A stretch of DNA of 64,000 nt, from NCBI GenBank assembly GCA_902613915.1, contig CACMJB010000001.1, positions 62,001 to 126,000 on the forward strand, written 5' to 3'. Positions within the stretch are counted from its first letter, which is position 1. Each line of letters opens with the position of its first letter. Below the pieces are notes generated by a model that saw only the letters and a program-made list of their open reading frames with translations, was not told the DNA's origin and ran no database searches. This document shows, piece by piece, positions 1-64,000 of the stretch. Source of the DNA: an uncultured Pelagibacteraceae bacterium (lineage in GTDB: Bacteria > Pseudomonadota > Alphaproteobacteria > Pelagibacterales > Pelagibacteraceae). A program made the position numbers and the translations under genes.

Positions 1-1
1 T

Positions 2-259
2 TTAATTGGTTACTATGAGCAAGAATATCACCCAAATTTGAATGAAGTAGAATTGATTAATATGGGAGTACTAAAAGAATTTAGAGGACAAAAATTAGGT
101 TCCACGCTTTTAAACCATGCAATAGCTAGTGCTTCTAGAAAAAATCCAAGTAGAATGTGGGTACATACTTGTAGCTTAGATCATAAGCATGCTTTACGAA
201 ATTATAAATCAAAAGGTTTTGAAATTTTCAAAGAAGAAGAAATAGATTTTGTAGCTTAA
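2..259 (+). CDS. GNAT-family N-acetyltransferase, C-terminal part (5' end outside window)
   Basis: The reading frame is open from base 2, so the gene starts before the window and the track's TTG at 38 is not its start. The visible 85 residues carry the acetyl-CoA binding segment of GNAT enzymes (VLKEFRGQKLGSTLL, motif A) and the C-terminal motif B pattern (ALRNYKSKGFEIF). The acceptor substrate cannot be told from this part. The stop codon lies in TTAA (256-259), which is also the stop of the convergent lolA. A small-molecule or peptide acetyltransferase is likely; a rimI-like role is possible but unsupported. Confidence 0.8.
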   Translation, partial: LIGYYEQEYHPNLNEVELINMGVLKEFRGQKLGSTLLNHAIASASRKNPSRMWVHTCSLDHKHALRNYKSKGFEIFKEEEIDFVA

Positions 260-816
260 TTTATCTCAGGTATTTTAAAAGTATCTTTCTTATAGACATC
301 ATTTTTAGCAACAACATTCAATGTAAAATTTATATTATTGTTGTATTGATCGATAATTTTCCAACCTTTTAAGTCCAAATTTTTTTTATCAAACATAACC
401 GACACTTGACTCTCACCTGAATAATCTAGTTTTATCATTTGATCATTTACTTCTAATTCACTTAATTGAACTATTTCTAATAATTTATCTTTATATAAGA
501 TATTTAAAAATGGAGATTTTGATATGGGATAATAGTAAGTTTTATTATATTTTTTTTGAGTAATTGCTAATCTTTTATTATTTATAATTAGTTCTTTCTC
601 TTTATCATCAAAGTAATCACATTTTAATTTTCCTGGAAACTCTAAAAGGCAGCTACCTTTTTCTGTCTTATCATTGATTAATTGATTAAAAGTAAATTCT
701 AATGAATTTAAATTATTCAGTTGATTAATTATTTGATCTTTTTCATTTGCAAAGAGATTTGCAGTTAGAAAAAAAAAGATTAAGAACAGTTTAAAGAACT
801 TCACGTTTACCAACAT
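256..816 (-). CDS. lolA: Outer-membrane lipoprotein carrier protein LolA
   Basis: Periplasmic chaperone that takes lipoproteins released by LolCDE to the outer membrane. The protein (186 residues) starts with a signal peptide (hydrophobic run FFKLFLIFFFLTANLFA) and then has the LolA layout: an early helix, 'LEFTFNQ', 'LLEFPGKLKCDY', and a long beta-rich half-barrel with 'KNLDLKGWKIIDQ' near the end. Length fits the family. It overlaps the end of ftsK by 26 bases. A GTG at 802-804 is an alternative start that would leave a shorter leader. The ftsK-lolA order is typical of alphaproteobacteria. Family assignment rests on pattern and context. Confidence 0.85.
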   Translation of the reverse strand: MLVNVKFFKLFLIFFFLTANLFANEKDQIINQLNNLNSLEFTFNQLINDKTEKGSCLLEFPGKLKCDYFDDKEKELIINNKRLAITQKKYNKTYYYPISKSPFLNILYKDKLLEIVQLSELEVNDQMIKLDYSGESQVSVMFDKKNLDLKGWKIIDQYNNNINFTLNVVAKNDVYKKDTFKIPEIN

Positions 817-2887
817 GATTTGCTTTACTAACGATACCTTTTTCTTCCATCATATCAATAATTCTTGCAGCTCTATTGTAGCCAATTTGAAGTTTCCTTT
901 GCAAGAAACTTGTAGAAGCCTTGCCTTCTGATTTTATAATATCAACTGCTTGAGTATATAATTCATCTGCATCTCCATCACTTTCATCTACAGAAGTGCT
1001 TCCAGTTGTTTCTAAAGCTGTAATTTCATCCATATAATCTGGTTCACCTTGAGCCCTAATAGAGTTAGTAATTTTCTCTATTTCATTTTCTGATACAAAC
1101 GGACCGTGAATTCTGACTATTCTGTTTGCTGATGACATGAAAAGCATATCACCTTTTCCTAAAAGTTGTTCTGCTCCTTGCTCTCCTAAGATCGTTCTAC
1201 TGTCTATTTTAGAACTTACTTGAAAAGATATTCTCGTTGGAAAATTCGCTTTAATTGTGCCTGTAATAACATCAACACTCGGTCTTTGAGTTGCCATGAT
1301 AATATGAATACCTGCAGCTCTAGCCATCTGAGATAATTTTTGAATATAATTTTCTATTTCTTTGCCAGCCACAAGCATCAGATCTGACATCTCGTCAACT
1401 ACTACAACAATGTAAGGCATTTTTAATTTATGTTTAGCGTTGTAACCATCTATGTTTCTAACTCCTACCTTACTCATTAACTTGTACCTGCTGTTCATTT
1501 CTTTAACTGTCCAAGCAAGCGCTGAAGTTGCTTTTTTTGCATCAGTAATAACTGGAGTTAATAAATGCGGAATCCCCTCATAAGTGGATAGCTCTAACAT
1601 TTTAGGATCGATTAAAATAAATTTACAAAGATCAGGATTCAATTTGTACAGCAGCGAAACGATTATCGTATTGATACAGACTGATTTACCTGAACCAGTT
1701 GTTCCAGCAATTAATAGATGAGGCATGGTTGTTAGATCACCTACAATAGGCATTCCCGAAATACTTTTTCCAAGTGCAATAGGAAGCTTCACATCTTTCT
1801 TTTGAAATTTCTCATAAGAAATTATTTCTCTTAGTGAAACACTTTCTCTTGTCTCATTAGGTATTTCTATACCAACTGTATTTTTACCTGGTATAACCGA
1901 TACCCTTGCTGATGTGGAACTAGTATTTCTAGCTAAATCCTCTGATAGGTTTATAATTTTTGAAACTTTAACTCCCGGCGCAGGTTCAAACTCATATAAG
2001 CTAACCACAGGTCCGTTATTGATAGCTTTAATTTTTCCATCAATACCAAAATCTAATAATATTTTTTCCATAAATTCACCATCAGGACGATTTTTATTAA
2101 GTTCTGAAGCACTTAATTTTGAAGTATTTTTTTCAAGATAATCAATTACGGGTAATTTGTATTTTGATCTTGTTTGAGCCGTTTCTTTACTAGGAGTTAA
2201 TTGTTCATCAAAAGCAAAAGATTGTTGTGGCCTTTCAATAATTTCACTTTTTTCTTCTAGGGATATATTTTCCAAATTCACGTCAGGTATCTGCGTTTCT
2301 TTTCTTCTGAACAAAGAAATTATGAAATACCAGAGACCCGAAAAAATTCTTTTAAAACTAATATCAGATGAAAAAATAAAAAGCGCCAAAGTTAATAATA
2401 ACAAGCAATAAGTTGTATAAATTTCATTTGTCCAAGGAAACCAAGAGCTTAAAAAATTATAACCAATTTTTCCTACAAAGCCTGAATTGCCATTATCGAT
2501 TAGCCAAAAAGAATTATTGAAGGTTATATAAATAAATACTGTACCTAAAGTTAAGTAACAAATTACAAGAAATAATTTTAGAATAATTCTTTTAAGTTCT
2601 TTTTTAAAAACTAAATTGATACCCCATGATAGAAAATTAACCAGCAGTAAAAAAGAAACGAGTCCAAAACTTTGTAATAAAAAATCAGCTATACTACTTC
2701 CATAAATGCCAAAGAAGTTCTTAATCTCAAATTCTTTATCACCGTATACAAATGACGGGTCTTCTGGTGAATACGTAGTAAAAGCAACAGCTAATCCAAT
2801 ACTTACAGAAATTAAGACTAAACCAATAAATTCAAAGGTTCGTTTTTTTAGAAAATTTGTTACACTATTAAAAAAGTTTGTATTCAT
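791..2887 (-). CDS. ftsK: DNA translocase FtsK
   Basis: Septum-anchored double-stranded DNA pump that clears chromosome ends during division and activates XerCD at dif. The 698 residues show about four N-terminal membrane helices (roughly 18-38, 71-93, 102-123, 158-175), a short linker, the alpha/beta motor with Walker A AGTTGSGKS (about 393) and Walker B VVVVDEMSDL (about 495), and a C-terminal winged-helix gamma domain ending in GKREVL. The linker is far shorter than the several hundred residues of E. coli FtsK, as in many alphaproteobacteria. It is transcribed away from the ubiH-like gene with a 56-base gap and runs into lolA. Confidence 0.97.
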   Translation of the reverse strand: MNTNFFNSVTNFLKKRTFEFIGLVLISVSIGLAVAFTTYSPEDPSFVYGDKEFEIKNFFGIYGSSIADFLLQSFGLVSFLLLVNFLSWGINLVFKKELKRIILKLFLVICYLTLGTVFIYITFNNSFWLIDNGNSGFVGKIGYNFLSSWFPWTNEIYTTYCLLLLTLALFIFSSDISFKRIFSGLWYFIISLFRRKETQIPDVNLENISLEEKSEIIERPQQSFAFDEQLTPSKETAQTRSKYKLPVIDYLEKNTSKLSASELNKNRPDGEFMEKILLDFGIDGKIKAINNGPVVSLYEFEPAPGVKVSKIINLSEDLARNTSSTSARVSVIPGKNTVGIEIPNETRESVSLREIISYEKFQKKDVKLPIALGKSISGMPIVGDLTTMPHLLIAGTTGSGKSVCINTIIVSLLYKLNPDLCKFILIDPKMLELSTYEGIPHLLTPVITDAKKATSALAWTVKEMNSRYKLMSKVGVRNIDGYNAKHKLKMPYIVVVVDEMSDLMLVAGKEIENYIQKLSQMARAAGIHIIMATQRPSVDVITGTIKANFPTRISFQVSSKIDSRTILGEQGAEQLLGKGDMLFMSSANRIVRIHGPFVSENEIEKITNSIRAQGEPDYMDEITALETTGSTSVDESDGDADELYTQAVDIIKSEGKASTSFLQRKLQIGYNRAARIIDMMEEKGIVSKANHVGKREVL

Positions 2888-2943
2888 ATCGAATCGTTTT
2901 ACGTACTTTTTATCATTTTTATGAAAGTGAGAAAATTTTTAAT

Positions 2944-4041
2944 ATGAAAAAACAGAGAATTTGCATAGTAGGAGACGGTCTTTCAGGTTTAATGACTGCC
3001 TTAGCATTAAATAAATTAGAGGGTTGGGAAGTTCATCTAATTTCTAAAAAAAACAAGCTTTTAAAAGACAAGAGAACTACAGCTGTTTCAGCCTCGAACT
3101 TTGACTTTTTGAACTCAGTCGTACGTAAGCTCGATAAAAAATTATTTTGGGCTTCTAACAAGATCAATCTTTTCTATGAGACAAAAGATCAGAATATGAA
3201 TTTCCTAAATTTTAATGAAGACAAAAAAAATCTCATGTACATCTTTGAGAATGACAAAGTTAAAGTAAAATTACTTAAAGAAATAAAAAAACAGAAAATT
3301 AAAACTTTAAAAAAAAATATAAATAATCTTAAAGATCTTAGTGGTTATGATTTGAAAATACTCTGCTTAGGTAGGTCATCTAAGATTTATCAAAACATCA
3401 TAGACAAAAGATCATTAGATAAGGATTATAAAGAAATTGCTATAACTGGGTATGTTAAACACAGTATAAAAAATCTAAATACTGCTCAATATTTTTTGAA
3501 AGACGGACCCTTAGCTATACTCCCTTTTTCAAAAAATAGTTTTTCTTTTGTATGGAGTGTAAATAAAAATTTTCCAAAAAAAGGTATTAGCGCTGTTGTA
3601 AAATCTAAAATCTGTGAAGTTTTAAAAACAAAGAATATTAAAATATCAAACCAGCAATCTTATCCTTTGACGCTCAATTTAAAACGAACATATTATAAAA
3701 AAGATATCCTAATATTAGGAGAAGGCTTACACACAGTTCATCCAGTAGCTGGCCAAGGTTTTAATCTTGTATTGAGAGATATTAATAAATTACAAGAGAT
3801 ACTCAAATATTATACAGGATTAGGTATGTCCCTTAAAAGCTGCCCTGCCCTTGAAGATTTTACTACGAATAGAAAAGCAGAAAATATTATTACTGGCATT
3901 GGAATAGATTTAACTCACAATTTCTTTAAACAAAATAAATTATTAGACCCTTTAAAAGAAACTATTTTAAAGAACGTTTCAAAAAATAACACTCTTAAAA
4001 AAATAAGTAAGTTTATTTCTAATCAAGGTTTATCCATTTAA
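2944..4041 (+). CDS. UbiH/UbiF-family FAD-dependent monooxygenase (ubiquinone ring hydroxylase)
   Basis: Flavoprotein hydroxylase of the UbiH/UbiF/UbiI type, expected to add a hydroxyl to the ubiquinone precursor ring. I start it at ATG 2944 (MKKQRICIVGDG), not at the track's 2878, because the FAD-binding motif GDGLSG must lie close to the N-terminus; this gives 365 residues. The second flavin motif is LILGEGLHTVHPVAGQGFNL, where the usual GDAAH is GEGLH. The sequence is divergent and lysine-rich. It diverges from ftsK. Which ring position it modifies cannot be decided; ubiE and ubiB later in the window belong to the same pathway. Confidence 0.85.
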   Translation: MKKQRICIVGDGLSGLMTALALNKLEGWEVHLISKKNKLLKDKRTTAVSASNFDFLNSVVRKLDKKLFWASNKINLFYETKDQNMNFLNFNEDKKNLMYIFENDKVKVKLLKEIKKQKIKTLKKNINNLKDLSGYDLKILCLGRSSKIYQNIIDKRSLDKDYKEIAITGYVKHSIKNLNTAQYFLKDGPLAILPFSKNSFSFVWSVNKNFPKKGISAVVKSKICEVLKTKNIKISNQQSYPLTLNLKRTYYKKDILILGEGLHTVHPVAGQGFNLVLRDINKLQEILKYYTGLGMSLKSCPALEDFTTNRKAENIITGIGIDLTHNFFKQNKLLDPLKETILKNVSKNNTLKKISKFISNQGLSI

Positions 4042-4045
4042 TTCA

Positions 4046-5374
4046 ATGAACATTTATGCTCTTTCATCAGGCAAAGGTCCGTCAGGAATAGCCATCGTTA
4101 GAATCTCAGGAAAAGACACTTTAAAAGTTTGTAAAGATCTAACTAAATTAAAAGAGATAAATTCTAACGAAGTAAATTATTGCAAATTTTACGATCCGAA
4201 AAATGACAGTATAATAGATCCCGAAGCTCTATTATTATGGTTTCCTGGGCCTAATAGTTACACAGGAGATGATTTAGCTGAATTTCAAGTGCATGGAAGT
4301 AATGCTGTTATTAATGCTTTATTAAAAGCTCTATCAGAACAAGATAATTGCAGATTAGCTGAGCCAGGAGAATTCACTAAATTAGCATTTCAAAATGATA
4401 AAATTGATCTTTTAAAAGCAGAGAGCATTGGTGATTTAATTCACGCTGAAACAGAAATGCAAAGAACGCAAGCTGTTAAATTAGTTCAGGGAAATGCATC
4501 AAGTTACTATAATGACTTAAGAGAAAAGCTTATTAAATCTCTAGCATATATCGAAGCTAAAATAGATTTTGCAGAAGATGATTTACCCGAAAAAGTTTTA
4601 AAGGAAGTACATAATTCTATTAAAGAAATTCATAAAGATATTCATAAGATTATTGAAGATAATAAAATTGGAGAGAAAATAAGAGATGGATTTAAAGTTT
4701 CTATTACAGGAGAAGTTAATGCAGGTAAATCATCTCTTTTAAATTTAATAGCAAAAAGAGACGTGGCTATTGTTTCAGATGAAGCTGGAACTACGAGAGA
4801 TGTAATAGAGACATATCTAAATATAGACGGTTATCCTGTAATCTTAGCTGATACAGCAGGCATAAGAGATGCTAAGAATGAGGTTGAAAAAAAAGGGATA
4901 TCTTTAGCCTTAGGAAAATCAAAAGAAGCAGATTTAAATATTGTTGTCATAGACAATTCATCAAAAAACATAAACGATGAAATCAAGAAAATGATTAATA
5001 AAGATACGATCGTTTTACTAAATAAATCAGACGTACAGAATAAGCAAAATCACAAATTTGATGCAGATACGGTGTTAGCTTCAGTTAAAGAAAATAAAAA
5101 TATTGAAAGTTTGATTAAAAAGATAAAAGAAAAACTAAGTAAAAAATTCACGTCTAATAATAGCGCTTTAATCACTAGGGAAAGACATAGATTTAAACTT
5201 AACCAATGCCTAAAAGAAATAGATAACTTTCTTAAAAAAGATCAAAATAAAGATTTAGAATTAGCCGCCGAAGATTTAAGAATGGCTACACGACATCTCG
5301 GAAGTATTGTTGGCAAAGTCGATGTCGAAGAAATCCTTGGATCTATATTTAAAGACTTTTGTATAGGTAAATAA
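4046..5374 (+). CDS. mnmE: tRNA modification GTPase MnmE
   Basis: Works with MnmG to place cm5/cmnm5 groups on U34 of tRNAs that read split codon boxes. The 442 residues have the N-terminal folate-binding domain (SSGKGPSGIAIVRISG, YTGDDLAEFQVHG), a helical domain, an inserted G domain (GEVNAGKSS about 222, TTRD, DTAGIRD about 268, NKSD) and the C-terminal FCIGK with the Cys typical of the family. The G1 loop begins GEVNAGKSS where GRPNAGKSS is more usual. ATG 4046 follows the previous stop by four bases. The partner gene mnmG follows after 42 bases. Confidence 0.97.
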   Translation: MNIYALSSGKGPSGIAIVRISGKDTLKVCKDLTKLKEINSNEVNYCKFYDPKNDSIIDPEALLLWFPGPNSYTGDDLAEFQVHGSNAVINALLKALSEQDNCRLAEPGEFTKLAFQNDKIDLLKAESIGDLIHAETEMQRTQAVKLVQGNASSYYNDLREKLIKSLAYIEAKIDFAEDDLPEKVLKEVHNSIKEIHKDIHKIIEDNKIGEKIRDGFKVSITGEVNAGKSSLLNLIAKRDVAIVSDEAGTTRDVIETYLNIDGYPVILADTAGIRDAKNEVEKKGISLALGKSKEADLNIVVIDNSSKNINDEIKKMINKDTIVLLNKSDVQNKQNHKFDADTVLASVKENKNIESLIKKIKEKLSKKFTSNNSALITRERHRFKLNQCLKEIDNFLKKDQNKDLELAAEDLRMATRHLGSIVGKVDVEEILGSIFKDFCIGK

Positions 5375-5416
5375 AATACCTCTTGTATTCCTAATATACC
5401 GCGTTACATTCATATT

Positions 5417-7285
5417 ATGAGTAAACAGAGCTATGATGTAGTAGTAATTGGGGGAGGACATGCTGGATGCGAGGCAGCAGCAGCATCCGCTAGAATGGGC
5501 GTAAATACAGCCCTTTTTACACATAAAATAGAGACTATTGGGGAGATGTCTTGCAACCCTGCTATAGGAGGACTTGGAAAAGGGCATCTTGTGAGAGAAA
5601 TAGATGCATTAGATGGTGTAATGGGCGTTGTAGCCGATAAATCAGGTATTCAATTTAGATTATTAAATAGAAGTAGGGGTCCAGCAGTGCAGGGACCACG
5701 TACTCAGTCAGACAGAGCTCTCTACAAAGAGCATATGCAGAAGATTTTACTAAATTATAAAAATTTGGAGGTAATTGCAGATCCAGTCATCAAATTTTTA
5801 TTTGAGGGAGATAAAATAATAGGTTTTGTATGTCAAAGTGGAAAAGAAGTTAGAACTAAGGAGCTTATATTAACTACTGGCACTTTTCTTAATGGATTAA
5901 TACATATTGGTGAAACTCAAATACCAGCAGGTAGGTATGATGAGAAACCATCTACAGGCTTAAGTGAACAATTAGCAAAATTTAAAATGCAAATAGGAAG
6001 ATTGAAGACAGGAACACCACCTAGACTTGATGGTAACACAGTTAATTATGACGATTTGGAAATGCAGCCAGCTGATGATGATCATTACTACTTTTCTTTC
6101 CTTACAAACAAAATTGATAACAAACAAATCAAATGTGGAATGACTTATACAAACAGTGAAGTCCATAAAATTATAAGTGATAATATTTCTAGAAGTGCTA
6201 TGTATTCTGGAAATATAAAAGGTGTTGGCCCACGTTATTGTCCCTCTATTGAAGATAAAATTGTAAAGTTTAAAGAAAAACAACAACATCAAATATTCTT
6301 AGAACCAGAAGGATTAAAAGACAATACTATTTACCCAAATGGTATATCAACTTCCTTACCAGAAGAGATACAGCTTAAAATACTCAGTAAAATCAAGGGT
6401 TTAGAGCAAGTTAAAATGAAAAGGGCAGGTTATGCCATCGAGTATGATTATGTGGATCCAAGAGAATTAAAAGCAACTCTTGAGACGAAAAAAATACAAT
6501 CTTTATTTTTAGCTGGTCAAATTAATGGAACTACTGGATATGAAGAAGCTGCTTCTCAAGGACTCGTTGCCGGAGTAAATGCTGCATTAAAAGTAAAAAA
6601 TAAAAAAGAATTTTTACTTAGCAGAAGCAACTCCTATATCGGGGTTATGATTGATGATCTTATAACAAAGGGAGTAAGTGAACCATATAGAATGTTTACA
6701 TCTAGAGCTGAGTATAGATTAAGTTTAAGAGCAGATAATGCAGATCAAAGATTAACAAACTTTGGTAATGAGGTAGGTTTAATTTCTAACGAAAGAAAAA
6801 AACTTTTTGACGACAAGATTGAAAAACTCTCAGAAATTAAAAAACATCTTATGTCTAATTTTATTACTCCCAATAAGGCCAAGGATTATTCTATTAAAAT
6901 TGCAATGGATGGTGTGAGAAGATCTTGCATGGAAGTGATAGGTCAGAGAAATGTAAAATTATCTAAACTGAGAGAGATTTTCCCTTCGATTCCCTCTTAT
7001 AACACCTCTTTTGACAAGCAGGTTGAAATCGATGCGCACTACGCAGGATATCTACCAAGACAGCAAAGAGATATTAATGCTTTCAATAAAGATGAGGCTT
7101 TACAAATACCTATTAACTTCAATTATGACGAATTAAGCGGACTGTCTAATGAAGTTAAGAGCAAATTAAACAAAATTAAACCTAGAACACTTGGACAAGC
7201 TCTTAGGATAGATGGAATTACCCCTTCTGCAGTAGTTATTATACTTTCTAACATAAAAAAGATGCGATCTAAGCAATCTGCTTAA
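5417..7285 (+). CDS. mnmG: tRNA uridine-5-carboxymethylaminomethyl modification enzyme MnmG (GidA)
   Basis: FAD- and NADH-dependent partner of MnmE in wobble-uridine modification. The 622 residues begin with the dinucleotide-binding motif [10 protein letters not shown] (12-21), followed by the MnmG signatures [21 protein letters not shown] and RLKTGTPPR, the '[14 protein letters not shown]' block near 370, and the helical C-terminus that binds MnmE. Length is normal. It forms a run with rsmG: its stop and the rsmG start share TAATG at 7283-7287. Confidence 0.98.
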
Positions 7286-7902
7286 TGGATATTGGTATTG
7301 CAAAGAAATATCTTCATGAAAATCTTAGCTTTTCTGACGAAAAAATCGATAAAGTTACTAAATTCATTGATTTATTGCTAATTTTTAATAAAAAATACAA
7401 TTTAATTAGCAAACGTACAGAAAAAGAGGTTTGGAACAGGCATATTTTAGATTCAGCTCAAATTATTAAGTATATTGACTTCAAGAAAGATCACATTTTA
7501 TCTGATTTTGGATCTGGTGCAGGACTTCCAGGAGTTATTCTCTCTATAGCTAATACTAATCCTAATTTTCACGTGAAACTATACGAAAAATCTCCAGTAA
7601 AAAGAGCTTTTTTAAGCGATATTCAGAAAATTACTAAATTCGATATTGAAGCTAACGTCTACGATTATAAGTTTATCAAGACCGACTACATTGTCTGTAG
7701 AGCTTTTAAAAAATTAGATCTAATATTTGATATTTCACGTGAAAAAGTAAAAAATCCACACAAATTAATCATTTTAAAAGGTAAAAATGCTCTAAATGAT
7801 CTCAAAAAACTTCCAAAACATAAAAATTATAGTTATAAAACAGTTGATAGCATTACTGATAAAGATTCGAAAATAATAATAGCTACAAAAAATGGAAAAT
7901 AA
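7285..7902 (+). CDS. rsmG: 16S rRNA m7G527 methyltransferase RsmG (GidB)
   Basis: SAM-dependent methyltransferase for N7 of G527 in 16S rRNA. The 205 residues include 'NLISKRTEKEVWNRHILDS' and the SAM-binding motif DFGSGAGLPGVILSIA around residues 74-89. The start overlaps the mnmG stop by one base, and the end overlaps parA by 11 bases. Within its coding sequence lie two TTTCACGTGAAA palindromes that look like parS sites, so this gene also seems to carry centromere sequence for the parAB genes that follow. Confidence 0.95.
   Translation: MDIGIAKKYLHENLSFSDEKIDKVTKFIDLLLIFNKKYNLISKRTEKEVWNRHILDSAQIIKYIDFKKDHILSDFGSGAGLPGVILSIANTNPNFHVKLYEKSPVKRAFLSDIQKITKFDIEANVYDYKFIKTDYIVCRAFKKLDLIFDISREKVKNPHKLIILKGKNALNDLKKLPKHKNYSYKTVDSITDKDSKIIIATKNGK
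7567..7578. promoter_or_regulatory. parS-like centromere site 1 (inside rsmG)
   Basis: TTTCACGTGAAA is a perfect 12-base palindrome identical to the core of the bacterial parS consensus TGTTTCACGTGAAACA. Over the full 16 bases (7565-7580) 13 match. ParB proteins of this family bind such sites near the origin. It lies in rsmG, about 315 bases before parA. Confidence 0.75.
7733..7744. promoter_or_regulatory. parS-like centromere site 2 (inside rsmG)
   Basis: A second perfect TTTCACGTGAAA core, matching the 16-base parS consensus at 14 positions (7731-7746). It is 166 bases from site 1 and about 150 bases before the parA start. Two copies this close to parAB are unlikely by chance in such AT-rich DNA. 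Confidence 0.8.
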
Positions 7903-8683
7903 AATAATTTCAGTTATTAATCAAAAGGGAGGGGTGGGAAAAACTACAACAGTAGTAAATCTTGCAGCTTCACTGTCCATTATGGGTCATAAAACGTTAG
8001 TTGTAGATTTAGATCCCCAGGGAAATGCCACAACCGGATTAGGAAAGTCAAACACGAAGGAAGAAAATAATATTTATAACCTTTTGATAGGAAACATTAA
8101 ATTAAATGAAGCTATTATAAATACGGAGATCAAAAATTTAGATTTAATAAGCTCTACTGTAAACCTTTCAGGTTTGGAAGTTGAGACAGCTACAAATGAG
8201 GATCGTGCATTTACATTAAAAAACATTTTTGATTCTAATTCTAATATTCTAAAAAAATATGATTATATTTTTATTGATTGTCCTCCTTCACTTAGTCTCC
8301 TAACGGTAATAGCTCTAGTAGGTTCTGATGAATTGGTGGTGCCGCTACAAACAGAATTTTTTGCTTTAGAGGGTATAACACAATTAATAAATACAATTGA
8401 AAGAATAAAAGAAAAATTAAATCCGCAACTTTCTGTAAGAGGGATTCTACTTACAATGTTTGATAAGAGAAATAAATTATCGGGTGAAGTTGATATAGAA
8501 GCTAGAAACCATTTTAAGTCAAAGGTCTATAATACAGTAATTCCAAGAAATGTCAGATTATCCGAAGCTCCCTCGCACGGATTACCTTGTGTTATTTATG
8601 ATAAAACTTGTGTTGGTAGCAAAGCATATTTTGATTTAGCCAATGAGTTTTTAAGTTCTAACAAAGAGGCGTCCGCAGCTTGA
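7892..8683 (+). CDS. parA: Chromosome partitioning ATPase ParA
   Basis: Walker-type ATPase that, with ParB bound at parS, moves replicated origins apart. The 263 residues start with the deviant Walker A KGGVGKTTT (12-20), followed by DLDPQGNATTGLG and the Walker B region 'YDYIFIDCPPSLS'. It lacks an N-terminal HTH extension, as usual for chromosomal ParA/Soj. It overlaps the end of rsmG by 11 bases and parB follows at once. Confidence 0.97.
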   Translation: MENKIISVINQKGGVGKTTTVVNLAASLSIMGHKTLVVDLDPQGNATTGLGKSNTKEENNIYNLLIGNIKLNEAIINTEIKNLDLISSTVNLSGLEVETATNEDRAFTLKNIFDSNSNILKKYDYIFIDCPPSLSLLTVIALVGSDELVVPLQTEFFALEGITQLINTIERIKEKLNPQLSVRGILLTMFDKRNKLSGEVDIEARNHFKSKVYNTVIPRNVRLSEAPSHGLPCVIYDKTCVGSKAYFDLANEFLSSNKEASAA

Positions 8684-8685
8684 TT

Positions 8686-9546
8686 ATGAAAAAGAAGAAA
8701 GGTTTAGGGAGAGGTTTATCAGCTTTATTTGGTGATGAAAAAAACGAAAATAAGCAAAAAACAAAAAATATAGCACCTAACACTAAAGCATTAATAGGTG
8801 ACTTAACTAGAAATCCATATCAGCCTAGACAAATTTTCAATAAAGAAAAACTTCAAGAACTAGCTAATTCTGTAAAGAAAAACGGAGTAATTCAGCCTAT
8901 TGCAGTTAGGAAAGACAAATCTAATAAAGGTAAATACCAAATAGTTGCCGGTGAAAGAAGATGGTTAGCTGCTCAAATGGCAGGACTGCACGAGATACCT
9001 ATAGTTATCTTAGAACTTGATGATAATGAAAGTTTGGAAGTTGCTATTGTAGAAAATATTCAACGAGATGATTTAAACCCAATAGAAGAGGCAAAAGCTT
9101 ATGAAAGATTACATAAAGATTTTGAATACGATCATGAAAAAATTGCTAGGTTCATGTCAAAAAGTAGAAGTCACGTTAGTAATACTTTAAGACTATTAAC
9201 CTTACCAGCAGATGTGAAGGGAATGATGGAGGAAGGACTAATTACTGCGGGACAAGCTAGACCGTTAGTAGGAGTGCCAAATGCTTCCGCAATTGCTGAA
9301 GAAATTGTTTCTAAAAAGCTTAGTGCTAGAAGTGTAGAGTATTTGATAAGAGAAAAAAAAGGTCCACAAAAAGTTGGTCAAACACGTGTTGATGCTAATG
9401 TATTAGAAGAACAAAGACAAATGGAAGAAAATCTAGGGATGAAAGTTGATATTATTAATAAAAAAAATAATTCAGGAAGATTAACAATTAATTACACAAA
9501 TTTAGAACAATTTCAGCTTATTTCAAAACTTCTTAAGCAGCGTTAG
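8686..9546 (+). CDS. parB: Chromosome partitioning protein ParB
   Basis: parS-binding CTP-dependent clamp. I start it at ATG 8686, two codons after the track's TTG, since MKKKKGLGRGLSALFGD is the usual ParB N-terminus with the arginine finger that stimulates ParA. The protein (286 residues) contains NPYQPRQIF, the CTP-binding GERRWLAAQ (about 92-100), ENIQRDDLNPIEEA, a helix-turn-helix around 150-170, and a C-terminal dimer domain. It converges with holA, overlapping it by 14 bases. Confidence 0.97.
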   Translation: MKKKKGLGRGLSALFGDEKNENKQKTKNIAPNTKALIGDLTRNPYQPRQIFNKEKLQELANSVKKNGVIQPIAVRKDKSNKGKYQIVAGERRWLAAQMAGLHEIPIVILELDDNESLEVAIVENIQRDDLNPIEEAKAYERLHKDFEYDHEKIARFMSKSRSHVSNTLRLLTLPADVKGMMEEGLITAGQARPLVGVPNASAIAEEIVSKKLSARSVEYLIREKKGPQKVGQTRVDANVLEEQRQMEENLGMKVDIINKKNNSGRLTINYTNLEQFQLISKLLKQR

Positions 9547-10522
9547 CCAAACTACAAATATCAATTAAGAGCTTTTTTATAAGAATTTTTTTATCAATTT
9601 GAGCATTTGATTTGGCTATTATTTCTAAATTGTATGTGCGATTAAGCATATAATTAATCTTTTTTGCATTCCACAATTTTGCTTGTTCAACAAACACACT
9701 TTTATCTCTCCAAAATATTGGAGGTTTAAGTTTATCTATTCTTCTTTCAATATTCTCATTGTTGTTTTTGTTAACTTCTTTTAATCTTAAAAACGTTTGG
9801 TTAATAGTTGCAATATAATAGGCTAGTTTGGCGTCCTCAAAAAAAGTTCTACTTAAAAACTTATTAGTTTTATTTTTTTTTCCAGATATCGCAGTATCCT
9901 TAAGAAGTTTAAAATCATCATTCTCTTCCAAATTTAAAAGTTTATTTAATTCATCAAAGTTAATTAATTTTTCATTAAATAATGTTTTAATTTTTGTAAT
10001 TTCATTTTTAAGTTTATTTCTATCGTTACCACAAATATCTTTTAATAAATTTATTACTTGAGGAGAAAGTCCAGCTACATTTTCTAATTCGTTAGATATT
10101 ATTTTTTTAATTGTTAAATCATTATCCTCATAGCAAGGAACAATATCGCTTTTTTTTTCCTTTTCAAAAAAAGTTCTTAATTTTGATCTTTTTTCTAAAA
10201 TGTCAGAAAATAAAAATATTTTATTTTCACCTATTTCTTTAATAGCCGCTTCTACAACGCTAAGTGCTTTATCATTAACATCACGAATTAAAAAAATCTT
10301 TTGTGGGTGAAATAAAGAAAAATTTTGAAGTTCGTTTAACAATAAATCTTTATTCTTTAAAATATCTTCCTGATTGTATTTTATAATATTACTTTTTGAA
10401 AAATTTTTTATTATTTTATCTTTTAAATCATCAATTAAACCTGTGTTTTCTCCATAAAATAAAACTATATTATTTTTTAATATCCCAAGGTTCTGTTCGA
10501 CTAAATAACTTCTATAAATCAT
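9533..10522 (-). CDS. holA: DNA polymerase III subunit delta HolA
   Basis: Clamp-loader subunit that opens the beta sliding clamp (dnaN, also in this window). The 329 residues fit HolA: an N-terminal 'LVEQNL...NIVLFYGENTGLIDDLKDKI', a middle block with 'KIFLIRDVNDKAL', and a helical C-terminal collar domain. Sequence conservation is low, but the placement between lptE-leuS and parB is characteristic of alphaproteobacteria. It overlaps lptE by 11 bases and parB by 14. Confidence 0.88.
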   Translation of the reverse strand: MIYRSYLVEQNLGILKNNIVLFYGENTGLIDDLKDKIIKNFSKSNIIKYNQEDILKNKDLLLNELQNFSLFHPQKIFLIRDVNDKALSVVEAAIKEIGENKIFLFSDILEKRSKLRTFFEKEKKSDIVPCYEDNDLTIKKIISNELENVAGLSPQVINLLKDICGNDRNKLKNEITKIKTLFNEKLINFDELNKLLNLEENDDFKLLKDTAISGKKNKTNKFLSRTFFEDAKLAYYIATINQTFLRLKEVNKNNNENIERRIDKLKPPIFWRDKSVFVEQAKLWNAKKINYMLNRTYNLEIIAKSNAQIDKKILIKKLLIDICSLANAA

Positions 10523-10964
10523 TTTTAAAAATATCTAAAATTTCTTTTTCTATTTCTCGAATTAAAATATCTATTGTTTGTTTTTCCCTATCTAAATTTT
10601 GAGAATAATTATCTGCTACACTATAAATTGCACTTGGCTCAAAATTATATTCTTTAATCAAAATATTATTTCGATCGAGTAATTTGAAATTTGCTTTTAA
10701 AGATATTCTGTATTTAGTTATTTCATTTTTAGAATTTCTGTCCTCTATAAATTTATTTTTATTTGTTTCTATTTTTAAATTATATATTTTTTTACTGTTT
10801 TCATTTTCTTGAAATTTTATCGCATTTTTTATTTTATAATTTATTCTGGATTGTCCGGATGTTTCAATTACATTAGTTTTGAAGTCAATTTGTTTGTTGG
10901 CTAATTTAAATCCGCAACCAAAAAGTGTGATCATGGTTAAAATTATTAAAATATGTCTAATCAT
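10512..10964 (-). CDS. lptE: LptE-like LPS-assembly lipoprotein
   Basis: A 150-residue lipoprotein with a signal peptide ending in the lipobox LFGC (Cys 17) and a small alpha/beta body. LptE plugs the LptD barrel that inserts lipopolysaccharide into the outer leaflet. Identity rests mainly on the lipobox, the size and the leuS-lptE-holA order known from other proteobacteria; the sequence itself is weakly conserved. It lies 7 bases after leuS and overlaps holA. Confidence 0.72.
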   Translation of the reverse strand: MIRHILIILTMITLFGCGFKLANKQIDFKTNVIETSGQSRINYKIKNAIKFQENENSKKIYNLKIETNKNKFIEDRNSKNEITKYRISLKANFKLLDRNNILIKEYNFEPSAIYSVADNYSQNLDREKQTIDILIREIEKEILDIFKNDL

Positions 10965-10971
10965 TTTTTCA

Positions 10972-13482
10972 CTATATTAAAAAGTTAATTATTCTATTTT
11001 TTACAAAAATTATTTTTTTTATTTCATTAGAACCAATAGTTTTTGCGAATTTAGTATTATCGATTATATGTTTTTTTACATTTATTTCATCCATATCCTT
11101 TTTTACTTCAATAATTGTTTTAGTTTTTCCATTAATTTGCACTGCTATCTTTACTTCATTTAAAACTATTTTTTTTTCAATTTTTGGCCAGCTAATATTT
11201 CCTTTAAAATTAAGTTTTTCAAGACATTCGTAAGCAATATGGGGAGTAAATGGTATCATCATTCTCATTATATTAGTTGTAGATTGAATTAGAACTTTTT
11301 TCTGCAAACCTTTATCTAAGTTATCTTTTATTAATCTAAAAACTTCATTAAATAATGCAACAGCTACGTTAAATTTAAAGTTTTTAATTGAATGATCAAT
11401 TCTATTAATAAAGTTATTAATGTTAATTTTAAATTTTTCTTCTAAAGATTTGTTAACTTGATCGTTGTTTTTAATTGAGGCTACTTTAGCATTAATGTCC
11501 CAAATTTTTTGTAAAAATTTATTAGCAGATTTAATTCCTGTATATGACCACTGTATATCTTTTTCTGGAGGGCTATCTGATAAAATAAACCATCTAACTG
11601 AATCCGCACCATACATTTTAATCATTTCCTCCGGATCAACAGTATTTTTTTTAGATTTGGACATCGATTCTGATTGTCCTACAAACACAGGTGATTTGTC
11701 AGTTTTTTTAATAAAAATATTTTTATCCGTTTTTTCTACTTCTTCAGGATATAGCCAGTTAGAATTTTGATCTTTATAAGTTTCATGACAAACCATTCCT
11801 TGAGTAAATAAATTTTCAAATGGTTCTGAAAATTTAATTTGCTTACCACAATGTTTTAATGCTTTGGTAAAAAAACGAGAATATAATAAATGCAATATGG
11901 CATGCTCTATTCCACCAATGTATTGATCAACAGGCATCCAAGAATTAACTTCCTCATGATCAAAAGCTACATGTTTTTGATTAGGAGAACAAAATCTCAA
12001 AAAGTACCATGAAGAGTCTACAAAAGTGTCGAGAGTATCAGTTTCTCTTATAGCTTTTTGACCAGTTTTTAAGTGTTTAGTATATTTCCAAGTCGGATGA
12101 TTTTCTAATGGGTTACCTTGAGATTTTAAATCTACATCTTCTGGTAATTCAATTGGCAATTCACTTTTCTCTACTGGTAATAAGGTACCATCCTCCAAAT
12201 AAATCATAGGAATAGGACAACCCCAATATCTTTGTCTAGAAATACCCCAATCTTTTAATCTAAAGTTTGTTCGCGATATACCCATATTTTTTTCTTTTAT
12301 TATTTCAATGATTTTCTTTTTTGCTTCATTAGTATTAAGACCATTTAGAAACTCAGAATTTGTCATGACCCCATCCCCTGTATAAGATTTTTTAAGATCA
12401 TCATTTTCTTCATTGGTAATAACTTTAATAATTTCAAGATTATATTTTTTTGCAAAATCGAAGTCCCTTTGGTCGTGAGCAGGACATCCAAAAATTGCTC
12501 CATTACCATAATCCATCAGAACAAAATTAGAGAAATAAACTGGAAGAAATTTATTTTTAATGAAAGGGTGCTCAACCTCAATATCGCTTTTAAAACCAAT
12601 TTTTTCAGCTTCAGCAAGAGCTTCTTCTGTTGTACCTGTCTTATTACATTCAAGTACAAATTGCTTAAATTCCTTATTATCAGAAAATCTTTTACTTAAA
12701 GGATGGTCAACAGAAAGCGCCAAAAAGGAAGCACCAAAAATAGTATCAGGGCGGGTAGTAAAAATTTTAATTTTTTCATCCTTTTCTTTAATTTTAAAAT
12801 TTATTTCACAGCCTTCAGATTTACCAATCCAATTTTTTTGCATTAGTTTTACTTTTTCCGGCCATCCATTAAGTAATTTTAAATCATCAAGTAATTTATC
12901 AGAAAATTTAGAGATATTAAAAAACCATTGAGAGAGTTTTTTCCGCTCAACTATTGCATTTGATCTCCAACCTCTACCATTGACAACTTGTTCATTGGCT
13001 AAAACAGTTTTTTCAACAGGATCCCAATTTACATAAGTTTCTTTTCTAGAAACTAATCCATTATTGTAAAAATCAATAAATAACTCTTGTTGATGTTTAT
13101 AATACGATTTATCACATGTAGATATTTCATGATCCCAATTGATAGAAAGACCTAGAAGTTTTAGCTGTCTTTTCATTGTATCAATATTTTTTTTTGTCCA
13201 GTCCTTAGGATGTAGATTATTGATACGAGACGCATTCTCAGCCGGTAGTCCGAATGCATCCCAACCCATTGGATGCAAAACATTAAAATCGTTTAGATAT
13301 TTATATCGTGCAATTACGTCACCTATTGTATAATTACGCACATGACCCATGTGTATTTTCCCAGATGGGTAAGGAAACATTTCTAAACAATAAAACTTTG
13401 GCCCTTTATTGTTTTGTAAATTGGTGAATAATTTTTGCTTTTGCCATTTTTTTTCAATAGCAATGAAATTAACTCTTTCCAT
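10972..13482 (-). CDS. leuS: Leucyl-tRNA synthetase
   Basis: Class I synthetase that charges tRNA-Leu. The 836 residues show the HIGH-type motif in [14 protein letters not shown] (about 39-52), the inserted CP1 editing domain with '[10 protein letters not shown]', '[15 protein letters not shown]', '[18 protein letters not shown]', and the KMSKS motif [12 protein letters not shown] (about 605). The anticodon-binding domain follows. Length is normal for bacterial LeuRS. It is the first large gene of leuS-lptE-holA. Confidence 0.98.
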
Positions 13483-13493
13483 AATTTATATAA

Positions 13494-14018
13494 CTACTTG
13501 CTTTTTTTTGATTGCTTTTCTAACAATATGGCTTTTGTTAATATAGTTGAACGTAACTCACTTTTTATCGTTGAATTTTCTAACAAGGAAACAGCACAAC
13601 TTTGGTTTATAGAACAATTTTTTTTATGAACGATTATTTTTATACTATCACTCCTAATTTCGTTAGATAAAAAGCGTATTGAAATTTTTAACGCTTCTGA
13701 GCTATCATTCTTATTAGAATACCAGTCTGATATAATAATACCACCAGAGTAATCAACAGTTGACATTGGTATAAAATCAAGTGTTTCTAAAGATGCCCTC
13801 CACATAGGGTTAGATGAGCTGAATTGAAAATCTCCTCCGCGATTACCTAAAAGAGATTTAACTGAAACGCCTTTGCCTTCATTTACATTTTGCCTAGCTC
13901 TATCTATACCGGAAGTTGGTCTTTTTCTGTTATCTACTTTTTCGTGTCTCAAAGCTGAGCAACCATTAAGTAAGATTATCGTAACTAAAAAAAGTGAAAA
14001 AATTTTTTTAAATTTCAT
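13494..14018 (-). CDS. DUF3576-family lipoprotein
   Basis: A 174-residue predicted lipoprotein: a hydrophobic leader ends in LNGCSA, so the mature protein would start at Cys 20. The core has 'NPMWRASLETLDFIPMSTVDYSGGIIISDWY', the pattern I associate with DUF3576, usually found next to leuS in alphaproteobacteria. Function is unknown; an envelope role is inferred from the lipobox. It lies 11 bases upstream of leuS and is divergent from the porin across a 201-base region. Confidence 0.75.
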   Translation of the reverse strand: MKFKKIFSLFLVTIILLNGCSALRHEKVDNRKRPTSGIDRARQNVNEGKGVSVKSLLGNRGGDFQFSSSNPMWRASLETLDFIPMSTVDYSGGIIISDWYSNKNDSSEALKISIRFLSNEIRSDSIKIIVHKKNCSINQSCAVSLLENSTIKSELRSTILTKAILLEKQSKKSK

Positions 14019-14056
14019 TTACAATTAATGAAGTATCACAACAACAAATTAAAATA

Positions 14057-14176
14057 ATGAGAATTTTAATAGATTTTATTACAAAACTAAGTAAAATTGT
14101 TGCAAATATGCAACATAATGCTAAAAAAAAGGTCAAAATTACTAAAAAAAGCCTAAAAAACCTCAGTAAATGGTAA
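14057..14176 (+). CDS. Candidate 39-residue basic small ORF before the porin (uncertain)
   Basis: ATG 14057 opens a 39-codon frame (MRILIDFITKLSKIVANMQ...) ending at TAA 14174-14176. The product would have an amphipathic N-terminal half and a lysine-rich end. No Shine-Dalgarno sequence precedes it, and the other strand is also open here, so it may be chance. It contains the 16-base palindrome at 14099-14114. I know of no family for it. Confidence 0.2.
   Translation: MRILIDFITKLSKIVANMQHNAKKKVKITKKSLKNLSKW
14099..14114. promoter_or_regulatory. 16-base palindrome upstream of the porin
   Basis: GTTGCA-AATA-TGCAAC is a perfect inverted repeat (6-base arms) 105 bases before the porin start, in the only large divergent gap of this part of the window. 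It is a plausible operator for a dimeric regulator acting on the porin or the DUF3576 gene. No regulator can be named. Confidence 0.4.
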
Positions 14177-14219
14177 AAATCAGCGTTTTTATAATAAAAA
14201 CATAACAAAAGGATAAACA

Positions 14220-15245
14220 ATGAAAAAAATGATGAAAACATTATTCGTTTCTATTGCTTCCCTATCACTAATGATTTCTGCAAAAGCAGGTGAGTTAACT
14301 GTAAATGGTTCAGCTAAAATGACTTACAATGCTACTTCAGGTCAAAACGTTGATAACGGAATTGGTATATCAAACGAATTAAATTTCACTGCATCAGGTG
14401 AGTTAGATAATGGATACACATGGACATACTCTATGGAATTAGATCCAGCATCAGGCGACTCTGGTCAAGCTAATAACGACGATACAGCTATTACAGTTTC
14501 TGGCGATATGGGAACAGTAAAAGTTTGTGTATCTGAGTGTGGTAACAATGCAAAATATGCATTCGATGCTTCAGCTTACGGTGCAATGTCAGACACAGGT
14601 TTAAGTGAAGGAATTGTGTACCCAGACGATGAAGGTTCGCACAACTCTTTACAATATCACTCACCAGAACTTCCATTTGGAACAACAGTATCTGTTTCAT
14701 ACGGTCAAGTTAAATTAGATGGTTCAAGCAGCAATGCACAAGGAACTACTAGTGGTGACTCAATTGAAGCTTACTCTGTAACAACTAAGCCAGTTGATGG
14801 TTTAACAATTAAGGCAAGCTACTACGATAAGAATGACTACGACGATGGTCTAACAAACGAACAACAATTAGAAGATGGTGGTGCTTATGGTGCTAAATAT
14901 TCTATTGGTAACGTTACATTAGGTTATGGTAAATCATTCAAATCACCTGAGTCAACAACAGCTGTTTCTGATGGTACAGTAGTTGAATACTATGAAAATA
15001 CAGGAATTTCATTCGCTTACTCAATGAATGACAATTTAGTACTTTCATACACTAAAGAAGATTCAGAAGCTGTACAAAGAACAAGTACAAACACAACATA
15101 CGATATTGAAATGACTTCACTACAAGCTGCTTACACAGTAGGTGGTGCAACTGTTTCATTAGCTAGAACTGATTACGAAAATATCGGTTATGCTGATGGT
15201 GTAGATGCTGAAGAAACTATCGTAGCTGTAGCTTTTGCGTTCTAA
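14220..15245 (+). CDS. Outer-membrane porin
   Basis: A 341-residue beta-barrel protein. It has a signal peptide (TLFVSIASLSLMISAKAG), then 'ELTVNGSAKMTYNATSG', many alternating amphipathic strands with acidic loops, and ends in the C-terminal strand VAFAF with the terminal Phe needed by the BAM complex. A good ribosome site (AAAAGGATAAACAATG) and a strong terminator behind it suggest high expression as a single transcript. Two Cys close together (VCVSEC) are unusual for a porin and may form a loop disulfide. Codons are visibly more regular and GC-richer than in neighbouring genes, as in abundant proteins. Substrate range is unknown. Confidence 0.88.
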   Translation: MKKMMKTLFVSIASLSLMISAKAGELTVNGSAKMTYNATSGQNVDNGIGISNELNFTASGELDNGYTWTYSMELDPASGDSGQANNDDTAITVSGDMGTVKVCVSECGNNAKYAFDASAYGAMSDTGLSEGIVYPDDEGSHNSLQYHSPELPFGTTVSVSYGQVKLDGSSSNAQGTTSGDSIEAYSVTTKPVDGLTIKASYYDKNDYDDGLTNEQQLEDGGAYGAKYSIGNVTLGYGKSFKSPESTTAVSDGTVVEYYENTGISFAYSMNDNLVLSYTKEDSEAVQRTSTNTTYDIEMTSLQAAYTVGGATVSLARTDYENIGYADGVDAEETIVAVAFAF

Positions 15246-15270
15246 TTTAGAATAGTAAAATTTACACTTT

Positions 15271-15300
15271 AAAAAAGGGGGTTTCGGCCCCCTTTTTTTT
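15271..15300 (+). terminator. Rho-independent terminator after the porin
   Basis: GGGGG-TTTCGG-CCCCC, extended by A/T pairs and followed by eight T, starts 26 bases after the porin stop. It is the only GC-rich hairpin of this strength I noticed in the window. Confidence 0.93.
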
Positions 15301-15307
15301 TAATTTA

Positions 15308-15880
15308 TCAATATAAAATTTTATTGAAATAATTATCTCTCTTAATTTGTCCTGATAAAGCAAAACCGTTTGAGTTCACATTACTCATGATCCTAAAATT
15401 ATCCTTTTTAATTCCGCCTAATGGAGTTAATTTAAATCCAAAATTTTTAATCAATAAATTAAATTTAATTAAACCCAAGTAATCTTTTTTATTTTTATAA
15501 TCCGTTTTAAAAATTCTTGAAAATAAGATTTCAGAACATCCCTGTCTCTTTTTAAAATTAAATTCACTTAAGTTATGAGCAGAACCAATTAATTTATATT
15601 TTTTATTATTTAATAAATAATGGTAAATTTTGGTGTTGTGAGACGATATATATAAACCATTTGCATTTATCATTTTTACTAATGAAACATTATTAGCCAC
15701 AAAAAAACTTATATGTTTTGATCTGCATAACTGAACGAATTTTTTCAATTTATCTATATTTTCAAGATAATTTTTATTCCTATAAATTATGTTAAATTTA
15801 TTAAATTTTTTAAATTTTTTTAAATCAATATCGTTTATAGTTTCGATAATAAAAAAATATTTTTTTTTAAACGCAATCAT
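15308..15880 (-). CDS. TenI/ThiE-like protein (thiamine-phosphate-synthase fold, divergent)
   Basis: A 190-residue protein whose second half follows the ThiE/TenI pattern: 'NGLYISSHN', 'KLIGSAHNLSEF', 'GCSEILFSRIF', and the phosphate-loop motif PLGGIKKDN followed by NSNGFALSG. The N-terminal substrate motif and the GPVFPT-like segment of true thiamine phosphate synthase are not recognisable, so catalysis is doubtful. It is very rich in Lys, Asn and Ile. Its start codon abuts that of yggS (CATATG). A TenI-like salvage or degenerate role is possible; the fold is more certain than the function. Confidence 0.6.
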   Translation of the reverse strand: MIAFKKKYFFIIETINDIDLKKFKKFNKFNIIYRNKNYLENIDKLKKFVQLCRSKHISFFVANNVSLVKMINANGLYISSHNTKIYHYLLNNKKYKLIGSAHNLSEFNFKKRQGCSEILFSRIFKTDYKNKKDYLGLIKFNLLIKNFGFKLTPLGGIKKDNFRIMSNVNSNGFALSGQIKRDNYFNKILY

Positions 15881-16531
15881 ATGGACACAATAATTGATAG
15901 ATTTAATAAAATAAATTCAAATATATTAAAAACTAACCGTGATAAAGAAGTAAAAATAATAGCAGTTAGTAAAACTTTTTCATTAGATCACATCAAACCT
16001 TTAATAAATTATGGACATATTCATTTTGGTGAAAATAAAGTCCAAGAAGCACAAGCTAAATGGTCAGAAATTAAAAAGGAGAATGACAAAATTAAATTAC
16101 ATATGATTGGTAAATTACAAACTAATAAATCTAAGGATGCTGTAAAAATTTTTGATTACATTCATTCGCTAGATAACCAAAAGTTAGCAGATGCTTTAGC
16201 CAAACATCAGATTAATCTAAAAAGGGATTTAAAATATTTTATTCAAGTTAATATAGGAAAGGAAAAACAAAAGTCCGGTATAACCGTGGGCGAGTTAGAT
16301 GGATTTTATAATTATTGTAAGAACAAATTAAACTTAAATATCTTAGGGTTAATGGTTATACCACCTTATAACGAGAACCCTGAAAAATATTTTAAAGTAT
16401 TAAATGAATTAAATAAGTCCCTTGCTCTTCAAGATTTAAGTATGGGCATGTCGGCTGATTATATACAGGCTGTTACGCATGGAGCTACTTTTATAAGAGT
16501 TGGAAGTTCTATTTTTGGTTTGAGATCTTAA
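15881..16531 (+). CDS. yggS: YggS-family pyridoxal-phosphate homeostasis protein
   Basis: PLP-binding alanine-racemase-fold protein that buffers pyridoxal phosphate. The 216 residues show the PLP-lysine segment 'KIIAVSKTFS', 'HFGENKVQEAQAKW', 'HMIGKLQTNKSK', 'GLMVIPP', 'LSMGMSADYIQAVTHGATFIRVGSSIFG'. Length is normal. It starts directly at the start of the TenI-like gene on the other strand and runs 23 bases into the convergent L,D-transpeptidase gene. Confidence 0.95.
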   Translation: MDTIIDRFNKINSNILKTNRDKEVKIIAVSKTFSLDHIKPLINYGHIHFGENKVQEAQAKWSEIKKENDKIKLHMIGKLQTNKSKDAVKIFDYIHSLDNQKLADALAKHQINLKRDLKYFIQVNIGKEKQKSGITVGELDGFYNYCKNKLNLNILGLMVIPPYNENPEKYFKVLNELNKSLALQDLSMGMSADYIQAVTHGATFIRVGSSIFGLRS

Positions 16532-17006
16532 CTTTTGTGCTTTTTTTTATTACCTTTAAGATTTTTAACAAGTGTCCCTTTTTTATAGCAATACATCCCT
16601 CTGTTTTTTTATAATTTTTTTTTGCAATATGGATAAAAATAGCGCTTCCCCTATTTTTTTTTGTAGGACTCATGTTATAATTAAGTACTAAAATAATATC
16701 GTAGATATTTTCCTTTCTATGAAGTTTTTCATGATTAAACTTAAATGGTAACGTTACAAGTTTGTTATAATCTTTTGACTGTGGGTCGTTACACCAAACC
16801 ATATTTTTTTTTATAGCTCTTTTTTTTAGATTTGTTGTTACTAAAACTCTATCTCTTCTATATAAAATTATTTTTATTTTAAACTGGCCTTTAGGAGTAA
16901 CTAAATCGCCTTCTTTCTTTTTATTACCAATACCTTTTTTTCCTACTGCACATTTTACTTTATATTTATTAAAAGTAAGGTAATTTTTATTTATAAATAT
17001 ATGCAT
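16509..17006 (-). CDS. YkuD-type L,D-transpeptidase family protein (COG3786-like)
   Basis: A 165-residue protein of the L,D-transpeptidase fold, likely acting on peptidoglycan peptides or related envelope links. It shows 'KREGD..TP.G'-like 'KKEGDLVTPKGQFKIK' and the catalytic block 'IFIHIAKKNYKKTEGCIAIKK', giving the His and Cys of the YkuD active site (EGC in place of the more common HGC). No signal peptide is evident, which is common in this subgroup. Its ATG shares the palindrome ATGCAT with the start of the divergent regulator gene. Confidence 0.82.
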   Translation of the reverse strand: MHIFINKNYLTFNKYKVKCAVGKKGIGNKKKEGDLVTPKGQFKIKIILYRRDRVLVTTNLKKRAIKKNMVWCNDPQSKDYNKLVTLPFKFNHEKLHRKENIYDIILVLNYNMSPTKKNRGSAIFIHIAKKNYKKTEGCIAIKKGHLLKILKVIKKSTKVKISNQK

Positions 17007-17606
17007 CGATTAAAAGTTTTAATTTTAGGACCCGAAGTCTTTTGTTCTACATTAAATGAACTAAAGCCATATTTAAAGTTTAATTCAACAAACGAATTTA
17101 ATGATTCTAGTATTGATATTATATTGTTTCATGAGAATAGTTTAAATAACAAACACGATAACGAAATTATTGTTAAAAGTGATTGTTTAAAAGTTTGTGC
17201 TTCAGAAAATAAAAAGTTTACTAATAATTTTGATGCCCTACTAGTACTGCCTACATCTTTATCAGAAATTAATTCATTTTTAGAGAATATTTCTGTAAAG
17301 AAAATCTTTAATAAAAATTCATCAATAGTAATTAAAGAATATTTACTGAATAAAAATGAAAAAAAATTATTAAAAAATGAAAACGAATTGATTCTTACAG
17401 AGAAGGAAATTCAATTGCTAGAATTATTTATTAATAATAATAAACCTATTTCAAAAAGTGAAATTCTCTCTTCTGTCTGGAATTATTCAAGCGCTGCTGA
17501 CACACATACAGTTGAGACGCATATTTATAGATTAAGAAAAAAAATAAATGAAAAATTTTCCGATGAGAATTTTATTGTGAACACTAAAAATGGTTATTCC
17601 TTGTGA
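17001..17606 (+). CDS. OmpR-type winged-helix regulator with degenerate receiver domain
   Basis: A 201-residue protein. The C-terminal part is an OmpR/PhoB DNA-binding domain: 'LILTEKEIQLLELFINNNKPISKSEILSSVW', then 'ADTHTVETHIYRLRKKI' and 'VNTKNGYSL'. The N-terminal 110 residues are laid out like a receiver (KVLILGPE, DIILFHENSL) but lack the acidic pocket and the phospho-acceptor Asp at the expected place, so it is probably not a normal phosphorelay target. No histidine kinase is nearby. The ArfA-like gene begins at its stop (GTGA overlap). Target genes are unknown. Confidence 0.8.
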   Translation: MHRLKVLILGPEVFCSTLNELKPYLKFNSTNEFNDSSIDIILFHENSLNNKHDNEIIVKSDCLKVCASENKKFTNNFDALLVLPTSLSEINSFLENISVKKIFNKNSSIVIKEYLLNKNEKKLLKNENELILTEKEIQLLELFINNNKPISKSEILSSVWNYSSAADTHTVETHIYRLRKKINEKFSDENFIVNTKNGYSL

Positions 17607-17722
17607 AGAAAAGAAATAAATTTGCAAAAGATTTATTTACAAGTAAGTACAGAAAAAGAGTTGTTAGGCCAAAAAAAGGAAGAGGGAGTTTTAAAAGGAA
17701 AAAAAATAAATTATTTGTTTAA
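17603..17722 (+). CDS. arfA: ArfA-like ribosome-rescue peptide (39 residues, not in ORF track)
   Basis: GTG 17603 overlaps the TGA stop of the winged-helix gene (GTGA) and opens a 39-codon frame. The product, KKRNKFAKDLFTSKYRKRVV then RPKKGRGSFKRKKNKLFV, matches the conserved core of E. coli ArfA (LFRQRVEKNKKGKGSYMRK): an aromatic-R-x-R-V pair, then KKGRGSF-RK. ArfA enters stalled ribosomes that lack a stop codon and recruits RF2. E. coli ArfA is made from a truncated non-stop mRNA, whereas this frame has its own stop. The end overlaps the convergent PfkB kinase gene by 12 bases. Function is from family resemblance by eye. Confidence 0.78.
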   Translation: MKKRNKFAKDLFTSKYRKRVVRPKKGRGSFKRKKNKLFV

Positions 17723-18643
17723 CCTTGCGCCAATTATTTGAATAACTTTTGAAGACATATTGGTTCCAGTTTGTAAACTTTCTTTAATTGATTTTTTATT
17801 GATATAGCCATGTAAAAAACCAGCAGCAAATAAATCTCCTGCACCAGTTAAATCTTTTAACTTAAGATTTTTTTTTGCAGAACACTCTGTAACTTCATTA
17901 TTATTAATTGCTACAGCACCTTTATCTCCTCGGGTAATAACAAGTAATCTGTTTATTTTTTTTGCAAAATTAATCACATCCTCAAACTTTTTAACGTTAA
18001 TCAATGACATAATTTCTTGTTCATTTGCAAAAGTTATATCTAATTTATTTTTTACTAGATCCAAGAAATGAGGTTTATGTCGTTCTACGCAAAATAAATC
18101 TGATAATGACATTGCAACTTTATTTGAATTATTAATTGCCTTTTCAAAAGCTTTTTTAGGTTCACCTTCATCCCAAAGATATCCCTCTAAGAATAGAATT
18201 TCACTATTCTTAACCGCATTAGTATCAATATCATTTTCATTAACTTTTCCTGCAGTACCAAGAAAAGTAATCATAGTTCTCTCAGAGTCAGGTGTTATTA
18301 GTATTAAACATGTTCCAGTTGGAATTACTTCCCTCTTTTTTGAATAAAAATATTTTACATTTTCTTTTTTTAAACCCTCTTCATATTTATTACCCAGATC
18401 ATCATCACTTATTTTTCCTATGAAACCTACTTTGTTTCCAAGTTGTGATAGGCCAACTATTGAGTTTGCAACAGAGCCACCAGAAACAGTTTCTTCAATT
18501 TTAAGTGTAGATAGAAGCTTCTTAAATTCAGCCTCATCTACTAGTTTCATTGTGCTCTTCGTTAAGTTGTTTCGGGTAATAAAGTTGTCATCAACTTTAC
18601 AAATTACATCCACAATTGCGTTACCTATTCCTAAAATTTTCAT
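17711..18643 (-). CDS. PfkB-family carbohydrate/adenosine kinase
   Basis: A 310-residue ribokinase-fold kinase. It has the N-terminal 'GIGNAIVDVICKVDD', the substrate motif 'ETVSGGSVANSIVGLSQLG', 'GFIGKISDDDLG', and the C-terminal catalytic motif DLTGAGDLFAAGFLHG with the Asp base. The overall pattern resembles adenosine kinases of alphaproteobacteria, but sugar kinase activity cannot be excluded. It follows nth by three bases on the same strand and may be cotranscribed with dapB-nth. Confidence 0.88.
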   Translation of the reverse strand: MKILGIGNAIVDVICKVDDNFITRNNLTKSTMKLVDEAEFKKLLSTLKIEETVSGGSVANSIVGLSQLGNKVGFIGKISDDDLGNKYEEGLKKENVKYFYSKKREVIPTGTCLILITPDSERTMITFLGTAGKVNENDIDTNAVKNSEILFLEGYLWDEGEPKKAFEKAINNSNKVAMSLSDLFCVERHKPHFLDLVKNKLDITFANEQEIMSLINVKKFEDVINFAKKINRLLVITRGDKGAVAINNNEVTECSAKKNLKLKDLTGAGDLFAAGFLHGYINKKSIKESLQTGTNMSSKVIQIIGARLNK

Positions 18644-18646
18644 CTA

Positions 18647-19300
18647 TTAAGCTTTTTTTGCTTTAAAGGGTTTTTTTCTGTTGGGATAACAGCTTTTACA
18701 AATTTTACAAGTTATACCATAACAGTCGCGAGCTTTACAATATTCTCTACCATACCAAATAATCTGCAAATGTAGTTTATTCCAATTTTTTTTAGGAAAA
18801 ATATTTTTTAAATCTTCTTCAGTTTGAACAACATTTTTTCCACTGGTCAGTCCCCATCTTTGTGCCAACCTATGGATATGGGTATCAACAGGAAATGCAG
18901 GAAAACCAAAACCTTGGGACATTACTACACTAGCAGTTTTATGACCTACTCCAGGAAGTTCTTCCAATTCTTCGTAGGTTTTTGGCACTCTAGCATTGAA
19001 TTTATCAACCAATGTCTTTGATAAATAAAAAATACTCTTTGCTTTAACTCTATAAATGCCAATTCGTTTTATTAATCTTTCAATTTTTTTTCTTCCAAGT
19101 TTAACAAAGTGTTCAGGTTTATAATATTTGGGATAAATATCTTTCGTAACATTATTTACATTTACATCTGTGCATTGTGCAGAAAGCAAAACAGAAACAA
19201 GCAATGTAAATGTATTTTTATAATTTAAAGGTATTGGAACTTTAGGATAAGTCTTATTCAATATTCTTTGAATTACTTTAGCCTTTTCTCTATTATTCAC
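18647..19300 (-). CDS. nth: Endonuclease III
   Basis: Base-excision repair DNA glycosylase/AP lyase for oxidised pyrimidines. The 217 residues contain the helix-hairpin-helix ELPGVGHKTASVVM with the catalytic Lys, and the catalytic Asp in FPVDTHIHRLAQRW. The C-terminal cluster ligands read CKARDCYGITCKICKSC: the usual C-x6-C-x2-C-x5-C spacing is not kept, although Cys at relative positions 1, 11 and 17 remain and extra Cys sit at 6 and 14. It overlaps dapB by four bases. Confidence 0.95.
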   Translation of the reverse strand: MNNREKAKVIQRILNKTYPKVPIPLNYKNTFTLLVSVLLSAQCTDVNVNNVTKDIYPKYYKPEHFVKLGRKKIERLIKRIGIYRVKAKSIFYLSKTLVDKFNARVPKTYEELEELPGVGHKTASVVMSQGFGFPAFPVDTHIHRLAQRWGLTSGKNVVQTEEDLKNIFPKKNWNKLHLQIIWYGREYCKARDCYGITCKICKSCYPNRKKPFKAKKA

Positions 19301-20073
19301 TTGAAATTAAGCAAATCTCTCATTGAATAAAGCCCGGCTTTTTTTTTCATTAACCATTTTGCAGCTGTCAGCGCACCTTCAGAATAAAGAGCTCTATCAA
19401 AAGATTCATGATTTAATTTAATAATTTCTTTTCCACTAGAAAAACTTACTTCATGTTCTCCTATTACTTCACCTTTTCTAATTGAATTAAAGTTTATTTT
19501 TTTGGAATATGGGAATTGTTGCTTATTTAGGAATTTTTTTCCGATCATACTAAATAAATTTTTATTTTTCCCATCAGCAATCCCTTTTCCAAGCATTAAC
19601 GCTGTTCCTGATGGATAATCAATTTTATGCTTATGATGAACTTCGTAAACTTTACTTAAAAAATTATTACCTAGAGATTTTGAGGCAATTTCAGTTAAGT
19701 ACATTAATAAATTTACACCTAAACTCATATTTCCTGCTTTAAGAATTGGAATTGTTTTTGAAAATTTTTTTATCAAAAGCTCTTCTCTTTTATTAAAACC
19801 AGTTGTTCCTATTACTATTCTTTTCTTTAATTTTGTAGCTAATTTTAGAACTTCTAAAGTACACTTAGGAACGGTGAAGTCTATTATAACGTCAGTTTTT
19901 TTAAATGAACCAATGTTATTTAAACTTAGTTTAATTCCTGAAATCTTTTTATTAATAACTTTACTTTCTGTAAGAGAAACTATTTTAAATTCTTTTTTCT
20001 TATTAGAAGACTTAATTATTTGTTGGCCCATTCTTCCCATGCAGCCAGTAATTGATAAATTGATTTTTTTCAT
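19297..20073 (-). CDS. dapB: 4-hydroxy-tetrahydrodipicolinate reductase DapB
   Basis: NAD(P)H-dependent step of lysine/diaminopimelate synthesis. I start at ATG 20073 (MKKINLSITGCMGRMGQQI), which places the nucleotide-binding GCMGRMG at the N-terminus; the track's start adds 17 unlikely residues. The 258 residues include 'VIDFTVP', 'IGTTGF' and the substrate motif EVHHKHKIDYPSGTAL. The start codon overlaps the stop of the small membrane-protein gene (ATGA), so the two are probably translationally coupled. Confidence 0.96.
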   Translation of the reverse strand: MKKINLSITGCMGRMGQQIIKSSNKKKEFKIVSLTESKVINKKISGIKLSLNNIGSFKKTDVIIDFTVPKCTLEVLKLATKLKKRIVIGTTGFNKREELLIKKFSKTIPILKAGNMSLGVNLLMYLTEIASKSLGNNFLSKVYEVHHKHKIDYPSGTALMLGKGIADGKNKNLFSMIGKKFLNKQQFPYSKKINFNSIRKGEVIGEHEVSFSSGKEIIKLNHESFDRALYSEGALTAAKWLMKKKAGLYSMRDLLNFK

Positions 20074-20240
20074 CCGCCTATAATGTAAATGATTACAATA
20101 ATAACCAAAGTAATTATAGTCCAAATAGATAAATTCTTTAAAAAATCCTTTATTTTATTATTTGTAGATAAAAAGCCCGGTAAGATTAAAACCAATACTG
20201 CAATTAAAAAAATTGCAGACATTATCTGCTCAGTGTTCAT
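20070..20240 (-). CDS. Small two-helix membrane protein (56 residues, not in ORF track)
   Basis: ATG 20240 opens a 56-codon frame ending in GGATGA, whose TGA overlaps the dapB ATG. The product, MNTEQIMSAIFLIAVLVLIL..., has two hydrophobic segments (about residues 7-23 and 39-54) around a short polar loop with Lys. It fills the whole gap between dnaJ and dapB, starts five bases after the dnaJ stop, and is coupled to dapB, all signs of a real gene. I recognise no family with confidence; the hydrophobic N-terminus recalls the membrane leader of some alphaproteobacterial proteins, but no catalytic domain follows. Confidence 0.7.
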   Translation of the reverse strand: MNTEQIMSAIFLIAVLVLILPGFLSTNNKIKDFLKNLSIWTIITLVIIVIIYIIGG

Positions 20241-20244
20241 TTAA

Positions 20245-21366
20245 TTATGAATTCTTCCAAAATTTCTTTGCTTTTTCAAAAAAGGTTTTAATCACAGGAT
20301 CTGGTTTATTTCCTTCGATTTTATTAAACTCTTCAAGAATTTCCTTTTGCCTTTTTGAAAGTGAAGTTGGGACCTGTGTATTAATACGAATATAAAGATC
20401 TCCGAAAACACTTCTTCTTAAAACTGGCATACCTTTGCCTCTCAGTCTAAATTGTTTTCCATGTTGGGTTCCTGCAGGTATTTTAATTTTTGACTTACCC
20501 CCATCAATTGACGGAACCTCAACAGAGGTGCCTAAGGCTGCATCAGTAAATGATATAGGTAATTCGTAGTATAAATTTTCTTCAGCTCTTTTAAAAATTT
20601 CATGATTATCGATTGAAACAAAAAGATATAAATCTCCACTAGCACCACCTTTAGAGCCGGCTTCTCCCTTTCCTGATACTCGTATTCTTGTGCCATCATC
20701 AACACCTTTTGGAATTTTTACAGTAACATTTTCATTTGCTTGAACTTTTCCGTTTCCACTGCATTTATTACAAGGATCACCAATCATTTCACCATAACCA
20801 CTACATTGAGGACATGTTTGCTGGACTGTGAAAAAACCTTGATTAGTTCTTACTTTTCCTCTTCCTGAGCAGTAATCGCATCTAATTGGTTTTGAACCTT
20901 TAGCTGCACCACTACCTGAACAAGATGAACATGATTTGTAAGTTGTATACCTAACATTTTTTTCTATTCCTTTGTAAGCTTCCTCTAAGTTAATATTTAC
21001 ATCATATCTTAAATCGTTACCTCTATTGCTAGATCTTCTACTTGATCCTCCGCCACCAAAATCACTAAAAAAGTCTTCAAATATATCTGAAAAAGAAGAT
21101 GTATCGAAACCACCAAAACCTTGACCGCCTCCACCTCCGCCTTCAAAAGCAGCATGACCAAACTGATCGTAGTTCGCTTTTCTCTTTTCATCTGAAAGGA
21201 TATGGTAAGCTTCGCTTGCTTCCTTAAACTTTTCCTCTGAAGCCTTGTCTCCTTTGTTTTTGTCAGGGTGGTATTTTAATGCAAGTTTTCGGTAAGCTTT
21301 TTTAATATCGTCTTTAGATGCAGATCTAGGTACACCTAAGACATCATAACAATCTCTTTTAGCCAC
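20245..21366 (-). CDS. dnaJ: Chaperone protein DnaJ
   Basis: Hsp40 co-chaperone that delivers substrates to DnaK and stimulates its ATPase. The 373 residues have the J domain with HPD at 33-35, a Gly/Phe-rich linker ([13 protein letters not shown]), four CxxCxGxG zinc repeats ([32 protein letters not shown]), and the two C-terminal substrate domains. The start is GTG, preceded by AAGGAGA. It follows dnaK by 20 bases. Confidence 0.98.
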
Positions 21367-21386
21367 AGGACGTCTCCTTTATTTTC

Positions 21387-23309
21387 TTAGGCGCTTTTTT
21401 CTTTATCTTCTTCCTTTACGTCTTCAAAATCAGCATCAACTACATTGTCTTTATTTTTAGGATTAGCATCTTTTGGCCCGTCAGCTTTACCAGCTTCAGG
21501 TTTTTGTTGGCTTTTATAAACCGCCTCTCCTAGTTTCATTGAAACTTGAATTAAACTTTGTGTTTTTTTCTTAATGTCTTCAGCATCAGTGCCTTCTAAA
21601 GATTTTTTAAGATCAGCGATACCGTTTTCTATTGCCTTCTTCTCTTCAGCTGAGATTTTATCGCCGTGCTCTTTTAAACTTTTCTCTGTAGAAAAAACAA
21701 GACTATCGGCTTGATTTCTAGCATCAACCGAATCCCTTTTTTTCTTATCTGCTTCTTTATTGGCCTCAGCATCTTTAACCATTTTATTAATCTCTTCCTC
21801 AGACAATCCACCTGATGCTTGGATTTGAATCTTTTGTTCTTTTCCTGTGCCTTTATCTTTTGCAGAAACGTTAACTATTCCATTAGCATCAATATCAAAT
21901 GTAACTTCGATTTGAGGAGTTCCTCTTGGTGCTGGAGGTATTCCTACTAACTCAAAATTTCCTAATATTTTATTATCTGCAGCCATTTCTCTTTCGCCTT
22001 GTAAAACTCTTATTGATACCGCTGGTTGGTTATCTTCAGCAGTTGAAAAAACTTGACTTTTCTTAGTTGGGATAGTTGTATTTTTTTCGATTAATTTTGT
22101 AGACACACCACCTAGTGTTTCTATACCTAAGGAAAGAGGTGTTACATCTAAAAGTAACACATCTTTTACATCTCCCTGTAAAACACCACCCTGAATAGCA
22201 GCACCCATTGCAACTACTTCATCAGGATTTACGCTTTTATTGGGTTCTTTTCCAAAAAAGTTTTTAACCGTTTCAATAATTTTTGGCATTCTTGTCATTC
22301 CACCTACAAGAACTACCTCATTAATTTCAGCCGCAGAAAAACCAGAGTCTTTCAAAGCAGTTTTGCAAGGATCTAATGTTCTATCAACTAAGCTTTGAAC
22401 AAGCGCCTCTAATTTTGCTCTAGTAAATTTTAAATTTAAATGTTTTGGACCGGTTTTATCAGCTGTAATAAATGGCAAGTTAATTTCTGTTTGTGCTGCA
22501 GATGAAAGTTCAATTTTTGCTTTTTCAGCAGCTTCCTTTAATCTTTGAAGAGCAAGTTTGTCTGTTTTTAAATCTATACCATTATCTTTTTTAAATTCTG
22601 AAGCAAGGTATTCTACTATTGCGTCATCAAAATCTTCACCACCTAAGAAAGTATCACCATTTGTTGATTTTACTTCAAAAACACCGTCTCCTATTTCTAA
22701 AATTGAAATATCAAAAGTACCACCACCTAAATCATAAACAGCAATTTTTTTTCCACCTTTTTTGTCTAGACCATATGCTAATGATGCTGCTGTTGGTTCG
22801 TTGATGATTCTTAAAACTTCAAGACCTGCAATCTTTCCCGCATCTTTAGTTGCTTGTCTTTGAGAGTCATTAAAATAAGCAGGAACAGTAATTACTGCTT
22901 TTGTAACTGCTTGTCCTAAATACTTTTCCGCTGTTTCTTTCATCTTTTGTAAAACGAATGCAGAAATTTGCGCTGGCGAATATTTTTTACCTTTACCTTC
23001 TACCCATGCATCACCATTATCTGATTTAACAATTTTATAAGGAACTTTTGAAATGTCTTTCTGAACGGAAGGGCCATCAAATTTTCTTCCAATTAGTCTT
23101 TTTGCAGCAAATACAGTATCACCTGCATTTGTAACTGCTTGTCTTTTTGCAGGTTGGCCAACTAATTTTTCTTCATTTTCTAGGAAAGCTACTACAGAAG
23201 GAGTTGTTCTTGCACCTTCAGTATTTTCCAACACTTTAGCTTGCGTGCCATCCATTATGGCTACACAAGAGTTAGTTGTTCCTAAATCTATTCCTATAAC
23301 TTTGCTCAT
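21387..23309 (-). CDS. dnaK: Molecular chaperone DnaK (Hsp70)
   Basis: ATP-driven Hsp70. The 640 residues begin [13 protein letters not shown], with '[21 protein letters not shown]', '[12 protein letters not shown]', '[10 protein letters not shown]', the interdomain linker '[19 protein letters not shown]', and the lidded substrate domain ending in the charged tail [16 protein letters not shown]. Length is typical. It lies between grpE and dnaJ, all on the minus strand, a complete DnaK system in one run. Confidence 0.99.
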
Positions 23310-23361
23310 ATATTATTCGTTGTTCATTATTTATATGGGTGTTTTTTTTCCATCTACAAGT

Positions 23362-23970
23362 CTATTTTTGCTCTTTTTTCTCCTTATTTTCCTTGTCTTT
23401 AACATCCTTTTTTTTTGCTACACTTACTAAAGCTGGTCTCAATAATCTCTCCCCTAACATATAACCCGCTTGAATTTCTTGAATTACTGAGCCTGGTTCA
23501 GCTTTATCGTCTTCGATTTCAGACATTGCTTGATGAAAATTTGGGTCAAACTTTTTATCTTTTGTGTCAATTTTTTTAATCCTATTTCTTTCGAATATAG
23601 AAATTAAATCTTTCTCAATAATATTAATATTTTCTAAAAACTTATCCAAATCTTTGTTGTCTTTTAATTTCTCATTATTTTTGATGGCTTCTTTAGCTCT
23701 TTGAAGATTGTCTAAAGTAGCTAAATTTTCTTTTGCAAAGTTAAAAGAACCAAATTCAAATGCGTCTTTAATCTCTTTTTCGAATCTTCGTCTCTGATTT
23801 TCGATTTCAGCGAGTGATCTTAAAAGTTTTTCCTCAGCTTCTTTTAATTTTTCTTCAGTTGTTTTCTCTTTTGGGGAAGGTGTGGTGTTATCACTCTCGT
23901 TTGAAGCTTCATTTTTAATAGGCTTTGATTTATCTTGGTTCAAATCTTTTTTATCTTTTTCTTCACTCAT
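23362..23970 (-). CDS. grpE: Nucleotide exchange factor GrpE
   Basis: Homodimeric exchange factor for DnaK. The 202 residues have a charged, low-complexity N-terminus, a long coiled coil (EEKLLRSLAEIENQRRRFEKE), then the beta domain with 'FDPNFHQAMSEIEDDKAEPGSVIQEIQAGYMLGERLLRPALVSVAKK'-type signature and a Lys/Glu tail. It is upstream of dnaK by 52 bases and diverges from rdgB with 45 bases between. A heat-shock promoter may lie in that gap but I could not define it. Confidence 0.97.
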   Translation of the reverse strand: MSEEKDKKDLNQDKSKPIKNEASNESDNTTPSPKEKTTEEKLKEAEEKLLRSLAEIENQRRRFEKEIKDAFEFGSFNFAKENLATLDNLQRAKEAIKNNEKLKDNKDLDKFLENINIIEKDLISIFERNRIKKIDTKDKKFDPNFHQAMSEIEDDKAEPGSVIQEIQAGYMLGERLLRPALVSVAKKKDVKDKENKEKKEQK

Positions 23971-24015
23971 CTGATTTGCTATATAATAAGTAGTTTTAAA
24001 ATTACTAGATTAAAT

Positions 24016-24591
24016 ATGAAAAAAATATTAGTTGGAACTCATAATAATGGAAAATTTAAAGAAATTGCGTATTTATTACCAAAAAAATACAAAAAAATTT
24101 CTCCTATAAAACTTAAGATTAAAAGCCCAAAAGAGACAGGAAAGTCATTCAAATCAAACGCAAAACTAAAAGTAGAATTTTTCTCAAAGTTTGTTGATTA
24201 TAGGGTCATATCTGATGACTCAGGACTTTGTATAAAAGCATTAAATAACCGTCCAGGTATTTTTTCAGCTAGATTAGCAAAAAAACAAGGCAGTTTTTTA
24301 AAAGCAATGAAATTTATTTTAAAAAAATTAAAAAATAAAAAAAGTAGAAGTGCTACTTTTATTTGCAGCCTTTCGTTCAAAGATGAGAGAGGAAAAATAA
24401 CTACAGTACAAGGAAATTTAAAAGGAACTATTTCAAAAAAGATAATAGGGAAAAAGGGATTTGGATATGATCCTATTTTTATCCCTAAAGGAAAAGACAT
24501 TACATTTGGACAAATGCCAAAAATAAAAAAGATGAAAATGGATCATAGATTTTTAGCGTATAGAGAACTTTTAAAAAAAATTAAAATTTAA
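24016..24591 (+). CDS. rdgB: RdgB/HAM1 non-canonical purine NTP pyrophosphatase
   Basis: Removes ITP, dITP and XTP from the nucleotide pool. I start at ATG 24016 (MKKILVGTHNNGKFKEI) because this motif forms the N-terminal nucleotide-binding strand; the track's start at 23935 adds 27 residues that overlap grpE. The 191 residues include SDDSGLCIKALNNRPGIFSAR and GKKGFGYDPIFIP. The grpE-rdgB neighbourhood is common in alphaproteobacteria. It overlaps the convergent LppC-like gene by 11 bases. Confidence 0.95.
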   Translation: MKKILVGTHNNGKFKEIAYLLPKKYKKISPIKLKIKSPKETGKSFKSNAKLKVEFFSKFVDYRVISDDSGLCIKALNNRPGIFSARLAKKQGSFLKAMKFILKKLKNKKSRSATFICSLSFKDERGKITTVQGNLKGTISKKIIGKKGFGYDPIFIPKGKDITFGQMPKIKKMKMDHRFLAYRELLKKIKI

Positions 24592-25729
24592 TAAATTTTT
24601 TATCTCCAGTTTTATAGATATCTAACTCTTGTATTACCTTCTGATTTTTGAAGCTAAATGTTCCTATTTTACCTTTAATTTTATTTTTAAAAGAAAAATC
24701 ATTTATAGATTTTATCATTCCATTTTTTTTCCAGGTATAGTAAATTAGACCCAGAGCATCATAAGTTAAGATACTTATTTCAGTTGGATAATTATTAAAT
24801 TTTTCGAGATATTTTTTATTATACTTGCTATACTCATTAAAATTAACAGATGGATAATATAAATCCTTGATAGTGTTTTCAAAAAATATACTCTCATCAA
24901 ACCATTGGTTAACAGTTGTAATTAGTACATTTTTTTGATCTACATCTGTATATACTAGAGAAGTCAATACACTTTTAAGATTATTACCAAAATCAATTAT
25001 TATAACGGAATCGAAATTTACATCTCCTAAAGTATAAAGTTGTTCTAGTCGCTCTAATTCTTTGACCGACTCCTCATCTTCTTTGTCTTCAAACATTTTT
25101 TTTCTTTGTTTTAAGTTTCTTTTTCTCTGAGCATAGTTAGTTAGCTTTTCAATTTCACCAGTGAGCACTTCTGGATTTGGACTATAAGTAAAAGTCTTAA
25201 TATTGGTAAGATTTAAATTTTTTAATTCTTTTTCAATCAAACTTAAAAATTGATTTTTAGGATACATAATAACTGTTTTGGTTTTTTTTTGTTTGTTTAT
25301 AAAATTTAGCAAGGCTAACAATTGAGACTCTAAACTAATACCAATACTAATTATATTGTTTGAAAATTTTGAACTAATATTTGATGGTGAAATAAATATT
25401 AAGTCGTTATGTTTTTCTGCAATCTCAAATTCTTCGTTAGAAATTGGACCAATTACAACTTTAACATTATTTGATTTCATCTCATTAATTGCTTTATTAA
25501 GTTTTTCTTTTTCATTAAACCCAGAGTCTCTTGGAACTATTATTACATTTTCATCGTTTATTTCTTCAAGCGCTAACTGTAGCGAATAAAGTAAAGAATT
25601 ACCAAGATCACTAAACTTTCCGGTTAAGGGTGCCAATAAACCTATTCTAATAGATTTATTGTTTTCATCAGCATATAAGTTTAAATTAAAAACTAATAAG
25701 AAAAGTTTTACCAAAATAATTTTTTTCAT
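24581..25729 (-). CDS. LppC-like periplasmic protein (penicillin-binding protein activator family)
   Basis: A 382-residue exported protein, starting at ATG 25729 (MKKIILVKLFLLVFNLNLYA signal peptide) and not at the track's 25849. The mature part has the type I periplasmic-binding fold: 'IRIGLLAPLTGKFSDLGNSLLYSLQLALEEIND', 'VKVVIGPISNEE', and 'YPTEISILTYDALGLIYYTW'. In proteobacteria this family (LppC/LpoA-like, COG3107) sits opposite rsmI, as here, and may activate peptidoglycan synthases. The signal peptide lacks a clear lipobox Cys, so it seems soluble. An ABC-transporter ligand-binding role is the alternative. Confidence 0.75.
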   Translation of the reverse strand: MKKIILVKLFLLVFNLNLYADENNKSIRIGLLAPLTGKFSDLGNSLLYSLQLALEEINDENVIIVPRDSGFNEKEKLNKAINEMKSNNVKVVIGPISNEEFEIAEKHNDLIFISPSNISSKFSNNIISIGISLESQLLALLNFINKQKKTKTVIMYPKNQFLSLIEKELKNLNLTNIKTFTYSPNPEVLTGEIEKLTNYAQRKRNLKQRKKMFEDKEDEESVKELERLEQLYTLGDVNFDSVIIIDFGNNLKSVLTSLVYTDVDQKNVLITTVNQWFDESIFFENTIKDLYYPSVNFNEYSKYNKKYLEKFNNYPTEISILTYDALGLIYYTWKKNGMIKSINDFSFKNKIKGKIGTFSFKNQKVIQELDIYKTGDKKFIKF

Positions 25730-26567
25730 GATGAAAGTTACCTCAAAAAACTTATATATTGTTTCAACTCCTATTGGAAATCTCGAAGATATCACATTAA
25801 GAGCTTTAGAGGTTTTAAAAAATTCAGACATTATTCTTTGTGAAGACACAAGACAATCTATTAAACTATTAAATCATTATAAAATTAGAAAAAAACTGAT
25901 TTCATATCATAAATTTAATGAGAAAAAACAAATGTCATCTATAATTAAATATTTTAATGACGGCAAAATTTTGTCTCTAATTTCAGACGCTGGGACACCC
26001 CTACTATCAGATCCAGGTAGATTATTAGTAAATGAATGCTTAATTAACAGAATAAAAATAACACCAATACCCGGTGTATCATCAATAACAGCAGCGATGA
26101 GTGTGTCTGGATTTAAAGACCAGTTTTTATTTTATGGGTTTTTACCAAAAACTATTAATGAGTTAGAAAAAGTTTTAGACTCACTCTCAAACAATAATTT
26201 TACACAAGTATTTTTCATTCCGTCAAAAAAAATAAATTTTTATCTAAAAAGTTTTAAAAAATATTTTTCTGGAAGAAAAATAATGATTGCTAAAGAAATT
26301 ACAAAAATTCATGAAGAATTTTATAGAGAAGACATTGATAAACTAAAGATATTCAATAGTTCTTTTAAAGGTGAACTTACAATAATTATTTCAGATCAAA
26401 ATATTAATATAAAGAAAGTTAATGAAGAAAAAATTGTTAATAAGGCAAAAAAATATTTAAAAAAATATAGTTTAAAAGATACTGTTGATTTAATTTTGGA
26501 AACTGAAAAAATTAATAAAAAAAAAGTTTATGATTTATGCTTAAAAATTAAAAATGAAAAAAATTAG
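25728..26567 (+). CDS. rsmI: 16S rRNA 2'-O-ribose C1402 methyltransferase RsmI
   Basis: SAM-dependent tetrapyrrole-methylase-fold enzyme. It contains 'LYIVSTPIGNLEDITLRALEVLKNSDIILCEDTR', 'LISDAGTPLLSDPGRLLV' and 'ITPIPGVSSITAAMSVSG', all RsmI signatures. The start is ATG 25728 or ATG 25731; the track's 25659 adds an unlikely leader. It is 279 residues from 25728. The start touches that of the divergent LppC-like gene (CATGATG). The yraN gene often found after rsmI is absent; the BON lipoprotein gene follows with a 14-base overlap. Confidence 0.96.
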   Translation: MMKVTSKNLYIVSTPIGNLEDITLRALEVLKNSDIILCEDTRQSIKLLNHYKIRKKLISYHKFNEKKQMSSIIKYFNDGKILSLISDAGTPLLSDPGRLLVNECLINRIKITPIPGVSSITAAMSVSGFKDQFLFYGFLPKTINELEKVLDSLSNNNFTQVFFIPSKKINFYLKSFKKYFSGRKIMIAKEITKIHEEFYREDIDKLKIFNSSFKGELTIIISDQNINIKKVNEEKIVNKAKKYLKKYSLKDTVDLILETEKINKKKVYDLCLKIKNEKN

Positions 26568-27132
26568 CTTTATTTTATTAATCTCTTTATTATTTTCTTG
26601 TTCAACACCAACACAGTTTGGCGCAGGAGTTAACATAACTTTTGATCCTAGAACCATAGGAATGCAAATAGATGATACTATTATGCAAAAAAATCTTTCA
26701 GCAAGATTAGCTCTTGCTGATAAAAAGTATTTTTTATCCATACAGTCAGAAGTATTAGATGGCCAAATATTTTTATCGGGTAAAGTTGATGATCCCGAAG
26801 AGAAAATAAAGATAACAAAAATGGCATGGGAAACTAAGGGAGTTAGGTCTGTAAAGAACGCAATTACAATTAAAGGCCAAACTAATTTTAAAAGTACCGC
26901 AAAAGATATATTGATAACAAGTCAATTAAGAACAGCGCTGATCTTTAATAAAAAAACTAAAGCTAGAAATTATACTTTGGAAACAGTGAATAAAAATATT
27001 TATATTTTTGGCATAGCGATGGATGAAGAAGAAAAGAAAGAAGTTATTAATGAAGCAAATAAAATTTATGATGTGGAAGAAGTTATCCCCTCAATATATC
27101 TTGCAACTGAATTAAGCAGAACAAAATTTTAA
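26554..27132 (+). CDS. BON-domain lipoprotein
   Basis: A 192-residue lipoprotein with leader ISFILLISLLFSCS (lipobox Cys 16) and two BON-type domains: 'SIQSEVLDGQIFLSGKVDDPEEKIKITKMAWETKGV' and 'TVNKNIYIFGIAMDEEEKKEVINEANKIYDVEEV'. BON proteins such as DolP associate with outer-membrane phospholipid and assembly sites, and are often downstream of rsmI. It overlaps rsmI by 14 bases and shares the stop palindrome TTAA with the convergent malic enzyme gene. Confidence 0.85.
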   Translation: MKKISFILLISLLFSCSTPTQFGAGVNITFDPRTIGMQIDDTIMQKNLSARLALADKKYFLSIQSEVLDGQIFLSGKVDDPEEKIKITKMAWETKGVRSVKNAITIKGQTNFKSTAKDILITSQLRTALIFNKKTKARNYTLETVNKNIYIFGIAMDEEEKKEVINEANKIYDVEEVIPSIYLATELSRTKF

Positions 27133-29411
27133 TTCGAATAATCAATAACATCTGAAGAATAAGCTGCAATTGAAGCTAAGTTTAAAATTTCTGACGTTGA
27201 GGCTCGAAGGGGTGCTACTTCAATAGGCTGGCCCAGACCAATTAATAAGGGTCCTATATTTTTACCTCCACCAAAAACTTTCATTAACTTAGTGGAAATA
27301 GCTGCACTGTGAAGTGCAGGCATGATTAAAATATTTGCATTTCCTACAATTTTTGAAAATGGATAAATTTCTTTATAAATTGGATTTAGGGCCACATCAG
27401 GCTGCATTTCTCCATCAAAATCAAAATCGACTTTTTCTTTTTTCAATTTCTCAATTGCATCTCTAACGTGTCTAGTGTTTCTAGAAATAGGCTTTCCAAA
27501 AGTTGAATGGGATAAGAAAGCAACTTTAGGGTCAAAACCAAACAAACGTGCAATACGTACGCACGATTTAGAAATATTTACCAATCTTTCGGCAGATGGT
27601 AACTCTGTTACGTTTGTATCCGCTACCAGGATTGTCTTTCCTTTAGATACAATCATTGTCATACCAAAAATTTCTTCATTTGGTCTTGCGTCTACAACTT
27701 TTTTTAATTTCTCAATTGAGGCTGCATAATGTCTAATATTTCCAGTAACCATTGCATCAGCATCTTTACAGGCAATCATCGAGGATCCCCAAGCTATTCT
27801 GTCATTTCTTACTAGTCGATCTACATCTCTTTCCAGCTGACCCTCTCTTTGAAGTTTTTTATAAAGGTGCTTAACATATCTTTCTCTTTTTTCCTTATCT
27901 GTAGAATTTACTATTTCAATTTTATAATTTTCATCTAAACCAATTTTTTTTAGTTGTTCTTTCACTCTATTTTCAGCACCAATAAGTATTGGTATTCCCA
28001 GTTTGTTTCTTCCAAATTCAATTGCAGCCTTGAGCATATTTTCATCTTCTCCCTCTGCGAAAATAACTCTTTTTGGATTTTTTCTAATTTTTGCATTTAT
28101 ACCTTGCATAATAGACATTGAAGGATCTAAACGATTAGTTAACTGATCTTTATATAATTGAAGATCATCAATTTTTTTTCTAGCCGCACCACTTTTCATT
28201 GCTGCTTCAGCAACAGCAGCAGGTATCACACTTATTAATCTTGGATCAAAAGTCGATGGGATTATGTAATTTTTTCCATATCTTGGTCTATCACCACCGT
28301 ATGCTGCAACTACTTCGTCTGGTACATTCTCTCTTGCTAATAAAGCTATAGCATTAGCTGCTGCAACTTTCATTTCCTCATTAATTGCTTTAGCTCTAAC
28401 ATCTAATGCACCTCTAAAAATATAAGGAAAACCAATTAGATTATTAACTTGATTGGGATAATCAGATCGTCCTGTTGCTATGATTGCATCATTCCTTACT
28501 TCTTCAATTAATTCTGGCTTTATTTCTGGATCTGGATTAGCACATGCAAAAATAATTGGATTTTTTGCCATTGATTTAATCATGTCCTTGGAAACAACAT
28601 CTTTTGCAGACAAACCTAGAAAAACATCAGCATTTTTCATAGCATCATTCAAAGTTCTTAATTTTGTCTCTACAGCATGTGCTGATTTAAATTGGTCTAT
28701 GTTTTTTCTTCCTTTATAAATTACACCTTTACTGTCACACATGATAATGTTTTCACTACTAACACCAGAACTTCTAAACAGATTTGCGCAAGCTTGAGCT
28801 GATGCTCCAGCTCCGTTTACAACTACTTTTACTTCTGAAATTTTTTTCTTTGAAATATCCAATGCGTTTATTAAAGCCGCTGTAGTAATGATCGCAGTCC
28901 CGTGCTGATCATCATGAAAAACTGGTATATCTAAAGTTTCTTTTAGTTTTTGTTCGATAATAAAACAATCTGGTGCAGCTATATCTTCAAGATTAATTCC
29001 ACCGAACGTTACGCTAATATTTTTTATCGTTTCAATAATTGAATTTGTATCTTTATTATCAATTTCAATATCAATTGAGTCAATATCAGCAAAACGTTTA
29101 AATAAAACAGACTTTCCTTCCATCACTGGTTTAGATGCAAGTGAACCTAAATTACCTAATCCTAAAATTGCACTTCCATTACTTATTACCGCTACAAGAT
29201 TACCTTTACTTGTATAATCGTATGCAAGATCAGGATTTTTCGCGATTTCTTTGACCGGAGCGGCAACGCCTGGGGAATACGCCAAAGATAAATCTCTTTT
29301 AGTAGTTAAAGGTTTAGATGATCCAATCTCAATTTTGCCTGACTTACCTTTTATATGAAAATCTAGAGCTTCTTTATCTGAATAATGATCAATTTCTGTT
29401 TTTTTTGGCAT
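27129..29411 (-). CDS. maeB: NADP-dependent malic enzyme, MaeB type (phosphotransacetylase-like C-terminus)
   Basis: Converts malate to pyruvate and CO2. The 760 residues are the long bacterial form: malic enzyme N-domain 'LAYSPGVAAPVKEIAK', 'PVFHDDQHGTAIITTAALINAL', a Rossmann NAD(P) domain 'VVNGAGASAQACANLF', then from about residue 430 a phosphotransacetylase-like domain ('RVIFAEGEDENMLKAA', 'SMIACKDADAMVTGN') thought to sense acetyl-CoA. It diverges from murJ over 70 bases. Confidence 0.96.
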   Translation of the reverse strand: MPKKTEIDHYSDKEALDFHIKGKSGKIEIGSSKPLTTKRDLSLAYSPGVAAPVKEIAKNPDLAYDYTSKGNLVAVISNGSAILGLGNLGSLASKPVMEGKSVLFKRFADIDSIDIEIDNKDTNSIIETIKNISVTFGGINLEDIAAPDCFIIEQKLKETLDIPVFHDDQHGTAIITTAALINALDISKKKISEVKVVVNGAGASAQACANLFRSSGVSSENIIMCDSKGVIYKGRKNIDQFKSAHAVETKLRTLNDAMKNADVFLGLSAKDVVSKDMIKSMAKNPIIFACANPDPEIKPELIEEVRNDAIIATGRSDYPNQVNNLIGFPYIFRGALDVRAKAINEEMKVAAANAIALLARENVPDEVVAAYGGDRPRYGKNYIIPSTFDPRLISVIPAAVAEAAMKSGAARKKIDDLQLYKDQLTNRLDPSMSIMQGINAKIRKNPKRVIFAEGEDENMLKAAIEFGRNKLGIPILIGAENRVKEQLKKIGLDENYKIEIVNSTDKEKRERYVKHLYKKLQREGQLERDVDRLVRNDRIAWGSSMIACKDADAMVTGNIRHYAASIEKLKKVVDARPNEEIFGMTMIVSKGKTILVADTNVTELPSAERLVNISKSCVRIARLFGFDPKVAFLSHSTFGKPISRNTRHVRDAIEKLKKEKVDFDFDGEMQPDVALNPIYKEIYPFSKIVGNANILIMPALHSAAISTKLMKVFGGGKNIGPLLIGLGQPIEVAPLRASTSEILNLASIAAYSSDVIDYSN

Positions 29412-29481
29412 TTTATTAAACGAGTATGTAATATAAAAAATGATAATTCACTAAAAATTTATGGCTTAATTTAGATAATTT

Positions 29482-31008
29482 ATGAACTTACTTTCTTCGG
29501 CTACATTATTTAGTTTTTTTACACTTATCAGTAGGATTTTAGGATATCTAAGAGATATTTTGATAGCTATTTTTTTGGGAGCTTCTATTTATGCTGACGC
29601 ATTTTTTGTTGCATTTAGGTTGCCAAATACTTTTAGAAGATTGTTCGCAGAGGGCACGTTTAATGCAGCATTTATCCCAAGCTATACATCGGCAAAATTA
29701 TCAAACAAAAAACATGGAAAAAAATTTGCGGATGAGATATTTAGTCTTTTAATATTAATATTATTATTTTTAGTAACATTAGTAGAAATTTTTACTCCAT
29801 ACTTAGTCTATATAATTGCGCCAGGGTTCGTTGATAGTGGGTTAAAGTTTGAAATTGCAGTAGAATTAACAAGAATTACATTTCCATTTTTACTTTTTGT
29901 AAGCTTATCATCTTTCTTTTCAGGTATTTTAAATACCAATAATAAGTTTGCAGCCGCCGCCGCCGCACCTATAATCTTGAATATAGTTTTAATTAGCAGT
30001 CTTATCATTTCCTTTTACTATAATTTAGATTATGCAAAACAACTATCGTATGGAGTTACCTTTGCAGGGATATTACAATTAATCTTTTTAAGTTATGTAT
30101 CATTGAAATATTATAAACCTAATTTTTTATTAAATTTTAAAATAACAAAAAAAGTAAAATTCTTTTTTAAAAAACTATTACCAAGTATTTTGTCATCAGG
30201 TGTTACACAAGTTAATATTCTGATTGGAACAATTATTGCTTCTTTCCAATCTGGAGCTGTTTCTTATTTATATTATGCAGATCGAGTTTATCAAATAAAT
30301 TTAGCAATTGCTGGTATAGCTGTCGGAACAGTTTCATTACCTGTACTCTCAAAAGCTTTTAAGTCAAAAAATATTAATCAAGTTTCTAAAATTCAAAATA
30401 ATTCATTTGAACTTTCATTTTTATTTTCAATTCCTGCAAGTTTAGGTTTAGTCATAGCATCAGAGGAGATAATAAGCGGTCTATTTGGATATGGCTCATT
30501 TTCTAAAGAGGATATACAGATGACTGCTGCTGCACTAAAGTATTTTGGATACGGCGTTCCAGCATTTGCACTCATTAAAGTATTACCTAACTTCTTTTTT
30601 GCAAGAGATAATACAAAAACACCTTTTTATATTTCTTTATTTATTGTTCTAATAAATGTTCTTATAAGTGTATCTCTTTTTTCAAGAGTAGGTTTTTTAA
30701 TAATTCCTATCGCGACTAGTATATCTACGTGGTTAGGTGTTTTTGTTTATCTATTTTCACTAGAGCAAAAAAGTTACTTACTTTTGAAAATGGAGCTACT
30801 AAAGAACTCATTTAAAATAATGATCTCAACGTTGATAATGTCATTAATTCTTATTTTTACCTTAGATATTTTTTCAAATAGTTTGACTTATATGAACAAA
30901 TACAAGGCTGTTTATTTAATAACAATAATAAGTTTTGTTGGATTTATTTATTTGCTATCTTGTTATTTGTTAGGAATATTAAATTTAAAAAAATATAAAG
31001 TAAATTAA
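29482..31008 (+). CDS. murJ: Lipid II flippase MurJ
   Basis: Inner-membrane MOP-family flippase for the peptidoglycan precursor lipid II. The 508 residues are almost wholly hydrophobic helices (about 14), with the MurJ signatures '[20 protein letters not shown]', '[27 protein letters not shown]' and '[17 protein letters not shown]'. Length is normal. Its stop and the trpS start share TAATG at 31006-31010. Confidence 0.96.
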
Positions 31009-32012
31009 TGAACCAAAAAAAATTAGCATTCTCGGGTGTTCAACCTACTGGAAATTTGCATTTAGGTAATTATCTTGGCGCATTAAAAAAATTTGTTTCA
31101 TTGCAGAATGAAATGGACTGTATTTATTGTGTAGTAGATCTGCATGCTATTACTGTTTTTCAAAAACCGAGCGAACTCCACGACAACGTTCTAGAAACAA
31201 CTGCAAGCTTTTTAGCAACTGGTCTCAACCCTGATAAAAGCATAATATTTAATCAATCTTCAGTATCAGGACATACTGAGCTAGCTTGGATACTAAATTG
31301 CGTTTCAAGAATTGGATGGTTAAACAGAATGACTCAATTTAAAGATAAAGCAGGATCAGATAAGGAGAAAGCTAGCGTTGGTTTATACATTTATCCAAAC
31401 CTGATGGCAGCTGATATTCTACTTTACAAAGCAACGCATGTTCCTGTTGGGGATGATCAAAAGCAACATTTAGAACTCTCAAGAGATATTGCTCAAAAAT
31501 TTAATAATGATTTTAACTGTAAAGATTTCTTCCCGTTACCAGAGCCTTTAATTTCAAAAAGTATATCCAGAGTAATGAGTTTAAGGGATGGAACAAAAAA
31601 AATGAGTAAATCTGAGGAGTCTGATTATTCAAGGATAAATTTAAAAGATAGCGCTGATGAAATTAACAAGAAAATTAAAAAAGCAAAATCAGACTCAGAA
31701 CCTATTCCTGATGACATAAAACTTTTAGAAAAAAAACCAGAGGCATTAAATTTATTAACCATTTATTCAGAATTATCAAAAACCGATTTAAAAAAAATTA
31801 TTTCAGAAATGAGTGGAAAAGAATATTCATTTTTAAAAACTAAATTAGCCGAGGCGTTAATTGAAGAGATTGTTCCAGTAAGTGAAGAAATAAAAAAACT
31901 ACTTAGCGATAAGTCACATTTAAAAAGAATTTTAAAAAAGGGCAGTGAAAAAGCTAATGTTATTGCTGAGGAAAACCTTAAAAATATACGTGAAAAAGTT
32001 GGTTTGATATAA
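31008..32012 (+). CDS. trpS: Tryptophanyl-tRNA synthetase
   Basis: Class I synthetase that charges tRNA-Trp. The 334 residues show [14 protein letters not shown] (HIGH motif, about 13-26), '[31 protein letters not shown]' for tryptophan recognition, and [14 protein letters not shown] (KMSKS loop). It overlaps murJ by one base; the murJ-trpS-nfu order occurs in other alphaproteobacteria. Confidence 0.98.
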
Positions 32013-32024
32013 TATAAAGCTTTT

Positions 32025-32570
32025 ATGATACAAACAGAAACTACGCCAAATCCTGATTCACTTAAATTTTTATCAGATAACGTGATTTCAGCTGCTGGAA
32101 CAGAAGAGTTTCATAAAAGTAAAAAAAATGAAATAACAAATCCTTTTATTAAAGAATTGTTAAACTTTGGAGGCGTAGAATTAATACTTCTTTCAAAGAA
32201 TTTTTTATCTGTAAAAAAAACAAAAGAAGTCTCATGGGAAGAATTAAAGCCTATGGTTATTTCACATTTAAATGACTATTTTGAAAAAAATAATCAGCCA
32301 ATTTTGACAGATAAAAACTTAGATAAAAAAACTAACATTAAAGACGAAACTGTTAATAAAATTCTAGATGTTTTAGATACAAAAATAAGACCAGCTGTGG
32401 CAAGAGATGGTGGTGATATAAAATTTAGGTCGTTTGAAAATGGTGTTGTTAAAGTTGAACTTCAGGGGAGTTGCTCTGGCTGCCCAAGCTCATTAATGAC
32501 ACTTAAACAAGGGGTTCAAAACTTACTTAAACATTATGTTAAAGAAGTGAACTCAGTAGAGGCTATCTAG
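32025..32570 (+). CDS. NfuA-like Fe-S cluster scaffold protein
   Basis: A 181-residue scaffold/carrier for iron-sulfur clusters. The N-terminal Nfu_N domain reads 'IQTETTPNPDSLKFL', and the C-terminal NifU domain has 'LDTKIRPAVARDGGDIKF' and the cluster-binding GSCSGCPSS (CxxC). It may supply MiaB and endonuclease III, both in this window. It follows trpS by 12 bases. Confidence 0.94.
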   Translation: MIQTETTPNPDSLKFLSDNVISAAGTEEFHKSKKNEITNPFIKELLNFGGVELILLSKNFLSVKKTKEVSWEELKPMVISHLNDYFEKNNQPILTDKNLDKKTNIKDETVNKILDVLDTKIRPAVARDGGDIKFRSFENGVVKVELQGSCSGCPSSLMTLKQGVQNLLKHYVKEVNSVEAI

Positions 32571-32571
32571 T

Positions 32572-34095
32572 ATGAAAAAAAAATTAAGTTATAGAGACAA
32601 ACTCATCGAGTTAGCTTACATTTATGATGTTAAAGAAATTAAAGAATATCAGAAAAGTAGAAAAAGCTTAACTTCCGGACAACTAGAGTTAATTTTAAAA
32701 AAAAATAAAATAATTATTCCAAAAGATTTTAAATCTAATTTTTTCAAAGATACTTTTGTAAAGCCAATTTCAAAAGCGAAATCAAATTTAATAGAATTTA
32801 AAGAGGATCAAATAAAAGCAAAAAATAGATTATTTAGAAAAGCTGAGAATTTAAAACATGATACTAAAAGAAATATTAATAGATCACTACAAAATGCATG
32901 GACTGGTTTAGGAAAAGTTGGATTAAATTTTTTAAACATTATTCCAGAATTAGGTAAAGTTGTTTACGCTTTTTTTGGAGATTTATTTACAAATATATTC
33001 AATGCAATTTACAATCAGCAAATAGATCCAAAAAAAGCAAGAAATGTAATTATAGGATTCTTTCTAATCGTTTTTGCTACATCTATAACAATAAGCGCTG
33101 TTAATTACTTTGGAGACGGTGAAGCAATAAAAAAAACAGAAGTTAAAAAACCAGAAGTAAAAAAAGAAGTTAAAAAAGAAGTAAAAAAAGAAGTTAAAAA
33201 AGAAGTTAAAAAACCAGAAGTTAAAAAACCAGAAGTTAAAAAAGAAGTTAAAAAAGAAGTTAAAAAACCTGAGCTAAAAGTTAAAAGAAAAGATGTAAAT
33301 GAAGTAGTTCTTCCGAACCTAAATTTAAAAACTGAAACAGTTTTAAACCTTTTCAAAGACGTTGATTACACTTTAAGTAACGTAAGAGTACAAAAACTTG
33401 TTAAACCAATTTATTTTACACAATTTCCCAGAGACCTTGAGACTATTCAAAGCTCAAAATTAAAAAAAGAAACATTTATACAAATTGTATTGCCCCTAGT
33501 TGTTGCAGAGAATGAGAGAATATTAGAAGATAGGGAAAAATTAAAACTTCTGTCTAATAAAAAATTTACAACTGATTTAGAGAAACAATGGTTAAGACAA
33601 AAACTCTTGGAGTATAAAGTTAAAAAGGGTGACTTAAATGAATTAATGATTAGAATGGATATAATTCCAGCCTCAATAGCTCTAGCACAAGCAGCAAAAG
33701 AAAGTGGATGGGGTACATCTAGATTTGCACTAGAGGGTAATGCTATTTATGGACAATGGACTTGGAGCGGACAAGGAATTGCACCCTTAGACAGAGACAG
33801 TAATAAAAATCATAAAATCCTTAAATTTCCAATATTAAGAGCTTCGGTAAAAGCTTATAAAAACAATCTTAACACTCATAAGGGCTATAAAGCTTTCCGA
33901 GATAAAAGAGCAAAGTTAAGAGAAAAAAATAAAAATATTAAAGGCTTAGAATTAACAGAAACATTAAAAAATTATGCTCAAACAGGTTCTGAATATACAA
34001 AAATCTTAAATCAAATTATTACTCAAAATAGATTAACTGACTTTGAGCCCGTGAAATTAGTTGGTTCTGTAAAACAAATAGAATTAAGTTCTTAA
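32572..34095 (+). CDS. Membrane-anchored Bax-like glucosaminidase with Lys/Glu/Val repeat linker
   Basis: A 507-residue probable peptidoglycan hydrolase. Residues 1-155 are cytoplasmic and basic, one membrane helix follows (about 157-180, IIGFFLIVFATSITISAVNYF), then a repetitive linker of EVKK and PEVKK units (about 189-238), an uncharacterised stretch, and from about residue 365 a glucosaminidase domain like E. coli Bax: 'PASIALAQAAKESGWGTSRFALEGNAIYG' with the catalytic Glu, then 'ILRASVKAYKNNLNTHKGYKAFR'. The linker would span the periplasm. It ends one base before the convergent deacetylase gene. Confidence 0.8.
   Translation: MKKKLSYRDKLIELAYIYDVKEIKEYQKSRKSLTSGQLELILKKNKIIIPKDFKSNFFKDTFVKPISKAKSNLIEFKEDQIKAKNRLFRKAENLKHDTKRNINRSLQNAWTGLGKVGLNFLNIIPELGKVVYAFFGDLFTNIFNAIYNQQIDPKKARNVIIGFFLIVFATSITISAVNYFGDGEAIKKTEVKKPEVKKEVKKEVKKEVKKEVKKPEVKKPEVKKEVKKEVKKPELKVKRKDVNEVVLPNLNLKTETVLNLFKDVDYTLSNVRVQKLVKPIYFTQFPRDLETIQSSKLKKETFIQIVLPLVVAENERILEDREKLKLLSNKKFTTDLEKQWLRQKLLEYKVKKGDLNELMIRMDIIPASIALAQAAKESGWGTSRFALEGNAIYGQWTWSGQGIAPLDRDSNKNHKILKFPILRASVKAYKNNLNTHKGYKAFRDKRAKLREKNKNIKGLELTETLKNYAQTGSEYTKILNQIITQNRLTDFEPVKLVGSVKQIELSS
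33136..33285 (+). repeat. Tandem GAAGTTAAAAAA repeat inside the Bax-like gene
   Basis: About 150 bases built from 12-base GAAGTTAAAAAA units with interspersed AAACCAGAAGTT variants, encoding EVKK and PEVKKPE. Units keep the reading frame, so copy number can change without breaking the protein. Minor GTA/GTT and CCA/CCT differences show partial decay. Confidence 0.9.
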
Positions 34096-35151
34096 TTATT
34101 TATCGCTAACTACAAACTGAATACCAAGCCAACGCCAAAAACCACTTGGATCTCTGAGTGAACAGTTAATTCTTCCTCTCTCACCAATAAATTTCTCATT
34201 GATATTAATTTTTAAATTAGTTTCATTTAAAAAAATTATGTCGGACTGTCTCCATTTATCCCCTTCGTTTGAAAAACAATTTAAAGATTTTAAATTTTTG
34301 ATACCGTCATAAAATTCAATCTCAACATCTGGAGGATTTTGACTTTGTAAAAGATATTTTTCTTCTGGTAGAACCTTTTTATATTTGAAAGGAAGTGTTT
34401 TCATTAAAGATTTAAACCTTTTAATTTCACCGTATTTTTCATTAATTGGAAATCTAGGAAACTCATAGAAGTCTTTGGTTTCGTCCATTACACCAGAATG
34501 CTGCCCGAAAGCATATTTAAAATTTAAAGATTTTATTATTTCTTTAAATTCAATACTATATTCTCCAAAAGGGTAAGAAAAAAAATTAGAATTTCTACCA
34601 AGTTCCTTTTTAAAAATTGATATGGATTTTTCAATATCACTTTTTATAAGTTCACTTTTTTCTTCAACTAAATATTCATGTGTGTGACTGTGATTTCCAA
34701 TTTCAACAAAATTTTCCTTGCTAATTTCTCTAATCTGATCCCATGTCATATAATTAAAAGCACCAACTTCTCTTGTGCTTACAAATAAAATGAAAGGAAT
34801 TTTCTTTTTTTTTAGTATAGGCCAAGCATTTTCATAAAAAGATGAAAACCCATCATCAATAGTTAAAAGTATTTTTCTTTGAGATTTATTATTTTTTAGT
34901 TCATTTTCAAAATTTTTAGGATTAATAAAATTGATATTATTTTCTTCAATAATTTTAATATGTTCTAAAAAATCATTCATCCTAATATTTGTAGATGGGT
35001 ATTTATTTTCATCGAACCTATGATACATCAAAGAAATTATACCGTAATCTTCTATATTTTGAGATGGTGTGTTTGAATATAAATAGCTTTGAAAAGTTAA
35101 AAAAGTTATAGATAAACTTATGATAAAAGATTTTATAATATTAAATTGCAT
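34096..35151 (-). CDS. Exported polysaccharide deacetylase (NodB family)
   Basis: A 351-residue exported enzyme; I start at ATG 35151 (MQFNIIKSFIISLSITFLTFQSYLYS signal) and not at the TTG two codons earlier. The NodB domain shows LLTIDDGFSSFYENAWPILK (catalytic Asp pair), GNHSHTHEYL (metal-binding His pair), and 'FFSYPFGEYS'. The last third has no motif I recognise. Substrate may be an N-acetylated glycan such as peptidoglycan; this is inference. Its 5' end overlaps the start of the divergent tsaB by 32 bases. Confidence 0.88.
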   Translation of the reverse strand: MQFNIIKSFIISLSITFLTFQSYLYSNTPSQNIEDYGIISLMYHRFDENKYPSTNIRMNDFLEHIKIIEENNINFINPKNFENELKNNKSQRKILLTIDDGFSSFYENAWPILKKKKIPFILFVSTREVGAFNYMTWDQIREISKENFVEIGNHSHTHEYLVEEKSELIKSDIEKSISIFKKELGRNSNFFSYPFGEYSIEFKEIIKSLNFKYAFGQHSGVMDETKDFYEFPRFPINEKYGEIKRFKSLMKTLPFKYKKVLPEEKYLLQSQNPPDVEIEFYDGIKNLKSLNCFSNEGDKWRQSDIIFLNETNLKININEKFIGERGRINCSLRDPSGFWRWLGIQFVVSDK

Positions 35152-35503
35152 TGGCAAAGATGATAAGATTGGTTTGCGTATAAATGAAAATTTTTACATT
35201 CATGAACTAGATTATAAAATTAATAATAATGATCAACTTGTATCGAACATATTAAATCTACTAAAAAAATACAAAGTAAATATAAATAATAAATTTTCTA
35301 TAATTGTTAATATTGGTCCAGGGAGCTTTTCTTCAATTAGAACGTCTCTATCAGTTGCAAAAGGAATGAAAATATCAAAAAATATAAATTTATATGGATT
35401 TAAAAATTCAGATTTAAAGCAATTTGACCTTGCAAATATTGAACTTTTGATAGGTAAAGGATTAATACAAAATAAATTGATTAAACCAATATATTTAAGT
35501 TAA
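35120..35503 (+). CDS. tsaB: Short TsaB-like protein (t6A synthesis), N-terminal lobe only
   Basis: TsaB holds TsaD and TsaE together for t6A37 formation in tRNA. Here it is only 127 residues, against about 200-230 in most bacteria. It has an N-terminal ASKHA-like strand set (FIILNCIGKDDKIGLRI) and the conserved 'VNIGPGSFSSIRTSLSVAKGMKI' that forms the TsaD interface, then jumps to a C-terminal 'KPIYLS'. The middle and C-terminal lobe are missing, with no room for a frameshifted remainder before fur. The usual next gene, rimI, is absent. Start ATG 35120 is supported by the N-terminal strand. Confidence 0.75.
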   Translation: MIKDFIILNCIGKDDKIGLRINENFYIHELDYKINNNDQLVSNILNLLKKYKVNINNKFSIIVNIGPGSFSSIRTSLSVAKGMKISKNINLYGFKNSDLKQFDLANIELLIGKGLIQNKLIKPIYLS

Positions 35504-35513
35504 ATTGCTTTGA

Positions 35514-35933
35514 ATGAATTCGATAGAGGAAAAATGTTTAAAAAAAGGTGTCAGGCTTACTGATCAAAGAAAAACTATTGCGAAAGTGATTTCTGAGTCC
35601 AAAGAAGTTTATGGCTCAAAAGACCACCCTGATGTAGATGAGTTACACAAAAGAGTCACTGCTATAGATAATAAAATAAGTATTGCCACAGTTTATAGAA
35701 CAGTTAAACTTTTTGAAGAAGCTGGAATTTTAGTTAAGCATGATTTTAAAGCTGGAAAGGCCAGGTATGAAATAAATGATGATCACAATCATTTAATAGA
35801 TATAAATAGTGGTGAAATTATTGAGTTCGTCGATAAAGATATTGAGGAACTTCAAGAAAAAATTGCAAAAAAATTAGGTTATAATCTTGTAGACCATAAA
35901 CTTGAACTTTATGGTTCTAAAATAAAAAAATAA
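35514..35933 (+). CDS. fur: Fur-family metal regulator (Fur/Mur-like)
   Basis: A 139-residue Fur-family repressor: winged helix 'CLKKGVRLTDQRKTIAKVI' and 'ISIATVYRTVKLFEEAGILVKHDF', then the metal-binding dimer domain 'DDHNHLIDINSGEIIEFVDKDIEELQEKIAKKLGYNLVDHKLELYG'. The first structural-zinc CxxC of E. coli Fur is replaced by IDINSG, as in alphaproteobacterial Fur/Mur proteins that answer to manganese or iron. The tsaB-fur-miaB order is alphaproteobacterial. The window has a second family member, Irr. Confidence 0.92.
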   Translation: MNSIEEKCLKKGVRLTDQRKTIAKVISESKEVYGSKDHPDVDELHKRVTAIDNKISIATVYRTVKLFEEAGILVKHDFKAGKARYEINDDHNHLIDINSGEIIEFVDKDIEELQEKIAKKLGYNLVDHKLELYGSKIKK

Positions 35934-35934
35934 C

Positions 35935-37269
35935 TTGCTTAAAAAAATATTCATTAAAACTTTTGGATGTCAAATGAATGAATACGATAGCAATCGTATT
36001 TATGATCTAACAAAAAAAATAAATTATCTTAAAACAGAAAATTTAGCTGAAGCTAACTGCTATATTTTGAATACTTGCCATATCAGAGAAAAAGCAACAG
36101 ATAAAGTTTATCACGATATAGGTAGGTTAAAAAAACAATTTAGAAAAAAAACAAAACCAATAGTAGTTGTAACTGGTTGTGTTGCGCAAGCAGAGGGAGA
36201 CATACTATTAAAAAAAGAAAAATATATTGATGCTGTAATTGGACCGCAATCATTTCACGAAATAAATAAAATAATTTTAGATTTAGAAAAAAAACAAAAA
36301 TCAATCAATTTCACTGAATTTGATGTAATTGAAAAATTTGATAGTCTCAGTTCTTTAAAAAATTCGTGTAATAAAATTTCATCTTTTTTAACAATACAAG
36401 AAGGTTGTGATAAATTTTGTAAGTTTTGTGTTGTTCCTTATACAAGGGGCTCAGAGTATTCAAGGTCATTAAAAGAATTAATTGAGGAAGCAAAACAACT
36501 AGTTACGAATGGCGCAAAAGAAATCACTCTCTTGGGACAAAATGTAAATGCTTACAATTTTGAAGGTAAAAAACTTTCAGATTTGATATTTGAAATATCA
36601 AAAATTAAGGAATTAAAAAGAATTAGATATACAACATCACACCCAAAGGATTTTACACAAGACTTAATTAATGCTCATAAAGATTGTGAAAAATTAATGC
36701 CATTAATTCATTTACCAGTTCAAAGCGGATCAAATAAAATTTTAGAGGCTATGAATAGAAAACATACAATTGAAGAATACCAAAAAATAATTGAGAAATT
36801 AAAAATAGTTAATTCTAATATAAAATTTTCTAGTGATTTTATAATTGGATATCCTGGAGAAACTTTGGAAGATTATAAACAAACTGAAAAATTAATAAAA
36901 AATGTGAAATATATAAATTCTTACTCATTTATTTTCAGTGCAAGACCAGGTACACCTGCTTTTAAATTAGAAAAAGTTTATCAATCTGAAGCAAAGAAAA
37001 GATTAATAAGTTTTCAAAGTATTGCGGAACAAATTAAAACAAAATATAGGGAAACCTTGATTGGTGGAATTTCTAATGTCTTATTTGAAAATAAAACTAA
37101 AGAAGGAAATAAATATTTTGGTAGAGATGAATATTTGAATTCTGTGATAGTAAAAAGTAATGAAAGTTTGGTTGGAAAAATCAAAAAAGTGAAAATTGTT
37201 AATGGAAACCATAACACCTTATATGGTGAAGTACTTTCTAATTTAAATCAAAATAATTATGCTGCATAA
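35935..37269 (+). CDS. miaB: tRNA-2-methylthio-N6-dimethylallyladenosine synthase MiaB
   Basis: Radical-SAM enzyme that methylthiolates i6A37 of tRNA. The 444 residues have the N-terminal UPF0004 domain with its three Cys (FGCQMN, NTCHIR, VTGCVAQ), the radical-SAM CDKFCKFCVVPYTRG, and a C-terminal TRAM domain. The start is TTG 35935, one base after the fur stop; no ATG exists before the first cluster Cys, so TTG is needed. Confidence 0.96.
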   Translation: MLKKIFIKTFGCQMNEYDSNRIYDLTKKINYLKTENLAEANCYILNTCHIREKATDKVYHDIGRLKKQFRKKTKPIVVVTGCVAQAEGDILLKKEKYIDAVIGPQSFHEINKIILDLEKKQKSINFTEFDVIEKFDSLSSLKNSCNKISSFLTIQEGCDKFCKFCVVPYTRGSEYSRSLKELIEEAKQLVTNGAKEITLLGQNVNAYNFEGKKLSDLIFEISKIKELKRIRYTTSHPKDFTQDLINAHKDCEKLMPLIHLPVQSGSNKILEAMNRKHTIEEYQKIIEKLKIVNSNIKFSSDFIIGYPGETLEDYKQTEKLIKNVKYINSYSFIFSARPGTPAFKLEKVYQSEAKKRLISFQSIAEQIKTKYRETLIGGISNVLFENKTKEGNKYFGRDEYLNSVIVKSNESLVGKIKKVKIVNGNHNTLYGEVLSNLNQNNYAA

Positions 37270-37276
37270 AAAATAG

Positions 37277-38281
37277 ATGTCAGAAATAAGCAAAATAGAA
37301 CAAAACCTGATTATAAAAAAAATTGATAATCAGACGGTTAATATCTCAATTAATGATAATGAGATGTTAATGTCGATTGTAGGTCAGTTTGATCAAAATC
37401 TAAAACATCTTTCAAAATTAACGAAAACCGACATTTATTTCAGAGGTAATTCAATTACATGCAAGGGTAATAAAGAAAATACAAACATTTTTTGTGAGGC
37501 AATTAAATTTTTGATAAATAAATATATTTTGACAAATATAATAGAAAAAGGAGATATAATTTTATCTGTGAAAGAAAATATTGAAATAGAGAAGTCTAAC
37601 GTTAAATCTTTTAAACAACTAATTAAAACTCCTAGAAAATCAGTTATAGCTAGATCAGAAAAACAATCTGATTATATTAAAGCACTTAAAGAAAATGATA
37701 TTGTAATGTCATTAGGACCAGCTGGAACTGGAAAAAGTTTTCTAGCAGTTTCAGTAGGTGTGACTTTATTAATGGAAAAGAAAATTGAAAGAGTCATCTT
37801 ATCTAGACCAGCTGTTGAAGCAGGAGAGAAGCTTGGATTCTTACCTGGCGACATGAAAGAAAAAGTAGATCCGTATCTGAGACCACTTTACGATGCTTTA
37901 TATGAACTATTTGGCGCAGATAAAATAGATAAGAAAATTGAGTCAGGAGAAATTGAAATAGCACCACTAGCATTTATGAGAGGAAGAACTTTAAAAAACT
38001 GTTTTGCAATTTTAGACGAAGCTCAAAATGCTACAGAAACTCAAATTAAAATGTTTTTGACACGTATTGGTGAAAATTCAAAATTAGTTGTTAACGGCGA
38101 TCCTAGCCAAATAGATTTATTAAATAAATCTCACTCTGGTCTAATCAAATCAAGAGAAATTCTTAAAGATTTAAAAGAAATTAAAATTATAGAATTTGAC
38201 CACAATGATGTTGTTAGACATCCTTTAGTTTCGAAGATTATTAGAGCTTATCAAAAAAAAAGCACTGATGATAAAAGTTAA
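37277..38281 (+). CDS. ybeZ: PhoH-like ATPase (YbeZ)
   Basis: A 334-residue PhoH-family ATPase linked to RNA metabolism with YbeY. The Walker A motif is GPAGTGKSFLAVSVGV (about residue 149), with 'RPAVEAGEKLGFLPGDMKEKVDPYLRPLYDAL' and 'AILDEAQNAT'. It has the usual N-terminal KH-like segment. It precedes and overlaps ybeY by 14 bases, the conserved miaB-ybeZ-ybeY-lnt arrangement. Confidence 0.95.
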   Translation: MSEISKIEQNLIIKKIDNQTVNISINDNEMLMSIVGQFDQNLKHLSKLTKTDIYFRGNSITCKGNKENTNIFCEAIKFLINKYILTNIIEKGDIILSVKENIEIEKSNVKSFKQLIKTPRKSVIARSEKQSDYIKALKENDIVMSLGPAGTGKSFLAVSVGVTLLMEKKIERVILSRPAVEAGEKLGFLPGDMKEKVDPYLRPLYDALYELFGADKIDKKIESGEIEIAPLAFMRGRTLKNCFAILDEAQNATETQIKMFLTRIGENSKLVVNGDPSQIDLLNKSHSGLIKSREILKDLKEIKIIEFDHNDVVRHPLVSKIIRAYQKKSTDDKS

Positions 38282-38735
38282 TGTAATAACAAAAAACACA
38301 AGTTGGTTTAAATATATCAAAAAGCCAAATGAATATATTAATAGAAAAATTAATAAACTAAATACAAAAAATAATCAGCCGAAAAAAAAAAATATTTATT
38401 GTACTTTGTTATTATCAGGAGAAAAAGAGATTAAGTATTTAAATAAGAAATTTAGAAAAAAAAATAAATCAACCGATGTACTTTCATTTCCCTTTTATCC
38501 AAAAAAAGAATTACAAAGAAGATTAATCACTGAAAAAGAAATTTATATTGGTGATATAATTATTAATTTAAATAAGATCAAAAATAAAAAAAAAATAAAA
38601 AATTTTAAAACTGAATTTGATAGTTTGTGGATACATGGCTTAGTCCATTTGTTTGGACATGATCATATAAAAGAAAAAGATTATCTAGTTATGAACAAAA
38701 TAGAAAAAAAATATTCTAGGTTCATTAATGATTAA
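38268..38735 (+). CDS. ybeY: Endoribonuclease YbeY (rRNA maturation)
   Basis: A 155-residue metal-dependent RNase for 16S rRNA 3'-end maturation and ribosome quality control. The zinc motif is HGLVHLFGHDH near residues 123-133 (family HGxLHLxGYDH, Tyr replaced by His). 'KSTDVLSFPF' is also characteristic. It overlaps ybeZ by 14 bases and lnt by 8. Confidence 0.95.
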   Translation: MIKVNVITKNTSWFKYIKKPNEYINRKINKLNTKNNQPKKKNIYCTLLLSGEKEIKYLNKKFRKKNKSTDVLSFPFYPKKELQRRLITEKEIYIGDIIINLNKIKNKKKIKNFKTEFDSLWIHGLVHLFGHDHIKEKDYLVMNKIEKKYSRFIND

Positions 38736-40290
38736 AAGATTATTTGATAACCGTCTCTTTATATTATTTATTTTTCCTTTTATAATAGGTTCTCTATCAG
38801 TTTTATCTTTTCAGCCTTTTAATTTTACAATAATTAATTTCGTAATTTTCCCACTTTTTTTTTATATAATAGTCTACGTTTCAAAAAAATCTCAATCAGT
38901 TTATAGAAAGAAACCTCATAAAATTAATTTATTTACAGTTGGATTAGCTTTCGGTTTTGGTTTTTATATAAGCGGTGTTTCTTGGATTGTTAATTCATTA
39001 ACATTTGATGAAAGTTTTAGAATTTTAATTCCATTTGGGCTAATTTTTATACCACTGTTCCTAAGCTTATTTATGGCCATCCCAATTATATTAATTGGCA
39101 GTAGTTTAAGATTTAATTTATCATCATTAGTCATTTTCTCAGGCACTTTAGCTTTTTCAGATTACTTGAGAGCAAAGTTATTAACTGGGTTCCCATGGAA
39201 TTTATGGGCCTATAGCACATCTTGGTTAATAGAAATTGTACAAATTTTAAATCATATAGGACTTTATGCTTATAACTTAATTGTTGTGACGTTGTTTACC
39301 CTGCCAATAATTATCTTATTTAGAATTAGTACAAATAAAAAAATATTATTATTATTTTCAGCAACATTATTTGTTTTAAGTCTATTTATTTATGGAAATT
39401 ATATCATAAACAAAAATAAAAGATTTTTACTAACCGTAAAAAATAAACAGTTAATAAAAGTAATTTCACCTAATTTTGAATTAAAATACGATTTAAGTAA
39501 AAATGAAATTGAAGAAAGATTTAAAAAAATAATTAGATATAGCGAACCAAATAAAGAAAAAAAAACGTTATTTATATGGCCTGAGGGGGCATTTAGTGGT
39601 TACAGTTATAGTGATATTTTGATCTTTAAAGAGCTTATAAAAAAAAACTTTTCTAAAAATCATTTCATAATTTTAGGGTCTAACAAATTAGATCTTAAAT
39701 CAGGTCAATATTTTAATAGCATGATAGTTGTAGACAATAATTTTGAAATTATTGGCAATTATAATAAAAGAAAACTCGTTCCTTTTGGTGAATTTCTACC
39801 ATTTGAAAATTTTTTAAATAACTTTGGTTTTAAAAAAATTACTGAGGGACACGGTTCTTTTTTAAAAGGTAAAATCAATAAAAATCTTTCTATAAACAAT
39901 TTTAATATTTTACCGTTAATTTGTTATGAAATTATTTTCACAGAATTTATCCAAAAATCAAAAAAAGAAACAAATTTAATTATTAACATATCTGAGGATG
40001 GCTGGTTTGGGAATACAATCGGTCCTGACCAACATTTTGCTAAATCAATCTTTAGAGCTGTAGAAAACAATACTTTTCTAATAAGATCAGCTAATAAAGG
40101 AATTAGTGCTATAATAGACAATAAAGGAAATGTAATTAAGCAATTGGATCGTCATGAGGCAGGCAATATCGAGTTAGAAATACCGTTAATAAAATCAAAA
40201 AAAAATAAAAATGATTTGATATTTTTCAGTCTTTTAATTACATATCTTTTAATCTTTTTTATTTACAAAAAAAAAAATGCAAAAAAGTAA
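38728..40290 (+). CDS. lnt: Apolipoprotein N-acyltransferase Lnt
   Basis: Adds the third acyl chain to lipoproteins, such as those of lptE, DUF3576 and BON type in this window. The 520 residues have about six to seven N-terminal membrane helices, then a nitrilase-like periplasmic domain with the catalytic Glu (WPEGAFSGY), Lys (near [14 protein letters not shown]) and Cys ([10 protein letters not shown]), and a final membrane helix. It overlaps ybeY by 8 bases and metK by 14. Confidence 0.95.
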
Positions 40291-41440
40291 TTATTTATTT
40301 ACAAGCGAGTCTGTTTCGGAAGGCCATCCTGACAAAGTTTGTGATCGAATATCTGATATGGTTGTGGATTCTTATTTATCTAAAGATCCAGTTTCAAGAG
40401 TAGCATGTGAAACACTTACTACTACAAATAAAGTTGTTTTAGCAGGAGAAACAAGAGGACCAAAAATTGAAAAAGAAGAATTAATTTCTAAAGTGAGAAA
40501 TTGCATTAAAGATATCGGTTATGACCAAGATGGATTTAGTTGGAAAACAGTAAATATTGAAACATTTCTTCACGAACAATCAAAAGATATTGCGATGGGA
40601 GTCGATTCTAAAGAAAATAAAGATGAAGGAGCTGGTGACCAAGGCATAATGTTTGGTTATGCATGTAATGAAACAGAGGAATTAATGCCCGCACCTATAC
40701 ATTACTCACATAAAATTTTAAGACTGATGGCGGAGGACAGAAAAAAAGGCACGCTCAAAGGTATTGAACCTGACTCAAAAAGCCAAGTAACAATGTTATA
40801 TGAAAATAAAAAGCCAGTTAAGGTTACATCTGTAGTCATATCAACACAACATTCTAAGAACTTAAATCAAGAAAAAGTAAGAGAGGCAATAATTCCATAT
40901 ATTAAAAAATCAATACCAGAAAATTTTTTAACAGATCTTAATAAAAAAGAAGTTTATATAAATCCTACAGGACAATTTATTATTGGAGGACCTGATGGAG
41001 ATACTGGTCTTACAGGTAGAAAAATTATCGTTGACACATATGGAGGGGCCGCACCACATGGTGGAGGAGCTTTTTCAGGAAAAGATCCTACTAAAGTTGA
41101 TAGGTCTGCTGCTTACGCTTCAAGATACTTAGCAAAAAATATTGTTGCAGCAGGTGTCTCGGAAAGATGTTTAATACAATTAGCTTACGCTATTGGTGTT
41201 TCTAAACCTTTATCAATTTTTATAAAATTAGCTAATGGGGACGAAAGTAAAACCGAAAAAGTAAAAAAAATAATAGAAGAAAATTTTAATTTATCTCCTA
41301 GAGGTATTAGAGAAATGTTAAAATTGAACAATCCCATTTATGAAATTACTTCTTCTTATGGGCACTTTGGAAGAAAGCCAACAAATAAAGGGGAATTTAC
41401 TTGGGAAAAAACTGATAAAATAGATTTATTTAGATTGTAA
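40277..41440 (+). CDS. metK: S-adenosylmethionine synthetase
   Basis: Makes SAM from methionine and ATP, the donor for RsmG, RsmI, UbiE and MiaB. The 387 residues include [18 protein letters not shown] at the N-terminus, [12 protein letters not shown], and [21 protein letters not shown] with [12 protein letters not shown]. It overlaps lnt by 14 bases. I saw no SAM riboswitch in front of it; it seems to depend on the upstream run. A terminator lies 54 bases after it. Confidence 0.98.
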
Positions 41441-41493
41441 TCTTGAAAAAACCTCAAAATTCTTTTAATAATTCGGTAAATAATTAAAAATTC

Positions 41494-41520
41494 AAAATGG
41501 GCACTAGCCCATTTTTTTTT
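41494..41520 (+). terminator. Intrinsic terminator between metK and nusA
   Basis: AAAATGGGC-ACTA-GCCCATTTT is a perfect 9-base stem with a 4-base loop followed by five further T. It ends 12 bases before the nusA start, so it either ends the fur-to-metK transcript or acts as an attenuator on the nusA operon. Confidence 0.9.
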
Positions 41521-41532
41521 AGGTGATAACTA

Positions 41533-43083
41533 ATGTTAAATAAAGGATTAGACAAACTAGAACTTTTGCGAATAGTCGAGGCTGTAGCGAACGAAAAATC
41601 TATTGATAAAGAACTCGTTATAGAGTCAATGGAAAGCGCTATACAAAAAGCTGCGCTTACTAAGTTTGGGAACGACAATAATATTGAAGTAGTCATCAAT
41701 AGAGAAAGTGGTGAAATAACAATTCAAAAAGTCTTAGATATTGTTGAAAAAGTTGAGGACTTTTCAAGAGAAATATCATTAGAAGAAGCTAAAAAAAGTA
41801 ATCATAAAAATACAAATTTAAAAATAGGTGAAAAATTATACGAGGAATTGCCTCAGATTGATTTTGGGCGAATAGCAGCCCAAAGTGCAAAACAAGTCAT
41901 CAGTAGTAGAGTAAGGGAGGCAGAAAAAAATAGACAGTATGAGGATTTTATTGAGAAACAAGGACAAATTTTAAGTGGCATCATAAAAAGATTAGAGTAC
42001 GGAAATGTTATCGTCGACCTAGGCAAAGCAGAAGGAGTAATAAAAAAAGATGAACTTATTCCTAGAGAAATTTTGAAAACTGGTGATAGAGTGAAAGCTT
42101 ATTGCTACGAAGTAAAAAAAGAATTGAAGGGACACCAAATTTTTCTTTCAAGAGCACATCCACAATTTTTAGCAAAACTATTTCACCAAGAGGTCCCAGA
42201 AATATATGAAGGAACCATTGAAATAAAATCTGTTGCTAGGGATCCTGGTAGTAGGGCAAAAATATGTGTTCACTCTCAAGACTCCTCAATAGATCCTGTA
42301 GGAGCATGTGTAGGTATGAGAGGTAGTAGAGTTCAAACAATAGTGAATGAGTTGCACGGAGAAAAAATTGACATTATAAAATGGACTGAGGATTTACCTA
42401 CTTTAATATCAGAGTCACTATCTCCAGCTGAAATACAAAAAGTATTAATTGATCAAGATAACAAAAGAATTGATATAATTTTAACAGAAGAAAACTTAAG
42501 TAAAGCAATTGGTAGAAGAGGCCAAAACGTTAGGCTTGCTTCTAAACTTACAAATTATGAGATAGACATACTTACAGACAAAGAAGATTCAGATAGAAGA
42601 CAAGTTGAATTCAAAGAAAGAACAGAAACCTTAATCAAAAATTTAGAAGTTGATGAAACTTTAGGTCAACTATTAGTTTCGGAAGGGTTTGTGTCTATTG
42701 ATGAAATAGCCCAATCAAACTCTGAAGACATATCTAAAATTGAAGCTATTGATGAAGAGACAGCTAAGGAATTAATATCAAGATCTAAAGACACATTAAA
42801 AAAAGAAAAAGAAGCAATTGCTTTGAAATTGAAAGAGCTTGGTGTTGAAGATAAATTAGCTAGCCTAAAAGGTATTACACAAGGCATGCTAGTAATTCTT
42901 GGACAAAAAAACATAAAAAAATTATCTGATTTTGCAGATTTATCATCTGATGAGTTAATAGGTGGATTTGATGAGATAAAAGGAAAACAAATAAGAATTA
43001 ATGGTTATCTCGAAGAGTTTTCACTTTCAAGAAAAGAAGCTGACGACCTAATAATGGCTGCCAGAGATATAGTTTACAAATAA
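41533..43083 (+). CDS. nusA: Transcription elongation/antitermination factor NusA
   Basis: RNA-polymerase-binding factor for pausing, termination and antitermination. The 516 residues have the N-terminal domain, an S1 domain (GQILSGIIKRLEYGNVIVDLGKAEGVI), two KH domains ('ARDPGSRAKICVHSQDSSIDPVGACVGMRGSRVQTI', 'LSKAIGRRGQNVRLASKLT') and two C-terminal helix-hairpin-helix repeats. A ribosome site AGGTGA precedes the ATG. The rimP gene that normally precedes nusA is missing. The hairpin in the leader makes NusA-sensitive autoregulation conceivable. Confidence 0.97.
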   Translation: MLNKGLDKLELLRIVEAVANEKSIDKELVIESMESAIQKAALTKFGNDNNIEVVINRESGEITIQKVLDIVEKVEDFSREISLEEAKKSNHKNTNLKIGEKLYEELPQIDFGRIAAQSAKQVISSRVREAEKNRQYEDFIEKQGQILSGIIKRLEYGNVIVDLGKAEGVIKKDELIPREILKTGDRVKAYCYEVKKELKGHQIFLSRAHPQFLAKLFHQEVPEIYEGTIEIKSVARDPGSRAKICVHSQDSSIDPVGACVGMRGSRVQTIVNELHGEKIDIIKWTEDLPTLISESLSPAEIQKVLIDQDNKRIDIILTEENLSKAIGRRGQNVRLASKLTNYEIDILTDKEDSDRRQVEFKERTETLIKNLEVDETLGQLLVSEGFVSIDEIAQSNSEDISKIEAIDEETAKELISRSKDTLKKEKEAIALKLKELGVEDKLASLKGITQGMLVILGQKNIKKLSDFADLSSDELIGGFDEIKGKQIRINGYLEEFSLSRKEADDLIMAARDIVYK

Positions 43084-43087
43084 TGTT

Positions 43088-45262
43088 ATGGACAAAGATA
43101 AAAAAAAAACGCTTACAATTTCGACAAAACTTAAGAAAAAAATTGATACAACTTCAATAAGCACTTCCGGTAAAAAGTCTTTCTCTGTAGATAAAAAAAA
43201 AACATTTAGATCAGGCAAGTCTTTTAACAAGCCATATATAGCTCCTAATATAAACCCAGATTCTAAAAAAAAAAATTTTGCAAGAAAATTTATTGAGCAG
43301 CAAGCTACAAAAGATTTTATAAAAAAAGATAATAAACCTGCAGGTAAAAGTAAGTTAAAACTTAAAGGGCCAATAGATAAGCGTGATTTTAAGCTGACTG
43401 TTTCTAAAGCCTTAAATGTAGAAGAGATTGAGATTAAACAAAGAAGCTTAGCATCTGTAAAGAGAGCAAGACTTAAAGAAAAGAAAAAACCAGAAGGTGA
43501 GGAAAAAAAAGAATTTAAAAAAGTGGTACGTGAGGTAAAAATACCAGAACAAATTTCTATTCAAGAATTATCAAATCGAATGGCTGAAAAGTCAAATGAT
43601 ATAATTAAGTTTTTATTTAATATGAAAGTTGTAGCTACAATTAATCATAACATTGATAAAGATACAGCTGAGTACATTGTTAAAGAGTTTGGTCACAAGG
43701 CAATAATTGAAGAAACACCCTCAATCAGCAAAAATAAATCTACAGAGAAGTTTATTGGTGAAGTAAAACCTAGACCTCCAGTAGTTACAATAATGGGACA
43801 TGTGGATCATGGAAAAACATCATTATTGGACTCTTTAAGAGATACAAATGTTGTATCAGGTGAGCATGGAGGGATTACTCAACACATAGGAGCATATCAA
43901 GTAAAAACTGGTGAAAATAAATTAATTACATTTATTGATACCCCTGGTCATGCAGCCTTTACAGAAATGAGAGCAAGAGGTTCAAAAATTACAGATATAG
44001 TTGTATTAGTAGTCGCAGCGGACGATGGAATAAAACCACAAACTATTGAAGCGATAAAACATGCTAAGGCTGCTAAAGTACCAATAATAGTGGCTATAAA
44101 TAAATGTGATTTGCCAGAAAAAAATATTTCTAAAATTAAAAATGAAATGATGCAATATGAACTAATAGCAGAAGACTTAAGCGGAGATACTTTATTTGTT
44201 GAAGTTTCTGCTTTAAAAAAACTTAACTTAGATAAACTAAAAGAGAGCATTCTTCTTCAATCAGAAATTCTAGATTTGAAAGCGTCATATGATGATAAGG
44301 CTAGGGGTGTTGTAATCGAGTCTAAAATTGATAAAGGAAAAGGTCCTGTTTCCACAATTTTAATAAGTAACGGAAAATTAAATCGAGGTGACTTTTTTGT
44401 TTGTGGTGATACATGGGGAAAAATTAGAGCGATGATTAATTATGAAGGAAAAGCAATAGATGAAGCTTTACCTTCAATGCCAGTAGAAATTCTTGGAATG
44501 AATAACTCCGCTTATGCTGGAGCAGAGTTTATGGTTACCAAAGATGAAAATGAGGCTAAAGAGATAGCAGAGTTCAAAAAAGACAATTCTACACAAAAAA
44601 AATTTTTAGCTAAAGATAAACCAACTTTGTTTGAAGAAACGAAAAATAAAGATGAACTAAATATAATAATTAAATCGGATGTACAGGGCTCTAGTGAAGC
44701 TTTAAAAATGGCTATTAATAAAATTGAGCATAATGAAGTACAAGCTAAAATTATATTATCTGATATTGGTATGATTAATGAAACTGATGTTTCATTGGCA
44801 AAAGCATCTAATGCTGTTTTGATTGGTTTCAATGTAAAACCTAATAGAGAAGCAAAGAAGTTAGCTGATGAACAAAAAATTGAAGTAAAATTTTTCAATA
44901 TTATTTATGAAGCAATAGATTATATAGAAAAATCCTTATCTGGTCTTTTAGAACCTGATATTAAAGAAACAGTCTTAGGAAGTGCCGAAATACAGAAAAT
45001 ATTTAAGGTGTCTTCAGCAGGTAAAATTGCAGGTTCAAAAGTTATTAATGGAGAAATTAAAAGTAAGTCTAAAGCCAGAATTATTAGAGATGGTGTTGTG
45101 GTTTACAACGGAGAGATTACATCAATTTTTAGAGAAAAAAATCAAGTAAAAGAAGTTGGCACAGGTTTAGAGTGTGGAATAAGCTTAAAAGATTTTATTG
45201 ATTTTAAAGAGAAGGATGTTATCGAATCTTATTTATCTGAAGAAATCCAAAGGTCAATTTAG
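43088..45262 (+). CDS. infB: Translation initiation factor IF-2
   Basis: GTPase that places fMet-tRNA on the 30S subunit. The 724 residues have a lysine-rich N-terminal region, the IF2_N domain (IQELSNRMAEKSNDIIKFLF), the G domain (GHVDHGKTS, DTPGHAAF, NKCD), and the C-terminal domains 'IKSDVQGSSEALKMAI' and 'RIIRDGVVVYNGEI'. The N-terminus is shorter than in E. coli (890). It lies four bases after nusA. Confidence 0.98.
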   Translation: MDKDKKKTLTISTKLKKKIDTTSISTSGKKSFSVDKKKTFRSGKSFNKPYIAPNINPDSKKKNFARKFIEQQATKDFIKKDNKPAGKSKLKLKGPIDKRDFKLTVSKALNVEEIEIKQRSLASVKRARLKEKKKPEGEEKKEFKKVVREVKIPEQISIQELSNRMAEKSNDIIKFLFNMKVVATINHNIDKDTAEYIVKEFGHKAIIEETPSISKNKSTEKFIGEVKPRPPVVTIMGHVDHGKTSLLDSLRDTNVVSGEHGGITQHIGAYQVKTGENKLITFIDTPGHAAFTEMRARGSKITDIVVLVVAADDGIKPQTIEAIKHAKAAKVPIIVAINKCDLPEKNISKIKNEMMQYELIAEDLSGDTLFVEVSALKKLNLDKLKESILLQSEILDLKASYDDKARGVVIESKIDKGKGPVSTILISNGKLNRGDFFVCGDTWGKIRAMINYEGKAIDEALPSMPVEILGMNNSAYAGAEFMVTKDENEAKEIAEFKKDNSTQKKFLAKDKPTLFEETKNKDELNIIIKSDVQGSSEALKMAINKIEHNEVQAKIILSDIGMINETDVSLAKASNAVLIGFNVKPNREAKKLADEQKIEVKFFNIIYEAIDYIEKSLSGLLEPDIKETVLGSAEIQKIFKVSSAGKIAGSKVINGEIKSKSKARIIRDGVVVYNGEITSIFREKNQVKEVGTGLECGISLKDFIDFKEKDVIESYLSEEIQRSI

Positions 45263-45266
45263 TTTA

Positions 45267-45665
45267 ATGGATAATTACTACGCACAAAAAAATTTTAGTC
45301 AAAGACAGCTCAGAGTTGGAGAGTTGGTAAAGCAAAATTTAGGTGAGCTATTTATTAGAAATGAAGCAAAAATACCATCAATTAGCACAAAACTTGTTAC
45401 CGTGACTGAGGTAAGAATGACGCCTGATTTAAAAACAGCTAGGGTATATGTAATTCCACTGGGAGGAATTGAAACTAAAGCAACAGTTAGGATCTTGACT
45501 GAATTCTCCCATCTTGTTAGAAGAGCTTTATCTAAAAGGCTTGATATAAAGTTTCTTCCTAAACTAAAATTTGTTGAAGATAACTCATTTGAATATGCTG
45601 AAAAGATTGAAAAAATTATAAAAGAAAATAATAAAAATGATAAAGAAAAAAAAGGATACAATTAA
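45267..45665 (+). CDS. rbfA: Ribosome-binding factor A
   Basis: Small KH-fold factor for 30S maturation. I start at ATG 45267 (MDNYYAQKNFSQRQLRVGEL), four bases after infB, rather than the track's 45198; this gives 132 residues. The family pattern 'TVTEVRMTPDLKTARVYVIPLGG' and 'RLDIKFLPKLKFVEDNSFEYAEKIEKII' is clear. The end overlaps rpsO by 29 bases. The truB gene that commonly lies between rbfA and rpsO is absent. Confidence 0.95.
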   Translation: MDNYYAQKNFSQRQLRVGELVKQNLGELFIRNEAKIPSISTKLVTVTEVRMTPDLKTARVYVIPLGGIETKATVRILTEFSHLVRRALSKRLDIKFLPKLKFVEDNSFEYAEKIEKIIKENNKNDKEKKGYN

Positions 45666-45897
45666 GTCTCTAGCCATTCATGAAAATGATGTTGGTTCTA
45701 CAGAAATACAAATAGGTTTACTTACAGATAAAATCATAAAACTATCTGAACACTTTAAAAAATTTAAAAAGGATAAACATTCCACTTTAGGTTTGGCTAA
45801 ATCAGTTAATAAGAGAAAGAAACTTCTAACCTACCTTAAAAAGAAAAATGTTGATTCCTATCAAAAGGTCATCAAACAATTAAATTTAAGGAAATAA
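45637..45897 (+). CDS. rpsO: Ribosomal protein S15
   Basis: 30S protein binding the central domain of 16S rRNA. The 86 residues include '[34 protein letters not shown]' and '[28 protein letters not shown]', the S15 signature. The 29-base overlap with rbfA is long for this operon and suggests translational coupling. Its stop and the pnp start share TAATG (45895-45899). Confidence 0.97.
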
Positions 45898-47972
45898 TGT
45901 TTAAAATACATAAGGAAGAATTAGAAGTTAATGGTAAAAGATTAACTTTAGAGACAGGAAAAGTTGCTCGTCAAGCAGACGGAGCAATTATCGCATCATT
46001 AGGTGAAACAGTAGTTATTGCCACGGCTGTGGGTGCAAAAAAATTAAATGACGGACAGGATTACTTCCCACTATCCGTAAATTACCAGGAAAAATATTAT
46101 GCAGCAGGTAAAATTCCGGGTGGATATTTCAAAAGAGAAGCAAGACCAACCGAAGCAGAAACTTTAATTTCAAGATTAATTGACAGACCTATTAGACCCT
46201 TATTCCCTTCAAGTTTTCTTAATGAAGTTCAATTGCTTCCAACAGTTTTATCTTATGATGGAGAAAATCAACCGGATATTTTATCGATTATAGCATCTTC
46301 TGCAGCGTTAGCTATTTCCGGTTTACCATTTCAAGGACCTATAGCTGCAAGTAGAGTTGGATATAAAGATGGAAAATATTTGTTAAATCCTTCAATTGAA
46401 GAATTACAAGACTCTGAATTAGATTTAGTAGTTGCTGGAACAAAAGACGCAGTTTTAATGGTTGAGTCCGAGACTTCTGGATTGTCTGAAAAAGTAATGT
46501 TAGATGCTGTAAAATTCGGTCACGAAAAGTTTGTTCCAATAATTGAAGCAATAGAAAAGTTCGCAAAAAAAGCAGGAAAACCTAAATGGGAAGTCGAAGA
46601 AATCGATCATTCGGATGTCAAGAGGAGAATTGCTGAAAAATTTGAAACAGATTTGAGAAGTGCATTTAAAGAGATAGATAAAAAGAAAAGATCTACAGCG
46701 ATATCTGAAATTGAAACTCAGTGTAAAGAAATGTTTGCCGAGGATGAGTCATTGACAGAAAATCAAGTAATGGCCCAGCTAAAATCTCTAGAAAAAGATA
46801 TAGTTAGAACTGCAATTTTAAAAGATAAAAAAAGAATTGATGGACGAGGCTTAGCAGACGTCAGACAAATTAAATGTGAAGTTGGTGTATTACCAAGAAC
46901 TCATGGATCTGCATTATTCACTAGAGGAGAAACTCAAGCGCTTGTAGTAACTACCTTAGGTATGTCAGACGATGAGCAAAGACTAGAAAGCTTAGACGGC
47001 ATGCAAAGGTCTAACTTTATGTTGCATTATAATTTTCCACCTTTTTCTGTGGGAGAATGTGGTAGAATTGGAACAGGAAGAAGAGAAATAGGACATGGTA
47101 AATTAGCATGGAGAGCAATTAACTCATCATTACCTAAAAAAGAAAACTTTCCTTACACATTAAGAGTTGTTTCTGAAATTACTGAATCCAATGGATCTTC
47201 ATCTATGGCTACTGTTTGTGGAACCTCTTTATCTCTTATGGATGCGGGTGTCCCTATTAAAGAGCCAGTAGCTGGAATAGCTATGGGACTTATTAAAGAG
47301 GGAAAAGATTTTTCTGTATTATCAGATATTTTAGGCGATGAAGATCATTTGGGAGATATGGATTTTAAAGTTGCAGGTACGAAAAATGGAATAACATCTT
47401 TACAGATGGATATTAAAATCACAGGTATTACTTTTGAAATAATGGAAAAAGCCTTAGATCAAGCGAAAGCCGGAAGAGAACATATTCTTGGCGAAATGAA
47501 CAAAGCTATTAAAACATCAAGAAAAGAATTTTCAAAACACACTCCAAAAATGGAAACAATAAAAGTAGATAAAAAAGATATAGCTACAGTAATTGGTAAA
47601 GGTGGAGCAACTATAAGAGAGATCGTAGAAACATCAGGAGCTAAAGTAGATGTGAATGATACAGGTGAAGTAACAGTTGCAGCTCCAGACGAAGCTTCAA
47701 GAAATAAAGCATTAGAATTTATTAAAAATTTAATTGCTAAACCTGAAATGGGAAAAATTTACAAAGGCAAAGTTGTAAAAATCATGGAGTTTGGAGCTTT
47801 TGTAAACTTTTTAGGAAAACAAGATGGCTTAGTTCACATTTCCGAGTTAGCAGATAAAAGAGTAGCTAAAGTTGGCGATGTAGTTAAAGAAGGTGACGAA
47901 GTCTCAGTTAAAGTTGTTGGATTTGATAGAGGTAAAGTTAAATTATCAATGAAACAAGTTAAAGCTTCTTAA
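45897..47972 (+). CDS. pnp: Polyribonucleotide nucleotidyltransferase (PNPase)
   Basis: Phosphorolytic 3'-5' exoribonuclease of the RNA degradosome. The 691 residues have two RNase PH domains ('[30 protein letters not shown]'; '[14 protein letters not shown]'), a KH domain ([18 protein letters not shown]) and a C-terminal S1 domain ([30 protein letters not shown]). The rpsO-pnp pairing is conserved. Its stop shares TTAA with the convergent fabI. Confidence 0.98.
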
Positions 47973-48754
47973 GACATATTTTTGGGATCAGGCATACCCA
48001 CTTTATTATAACCAGCATCAACGTAATGAATTTCTCCAGTTACTCCGGCAGCCAAATCACTCAATAAGTATAAAGCTGAGTTTCCAACATCATGAATATC
48101 AACATTCCTTTTTAAAAAAGAATGATCTTCATTCCACTTATATAAGAACTTTGCATCACCAATAGCTGAAGCAGCTAATGTTTTAATAGGACCAGCACTT
48201 ATTGCATTAACTCTCAGTTTCTTTTGTCCCAAGTCTCTTGCTAAATATTTTACACTAGCTTCAAGTGCTGATTTACAAACACCCATTACATTATAATTAG
48301 GAATTGCTTTTGTAGACTCATAAGTTAGCGTTAACAAACTTCCATTTTCTCTCATGATTTTTGATGCTTCTTTAGAGACTTCAGTAAATGAAAAACATGA
48401 AATTAGCATACTTCTTAGAAAGTTTTCTCTAGATGTATTTAAATACTCACCTGATAATTCTGATTTGTCAGAAAACGCTACAGCATGAACCACAAAATCA
48501 ATTTGACCCCATTGTGATTTGATATCTTCAAATAGTTTTATTACTTCTTCTTTTTTTTCAACATCACAACTAAAAGTAACTTTAGAACTTAGTTTTTCTG
48601 CTAGAGGTATAACTCTTTTTTTTAAAGCATCACCAAGATAAGTAAATGCTAATTCTGCACCAGCCTCTGCTAATTTTTGTGAAATCCCCCACGCTATTGA
48701 ACGTTCATTAGCAACGCCCATAATTAACCCTTTTTTTCCTTTCATTAAGTTCAT
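47969..48754 (-). CDS. fabI: Enoyl-[acyl-carrier-protein] reductase FabI
   Basis: NADH-dependent last reduction of fatty acid elongation. The 261 residues show '[20 protein letters not shown]', '[14 protein letters not shown]', and the catalytic Tyr-x6-Lys in [14 protein letters not shown] start three codons in (MKGKKG, 48745) is possible. It lies three bases after fabB, completing the fabA-fabB-fabI run next to irr that is typical of alphaproteobacteria. Confidence 0.97.
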
Positions 48755-48757
48755 GCT

Positions 48758-49969
48758 TTATACCTTTTCAAAAATAAGAGCAGCGTTTGTTCCTCCAAAA
48801 CCAAAACTATTAGACATTACTGTGTTTAACGTGGCTCCTTTTTCAGTTTTAGAAATTATTGGATATTTTTTTGCTTCTTCGTCCATATCAGAAATATTTG
48901 CTGAACCTGTAATAAAGTTATTTTTCATCATTATTAAACAATAAATAGCTTCATGTACTGAAGCTGCTCCTAAAGGATGACCTGATAAAGATTTTGTTGA
49001 ACTAATTTTTGGCACATTTTCTCCAAAAGTTTTCCTTACTGCATTTAATTCAGTAATATCACCAACAGGTGTGGATGTTCCATGAGTGTTTATGTAATCA
49101 ATTCTATTTTTTGCAGTAGACATTGCCATTTGCATACATCTAACTGCACCTTCTCCAGATGGTGCCACCATATCGTAACCATCAGATGTAGCGCCATAGC
49201 CAGTAAGTTCAGCATAAATTTTTGCACCCCTTGCTTTTGCATGTTTATATTCCTCTAAAACTAAAACTCCGGCTCCTCCAGCAATTACAAATCCATCTCT
49301 TGTTTTATCATAAGCTCTTGAAGCTGTTTCAGGTTTATCATTGTACTTTGATGATAATGCTGTCATCGCATCAAACATTGCAGTCATTGCCCAGTGTACT
49401 TCTTCACTACCACCTGCAAAAATTACATCTTGTTTACCCATTTGAATTAACTCCATTGCATTACCGATACAATGACCGCTAGTCGCGCAAGCAGAGCTCA
49501 TCGTGTAATTAGTGCCTTTGATTTTGAATGGAACAGCAAGTGTTGCTGATGCAGTACTAGCCATTGTTCTAGGAACAATAAAAGGCCCCATTAGTTTTGG
49601 AGTTTTTGCTCTTGTTTTATCTGCAGCCAAAATTACGTTTTCAATTGAAGGGCCTCCAGAGCCCATGATAATTCCAGTTTTTATATTACTAACTTCATTA
49701 TCTTCTAATCCTGAATCCTTGATAGCCTCTTTCATCGCAATATAATTATACGCAGAACCCGATCCCATAAAACGCATTGACTTTCTATCTACGTGATCTG
49801 AAAGTTTAATATTAGGCTTACCATGAATATGACTTTTTAGATTATGTTCTTTATATTCTTCACAGTAAGAAATACCAGATTTAGAATTTAGTAAAGATTG
49901 ATGTACTTCTTCTTGATTATTTCCTAAGCAAGAAACAATACCAAGTCCTGTAACTACCACTCTTCTCAT
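48758..49969 (-). CDS. fabB: 3-oxoacyl-[ACP] synthase I FabB
   Basis: Condensing enzyme that elongates unsaturated acyl chains made by FabA. The 403 residues begin [18 protein letters not shown] and contain the active-site Cys in '[12 protein letters not shown]', the His residues in '[14 protein letters not shown]' and '[15 protein letters not shown]', and the final '[17 protein letters not shown]'. It overlaps fabA by four bases (ATGA). Confidence 0.97.
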
Positions 49970-50469
49970 GATTTGAACAATCCTACTTTTAAATTTTCTG
50001 TTCTATAAATTATTTTTCCATCTGCGCTTAATATTCCATTAGCTAAACCAACACACGTGCCTTCTTTCTTTAAAACTCTTTTCATGTTTATTTCGTAGGT
50101 TGCCATTTTTACTTTTTTTAAAACTTCACCAGTAAATTTTACAGAATTTACTCCCAAAGCTCTACCTTTTCCTGGCTCACCTATCCACCCCAGGTAGAAT
50201 CCAACTAGTTGCCACATTGCATCTAGGCCTAAGCAACCTGGCATAACTGGATCTCCCTTAAAGTGACAATCAAAAAACCACAAACTATCTTTGATATCTA
50301 GTTCTGCTTTAATAAAACCTTTTTTAAACTCTCCTGTATCTTTTGTAATTTCCGTAATCCTGTCAAACATCAACATGGGAGGAAGCGGAAGTTTTGCATT
50401 CCCCTCTCCAAATAATTTTCCCTCTCCACACGAAATTAGATCATCGTAGCTATAACTATTTTTTTGCAT
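49966..50469 (-). CDS. fabA: 3-hydroxydecanoyl-[ACP] dehydratase/isomerase FabA
   Basis: Introduces the cis double bond in unsaturated fatty acid synthesis. The 167 residues carry '[33 protein letters not shown]' with the catalytic His and Asp. Length is normal. It is the first gene of fabA-fabB-fabI and diverges from irr across 83 bases that hold an Irr-type operator. Confidence 0.97.
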
Positions 50470-50521
50470 AATTTTTAAATTGTTTTACTTGATTTAAGAA
50501 AGTAATGGTATATATTTCTAA

Positions 50522-50538
50522 TTTAGAATAATTATAAA
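50522..50538. promoter_or_regulatory. ICE/Irr-box-like operator before irr
   Basis: TTTAGAATAATTATAAA is a near-palindrome (TTTAGAA / TTATAAA, one mismatch to the reverse complement TTCTAAA). It resembles the iron control element TTTAGAA-N3-TTCTAAA reported for alphaproteobacterial Irr. It lies 14 bases before the irr GTG and recurs before katG. Negative autoregulation is inferred. Confidence 0.65.
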
Positions 50539-50552
50539 CTACAATTTAGTAA

Positions 50553-50966
50553 GTGAAAAAAACAAGTATTTTAAACAAATTAAGATCTTCCGGCTTAAGA
50601 CCTACTAAACAAAGAGTAGAAATTGCTAAGTTCTTATTTAATAGAGACAAGACTTTTCATTTTACAGTTGAGAGTTTAGGCAAACATTTAGCAAAAAAAA
50701 CTACAACAAAATTCGCTCTTGCAACAATTTATAATACAGTACACGCTTTTAAAAAAGCAGGTCACTTAAGCGAAGTACATTTAAGAGGCAAAAACAACAC
50801 TACTTACTTTGATACAAATATTTCAAACCATCATCATTTTTATGACAGTGAAACATCTGAGCTGATTGATATTAATGATAACGAGATAAAATTTGATAAA
50901 ATTCCCAAAGCACCTAACGGCAAAACTATTAAAAACTTAGAGGTAATCATAAATCTGAAAAACTGA
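50553..50966 (+). CDS. irr: Iron response regulator Irr (Fur family)
   Basis: Heme-sensing Fur-family regulator of alphaproteobacteria, active under low iron. The 137 residues have 'KLRSSGLRPTKQRVEIAKFLF', 'TTTKFALATIYNTVHAFKKAGHLSEV' (recognition helix), and the Irr-type HHHFYDSET histidine motif in place of Fur's metal site; no CxxC is present. The start is GTG 50553; no upstream ATG is available. Its position opposite fabA is the classical irr location. Control of irr itself and katG is suggested by shared operators. Confidence 0.92.
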   Translation: MKKTSILNKLRSSGLRPTKQRVEIAKFLFNRDKTFHFTVESLGKHLAKKTTTKFALATIYNTVHAFKKAGHLSEVHLRGKNNTTYFDTNISNHHHFYDSETSELIDINDNEIKFDKIPKAPNGKTIKNLEVIINLKN

Positions 50967-50987
50967 CAGTTTGTCGCTTGGACTTAC

Positions 50988-51004
50988 TTTAGAACTATTA
51001 TAAA
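50988..51004. promoter_or_regulatory. ICE/Irr-box-like operator before katG
   Basis: TTTAGAACTATTATAAA matches the box before irr at 15 of 17 positions, differing only in the central spacer. It ends 21 bases before the katG ATG and overlaps a plausible -10 element, so bound Irr should repress katG. A ribosome site AGGAGA follows. Confidence 0.65.
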
Positions 51005-51016
51005 CTTTAAATATAG

Positions 51017-53200
<2,184 letters not shown>

Positions 53201-53201
53201 T

Positions 53202-53840
53202 ATGGAAATTGTTAAATCATCAAAAAATTTAGAGTCTCTTAATCAAAATATTAAGGATGATTTTTTTGTTGTTCCAAATCTCAAATTTGATGTTGAAAAA
53301 TTAAGAGCAGATTTTAATTTAATCCTCAAAAAAAAGAAATTTAACACACTTGGTATTACAAATTTTGGTGCGATTGCTTTAAATCAAATTCCAGGTGATA
53401 AATCTTCTATCGAAGGTCATAATGTAAGAGGTACTTATTGGACTATTCCGGATGAAGAGGGAAAAGAGATTGAGAGAGATAAACCTGTAGATGAGTCAAA
53501 GTACACTGAAATAGTTCCAGAATTTAAAGGAACATATTTTGAAGAAGTCTACAATGTTATTAGTAAGCATTTTAAATTAGGACGAGTTAGAATTCTACTA
53601 AAAGAACCTAGATCAACTTTAAGCTGGCACAGAGATCCAGAACCAAGATTGCATATACCAATCATAACAAATAAAGGTTGCAGAATGGTCATAGAAGAGG
53701 TTTGCAGACACATGCCTGCAGATGGATCAGTAACTATCACTAATAATACAAAATATCACAACTTTTTTAACGGAGGTGAGCAAGATAGAATTCATTTAGT
53801 TGCTTGTGTTTTGGAAAATCCTTTTAAGAAAAGCAATTAA
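53202..53840 (+). CDS. Aspartyl/asparaginyl beta-hydroxylase-like Fe(II)/2-oxoglutarate oxygenase
   Basis: A 212-residue protein starting one base after katG. The second half reads like the AspH/cupin fold: 'LSWHRDPEPRLHIPIITNKGCRMVIEE' gives an HxD pair, and 'YHNFFNGGEQDRIHLVACVL' gives the distal His and an Arg for the co-substrate carboxylate. Iron and 2-oxoglutarate dependence is inferred from these. The target is unknown. Tight coupling to katG may mean peroxide defence or use of the same iron signal. Confidence 0.68.
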   Translation: MEIVKSSKNLESLNQNIKDDFFVVPNLKFDVEKLRADFNLILKKKKFNTLGITNFGAIALNQIPGDKSSIEGHNVRGTYWTIPDEEGKEIERDKPVDESKYTEIVPEFKGTYFEEVYNVISKHFKLGRVRILLKEPRSTLSWHRDPEPRLHIPIITNKGCRMVIEEVCRHMPADGSVTITNNTKYHNFFNGGEQDRIHLVACVLENPFKKSN

Positions 53841-53853
53841 TTAAAATAATTTC

Positions 53854-54078
53854 ATGACAGAGTTTAGTAGTGGTATATTTAAAGTTATAGCGAGCACAAG
53901 TGCTGGAAGAGCACTTGTTTACACGGTTGGACACGTCATAATAGCTATGACAGTTGTTTCTGTACTCACAGGTGCAAGCTTATGGGAAGCAGGATTAGTA
54001 GCACTAGTAGAACCGACTATTAATGGATTTTGGTATTATATTTTAGATAAAATTTGGTCTACTAAATTTAAAAATTAA
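53854..54078 (+). CDS. DUF2061 small membrane protein
   Basis: A 74-residue protein with two hydrophobic segments: 'SAGRALVYTVGHVIIAMTVVSVLTG' and 'WEAGLVALVEPTINGFWYYILDKIW'. This is the DUF2061 pattern (an early Arg-Ala segment and a late EP...YY..D.IW). Function is unknown. It follows the oxygenase gene by 13 bases and ends two bases before the convergent SH3 gene. Confidence 0.78.
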   Translation: MTEFSSGIFKVIASTSAGRALVYTVGHVIIAMTVVSVLTGASLWEAGLVALVEPTINGFWYYILDKIWSTKFKN

Positions 54079-54080
54079 AA

Positions 54081-54524
54081 TTATAACAATCCCCATAAGC
54101 TATCTTTCTTAACCCATCCTTTAAATTTATCTACTGTTATATTGCACCATTCATCTTTGCATTTTTTAATTTTACAAAGCCGACCTTTCTTCAGGATTAC
54201 TTTAGGAGTTGAATAAATAGTTGGTTTATTAAAAACTAAGACGTCGTCATCTATTGTTAAAGCGGCTTTTTTTTTTGAAAGTTGAGAAATATGAATCCAG
54301 CCGGAATTATTTTCATGATCTCTTATTTTTCTAAAAGTATCTGATTTATCTTGTATCAGAACGGGTAAAAATTTTTTTTTGTAAAAAATCTTCACTGGAT
54401 AATCAAATGACGGACCTTGGCGTAAATTTACTTTTTCGTTTCTTAATGTTAAAAAATACTCCTCCTTCGCAAACAAATTATGTGTAAAAAAAAATAAAAC
54501 TAATAAAAAAATTACCTTATGCAT
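54081..54524 (-). CDS. Exported bacterial SH3-domain protein
   Basis: A 147-residue exported protein: signal peptide VIFLLVLFFFTHNLFA, then two SH3-like repeats, 'KVNLRQGPSFDYPVKIFYKKKFLPV...GWIHISQL' and 'TIYSTPKVILKKGRLCKIKKCKDEWCNITVDKFKGWVKKDSLWG'. SH3b proteins of this type bind cell-wall peptides. It overlaps the MoeB/ThiF-like gene by 13 bases. Confidence 0.82.
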   Translation of the reverse strand: MHKVIFLLVLFFFTHNLFAKEEYFLTLRNEKVNLRQGPSFDYPVKIFYKKKFLPVLIQDKSDTFRKIRDHENNSGWIHISQLSKKKAALTIDDDVLVFNKPTIYSTPKVILKKGRLCKIKKCKDEWCNITVDKFKGWVKKDSLWGLL

Positions 54525-55261
54525 TTATTTACACAATTTTTATTGACACTTATTTTTGCTGTTCTCAAGCTCATTTTAAGAGAATTAAATATTAACATAT
54601 TTGTATTTAAATCACTTTTTAAATTTAAAACTGTTTTTAAAACTTCATTGGCTTGTAGTGAGCCCATTACACCAGCCACTGGAGAAAAAATTCCTTCAGT
54701 TTCGCAATTGTTTTCTAGAGCTGGTTGTTCTGGCATAAAACATCTATAACACGGTCCTTTTTTTGTGAAATTGAATTTAAATAGATGTCCATCAAAACGA
54801 CTTATAGCGGCGGAAATTAGAATCTTTTTATTTTTTTTACAAAAATCGTTTATTAAATATCTAGTTTCATAGTTATCAGTGCCATCGCAAATTATTTCAT
54901 AATTCTTCAGAATAGATTTTATATTTTTAAAAGTTAATCTAGATTTAAATGTTTTAATTTTAATATTTTTATAAATTTTTTTGACTTGGGCTTTAGCTTG
55001 TAAAACTTTATATTTATTTAAATCATTATTATTAAATAATATTTGTCTATTTAAATTACTTATTTCGACTTTGTCAGAATCTACTATACCTACATGACCA
55101 ATACCTGAGGCTGCTAAGTAAGTAAGCAGCGGACATCCTAAACCGCCCACCCCGATAATTAATATTTTTGCTTTTCTAATTTTTTTTTGACCTTCTATGC
55201 CAATTTTTTTAATAATTATTTGTTTTTCGAATCTTTTGAATTCTTTAAAATTAAAATTCAT
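54512..55261 (-). CDS. MoeB/ThiF/HesA-family adenylyltransferase (E1-like)
   Basis: E1-like enzyme that adenylates the C-terminal Gly of a sulfur-carrier protein (MoaD or ThiS). I start at ATG 55261 (MNFNFKEFKRFEKQI) for 249 residues; the track's start lies inside dut. It shows the nucleotide motif 'ILIIGVGGLGCPLLTYLAASGIGHVGIVDSDKVEISNLNRQ', 'CDGTDNYETRYLIND', and the zinc CxxC in CYRCFMPEQP with a late 'NCVNKC'. Its partner carrier is not in this window. Molybdopterin and thiamine roles cannot be separated. Confidence 0.88.
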   Translation of the reverse strand: MNFNFKEFKRFEKQIIIKKIGIEGQKKIRKAKILIIGVGGLGCPLLTYLAASGIGHVGIVDSDKVEISNLNRQILFNNNDLNKYKVLQAKAQVKKIYKNIKIKTFKSRLTFKNIKSILKNYEIICDGTDNYETRYLINDFCKKNKKILISAAISRFDGHLFKFNFTKKGPCYRCFMPEQPALENNCETEGIFSPVAGVMGSLQANEVLKTVLNLKSDLNTNMLIFNSLKMSLRTAKISVNKNCVNKCIR

Positions 55262-55263
55262 TT

Positions 55264-55704
55264 TTATTTGGTTCCAGTTGAACCAAAGCCACCAGAACCA
55301 CGTTTTGTATCTTCTAGTGTTTTTACTTCTTTTAAAGTAGCTTTGACTACAGGACATAAGACCATTTGAGCAATCCGTGCACCATTTTCTACTAAAAAAC
55401 TTTTAGCACTTAAATTAATTAAGATAACTTTTAGTTCTCCCCTGTAATCAGCGTCAATTGTTCCTGGGGTATTCAAAACACTTATTTGATTTTTTGCTGC
55501 TAAACCAGATCGTGGCCTAATCTGAATCTCAAAGTTTTTAGGAATTGAGATAGCTAATCCTGTTGGAATAATAGCTGTAGATCCAGGTTTAATCTCGACA
55601 TTTTCATTTATATGTGCTGCAAGATCCAAACCAGAAGATCCTTCTGTTTCGTATTTTGGTAATACAACATTATCAGAAAGTCGTTTAATTAAAATTTTTG
55701 TCAT
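55264..55704 (-). CDS. dut: Deoxyuridine 5'-triphosphate nucleotidohydrolase
   Basis: Trimeric dUTPase. I start at ATG 55704 (MTKILIKRLSDNVVLPKYET), giving 146 residues; the track adds ten residues from coaBC. All five motifs are visible: GSSGLDLAAHI, RPRSGLAAK, LNTPGTIDADYRGE, RIAQMVL and the C-terminal RGSGGFGSTG. It overlaps coaBC by 20 bases and is two bases from the E1-like gene. Confidence 0.97.
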   Translation of the reverse strand: MTKILIKRLSDNVVLPKYETEGSSGLDLAAHINENVEIKPGSTAIIPTGLAISIPKNFEIQIRPRSGLAAKNQISVLNTPGTIDADYRGELKVILINLSAKSFLVENGARIAQMVLCPVVKATLKEVKTLEDTKRGSGGFGSTGTK

Positions 55705-56911
55705 CAAGTAATTTATCCAACAAAATTTGTGCAATTTTATTAGCTATAAAACTTTTTTTATTTTTGGGAAAGTGTTTTATATTTCCTTTTTTATCAATCA
55801 TTGTAACTTTATTATAATCAGAGTTAAATCCAATATGCTCTTTAGAAACATCATTTGCAAAAATAAAATCACAATGTTTGTTTTTAATCTTACTTAAAGA
55901 ATTTTTAGTTAAATTTTCCGTTTCAGCAGCAAACCCAGCAACTATTCGAGGTCTGTTTTTATTATTTTTAGATAAATATTCTAAGATATCATTATTTTTT
56001 TTCAACTTTATAGAATTGTATTCGATTTCATCTTTTTTAATTTTTTTATTTTTTTTAAGAATTGGTTTAAAATCTGCTACGGCAGCTGCACAAACTGCTA
56101 AATCCACTGGCAAAGAATCTTTAACCTTGAGCATCATTTCATCTGCGGAAGTTACTTTTTTGATCCTAATATCTTGAGGCGCTTTGTAACTTGACGGACC
56201 AGCAATAACTGTTGTTTTAATGCCAAGCTTGTTTAATGCCACAGCTATTTCATAACCTTGCTTTCCACTAGATTCGTTAGAAATATATCTTACTGGATCA
56301 AGATATTCCCGCGTTGGACCCGTTGTTACCAATGCTTTAAAATTCTTTTTTTTAACAATGTCTTTTTTATCGAAATAATTCTTAAGATAGGAAAATATCT
56401 GTCTTGGACTAGACATTTTTCCCTCACCAAATTCACCACACGCCATTTCACCTTTTTCAGGACCTATGAATAAATATCCAAAATCTTGCAAAACTTTTAA
56501 ATTGGCTTGAGTAGCTTTATGTAACCACATCCTTACATTCATTGCAGGGACTAATAACACATCCTTATTTGAGGCTAGTAAAACAGTTGTTGCTAAATCT
56601 TCAGCTTTTCCAATTGTTAGTTTACTCATAAAATTAGCTGTTGTTGGCATTACAATTATTATGTCGGCCCACCTAGATAAAGATATGTGATCAATTTCAG
56701 CTTCAGCATCCTGATCGAATATTTTTTCATATGTTTTAGATTGGGTTAGGGTAGTAAGTGACAAAGGTGTTACAAATTCTTTTCCACTTTTAGTTAGAAT
56801 TGTTTTTATTTCTGAGCCATTCTTTCTTAACAATCTTATGAGGTCTAAAGACTTATAGGCTGCTATTCCTCCGCCAATAATTATTAAAATTTTCTTATTT
56901 TTTAGTTCCAT
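55685..56911 (-). CDS. coaBC: Phosphopantothenoylcysteine synthetase/decarboxylase CoaBC
   Basis: Bifunctional coenzyme A enzyme. I start at ATG 56911 (MELKNKKILIIIGGGIAAYK) for 408 residues. The CoaC flavin domain shows the active-site His in HISLSRWADI, 'PTTANFMSK' and the catalytic Cys in ACGEFGEGKM; the CoaB domain shows 'TTGPTREYLDPVRYISNESSGKQGYEIA' and 'DFKP'. The track's start would overlap ubiB. ubiB ends eight bases upstream. Confidence 0.96.
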   Translation of the reverse strand: MELKNKKILIIIGGGIAAYKSLDLIRLLRKNGSEIKTILTKSGKEFVTPLSLTTLTQSKTYEKIFDQDAEAEIDHISLSRWADIIIVMPTTANFMSKLTIGKAEDLATTVLLASNKDVLLVPAMNVRMWLHKATQANLKVLQDFGYLFIGPEKGEMACGEFGEGKMSSPRQIFSYLKNYFDKKDIVKKKNFKALVTTGPTREYLDPVRYISNESSGKQGYEIAVALNKLGIKTTVIAGPSSYKAPQDIRIKKVTSADEMMLKVKDSLPVDLAVCAAAVADFKPILKKNKKIKKDEIEYNSIKLKKNNDILEYLSKNNKNRPRIVAGFAAETENLTKNSLSKIKNKHCDFIFANDVSKEHIGFNSDYNKVTMIDKKGNIKHFPKNKKSFIANKIAQILLDKLLDDKNFN

Positions 56912-56918
56912 ATTGAGA

Positions 56919-58493
56919 TTAAAATACCAGTAGCATAACAATTACAACACCAAAAAAACTCATAATAATGTTATTTCTAAAGTTTTTAATTTTCATCTGT
57001 TCTAATTCTAGATTTTTATTGCTAGGTCCAACACTTATTTTTCCTTCTGCCATAAGCTTCAAAGCGTAGTTTGCTTTATCCATCAATTCAGGGAAATCAG
57101 GAATTCTTTTAATTATTTCTGCAGAAGTATTTATTGCAGTATCAATAGTCTTTTTAGGCCCTTTCAGATTCTTTAACCAGTTTTCTAAAACTGGTTTTGA
57201 CACTTCCCAAATATTTGTTTCAGGATATAGTTTTCTTGCAACACCTTCGACTACTACCATGTTTTTTTGGAGTAACAATAAAGACGGTTGGGTTGCCATG
57301 TTAAACTTTTCTGTTATTTCAAATAATTGAGCCAGCAAATTTCCACCTGAAATGTCCTTAATAGACTGACCAAATATAGGCTCCCCAACAGACCTTAGAG
57401 CTTGAGCAAATTCATCTCTAGACGCTTCTTGAGGAACAAGTCCGGCTTGAAAATGTACGTCGGCAACTTTAACGTAATCTCTTTGAATAAATCCGTATAA
57501 AATTTCTGCTAAATATTTTCTGTTATTTTTATCCAACCTGCCCATAATCCCAAAATCAACAGGAACAATATTTCCTTTAGAGTCCACAAATAAATTTCCT
57601 TGATGCATATCTCCATGAAAGAAACCATCCCTTACAGCTTGTTTTAGAAAATGTTGTATTAAATTTTCTGCTAGTTTTTTTAAGTTAACACCTTGTTCTT
57701 CTAATTTTGTATGTTCCCTGATAGAAATACCTTCAACTTTATCTAAAGTAAGTATTTTTTTTGTTGTGTAGTTCCAGTAAATTTTAGGAACATTAAAGCC
57801 AAAATCAGATTTTGTATTTTCATATAATTCATTTGCAGCAGCGGCTTCAAATCTTAAATCCATTTCAATATTAGTTATCTCTCTCAATAAGTGAACAACC
57901 TCAACTAATTTAAGTCTTTTTGCTTTTGGGATTACGTTCTCAACTATGTATGCAAATAACATGAGTGCATCTAATTCTTCATTAAACAGTTTTTCTATCT
58001 CAGGTCTTAATATTTTGATTGCAACTTGTTTTTCTTGGTTCTCATTTTTTATTTTTGCTAGGTGAACTTGAGCAATAGATGCAGCTGCAATAGGTTCACT
58101 TATTTCAATAATATTGTTAAATTGTTTTTCTCCTATCTCTTTTTTGATAACTCTCTTGGCTTCATAAAGATCAAATGCCGGCACTTTATCTTGAAGTTTC
58201 TCTAATTCTTTAGCCATTTGATCTCCAATAATATCTGGCCTTGTAGCAAGGAATTGACCCAGCTTAATAAATGTGGTTCCCATGCCTTGCAAAGCTGAAC
58301 AAAGTTTTTCACCTGGTTTTTGGTTATTATCATAACGATTATTTTCTGTTCCAATTGAGATAAAACTAAAAAATAAATTTATCGGCAAAGGAATTTGATG
58401 AACTTGATTTATAACATCAACTGCCCCTGACGTAGACAACCTTCTAGCAATTTGAAATAATTTAAAAACTCTTTTTAACATTATATTTTCCAA
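56919..58493 (-). CDS. ubiB: UbiB, ABC1/ADCK-family protein for ubiquinone synthesis
   Basis: Atypical kinase-like membrane protein needed for ubiquinone synthesis. The 524 residues have 'GTTFIKLGQFLATRPDIIG' (the KxGQ motif), 'PIAAASIAQVHLAKI' (Ala-rich loop replacing the P-loop), 'HGDMHQGNLFVDSKGNIVPVDFGIMG' (catalytic and DFG-like residues), and a C-terminal membrane helix IIMSFFGVVIVMLLVF. It could start at ATG 58481 (MLKRVFKLF), overlapping only one base of ubiE; the longer start overlaps by 13. Confidence 0.96.
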   Translation of the reverse strand: MENIMLKRVFKLFQIARRLSTSGAVDVINQVHQIPLPINLFFSFISIGTENNRYDNNQKPGEKLCSALQGMGTTFIKLGQFLATRPDIIGDQMAKELEKLQDKVPAFDLYEAKRVIKKEIGEKQFNNIIEISEPIAAASIAQVHLAKIKNENQEKQVAIKILRPEIEKLFNEELDALMLFAYIVENVIPKAKRLKLVEVVHLLREITNIEMDLRFEAAAANELYENTKSDFGFNVPKIYWNYTTKKILTLDKVEGISIREHTKLEEQGVNLKKLAENLIQHFLKQAVRDGFFHGDMHQGNLFVDSKGNIVPVDFGIMGRLDKNNRKYLAEILYGFIQRDYVKVADVHFQAGLVPQEASRDEFAQALRSVGEPIFGQSIKDISGGNLLAQLFEITEKFNMATQPSLLLLQKNMVVVEGVARKLYPETNIWEVSKPVLENWLKNLKGPKKTIDTAINTSAEIIKRIPDFPELMDKANYALKLMAEGKISVGPSNKNLELEQMKIKNFRNNIIMSFFGVVIVMLLVF

Positions 58494-59185
58494 CCAGAAT
58501 GGATTGCTGAAATTCCATTTGATAAATTCCTATATTCTACATTAGAAAAACCATTCTTAATCATTAACTCACAAAGTTGTTTTTGATTATAAAATGAATC
58601 TATACTTTCAACTAGGTAATCGTAAGGCTTAGCAGAACCTACAATATATTTGCCTACTAACGGAATAATTTTTGAATATTGTTTATATAAAAAATTTAAT
58701 GCTTCATTATCTATTTTTGAAAATTCTAAGCACATAAATCGGCCACCTATTTTTAAAACCCTGTAAGCCTCTCTTAAAGATTTATTGATATCAGTAACAT
58801 TTCTTATTCCATAACTTATAGTGTAATAATCAAAAGAATTATCTTTTACAGGTAAAGCTTCAGCTGCAGCTTTTATCCACTCTATATTTTTATATTTTTT
58901 TAAATTTTTTTTTCCTTCCTCAAACATTTCATTATTCGGTTCTACACAAGTTATTTTTGTAGAATGATCAATTTGATTTGATAATAATTTTGCTATATCA
59001 CCCGTACCAGATGCAACATCAATAAGATTTGAATTTGGAGACGGGTTAAGCCAGCTAATGTATTTATCCTTCCAAATACGGTGAATTCCTAATGACATAA
59101 CATCATTCATCAAATCATATTTCCTATAAACTTTAGAAAATACAGAATTGACTAATTTTGTTTTATCCTGAATATTATTTTTCAT
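58481..59185 (-). CDS. ubiE: Demethylmenaquinone/2-methoxy-6-polyprenyl-1,4-benzoquinol methyltransferase UbiE
   Basis: C-methyltransferase of ubiquinone synthesis. The 234 residues contain 'VFSKVYRKYDLMNDVMSLGIHRIWKD', the SAM motif 'LIDVASGTGDIAKLL', 'DYYTISYGIRNV' and 'GGRFMCLEFSKI'. Length is normal. It diverges from mutM with 11 bases between start codons, and leads ubiE-ubiB-coaBC-dut. Confidence 0.97.
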   Translation of the reverse strand: MKNNIQDKTKLVNSVFSKVYRKYDLMNDVMSLGIHRIWKDKYISWLNPSPNSNLIDVASGTGDIAKLLSNQIDHSTKITCVEPNNEMFEEGKKNLKKYKNIEWIKAAAEALPVKDNSFDYYTISYGIRNVTDINKSLREAYRVLKIGGRFMCLEFSKIDNEALNFLYKQYSKIIPLVGKYIVGSAKPYDYLVESIDSFYNQKQLCELMIKNGFSNVEYRNLSNGISAIHSGWKI

Positions 59186-59196
59186 TAAATAATTAT

Positions 59197-60066
59197 ATGC
59201 CAGAATTACCGGAAGTTGAAGTTGTTAAAAGGTCTCTGACTAACAAAATCAAAAAATTAGTCGTTGAGGGAATAACAGTTAAAGATGAAAAACTAAGATA
59301 TAGAATAAATAAAAACAAATTAAAAATTCTAATAGGATTAAAGATTATCAAAATTTTAAGAAGGTCAAAGTTCTTATTATTTATATTTGAAAAAAATACT
59401 GTGATGCTTGTGCATCTTGGTATGACCGGCAAATTTTTCTTTATTAATGAGAAAGCCATAAAACTTAAAACAAGTTTTTACTATAATATAGATGAGTCTA
59501 AAGATAATAAACATAATAGACTAATATTCTCATTATCTAAAAAGCAGAAATTAATTTATAATGATATTAGGAAATTTGGTTTTATTAAAATCTTAGATGA
59601 GCGACATTTAAAGCACAATCTTCACCTTAAAAATTTAGGTCCCGAACCACTAGGTAATAGTTTTGATTTTAAATATTTTAAAAACTACTTAATTAATAGA
59701 AACAGAACTATTAAGGATATTTTAATGGATCAAAAGTTTGTGTCAGGGTTGGGTAATATTTATGTGAATGAAGTGCTTTTTTTAAGCAAAGTTAAACCAA
59801 CAAAAAAAACTTATTTGATTAAAAATAAAGAAATCCATGAAATAATTAAGAATACAAAAATAACTCTTAAAAAAGCAATATCCTTGGGTGGTTCAACCTT
59901 AAGAGATTTTTCTAGTGGCGATGGAAAAAAAGGTGAGTTTCAACAATATTTTTATGTTTATGGAAGAAAAGGAGAAAATTGCTTGAGTAAAAACTGTAAT
60001 AAAAAGATCATAAAAACAATTATAGGAAATAGAGCTACTTTTTACTGTCCTAAGTGCCAAAAATAA
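59197..60066 (+). CDS. mutM: Formamidopyrimidine-DNA glycosylase MutM (Fpg)
   Basis: Removes 8-oxoguanine. I start at ATG 59197 because the mature enzyme uses Pro2 and Glu3 of MPELPEVEVV as catalytic residues; the track's start would be inactive. The 289 residues include 'LGMTGKFF', the helix-two-turn-helix 'ILMDQKFVSGLGNIYVNEVLF', and the C-terminal zinc finger YVYGRKGENC...C...FYCPKCQK. The mutM-ubiE divergence is common in alphaproteobacteria. Confidence 0.97.
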   Translation: MPELPEVEVVKRSLTNKIKKLVVEGITVKDEKLRYRINKNKLKILIGLKIIKILRRSKFLLFIFEKNTVMLVHLGMTGKFFFINEKAIKLKTSFYYNIDESKDNKHNRLIFSLSKKQKLIYNDIRKFGFIKILDERHLKHNLHLKNLGPEPLGNSFDFKYFKNYLINRNRTIKDILMDQKFVSGLGNIYVNEVLFLSKVKPTKKTYLIKNKEIHEIIKNTKITLKKAISLGGSTLRDFSSGDGKKGEFQQYFYVYGRKGENCLSKNCNKKIIKTIIGNRATFYCPKCQK

Positions 60067-60071
60067 TAAAG

Positions 60072-60100
60072 TTGACCGTATGAAATCATTTATATATACA
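60072..60100 (+). promoter_or_regulatory. Candidate sigma70-type promoter of rpsT
   Basis: TTGACC (60072-60077), 17 bases, then TATACA (60095-60100). The expected transcript start near 60107 is only about four bases before the rpsT ATG at 60111, so the mRNA would be nearly leaderless. No Shine-Dalgarno sequence is visible. Confidence 0.55.
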
Positions 60101-60110
60101 ATCGAAAAAA

Positions 60111-60371
60111 ATGCCTAACACTAAATCAGCAATAAGAAGAGTAAGAAGAGTTAAAAAACAAACTCAAGTTAACAGAATTAGAAAAAGTAAATACAAAAAT
60201 GCTATTAAGCAAATGGAACTTTTAATTAAAAACAAAGAGAAAGATAAAGCAAAAAAATATTTTTCCAAGTTTCAATCAATTCTAACGCAGGTTGCTAAAT
60301 CGGGTATAATAAATAGAAATACTACATCTAGAAAGATTTCTAGAATTTCAAAAAAAATCTACTCTAAATAA
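60111..60371 (+). CDS. rpsT: Ribosomal protein S20
   Basis: Primary-binding 30S protein. The 86 residues start MPNTKSAIRRVRRVKKQTQVN and form the basic helical bundle of S20, with 'TRKISRISKKI' near the end. It sits before dnaA, as in many alphaproteobacteria. A promoter-like pair lies directly in front and an AT-rich terminator follows. Confidence 0.97.
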   Translation: MPNTKSAIRRVRRVKKQTQVNRIRKSKYKNAIKQMELLIKNKEKDKAKKYFSKFQSILTQVAKSGIINRNTTSRKISRISKKIYSK

Positions 60372-60440
60372 TCAATTTAAAGTTGATCATTTAAAAAAAT
60401 TTAATCTACATTTAGTATCTTATAACCAAATATAGAAACT

Positions 60441-60469
60441 TAATTCAGTGAGTTGAATTATTTTTTTTT
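60441..60469 (+). terminator. AT-rich terminator after rpsT
   Basis: TAATTCA-GTGAGT-TGAATTA is a perfect 7-base stem followed by nine T. It lies 69 bases after the rpsT stop and separates rpsT from dnaA. The stem is A/T-rich and so weaker than the porin terminator. Confidence 0.65.
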
Positions 60470-60587
60470 ATTCTATCTGCACGATAATTGTACAACCATT
60501 TTATAATTTTATTTTTAATTACAACCTCTACTTGGTTGCAAAAATTTTTTAAAAGTCGTTTAAAGGAATCTCTTAAGAATTTTCTAC

Positions 60588-61979
60588 ATGGAAAATAATA
60601 TTACAAAAAAACAAAACACTTTTATTTCTGAAGAAGAAAAAACATTAAATTGGAAAGAAATACAATCTACCTTTAAGAAAACTTTTGGAACCGAAGTGTA
60701 TAATAGTTGGTTGCAAAAAATATCTCTTGTTAAAGAATACAATGACTATTTAATTTTAGGAGTTCCCACTAGGTTTTTTAGAGACTGGATCGTATCAAGG
60801 TACTTAGATAAAATTTTAGAACAAGTAAAAAATTTTAAGCTAAGTTTGAATAGAATTGAGTTCAAAATAATTGAGGAGAATAAGCAAAACCAAGAATATT
60901 TGAAGATAAATGAGCTTAATAAAGTAACAGAAATCAAAGACTCTATTCTTAATTACAATAGACTAAATCCAAATCTTAATTTTGATAGTTTTATAGAGGG
61001 TAAAAGTAATGATATTGCCTTATCTTACTCTAAAAAGGTATGTGAGCATATTGCAAGATATAATCCATTATATATTTGTGGTGGAGTAGGCCTTGGAAAA
61101 ACTCATCTATTAAACGCTATCGGCTTAAAATTACAAAATAATAACAACGTAATGTTTATATCTGCAGAGAGATTCATGTATCACTTTATAAAATCAATTA
61201 AGAAAAACGATATGGTAAATTTTAAAGACTTTTTTAGAAAATCTTCAGTTTTTATAATAGATGATATTCAATTTATAAGCGGAAAAGAGAGCCTACAAGA
61301 AGAATTTTTTCATACTTTCAACAGTCTTATAGATAAAGGTTCTCAAATTATAATATCTGCAGACAGATCTCCGATGAAATTGGATAGAGTGCAAGATAGA
61401 ATTAAATCAAGATTAGCTGGCGGACTAGTTGTAGATATAGATCTTCCTGATTTAGAATTAAAAGTAAAAATAATTAAAAAGAAATTAGAAGAAATTCAAA
61501 ATCAATTTAAAGAGAATATAAAATTAAGCGAAGATGTAATTAATTATATAGCAACAGAAAGCAAAACAAATATCAGAGAATTAATCGGTGTACTTAACAG
61601 AGTAATTGCTTTTAGTAGAGTGCATAATAAAGAACTAACAATCAATGACTGTAAAAATATTTTACGAGATATCTTTAGTCAGATAAGAGTTATTACCGTT
61701 GATAAAATACAAAATGTAGTTTCAAACTATTTTAATATAGCTTTAAGCGAAATGTTGTCTCAAAGAAGATCAAGACCGCTTGCAAGACCAAGACAAATAG
61801 CCATGTATCTGGCGAAAAAAATGACAACTAGATCTCTACCCGAAATTGGAAGAAGATTTGCTAATCGTGACCACACTACAGTTATTCATGCTGTAAAAAC
61901 GATTACACGTCTATCCGAACAAGATGATGAAATGAGGAAAAATATCAATCAGATTAAAAGTTTACTTTTAGAACAATAA
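60588..61979 (+). CDS. dnaA: Chromosomal replication initiator DnaA
   Basis: AAA+ initiator that melts oriC. The 463 residues have N-terminal domain I ('WKEIQSTFKKTFGTEVYNSWLQKI'), Walker A GGVGLGKTH, Walker B 'FIIDDIQFISGK', and the DNA-binding domain 'RSRPLARPRQIAMYLAKKMTTRSLPEIGRRFANRDHTTVIHA'. A 118-base leader follows the rpsT terminator; I could not find consensus DnaA boxes (TTATNCACA) there, only partial inverted CAACC/GGTTG elements. Confidence 0.98.
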   Translation: MENNITKKQNTFISEEEKTLNWKEIQSTFKKTFGTEVYNSWLQKISLVKEYNDYLILGVPTRFFRDWIVSRYLDKILEQVKNFKLSLNRIEFKIIEENKQNQEYLKINELNKVTEIKDSILNYNRLNPNLNFDSFIEGKSNDIALSYSKKVCEHIARYNPLYICGGVGLGKTHLLNAIGLKLQNNNNVMFISAERFMYHFIKSIKKNDMVNFKDFFRKSSVFIIDDIQFISGKESLQEEFFHTFNSLIDKGSQIIISADRSPMKLDRVQDRIKSRLAGGLVVDIDLPDLELKVKIIKKKLEEIQNQFKENIKLSEDVINYIATESKTNIRELIGVLNRVIAFSRVHNKELTINDCKNILRDIFSQIRVITVDKIQNVVSNYFNIALSEMLSQRRSRPLARPRQIAMYLAKKMTTRSLPEIGRRFANRDHTTVIHAVKTITRLSEQDDEMRKNINQIKSLLLEQ

Positions 61980-61983
61980 TTAA

Positions 61984-63096
61984 ATGCAATTCACAATTAA
62001 AAGAGACGTTTTATTAAAATCATTAAACTTTGTTCAGGGCGTTGTTGAGAAAAAAAATACTCTTCCAATTCTTTCTAACGTTCTACTACAGTTAAAAGAT
62101 AAAAAACTATCAATAGTGGCCACCGATCTAGATATAATATTTTATGATGAAATTTATGATGTCAAAATTGTTAGTGATGGAAGCACAACAACATCTGCGG
62201 CTATTCTCTATGATATTTTAAGAAAGATTTCATCTAATTCAGAATTAAACTTTGAATTAAAATCTGAAAATAAACTTAGTCTTAAAAGTGATAATTCAGA
62301 CTTTAATTTACTTTGTCTACCAACAGACAACTTCCCAACTTTTGCAGATGAATTTGAAGGTCAAGAAATTTCATTAAATAATAGTAGATTTCTAAAGTTA
62401 TTAAATAAAACTAAAACTTCGATATCTAATGATGACACTAGGCATTATTTAAATGGAATTTTCCTTCATATGACGGAAGCTCATGGAAGACAATTTTTAA
62501 CTGGTGTTGCTACTGACAGCCATCGACTTTCTTCAAGTAGTTTAGAAATTGATCAAAATAACTTCAATTCTCTAATTTTACCAAGAAAAACGGTTTTTCA
62601 GTTGTGTTCGTTATTAGCTGAAACTTCAGATCAATTAACAATGCAATCAAGTGAGAATAAAATTAAATTCACCCTAGGCAAGATGAAGCTAATTTCAAAA
62701 GTTATAGACGGAAAGTTTCCTGATTACAAAAAAGTTGTGCCTACATCAAATGATAAAATATTAACTGTTCCATCAAAAGATTTTGTTAACTCAATTGAAA
62801 GAGTGGCAAGTGTTTCTTTAGATAGAAAAGAAGGCGTAAAATTGGCAATTAACAAGGATAATGTTCAATTATCAGTTAATAGCGCTAACTCTGGGGATGG
62901 CAATGAAAAAATTAAAGCTGAATTTAGCTCTGAAAATTTGAATATAAGCTTCAATTCAAAATATTTGATAGATATTGCATCAGAAATTGAAGATAAAAAT
63001 TTAAAAATTAATTTAAAAGACTCAGTATCACCTGTCCTTATAGAAGATCTTTCAGATAAAAATAGTTATTACGTTATAATGCCAATGAAAATCTAA
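61984..63096 (+). CDS. dnaN: DNA polymerase III sliding clamp (beta subunit)
   Basis: Ring-shaped processivity clamp. The 370 residues begin MQFTIKRDVLLKSLNFVQGVVEKKNTLPILSNVLL, contain 'RHYLNGIFLH', 'GVATDSHRLS' and 'VIDGKFPDYKKVVP', and end in YYVIMPMKI, the usual clamp C-terminus. It follows dnaA by four bases. HolA, which opens it, is also in the window. recF, often next, is not present. Confidence 0.98.
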   Translation: MQFTIKRDVLLKSLNFVQGVVEKKNTLPILSNVLLQLKDKKLSIVATDLDIIFYDEIYDVKIVSDGSTTTSAAILYDILRKISSNSELNFELKSENKLSLKSDNSDFNLLCLPTDNFPTFADEFEGQEISLNNSRFLKLLNKTKTSISNDDTRHYLNGIFLHMTEAHGRQFLTGVATDSHRLSSSSLEIDQNNFNSLILPRKTVFQLCSLLAETSDQLTMQSSENKIKFTLGKMKLISKVIDGKFPDYKKVVPTSNDKILTVPSKDFVNSIERVASVSLDRKEGVKLAINKDNVQLSVNSANSGDGNEKIKAEFSSENLNISFNSKYLIDIASEIEDKNLKINLKDSVSPVLIEDLSDKNSYYVIMPMKI

Positions 63097-63226
63097 GATT
63101 TTCAAAATTTAGAATAAAATTTATTTTTTGCCCTAGAACTGTTGATACACCATCATTCTAAGTCATTGTGTTCAGTAGCTGTTTTATATTAAGACAAAAA
63201 AATGATATAAAACTTTATCAAAAAAA

Positions 63227-64000
63227 ATGTCAAAAAATTCTGTTTTAGATAAAAAAAAAGCATCTTATGGTGCAGATGCCATTAAGGTATTAAAAGGTTT
63301 AGATGCCGTAAGGAAAAGACCAGGTATGTACATTGGTGATACTGATGATGGATCAGGATTACACCATATGGTTTTCGAGGTTGTAGATAATTCTATAGAT
63401 GAGGCATTAGCCGGATATTGTAAAAATATAACAGTATCAATTAATTCAGATGATACGGTTTCAGTTGAGGATGACGGCCGAGGAATACCGGTTGATATGC
63501 ATAAAGGTGAAAAAATATCAGCTGCAGAGGTTATTATGACCCAATTACACGCTGGAGGTAAATTTGATCATGACTCATATAAAGTGTCAGGAGGTTTGCA
63601 TGGAGTTGGAGTTTCAGTTGTAAATGCATTATCTGAAAAACTTGATTTAAACATATATAGAGATGGAAATGAGTATGAGATTAAATTTAAAGATGGTAAC
63701 TCTATAAAACCTTTAAAGAAAATAGGAAAAACTAAAAAAAAAGGAACAAGAATTAATTTTTTACCATCCAAAGAAATTTTTTCATCGATTAAATTTAGTT
63801 CCTCAATTTTAGAGAAAAGAATAAGAGAGCTTGCATTTCTAAATAAAGGAATTGGAATTAAATTAATAGATAACACTACAAAAAAATCTAAAGAAATTTT
63901 ACATAAATATGATGGCGGAATTCTAGAATTTGTTAAACATATAAACAATAAAAAACCCATTTTAGTAAACAAAAATGAAAAAGAGGTCTTTAAAAAGCCT
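63227..64000 (+). CDS. gyrB: DNA gyrase subunit B, N-terminal part (runs past window end)
   Basis: Type II topoisomerase ATPase subunit. ATG 63227 opens a frame with no stop to 64000 (258 codons), so it is absent from the ORF track. The GHKL ATPase is plain: '[25 protein letters not shown]', '[13 protein letters not shown]', '[11 protein letters not shown]', '[18 protein letters not shown]'. A 130-base gap separates it from dnaN, where recF would usually lie. Confidence 0.97.

Follow-up and report, generated by a model that had tools for sequence, protein, structure and literature searches.

Irr of the Alphaproteobacteria binds the ICE motif (TTTAGAA-N3-TTCTAAA) when it carries no heme, and sites that cover a promoter lead to repression. 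The Cys-Pro heme motif of the B. japonicum type is not universal in Irr proteins. The His-cluster heme/metal site of Irr has been defined, and Irr of B. japonicum, which has been compared with PerR, oxidises itself via heme and the His cluster (PMC4700492). In R. sphaeroides, the deletion of irr increases both katE expression and H2O2 resistance (PMC3413700). In P. ubique HTCC1062, the irr transcript clustered with stationary phase and not with iron, the Irr protein was unchanged, and the mRNA of rbr (SAR11_0399) was 1.57-fold up on iron limitation (PMC2864753). katG is present in most offshore SAR11 genera (PMC12636525).

The locus described here belongs to a SAR11 (Pelagibacteraceae) genome of 1.008 Mb that is 93% complete, and lies in a stretch of 64,000 nucleotides, all of which was analysed and which we call the window. 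The fabI-fabB-fabA genes on the minus strand are followed by irr, katG, a 2OG oxygenase gene and a DUF2061 gene on the plus strand. The divergent neighbour fabA (49966..50469, minus strand), identified from sequence and model scores, shares the region of the irr ICE. irr (50553..50966, plus strand, GTG start at 50553) encodes a Fur-family iron response regulator of 137 amino acids. katG (51026..53200, plus strand, ATG start at 51026) encodes a catalase-peroxidase HPI (TIGR00198, 1027 bits). It is followed, after gaps of 1 and 13 nt, by the genes of an Asp/Asn beta-hydroxylase-like 2OG oxygenase (Asp_Arg_Hydrox, PF05118; 53202..53840, plus strand), which accompanies katG in nearly all loci, and of a small DUF2061 membrane protein (PF09834; 53854..54078, plus strand), the final gene of the run. 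The profile scores of the encoded proteins bear out the earlier note on this DNA, which had named irr and a katG-oxygenase-DUF2061 run. A fur gene is found at about 35541-35912 of the window, approximately 15 kb before irr.

The same note had described two 17-mers, identical at 15 of 17 positions and resembling the ICE motif. The window sequence agrees on coordinates and identity: TTTAGAATAATTATAAA is located at 50522-50538 (plus strand), between the divergent fabA and irr, and TTTAGAACTATTATAAA at 50988-51004 (plus strand), before katG. Each is a single mismatch away from the TTTAGAA-N3-TTCTAAA palindrome, and both carry the same C-to-A change, which gives a TTATAAA right arm. As is usual for ICEs, which are found in the promoters of irr-linked or iron/heme genes, both occupy such promoters and co-occur with irr. 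No other exact match to TTTAGAAN3TTMTAAA occurs in the window. With one mismatch allowed, 6 matches (two-strand counting) stand against 1.42 expected, and 0 of 100 shuffles contain as many. The whole 1.008-Mb genome contains three exact matches. The third, C5:14337, was rejected as an extra Irr target: it is coincidental, falling inside the coding sequence of alanine dehydrogenase, at its 3' end (C-terminus). The copies with one mismatch that were examined as further targets were also discarded, four being within coding sequence and one being intergenic without a clear link. The broad degenerate form of TTTAGAAN3TTMTAAA shows no genome-wide enrichment over a mirror control; what is informative is the strict form and where it occurs. 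An inverted repeat, GACAGTTTGTC, which is common in the window's genus, is present between the irr stop codon and the katG ICE (50965..50975).

The Irr protein encoded in the window is closer to Irr than to Fur, PerR or Zur, with bit scores of 137.5 for IrrA and 125.7 for Irr, compared with 56 for PerR and 30 for Fur, its IrrA score being under the curated NCBIfam cut-off (137.5 vs 150 bits). It has the His cluster, an HHH stretch (H93-H95) that is invariant among 8 diverse SAR11 Irr proteins. The Cys-Pro heme regulatory motif is absent, the window Irr having no cysteine in its sequence. With HHH but no Cys-Pro motif, the self-destruction route of B. japonicum Irr may not fully apply to this protein.

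The Irr protein scan gave 80 SAR11 irr loci, and the family survey, together with stretches of further genomes, brought the set to 180. According to the gene that follows irr, 136 of them are irr-katG, 41 are irr-rubrerythrin (rbr) and 3 are other. Allowing a single mismatch, 169 of 177 loci have an ICE at the junction of irr with the following gene, compared with 8 of 3,540 shuffles that preserve dinucleotides (0.2%). In the fabA-irr interval, the corresponding figures are 152 of 178 loci and 18 of 3,560 such shuffles (0.5%). Motif loss at the irr and katG orthologues of related genomes was the outcome that the earlier note had set against its own proposal, and the scan found the motif retained: before katG in 133/136 katG-type loci with up to two mismatches (130/136 with up to one), and before irr in about 116/136 katG-type and 41/41 rbr-type loci. 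At both the irr and the katG sites, nearly all arm positions are 94-100% conserved and most flanking positions are variable. Across 58 genomes of the order, TTTAGAAYNRTTATAAA, the strict pattern, is rare, at about one or two copies per genome, and nearly all the matches retrieved in the window's family are at an irr, katG or irr-rbr locus. The ICE upstream of irr is missing in about 15-20 loci, notably in one clade of the genus and in genus g9, where the katG ICE is retained; autoregulation would therefore not be universal.

The position of the sites relative to promoter elements is also conserved. Among loci outside the window's closest relatives, 67 of 73 have TTGACA (5-6 of 6 positions) at a distance of 15-18 nt upstream of TATAAA in the right arm of the ICE, against 1 of 438 shifted controls. 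The right arm had been described in the earlier note as -10-like at both sites. This is supported for katG, for which relatives have a TTGACA -35 at the right distance. For irr it calls for caution, a better promoter being predicted upstream, with the ICE at the likely start site. The double use of the right arm as a -10 would account for the shared TTATAAA deviation at katG. The predicted katG promoter of the window, TTGGAC-N15-TATAAA (50978..51004, plus strand), follows from the sequence and from the geometry in relatives; its own -35 is weak (TTGGAC, with a 15-nt spacer), that of relatives being strong. For irr, the predicted promoter is TTGATT-N16-TATATT (50489..50516, plus strand), with the ICE at about +1, and both TTGATT and a TATATA run recur in relatives. 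An ICE placed upstream of the -35 has the canonical right arm, TTCTAA (L164, L216 and distal rbr/katG sites). The katG ICE thus extends over the -10 and the spacer and the irr ICE over the likely start, a geometry that fits repression. Two other promoter elements were considered and rejected: a TTGACA overlapping the irr stop codon in the genus, which is 31 nt from the TATAAA and hence unsuitable as the katG -35, and a fabA-directed promoter with a TATAAT inside the irr ICE, whose -35 would be in the segment between the ICE and the irr start, the length of which varies among relatives. Two ICEs, one on each side of the -35 and separated by 31-32 bp (three helical turns), occur in rbr promoters and, in several genomes, in katG promoters (L153 of G059, L184, L191, L175 and similar), which suggests cooperative binding on one face of the DNA. 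ICE pairs at other loci are 23 bp apart.

The katG ICE disappears together with irr. Where no irr was detected in a genome, an ICE within one mismatch precedes 0/16 of the katG genes whose upstream sequence could be read, and one of the 16 has a two-mismatch ICE. The figure for katG genes accompanied by irr is 130/136 (Fisher p about 4e-17, uncorrected for phylogeny). Within genus g9, the sister genomes G118 and G137 (loci L263 and L264) show fabA directly adjoining katG, with irr precisely missing and the ICE absent, whereas G122, G125, G130, G135 and G138 have kept both irr and the katG ICE. With its gene cleanly missing, the regulator looks to have been lost by natural deletion in G118 and G137. 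In G165, an apparent exception, the contig ends just upstream of katG, and irr may be missing from the assembly only.

Based on these observations, we propose that both 17-mers are Irr operators at which the katG run and irr would be repressed when heme and iron are low, and we give this reading a probability of roughly 0.8. The assignment is made from the sequence and from conservation in the fabA-irr intergenic region for the site before irr, and from the sequence, conservation and -35 geometry in relatives, and absence where irr is undetected for the site before katG. In SAR11, a link between peroxide defence and the heme and iron state of the cell is thus very probable. We infer the binding of Irr, the direction of its action and the iron/heme signal from the known biology of Irr. 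At low iron or heme, heme-free Irr would bind the near-palindrome as a dimer. This dimer would overlie the -10 of katG together with the spacer that separates it from the -35, and at irr it would overlie the transcription start. Bound Irr would then keep katG and the downstream oxygenase and DUF2061 genes repressed, along with irr itself. In heme-replete cells, heme at the HHH cluster, perhaps aided by peroxide, would inactivate Irr and so allow synthesis of KatG, a heme enzyme. One published dataset, that of P. ubique HTCC1062 (PMC2864753), sits uneasily with this reading, as irr there did not follow iron and rbr was slightly up on iron limitation.

The gene behind irr is exchangeable. On the tree of Irr and FabA, the katG/rbr label changes at least six times, all the changes being forced by well-supported branches. 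The locus of the sister family f2 is fabA-irr-rbr, and in part of this family the perfect ICE palindrome TTTAGAATSATTCTAAA occurs once per genome, between irr and rbr. The surveyed genome G011 also carries an irr-rbr locus. Among the 29 best-matching loci of other Alphaproteobacteria, a sample biased by this choice, about 23 have rbr after irr, and about 16 of these 23 junctions contain an ICE (at most two mismatches). As the pair occurs class-wide, mostly with an ICE between the genes, rubrerythrin is probably the ancestral Irr target and katG its replacement. The Irr-ICE-rubrerythrin unit would have come first, and SAR11 lineages would have repeatedly exchanged rubrerythrin for katG with the ICE kept in front. 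It is an even call whether this can be extended to a general statement, namely that the position behind irr is a slot for exchangeable peroxidases under Irr, occupied ancestrally by rbr throughout the class and switched to katG, perhaps also back, at least six times, the ICE being kept or rebuilt, and that, without OxyR and PerR, Irr is the main switch coupling H2O2 removal to heme and iron.

Several individual loci bear on how such exchanges may occur. In G004 (family f2), an irr-katG pair with both ICE-like sites is located beside an ABC transporter gene and not beside fabA (L276, 1467-1983), which suggests transfer as a unit. In the same genome, a perfect ICE is present between a gene similar to the DUF2061 gene of the window and fabA (L296, 1501-1517), irr being elsewhere. 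L009, L012 and L014 have katG alleles that are only about 70% identical to that of the window, beside a near-identical or similar irr, and L014 has lost the katG ICE. The near-identical irr and promoter of L009 and L012 point to an exchange of katG itself. In L089-L095 (family f2), a strict ICE is found between a peroxiredoxin gene and a divergent gene of the metallo-beta-lactamase fold (putatively persulfide dioxygenase-like), and this is a possible further Irr target.

The alternative that survives best is that Irr is chiefly a peroxide-linked switch: heme-bound Irr would be oxidised and destroyed as peroxide rises, thereby derepressing katG or rbr without OxyR or PerR. In Fur-family and LysR searches of the 93% complete genome, neither OxyR nor PerR was recognised, the Fur family comprising only Fur, Irr and a Zur-like protein and the LysR family one GcvA-like member. 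This makes a peroxide signal via Irr a live alternative, although at this completeness a regulator may be missing. Both exchangeable targets, katG and rbr, are peroxidases, and rbr goes up, not down, on iron limitation (PMC2864753). The self-oxidation of B. japonicum Irr through heme and the His cluster (PMC4700492), taken with the invariant HHH of SAR11 Irr, would also be in line with such a switch. However, SAR11 Irr does not exhibit the Cys-Pro heme motif, at which Irr of B. japonicum chiefly generates H2O2, and we regard a chiefly peroxide-driven Irr as possible but doubtful. Activation by Irr under low iron, in place of repression, appears unlikely. In B. japonicum, Irr and ICE take part in both positive and negative control (Rudolph 2006, as cited in PMC2864753), some loci have the ICE just upstream of the -35, and the rise of rbr mRNA in P. 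ubique (1.57-fold on iron limitation, PMC2864753) is opposite to a simple repression of rbr. Nevertheless, the overlap of the katG ICE with the -10 and spacer, and of the irr ICE with the likely start, fits repression, and the irr mutant of R. sphaeroides has more katE (PMC3413700).

Binding of the sites by another Fur-family protein, such as Fur itself, is very improbable: the window does contain fur, and operators of the Fur family are likewise AT-rich near-palindromes, but these sites match the Irr consensus, adjoin irr class-wide and are gone in genomes that have a Fur-like gene and no detected irr. Least probable of all is that the motifs are mere conserved core-promoter elements (a -10 with AT-rich upstream sequence), as the TATAAA at -10 distance from TTGACA in relatives could suggest, since the left arm TTTAGAA, which is no part of a sigma-70 promoter, is invariant in the compared katG/rbr set, the motif is found at one or two promoters per genome and is missing at katG promoters when no irr is detected in the genome, and upstream of the -35 it has the canonical TTCTAA arm (L164, L216) or is a perfect palindrome (sister family).

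SAR11, the most abundant bacteria of the ocean, rank among the most numerous cells on Earth, and heterotrophs that carry katG are believed to protect plankton without catalase, such as Prochlorococcus. If Irr indeed switches katG as proposed, this shared service of peroxide removal would be linked to iron and heme supply. The locus would also offer a testable regulatory circuit in a group with few understood transcription factors, and a clear case of a regulator that keeps its operator while the target enzyme is exchanged. The regulator and the motif are known; katG as a target and the exchange of target enzymes appear new. This novelty is provisional, as no description of these SAR11 sites was found in the literature searched, the Irr regulon study of Rodionov 2006 being outside that search.

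With regard to known systems, the locus resembles the Irr/ICE regulon of rhizobia and Rhodobacterales (mbfA, bfr, ccpA) in its regulator family, its 17-bp near-palindrome, its peroxide/iron targets and an operator that coincides with the promoter or the start site (PMC3413700). It differs from this regulon in that the target is katG beside irr, in the fixed TTATAAA arm that doubles as a -10, and in the restriction of strict matches to one or two places per genome. The arrangement is the same as that of alphaproteobacterial irr-rubrerythrin loci, with an ICE between irr and the next gene and often fabA opposite, but katG, the oxygenase and DUF2061 stand in place of the rubrerythrin, FeS protein and DUF3501 genes. 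As in PerR-katG and OxyR-katG control, a regulator would control katG, and PerR is a relative of Irr within the Fur family. In contrast to these systems, PerR and OxyR are not recognised in this genome, an ICE serves as the operator, and heme/iron is expected as the signal.
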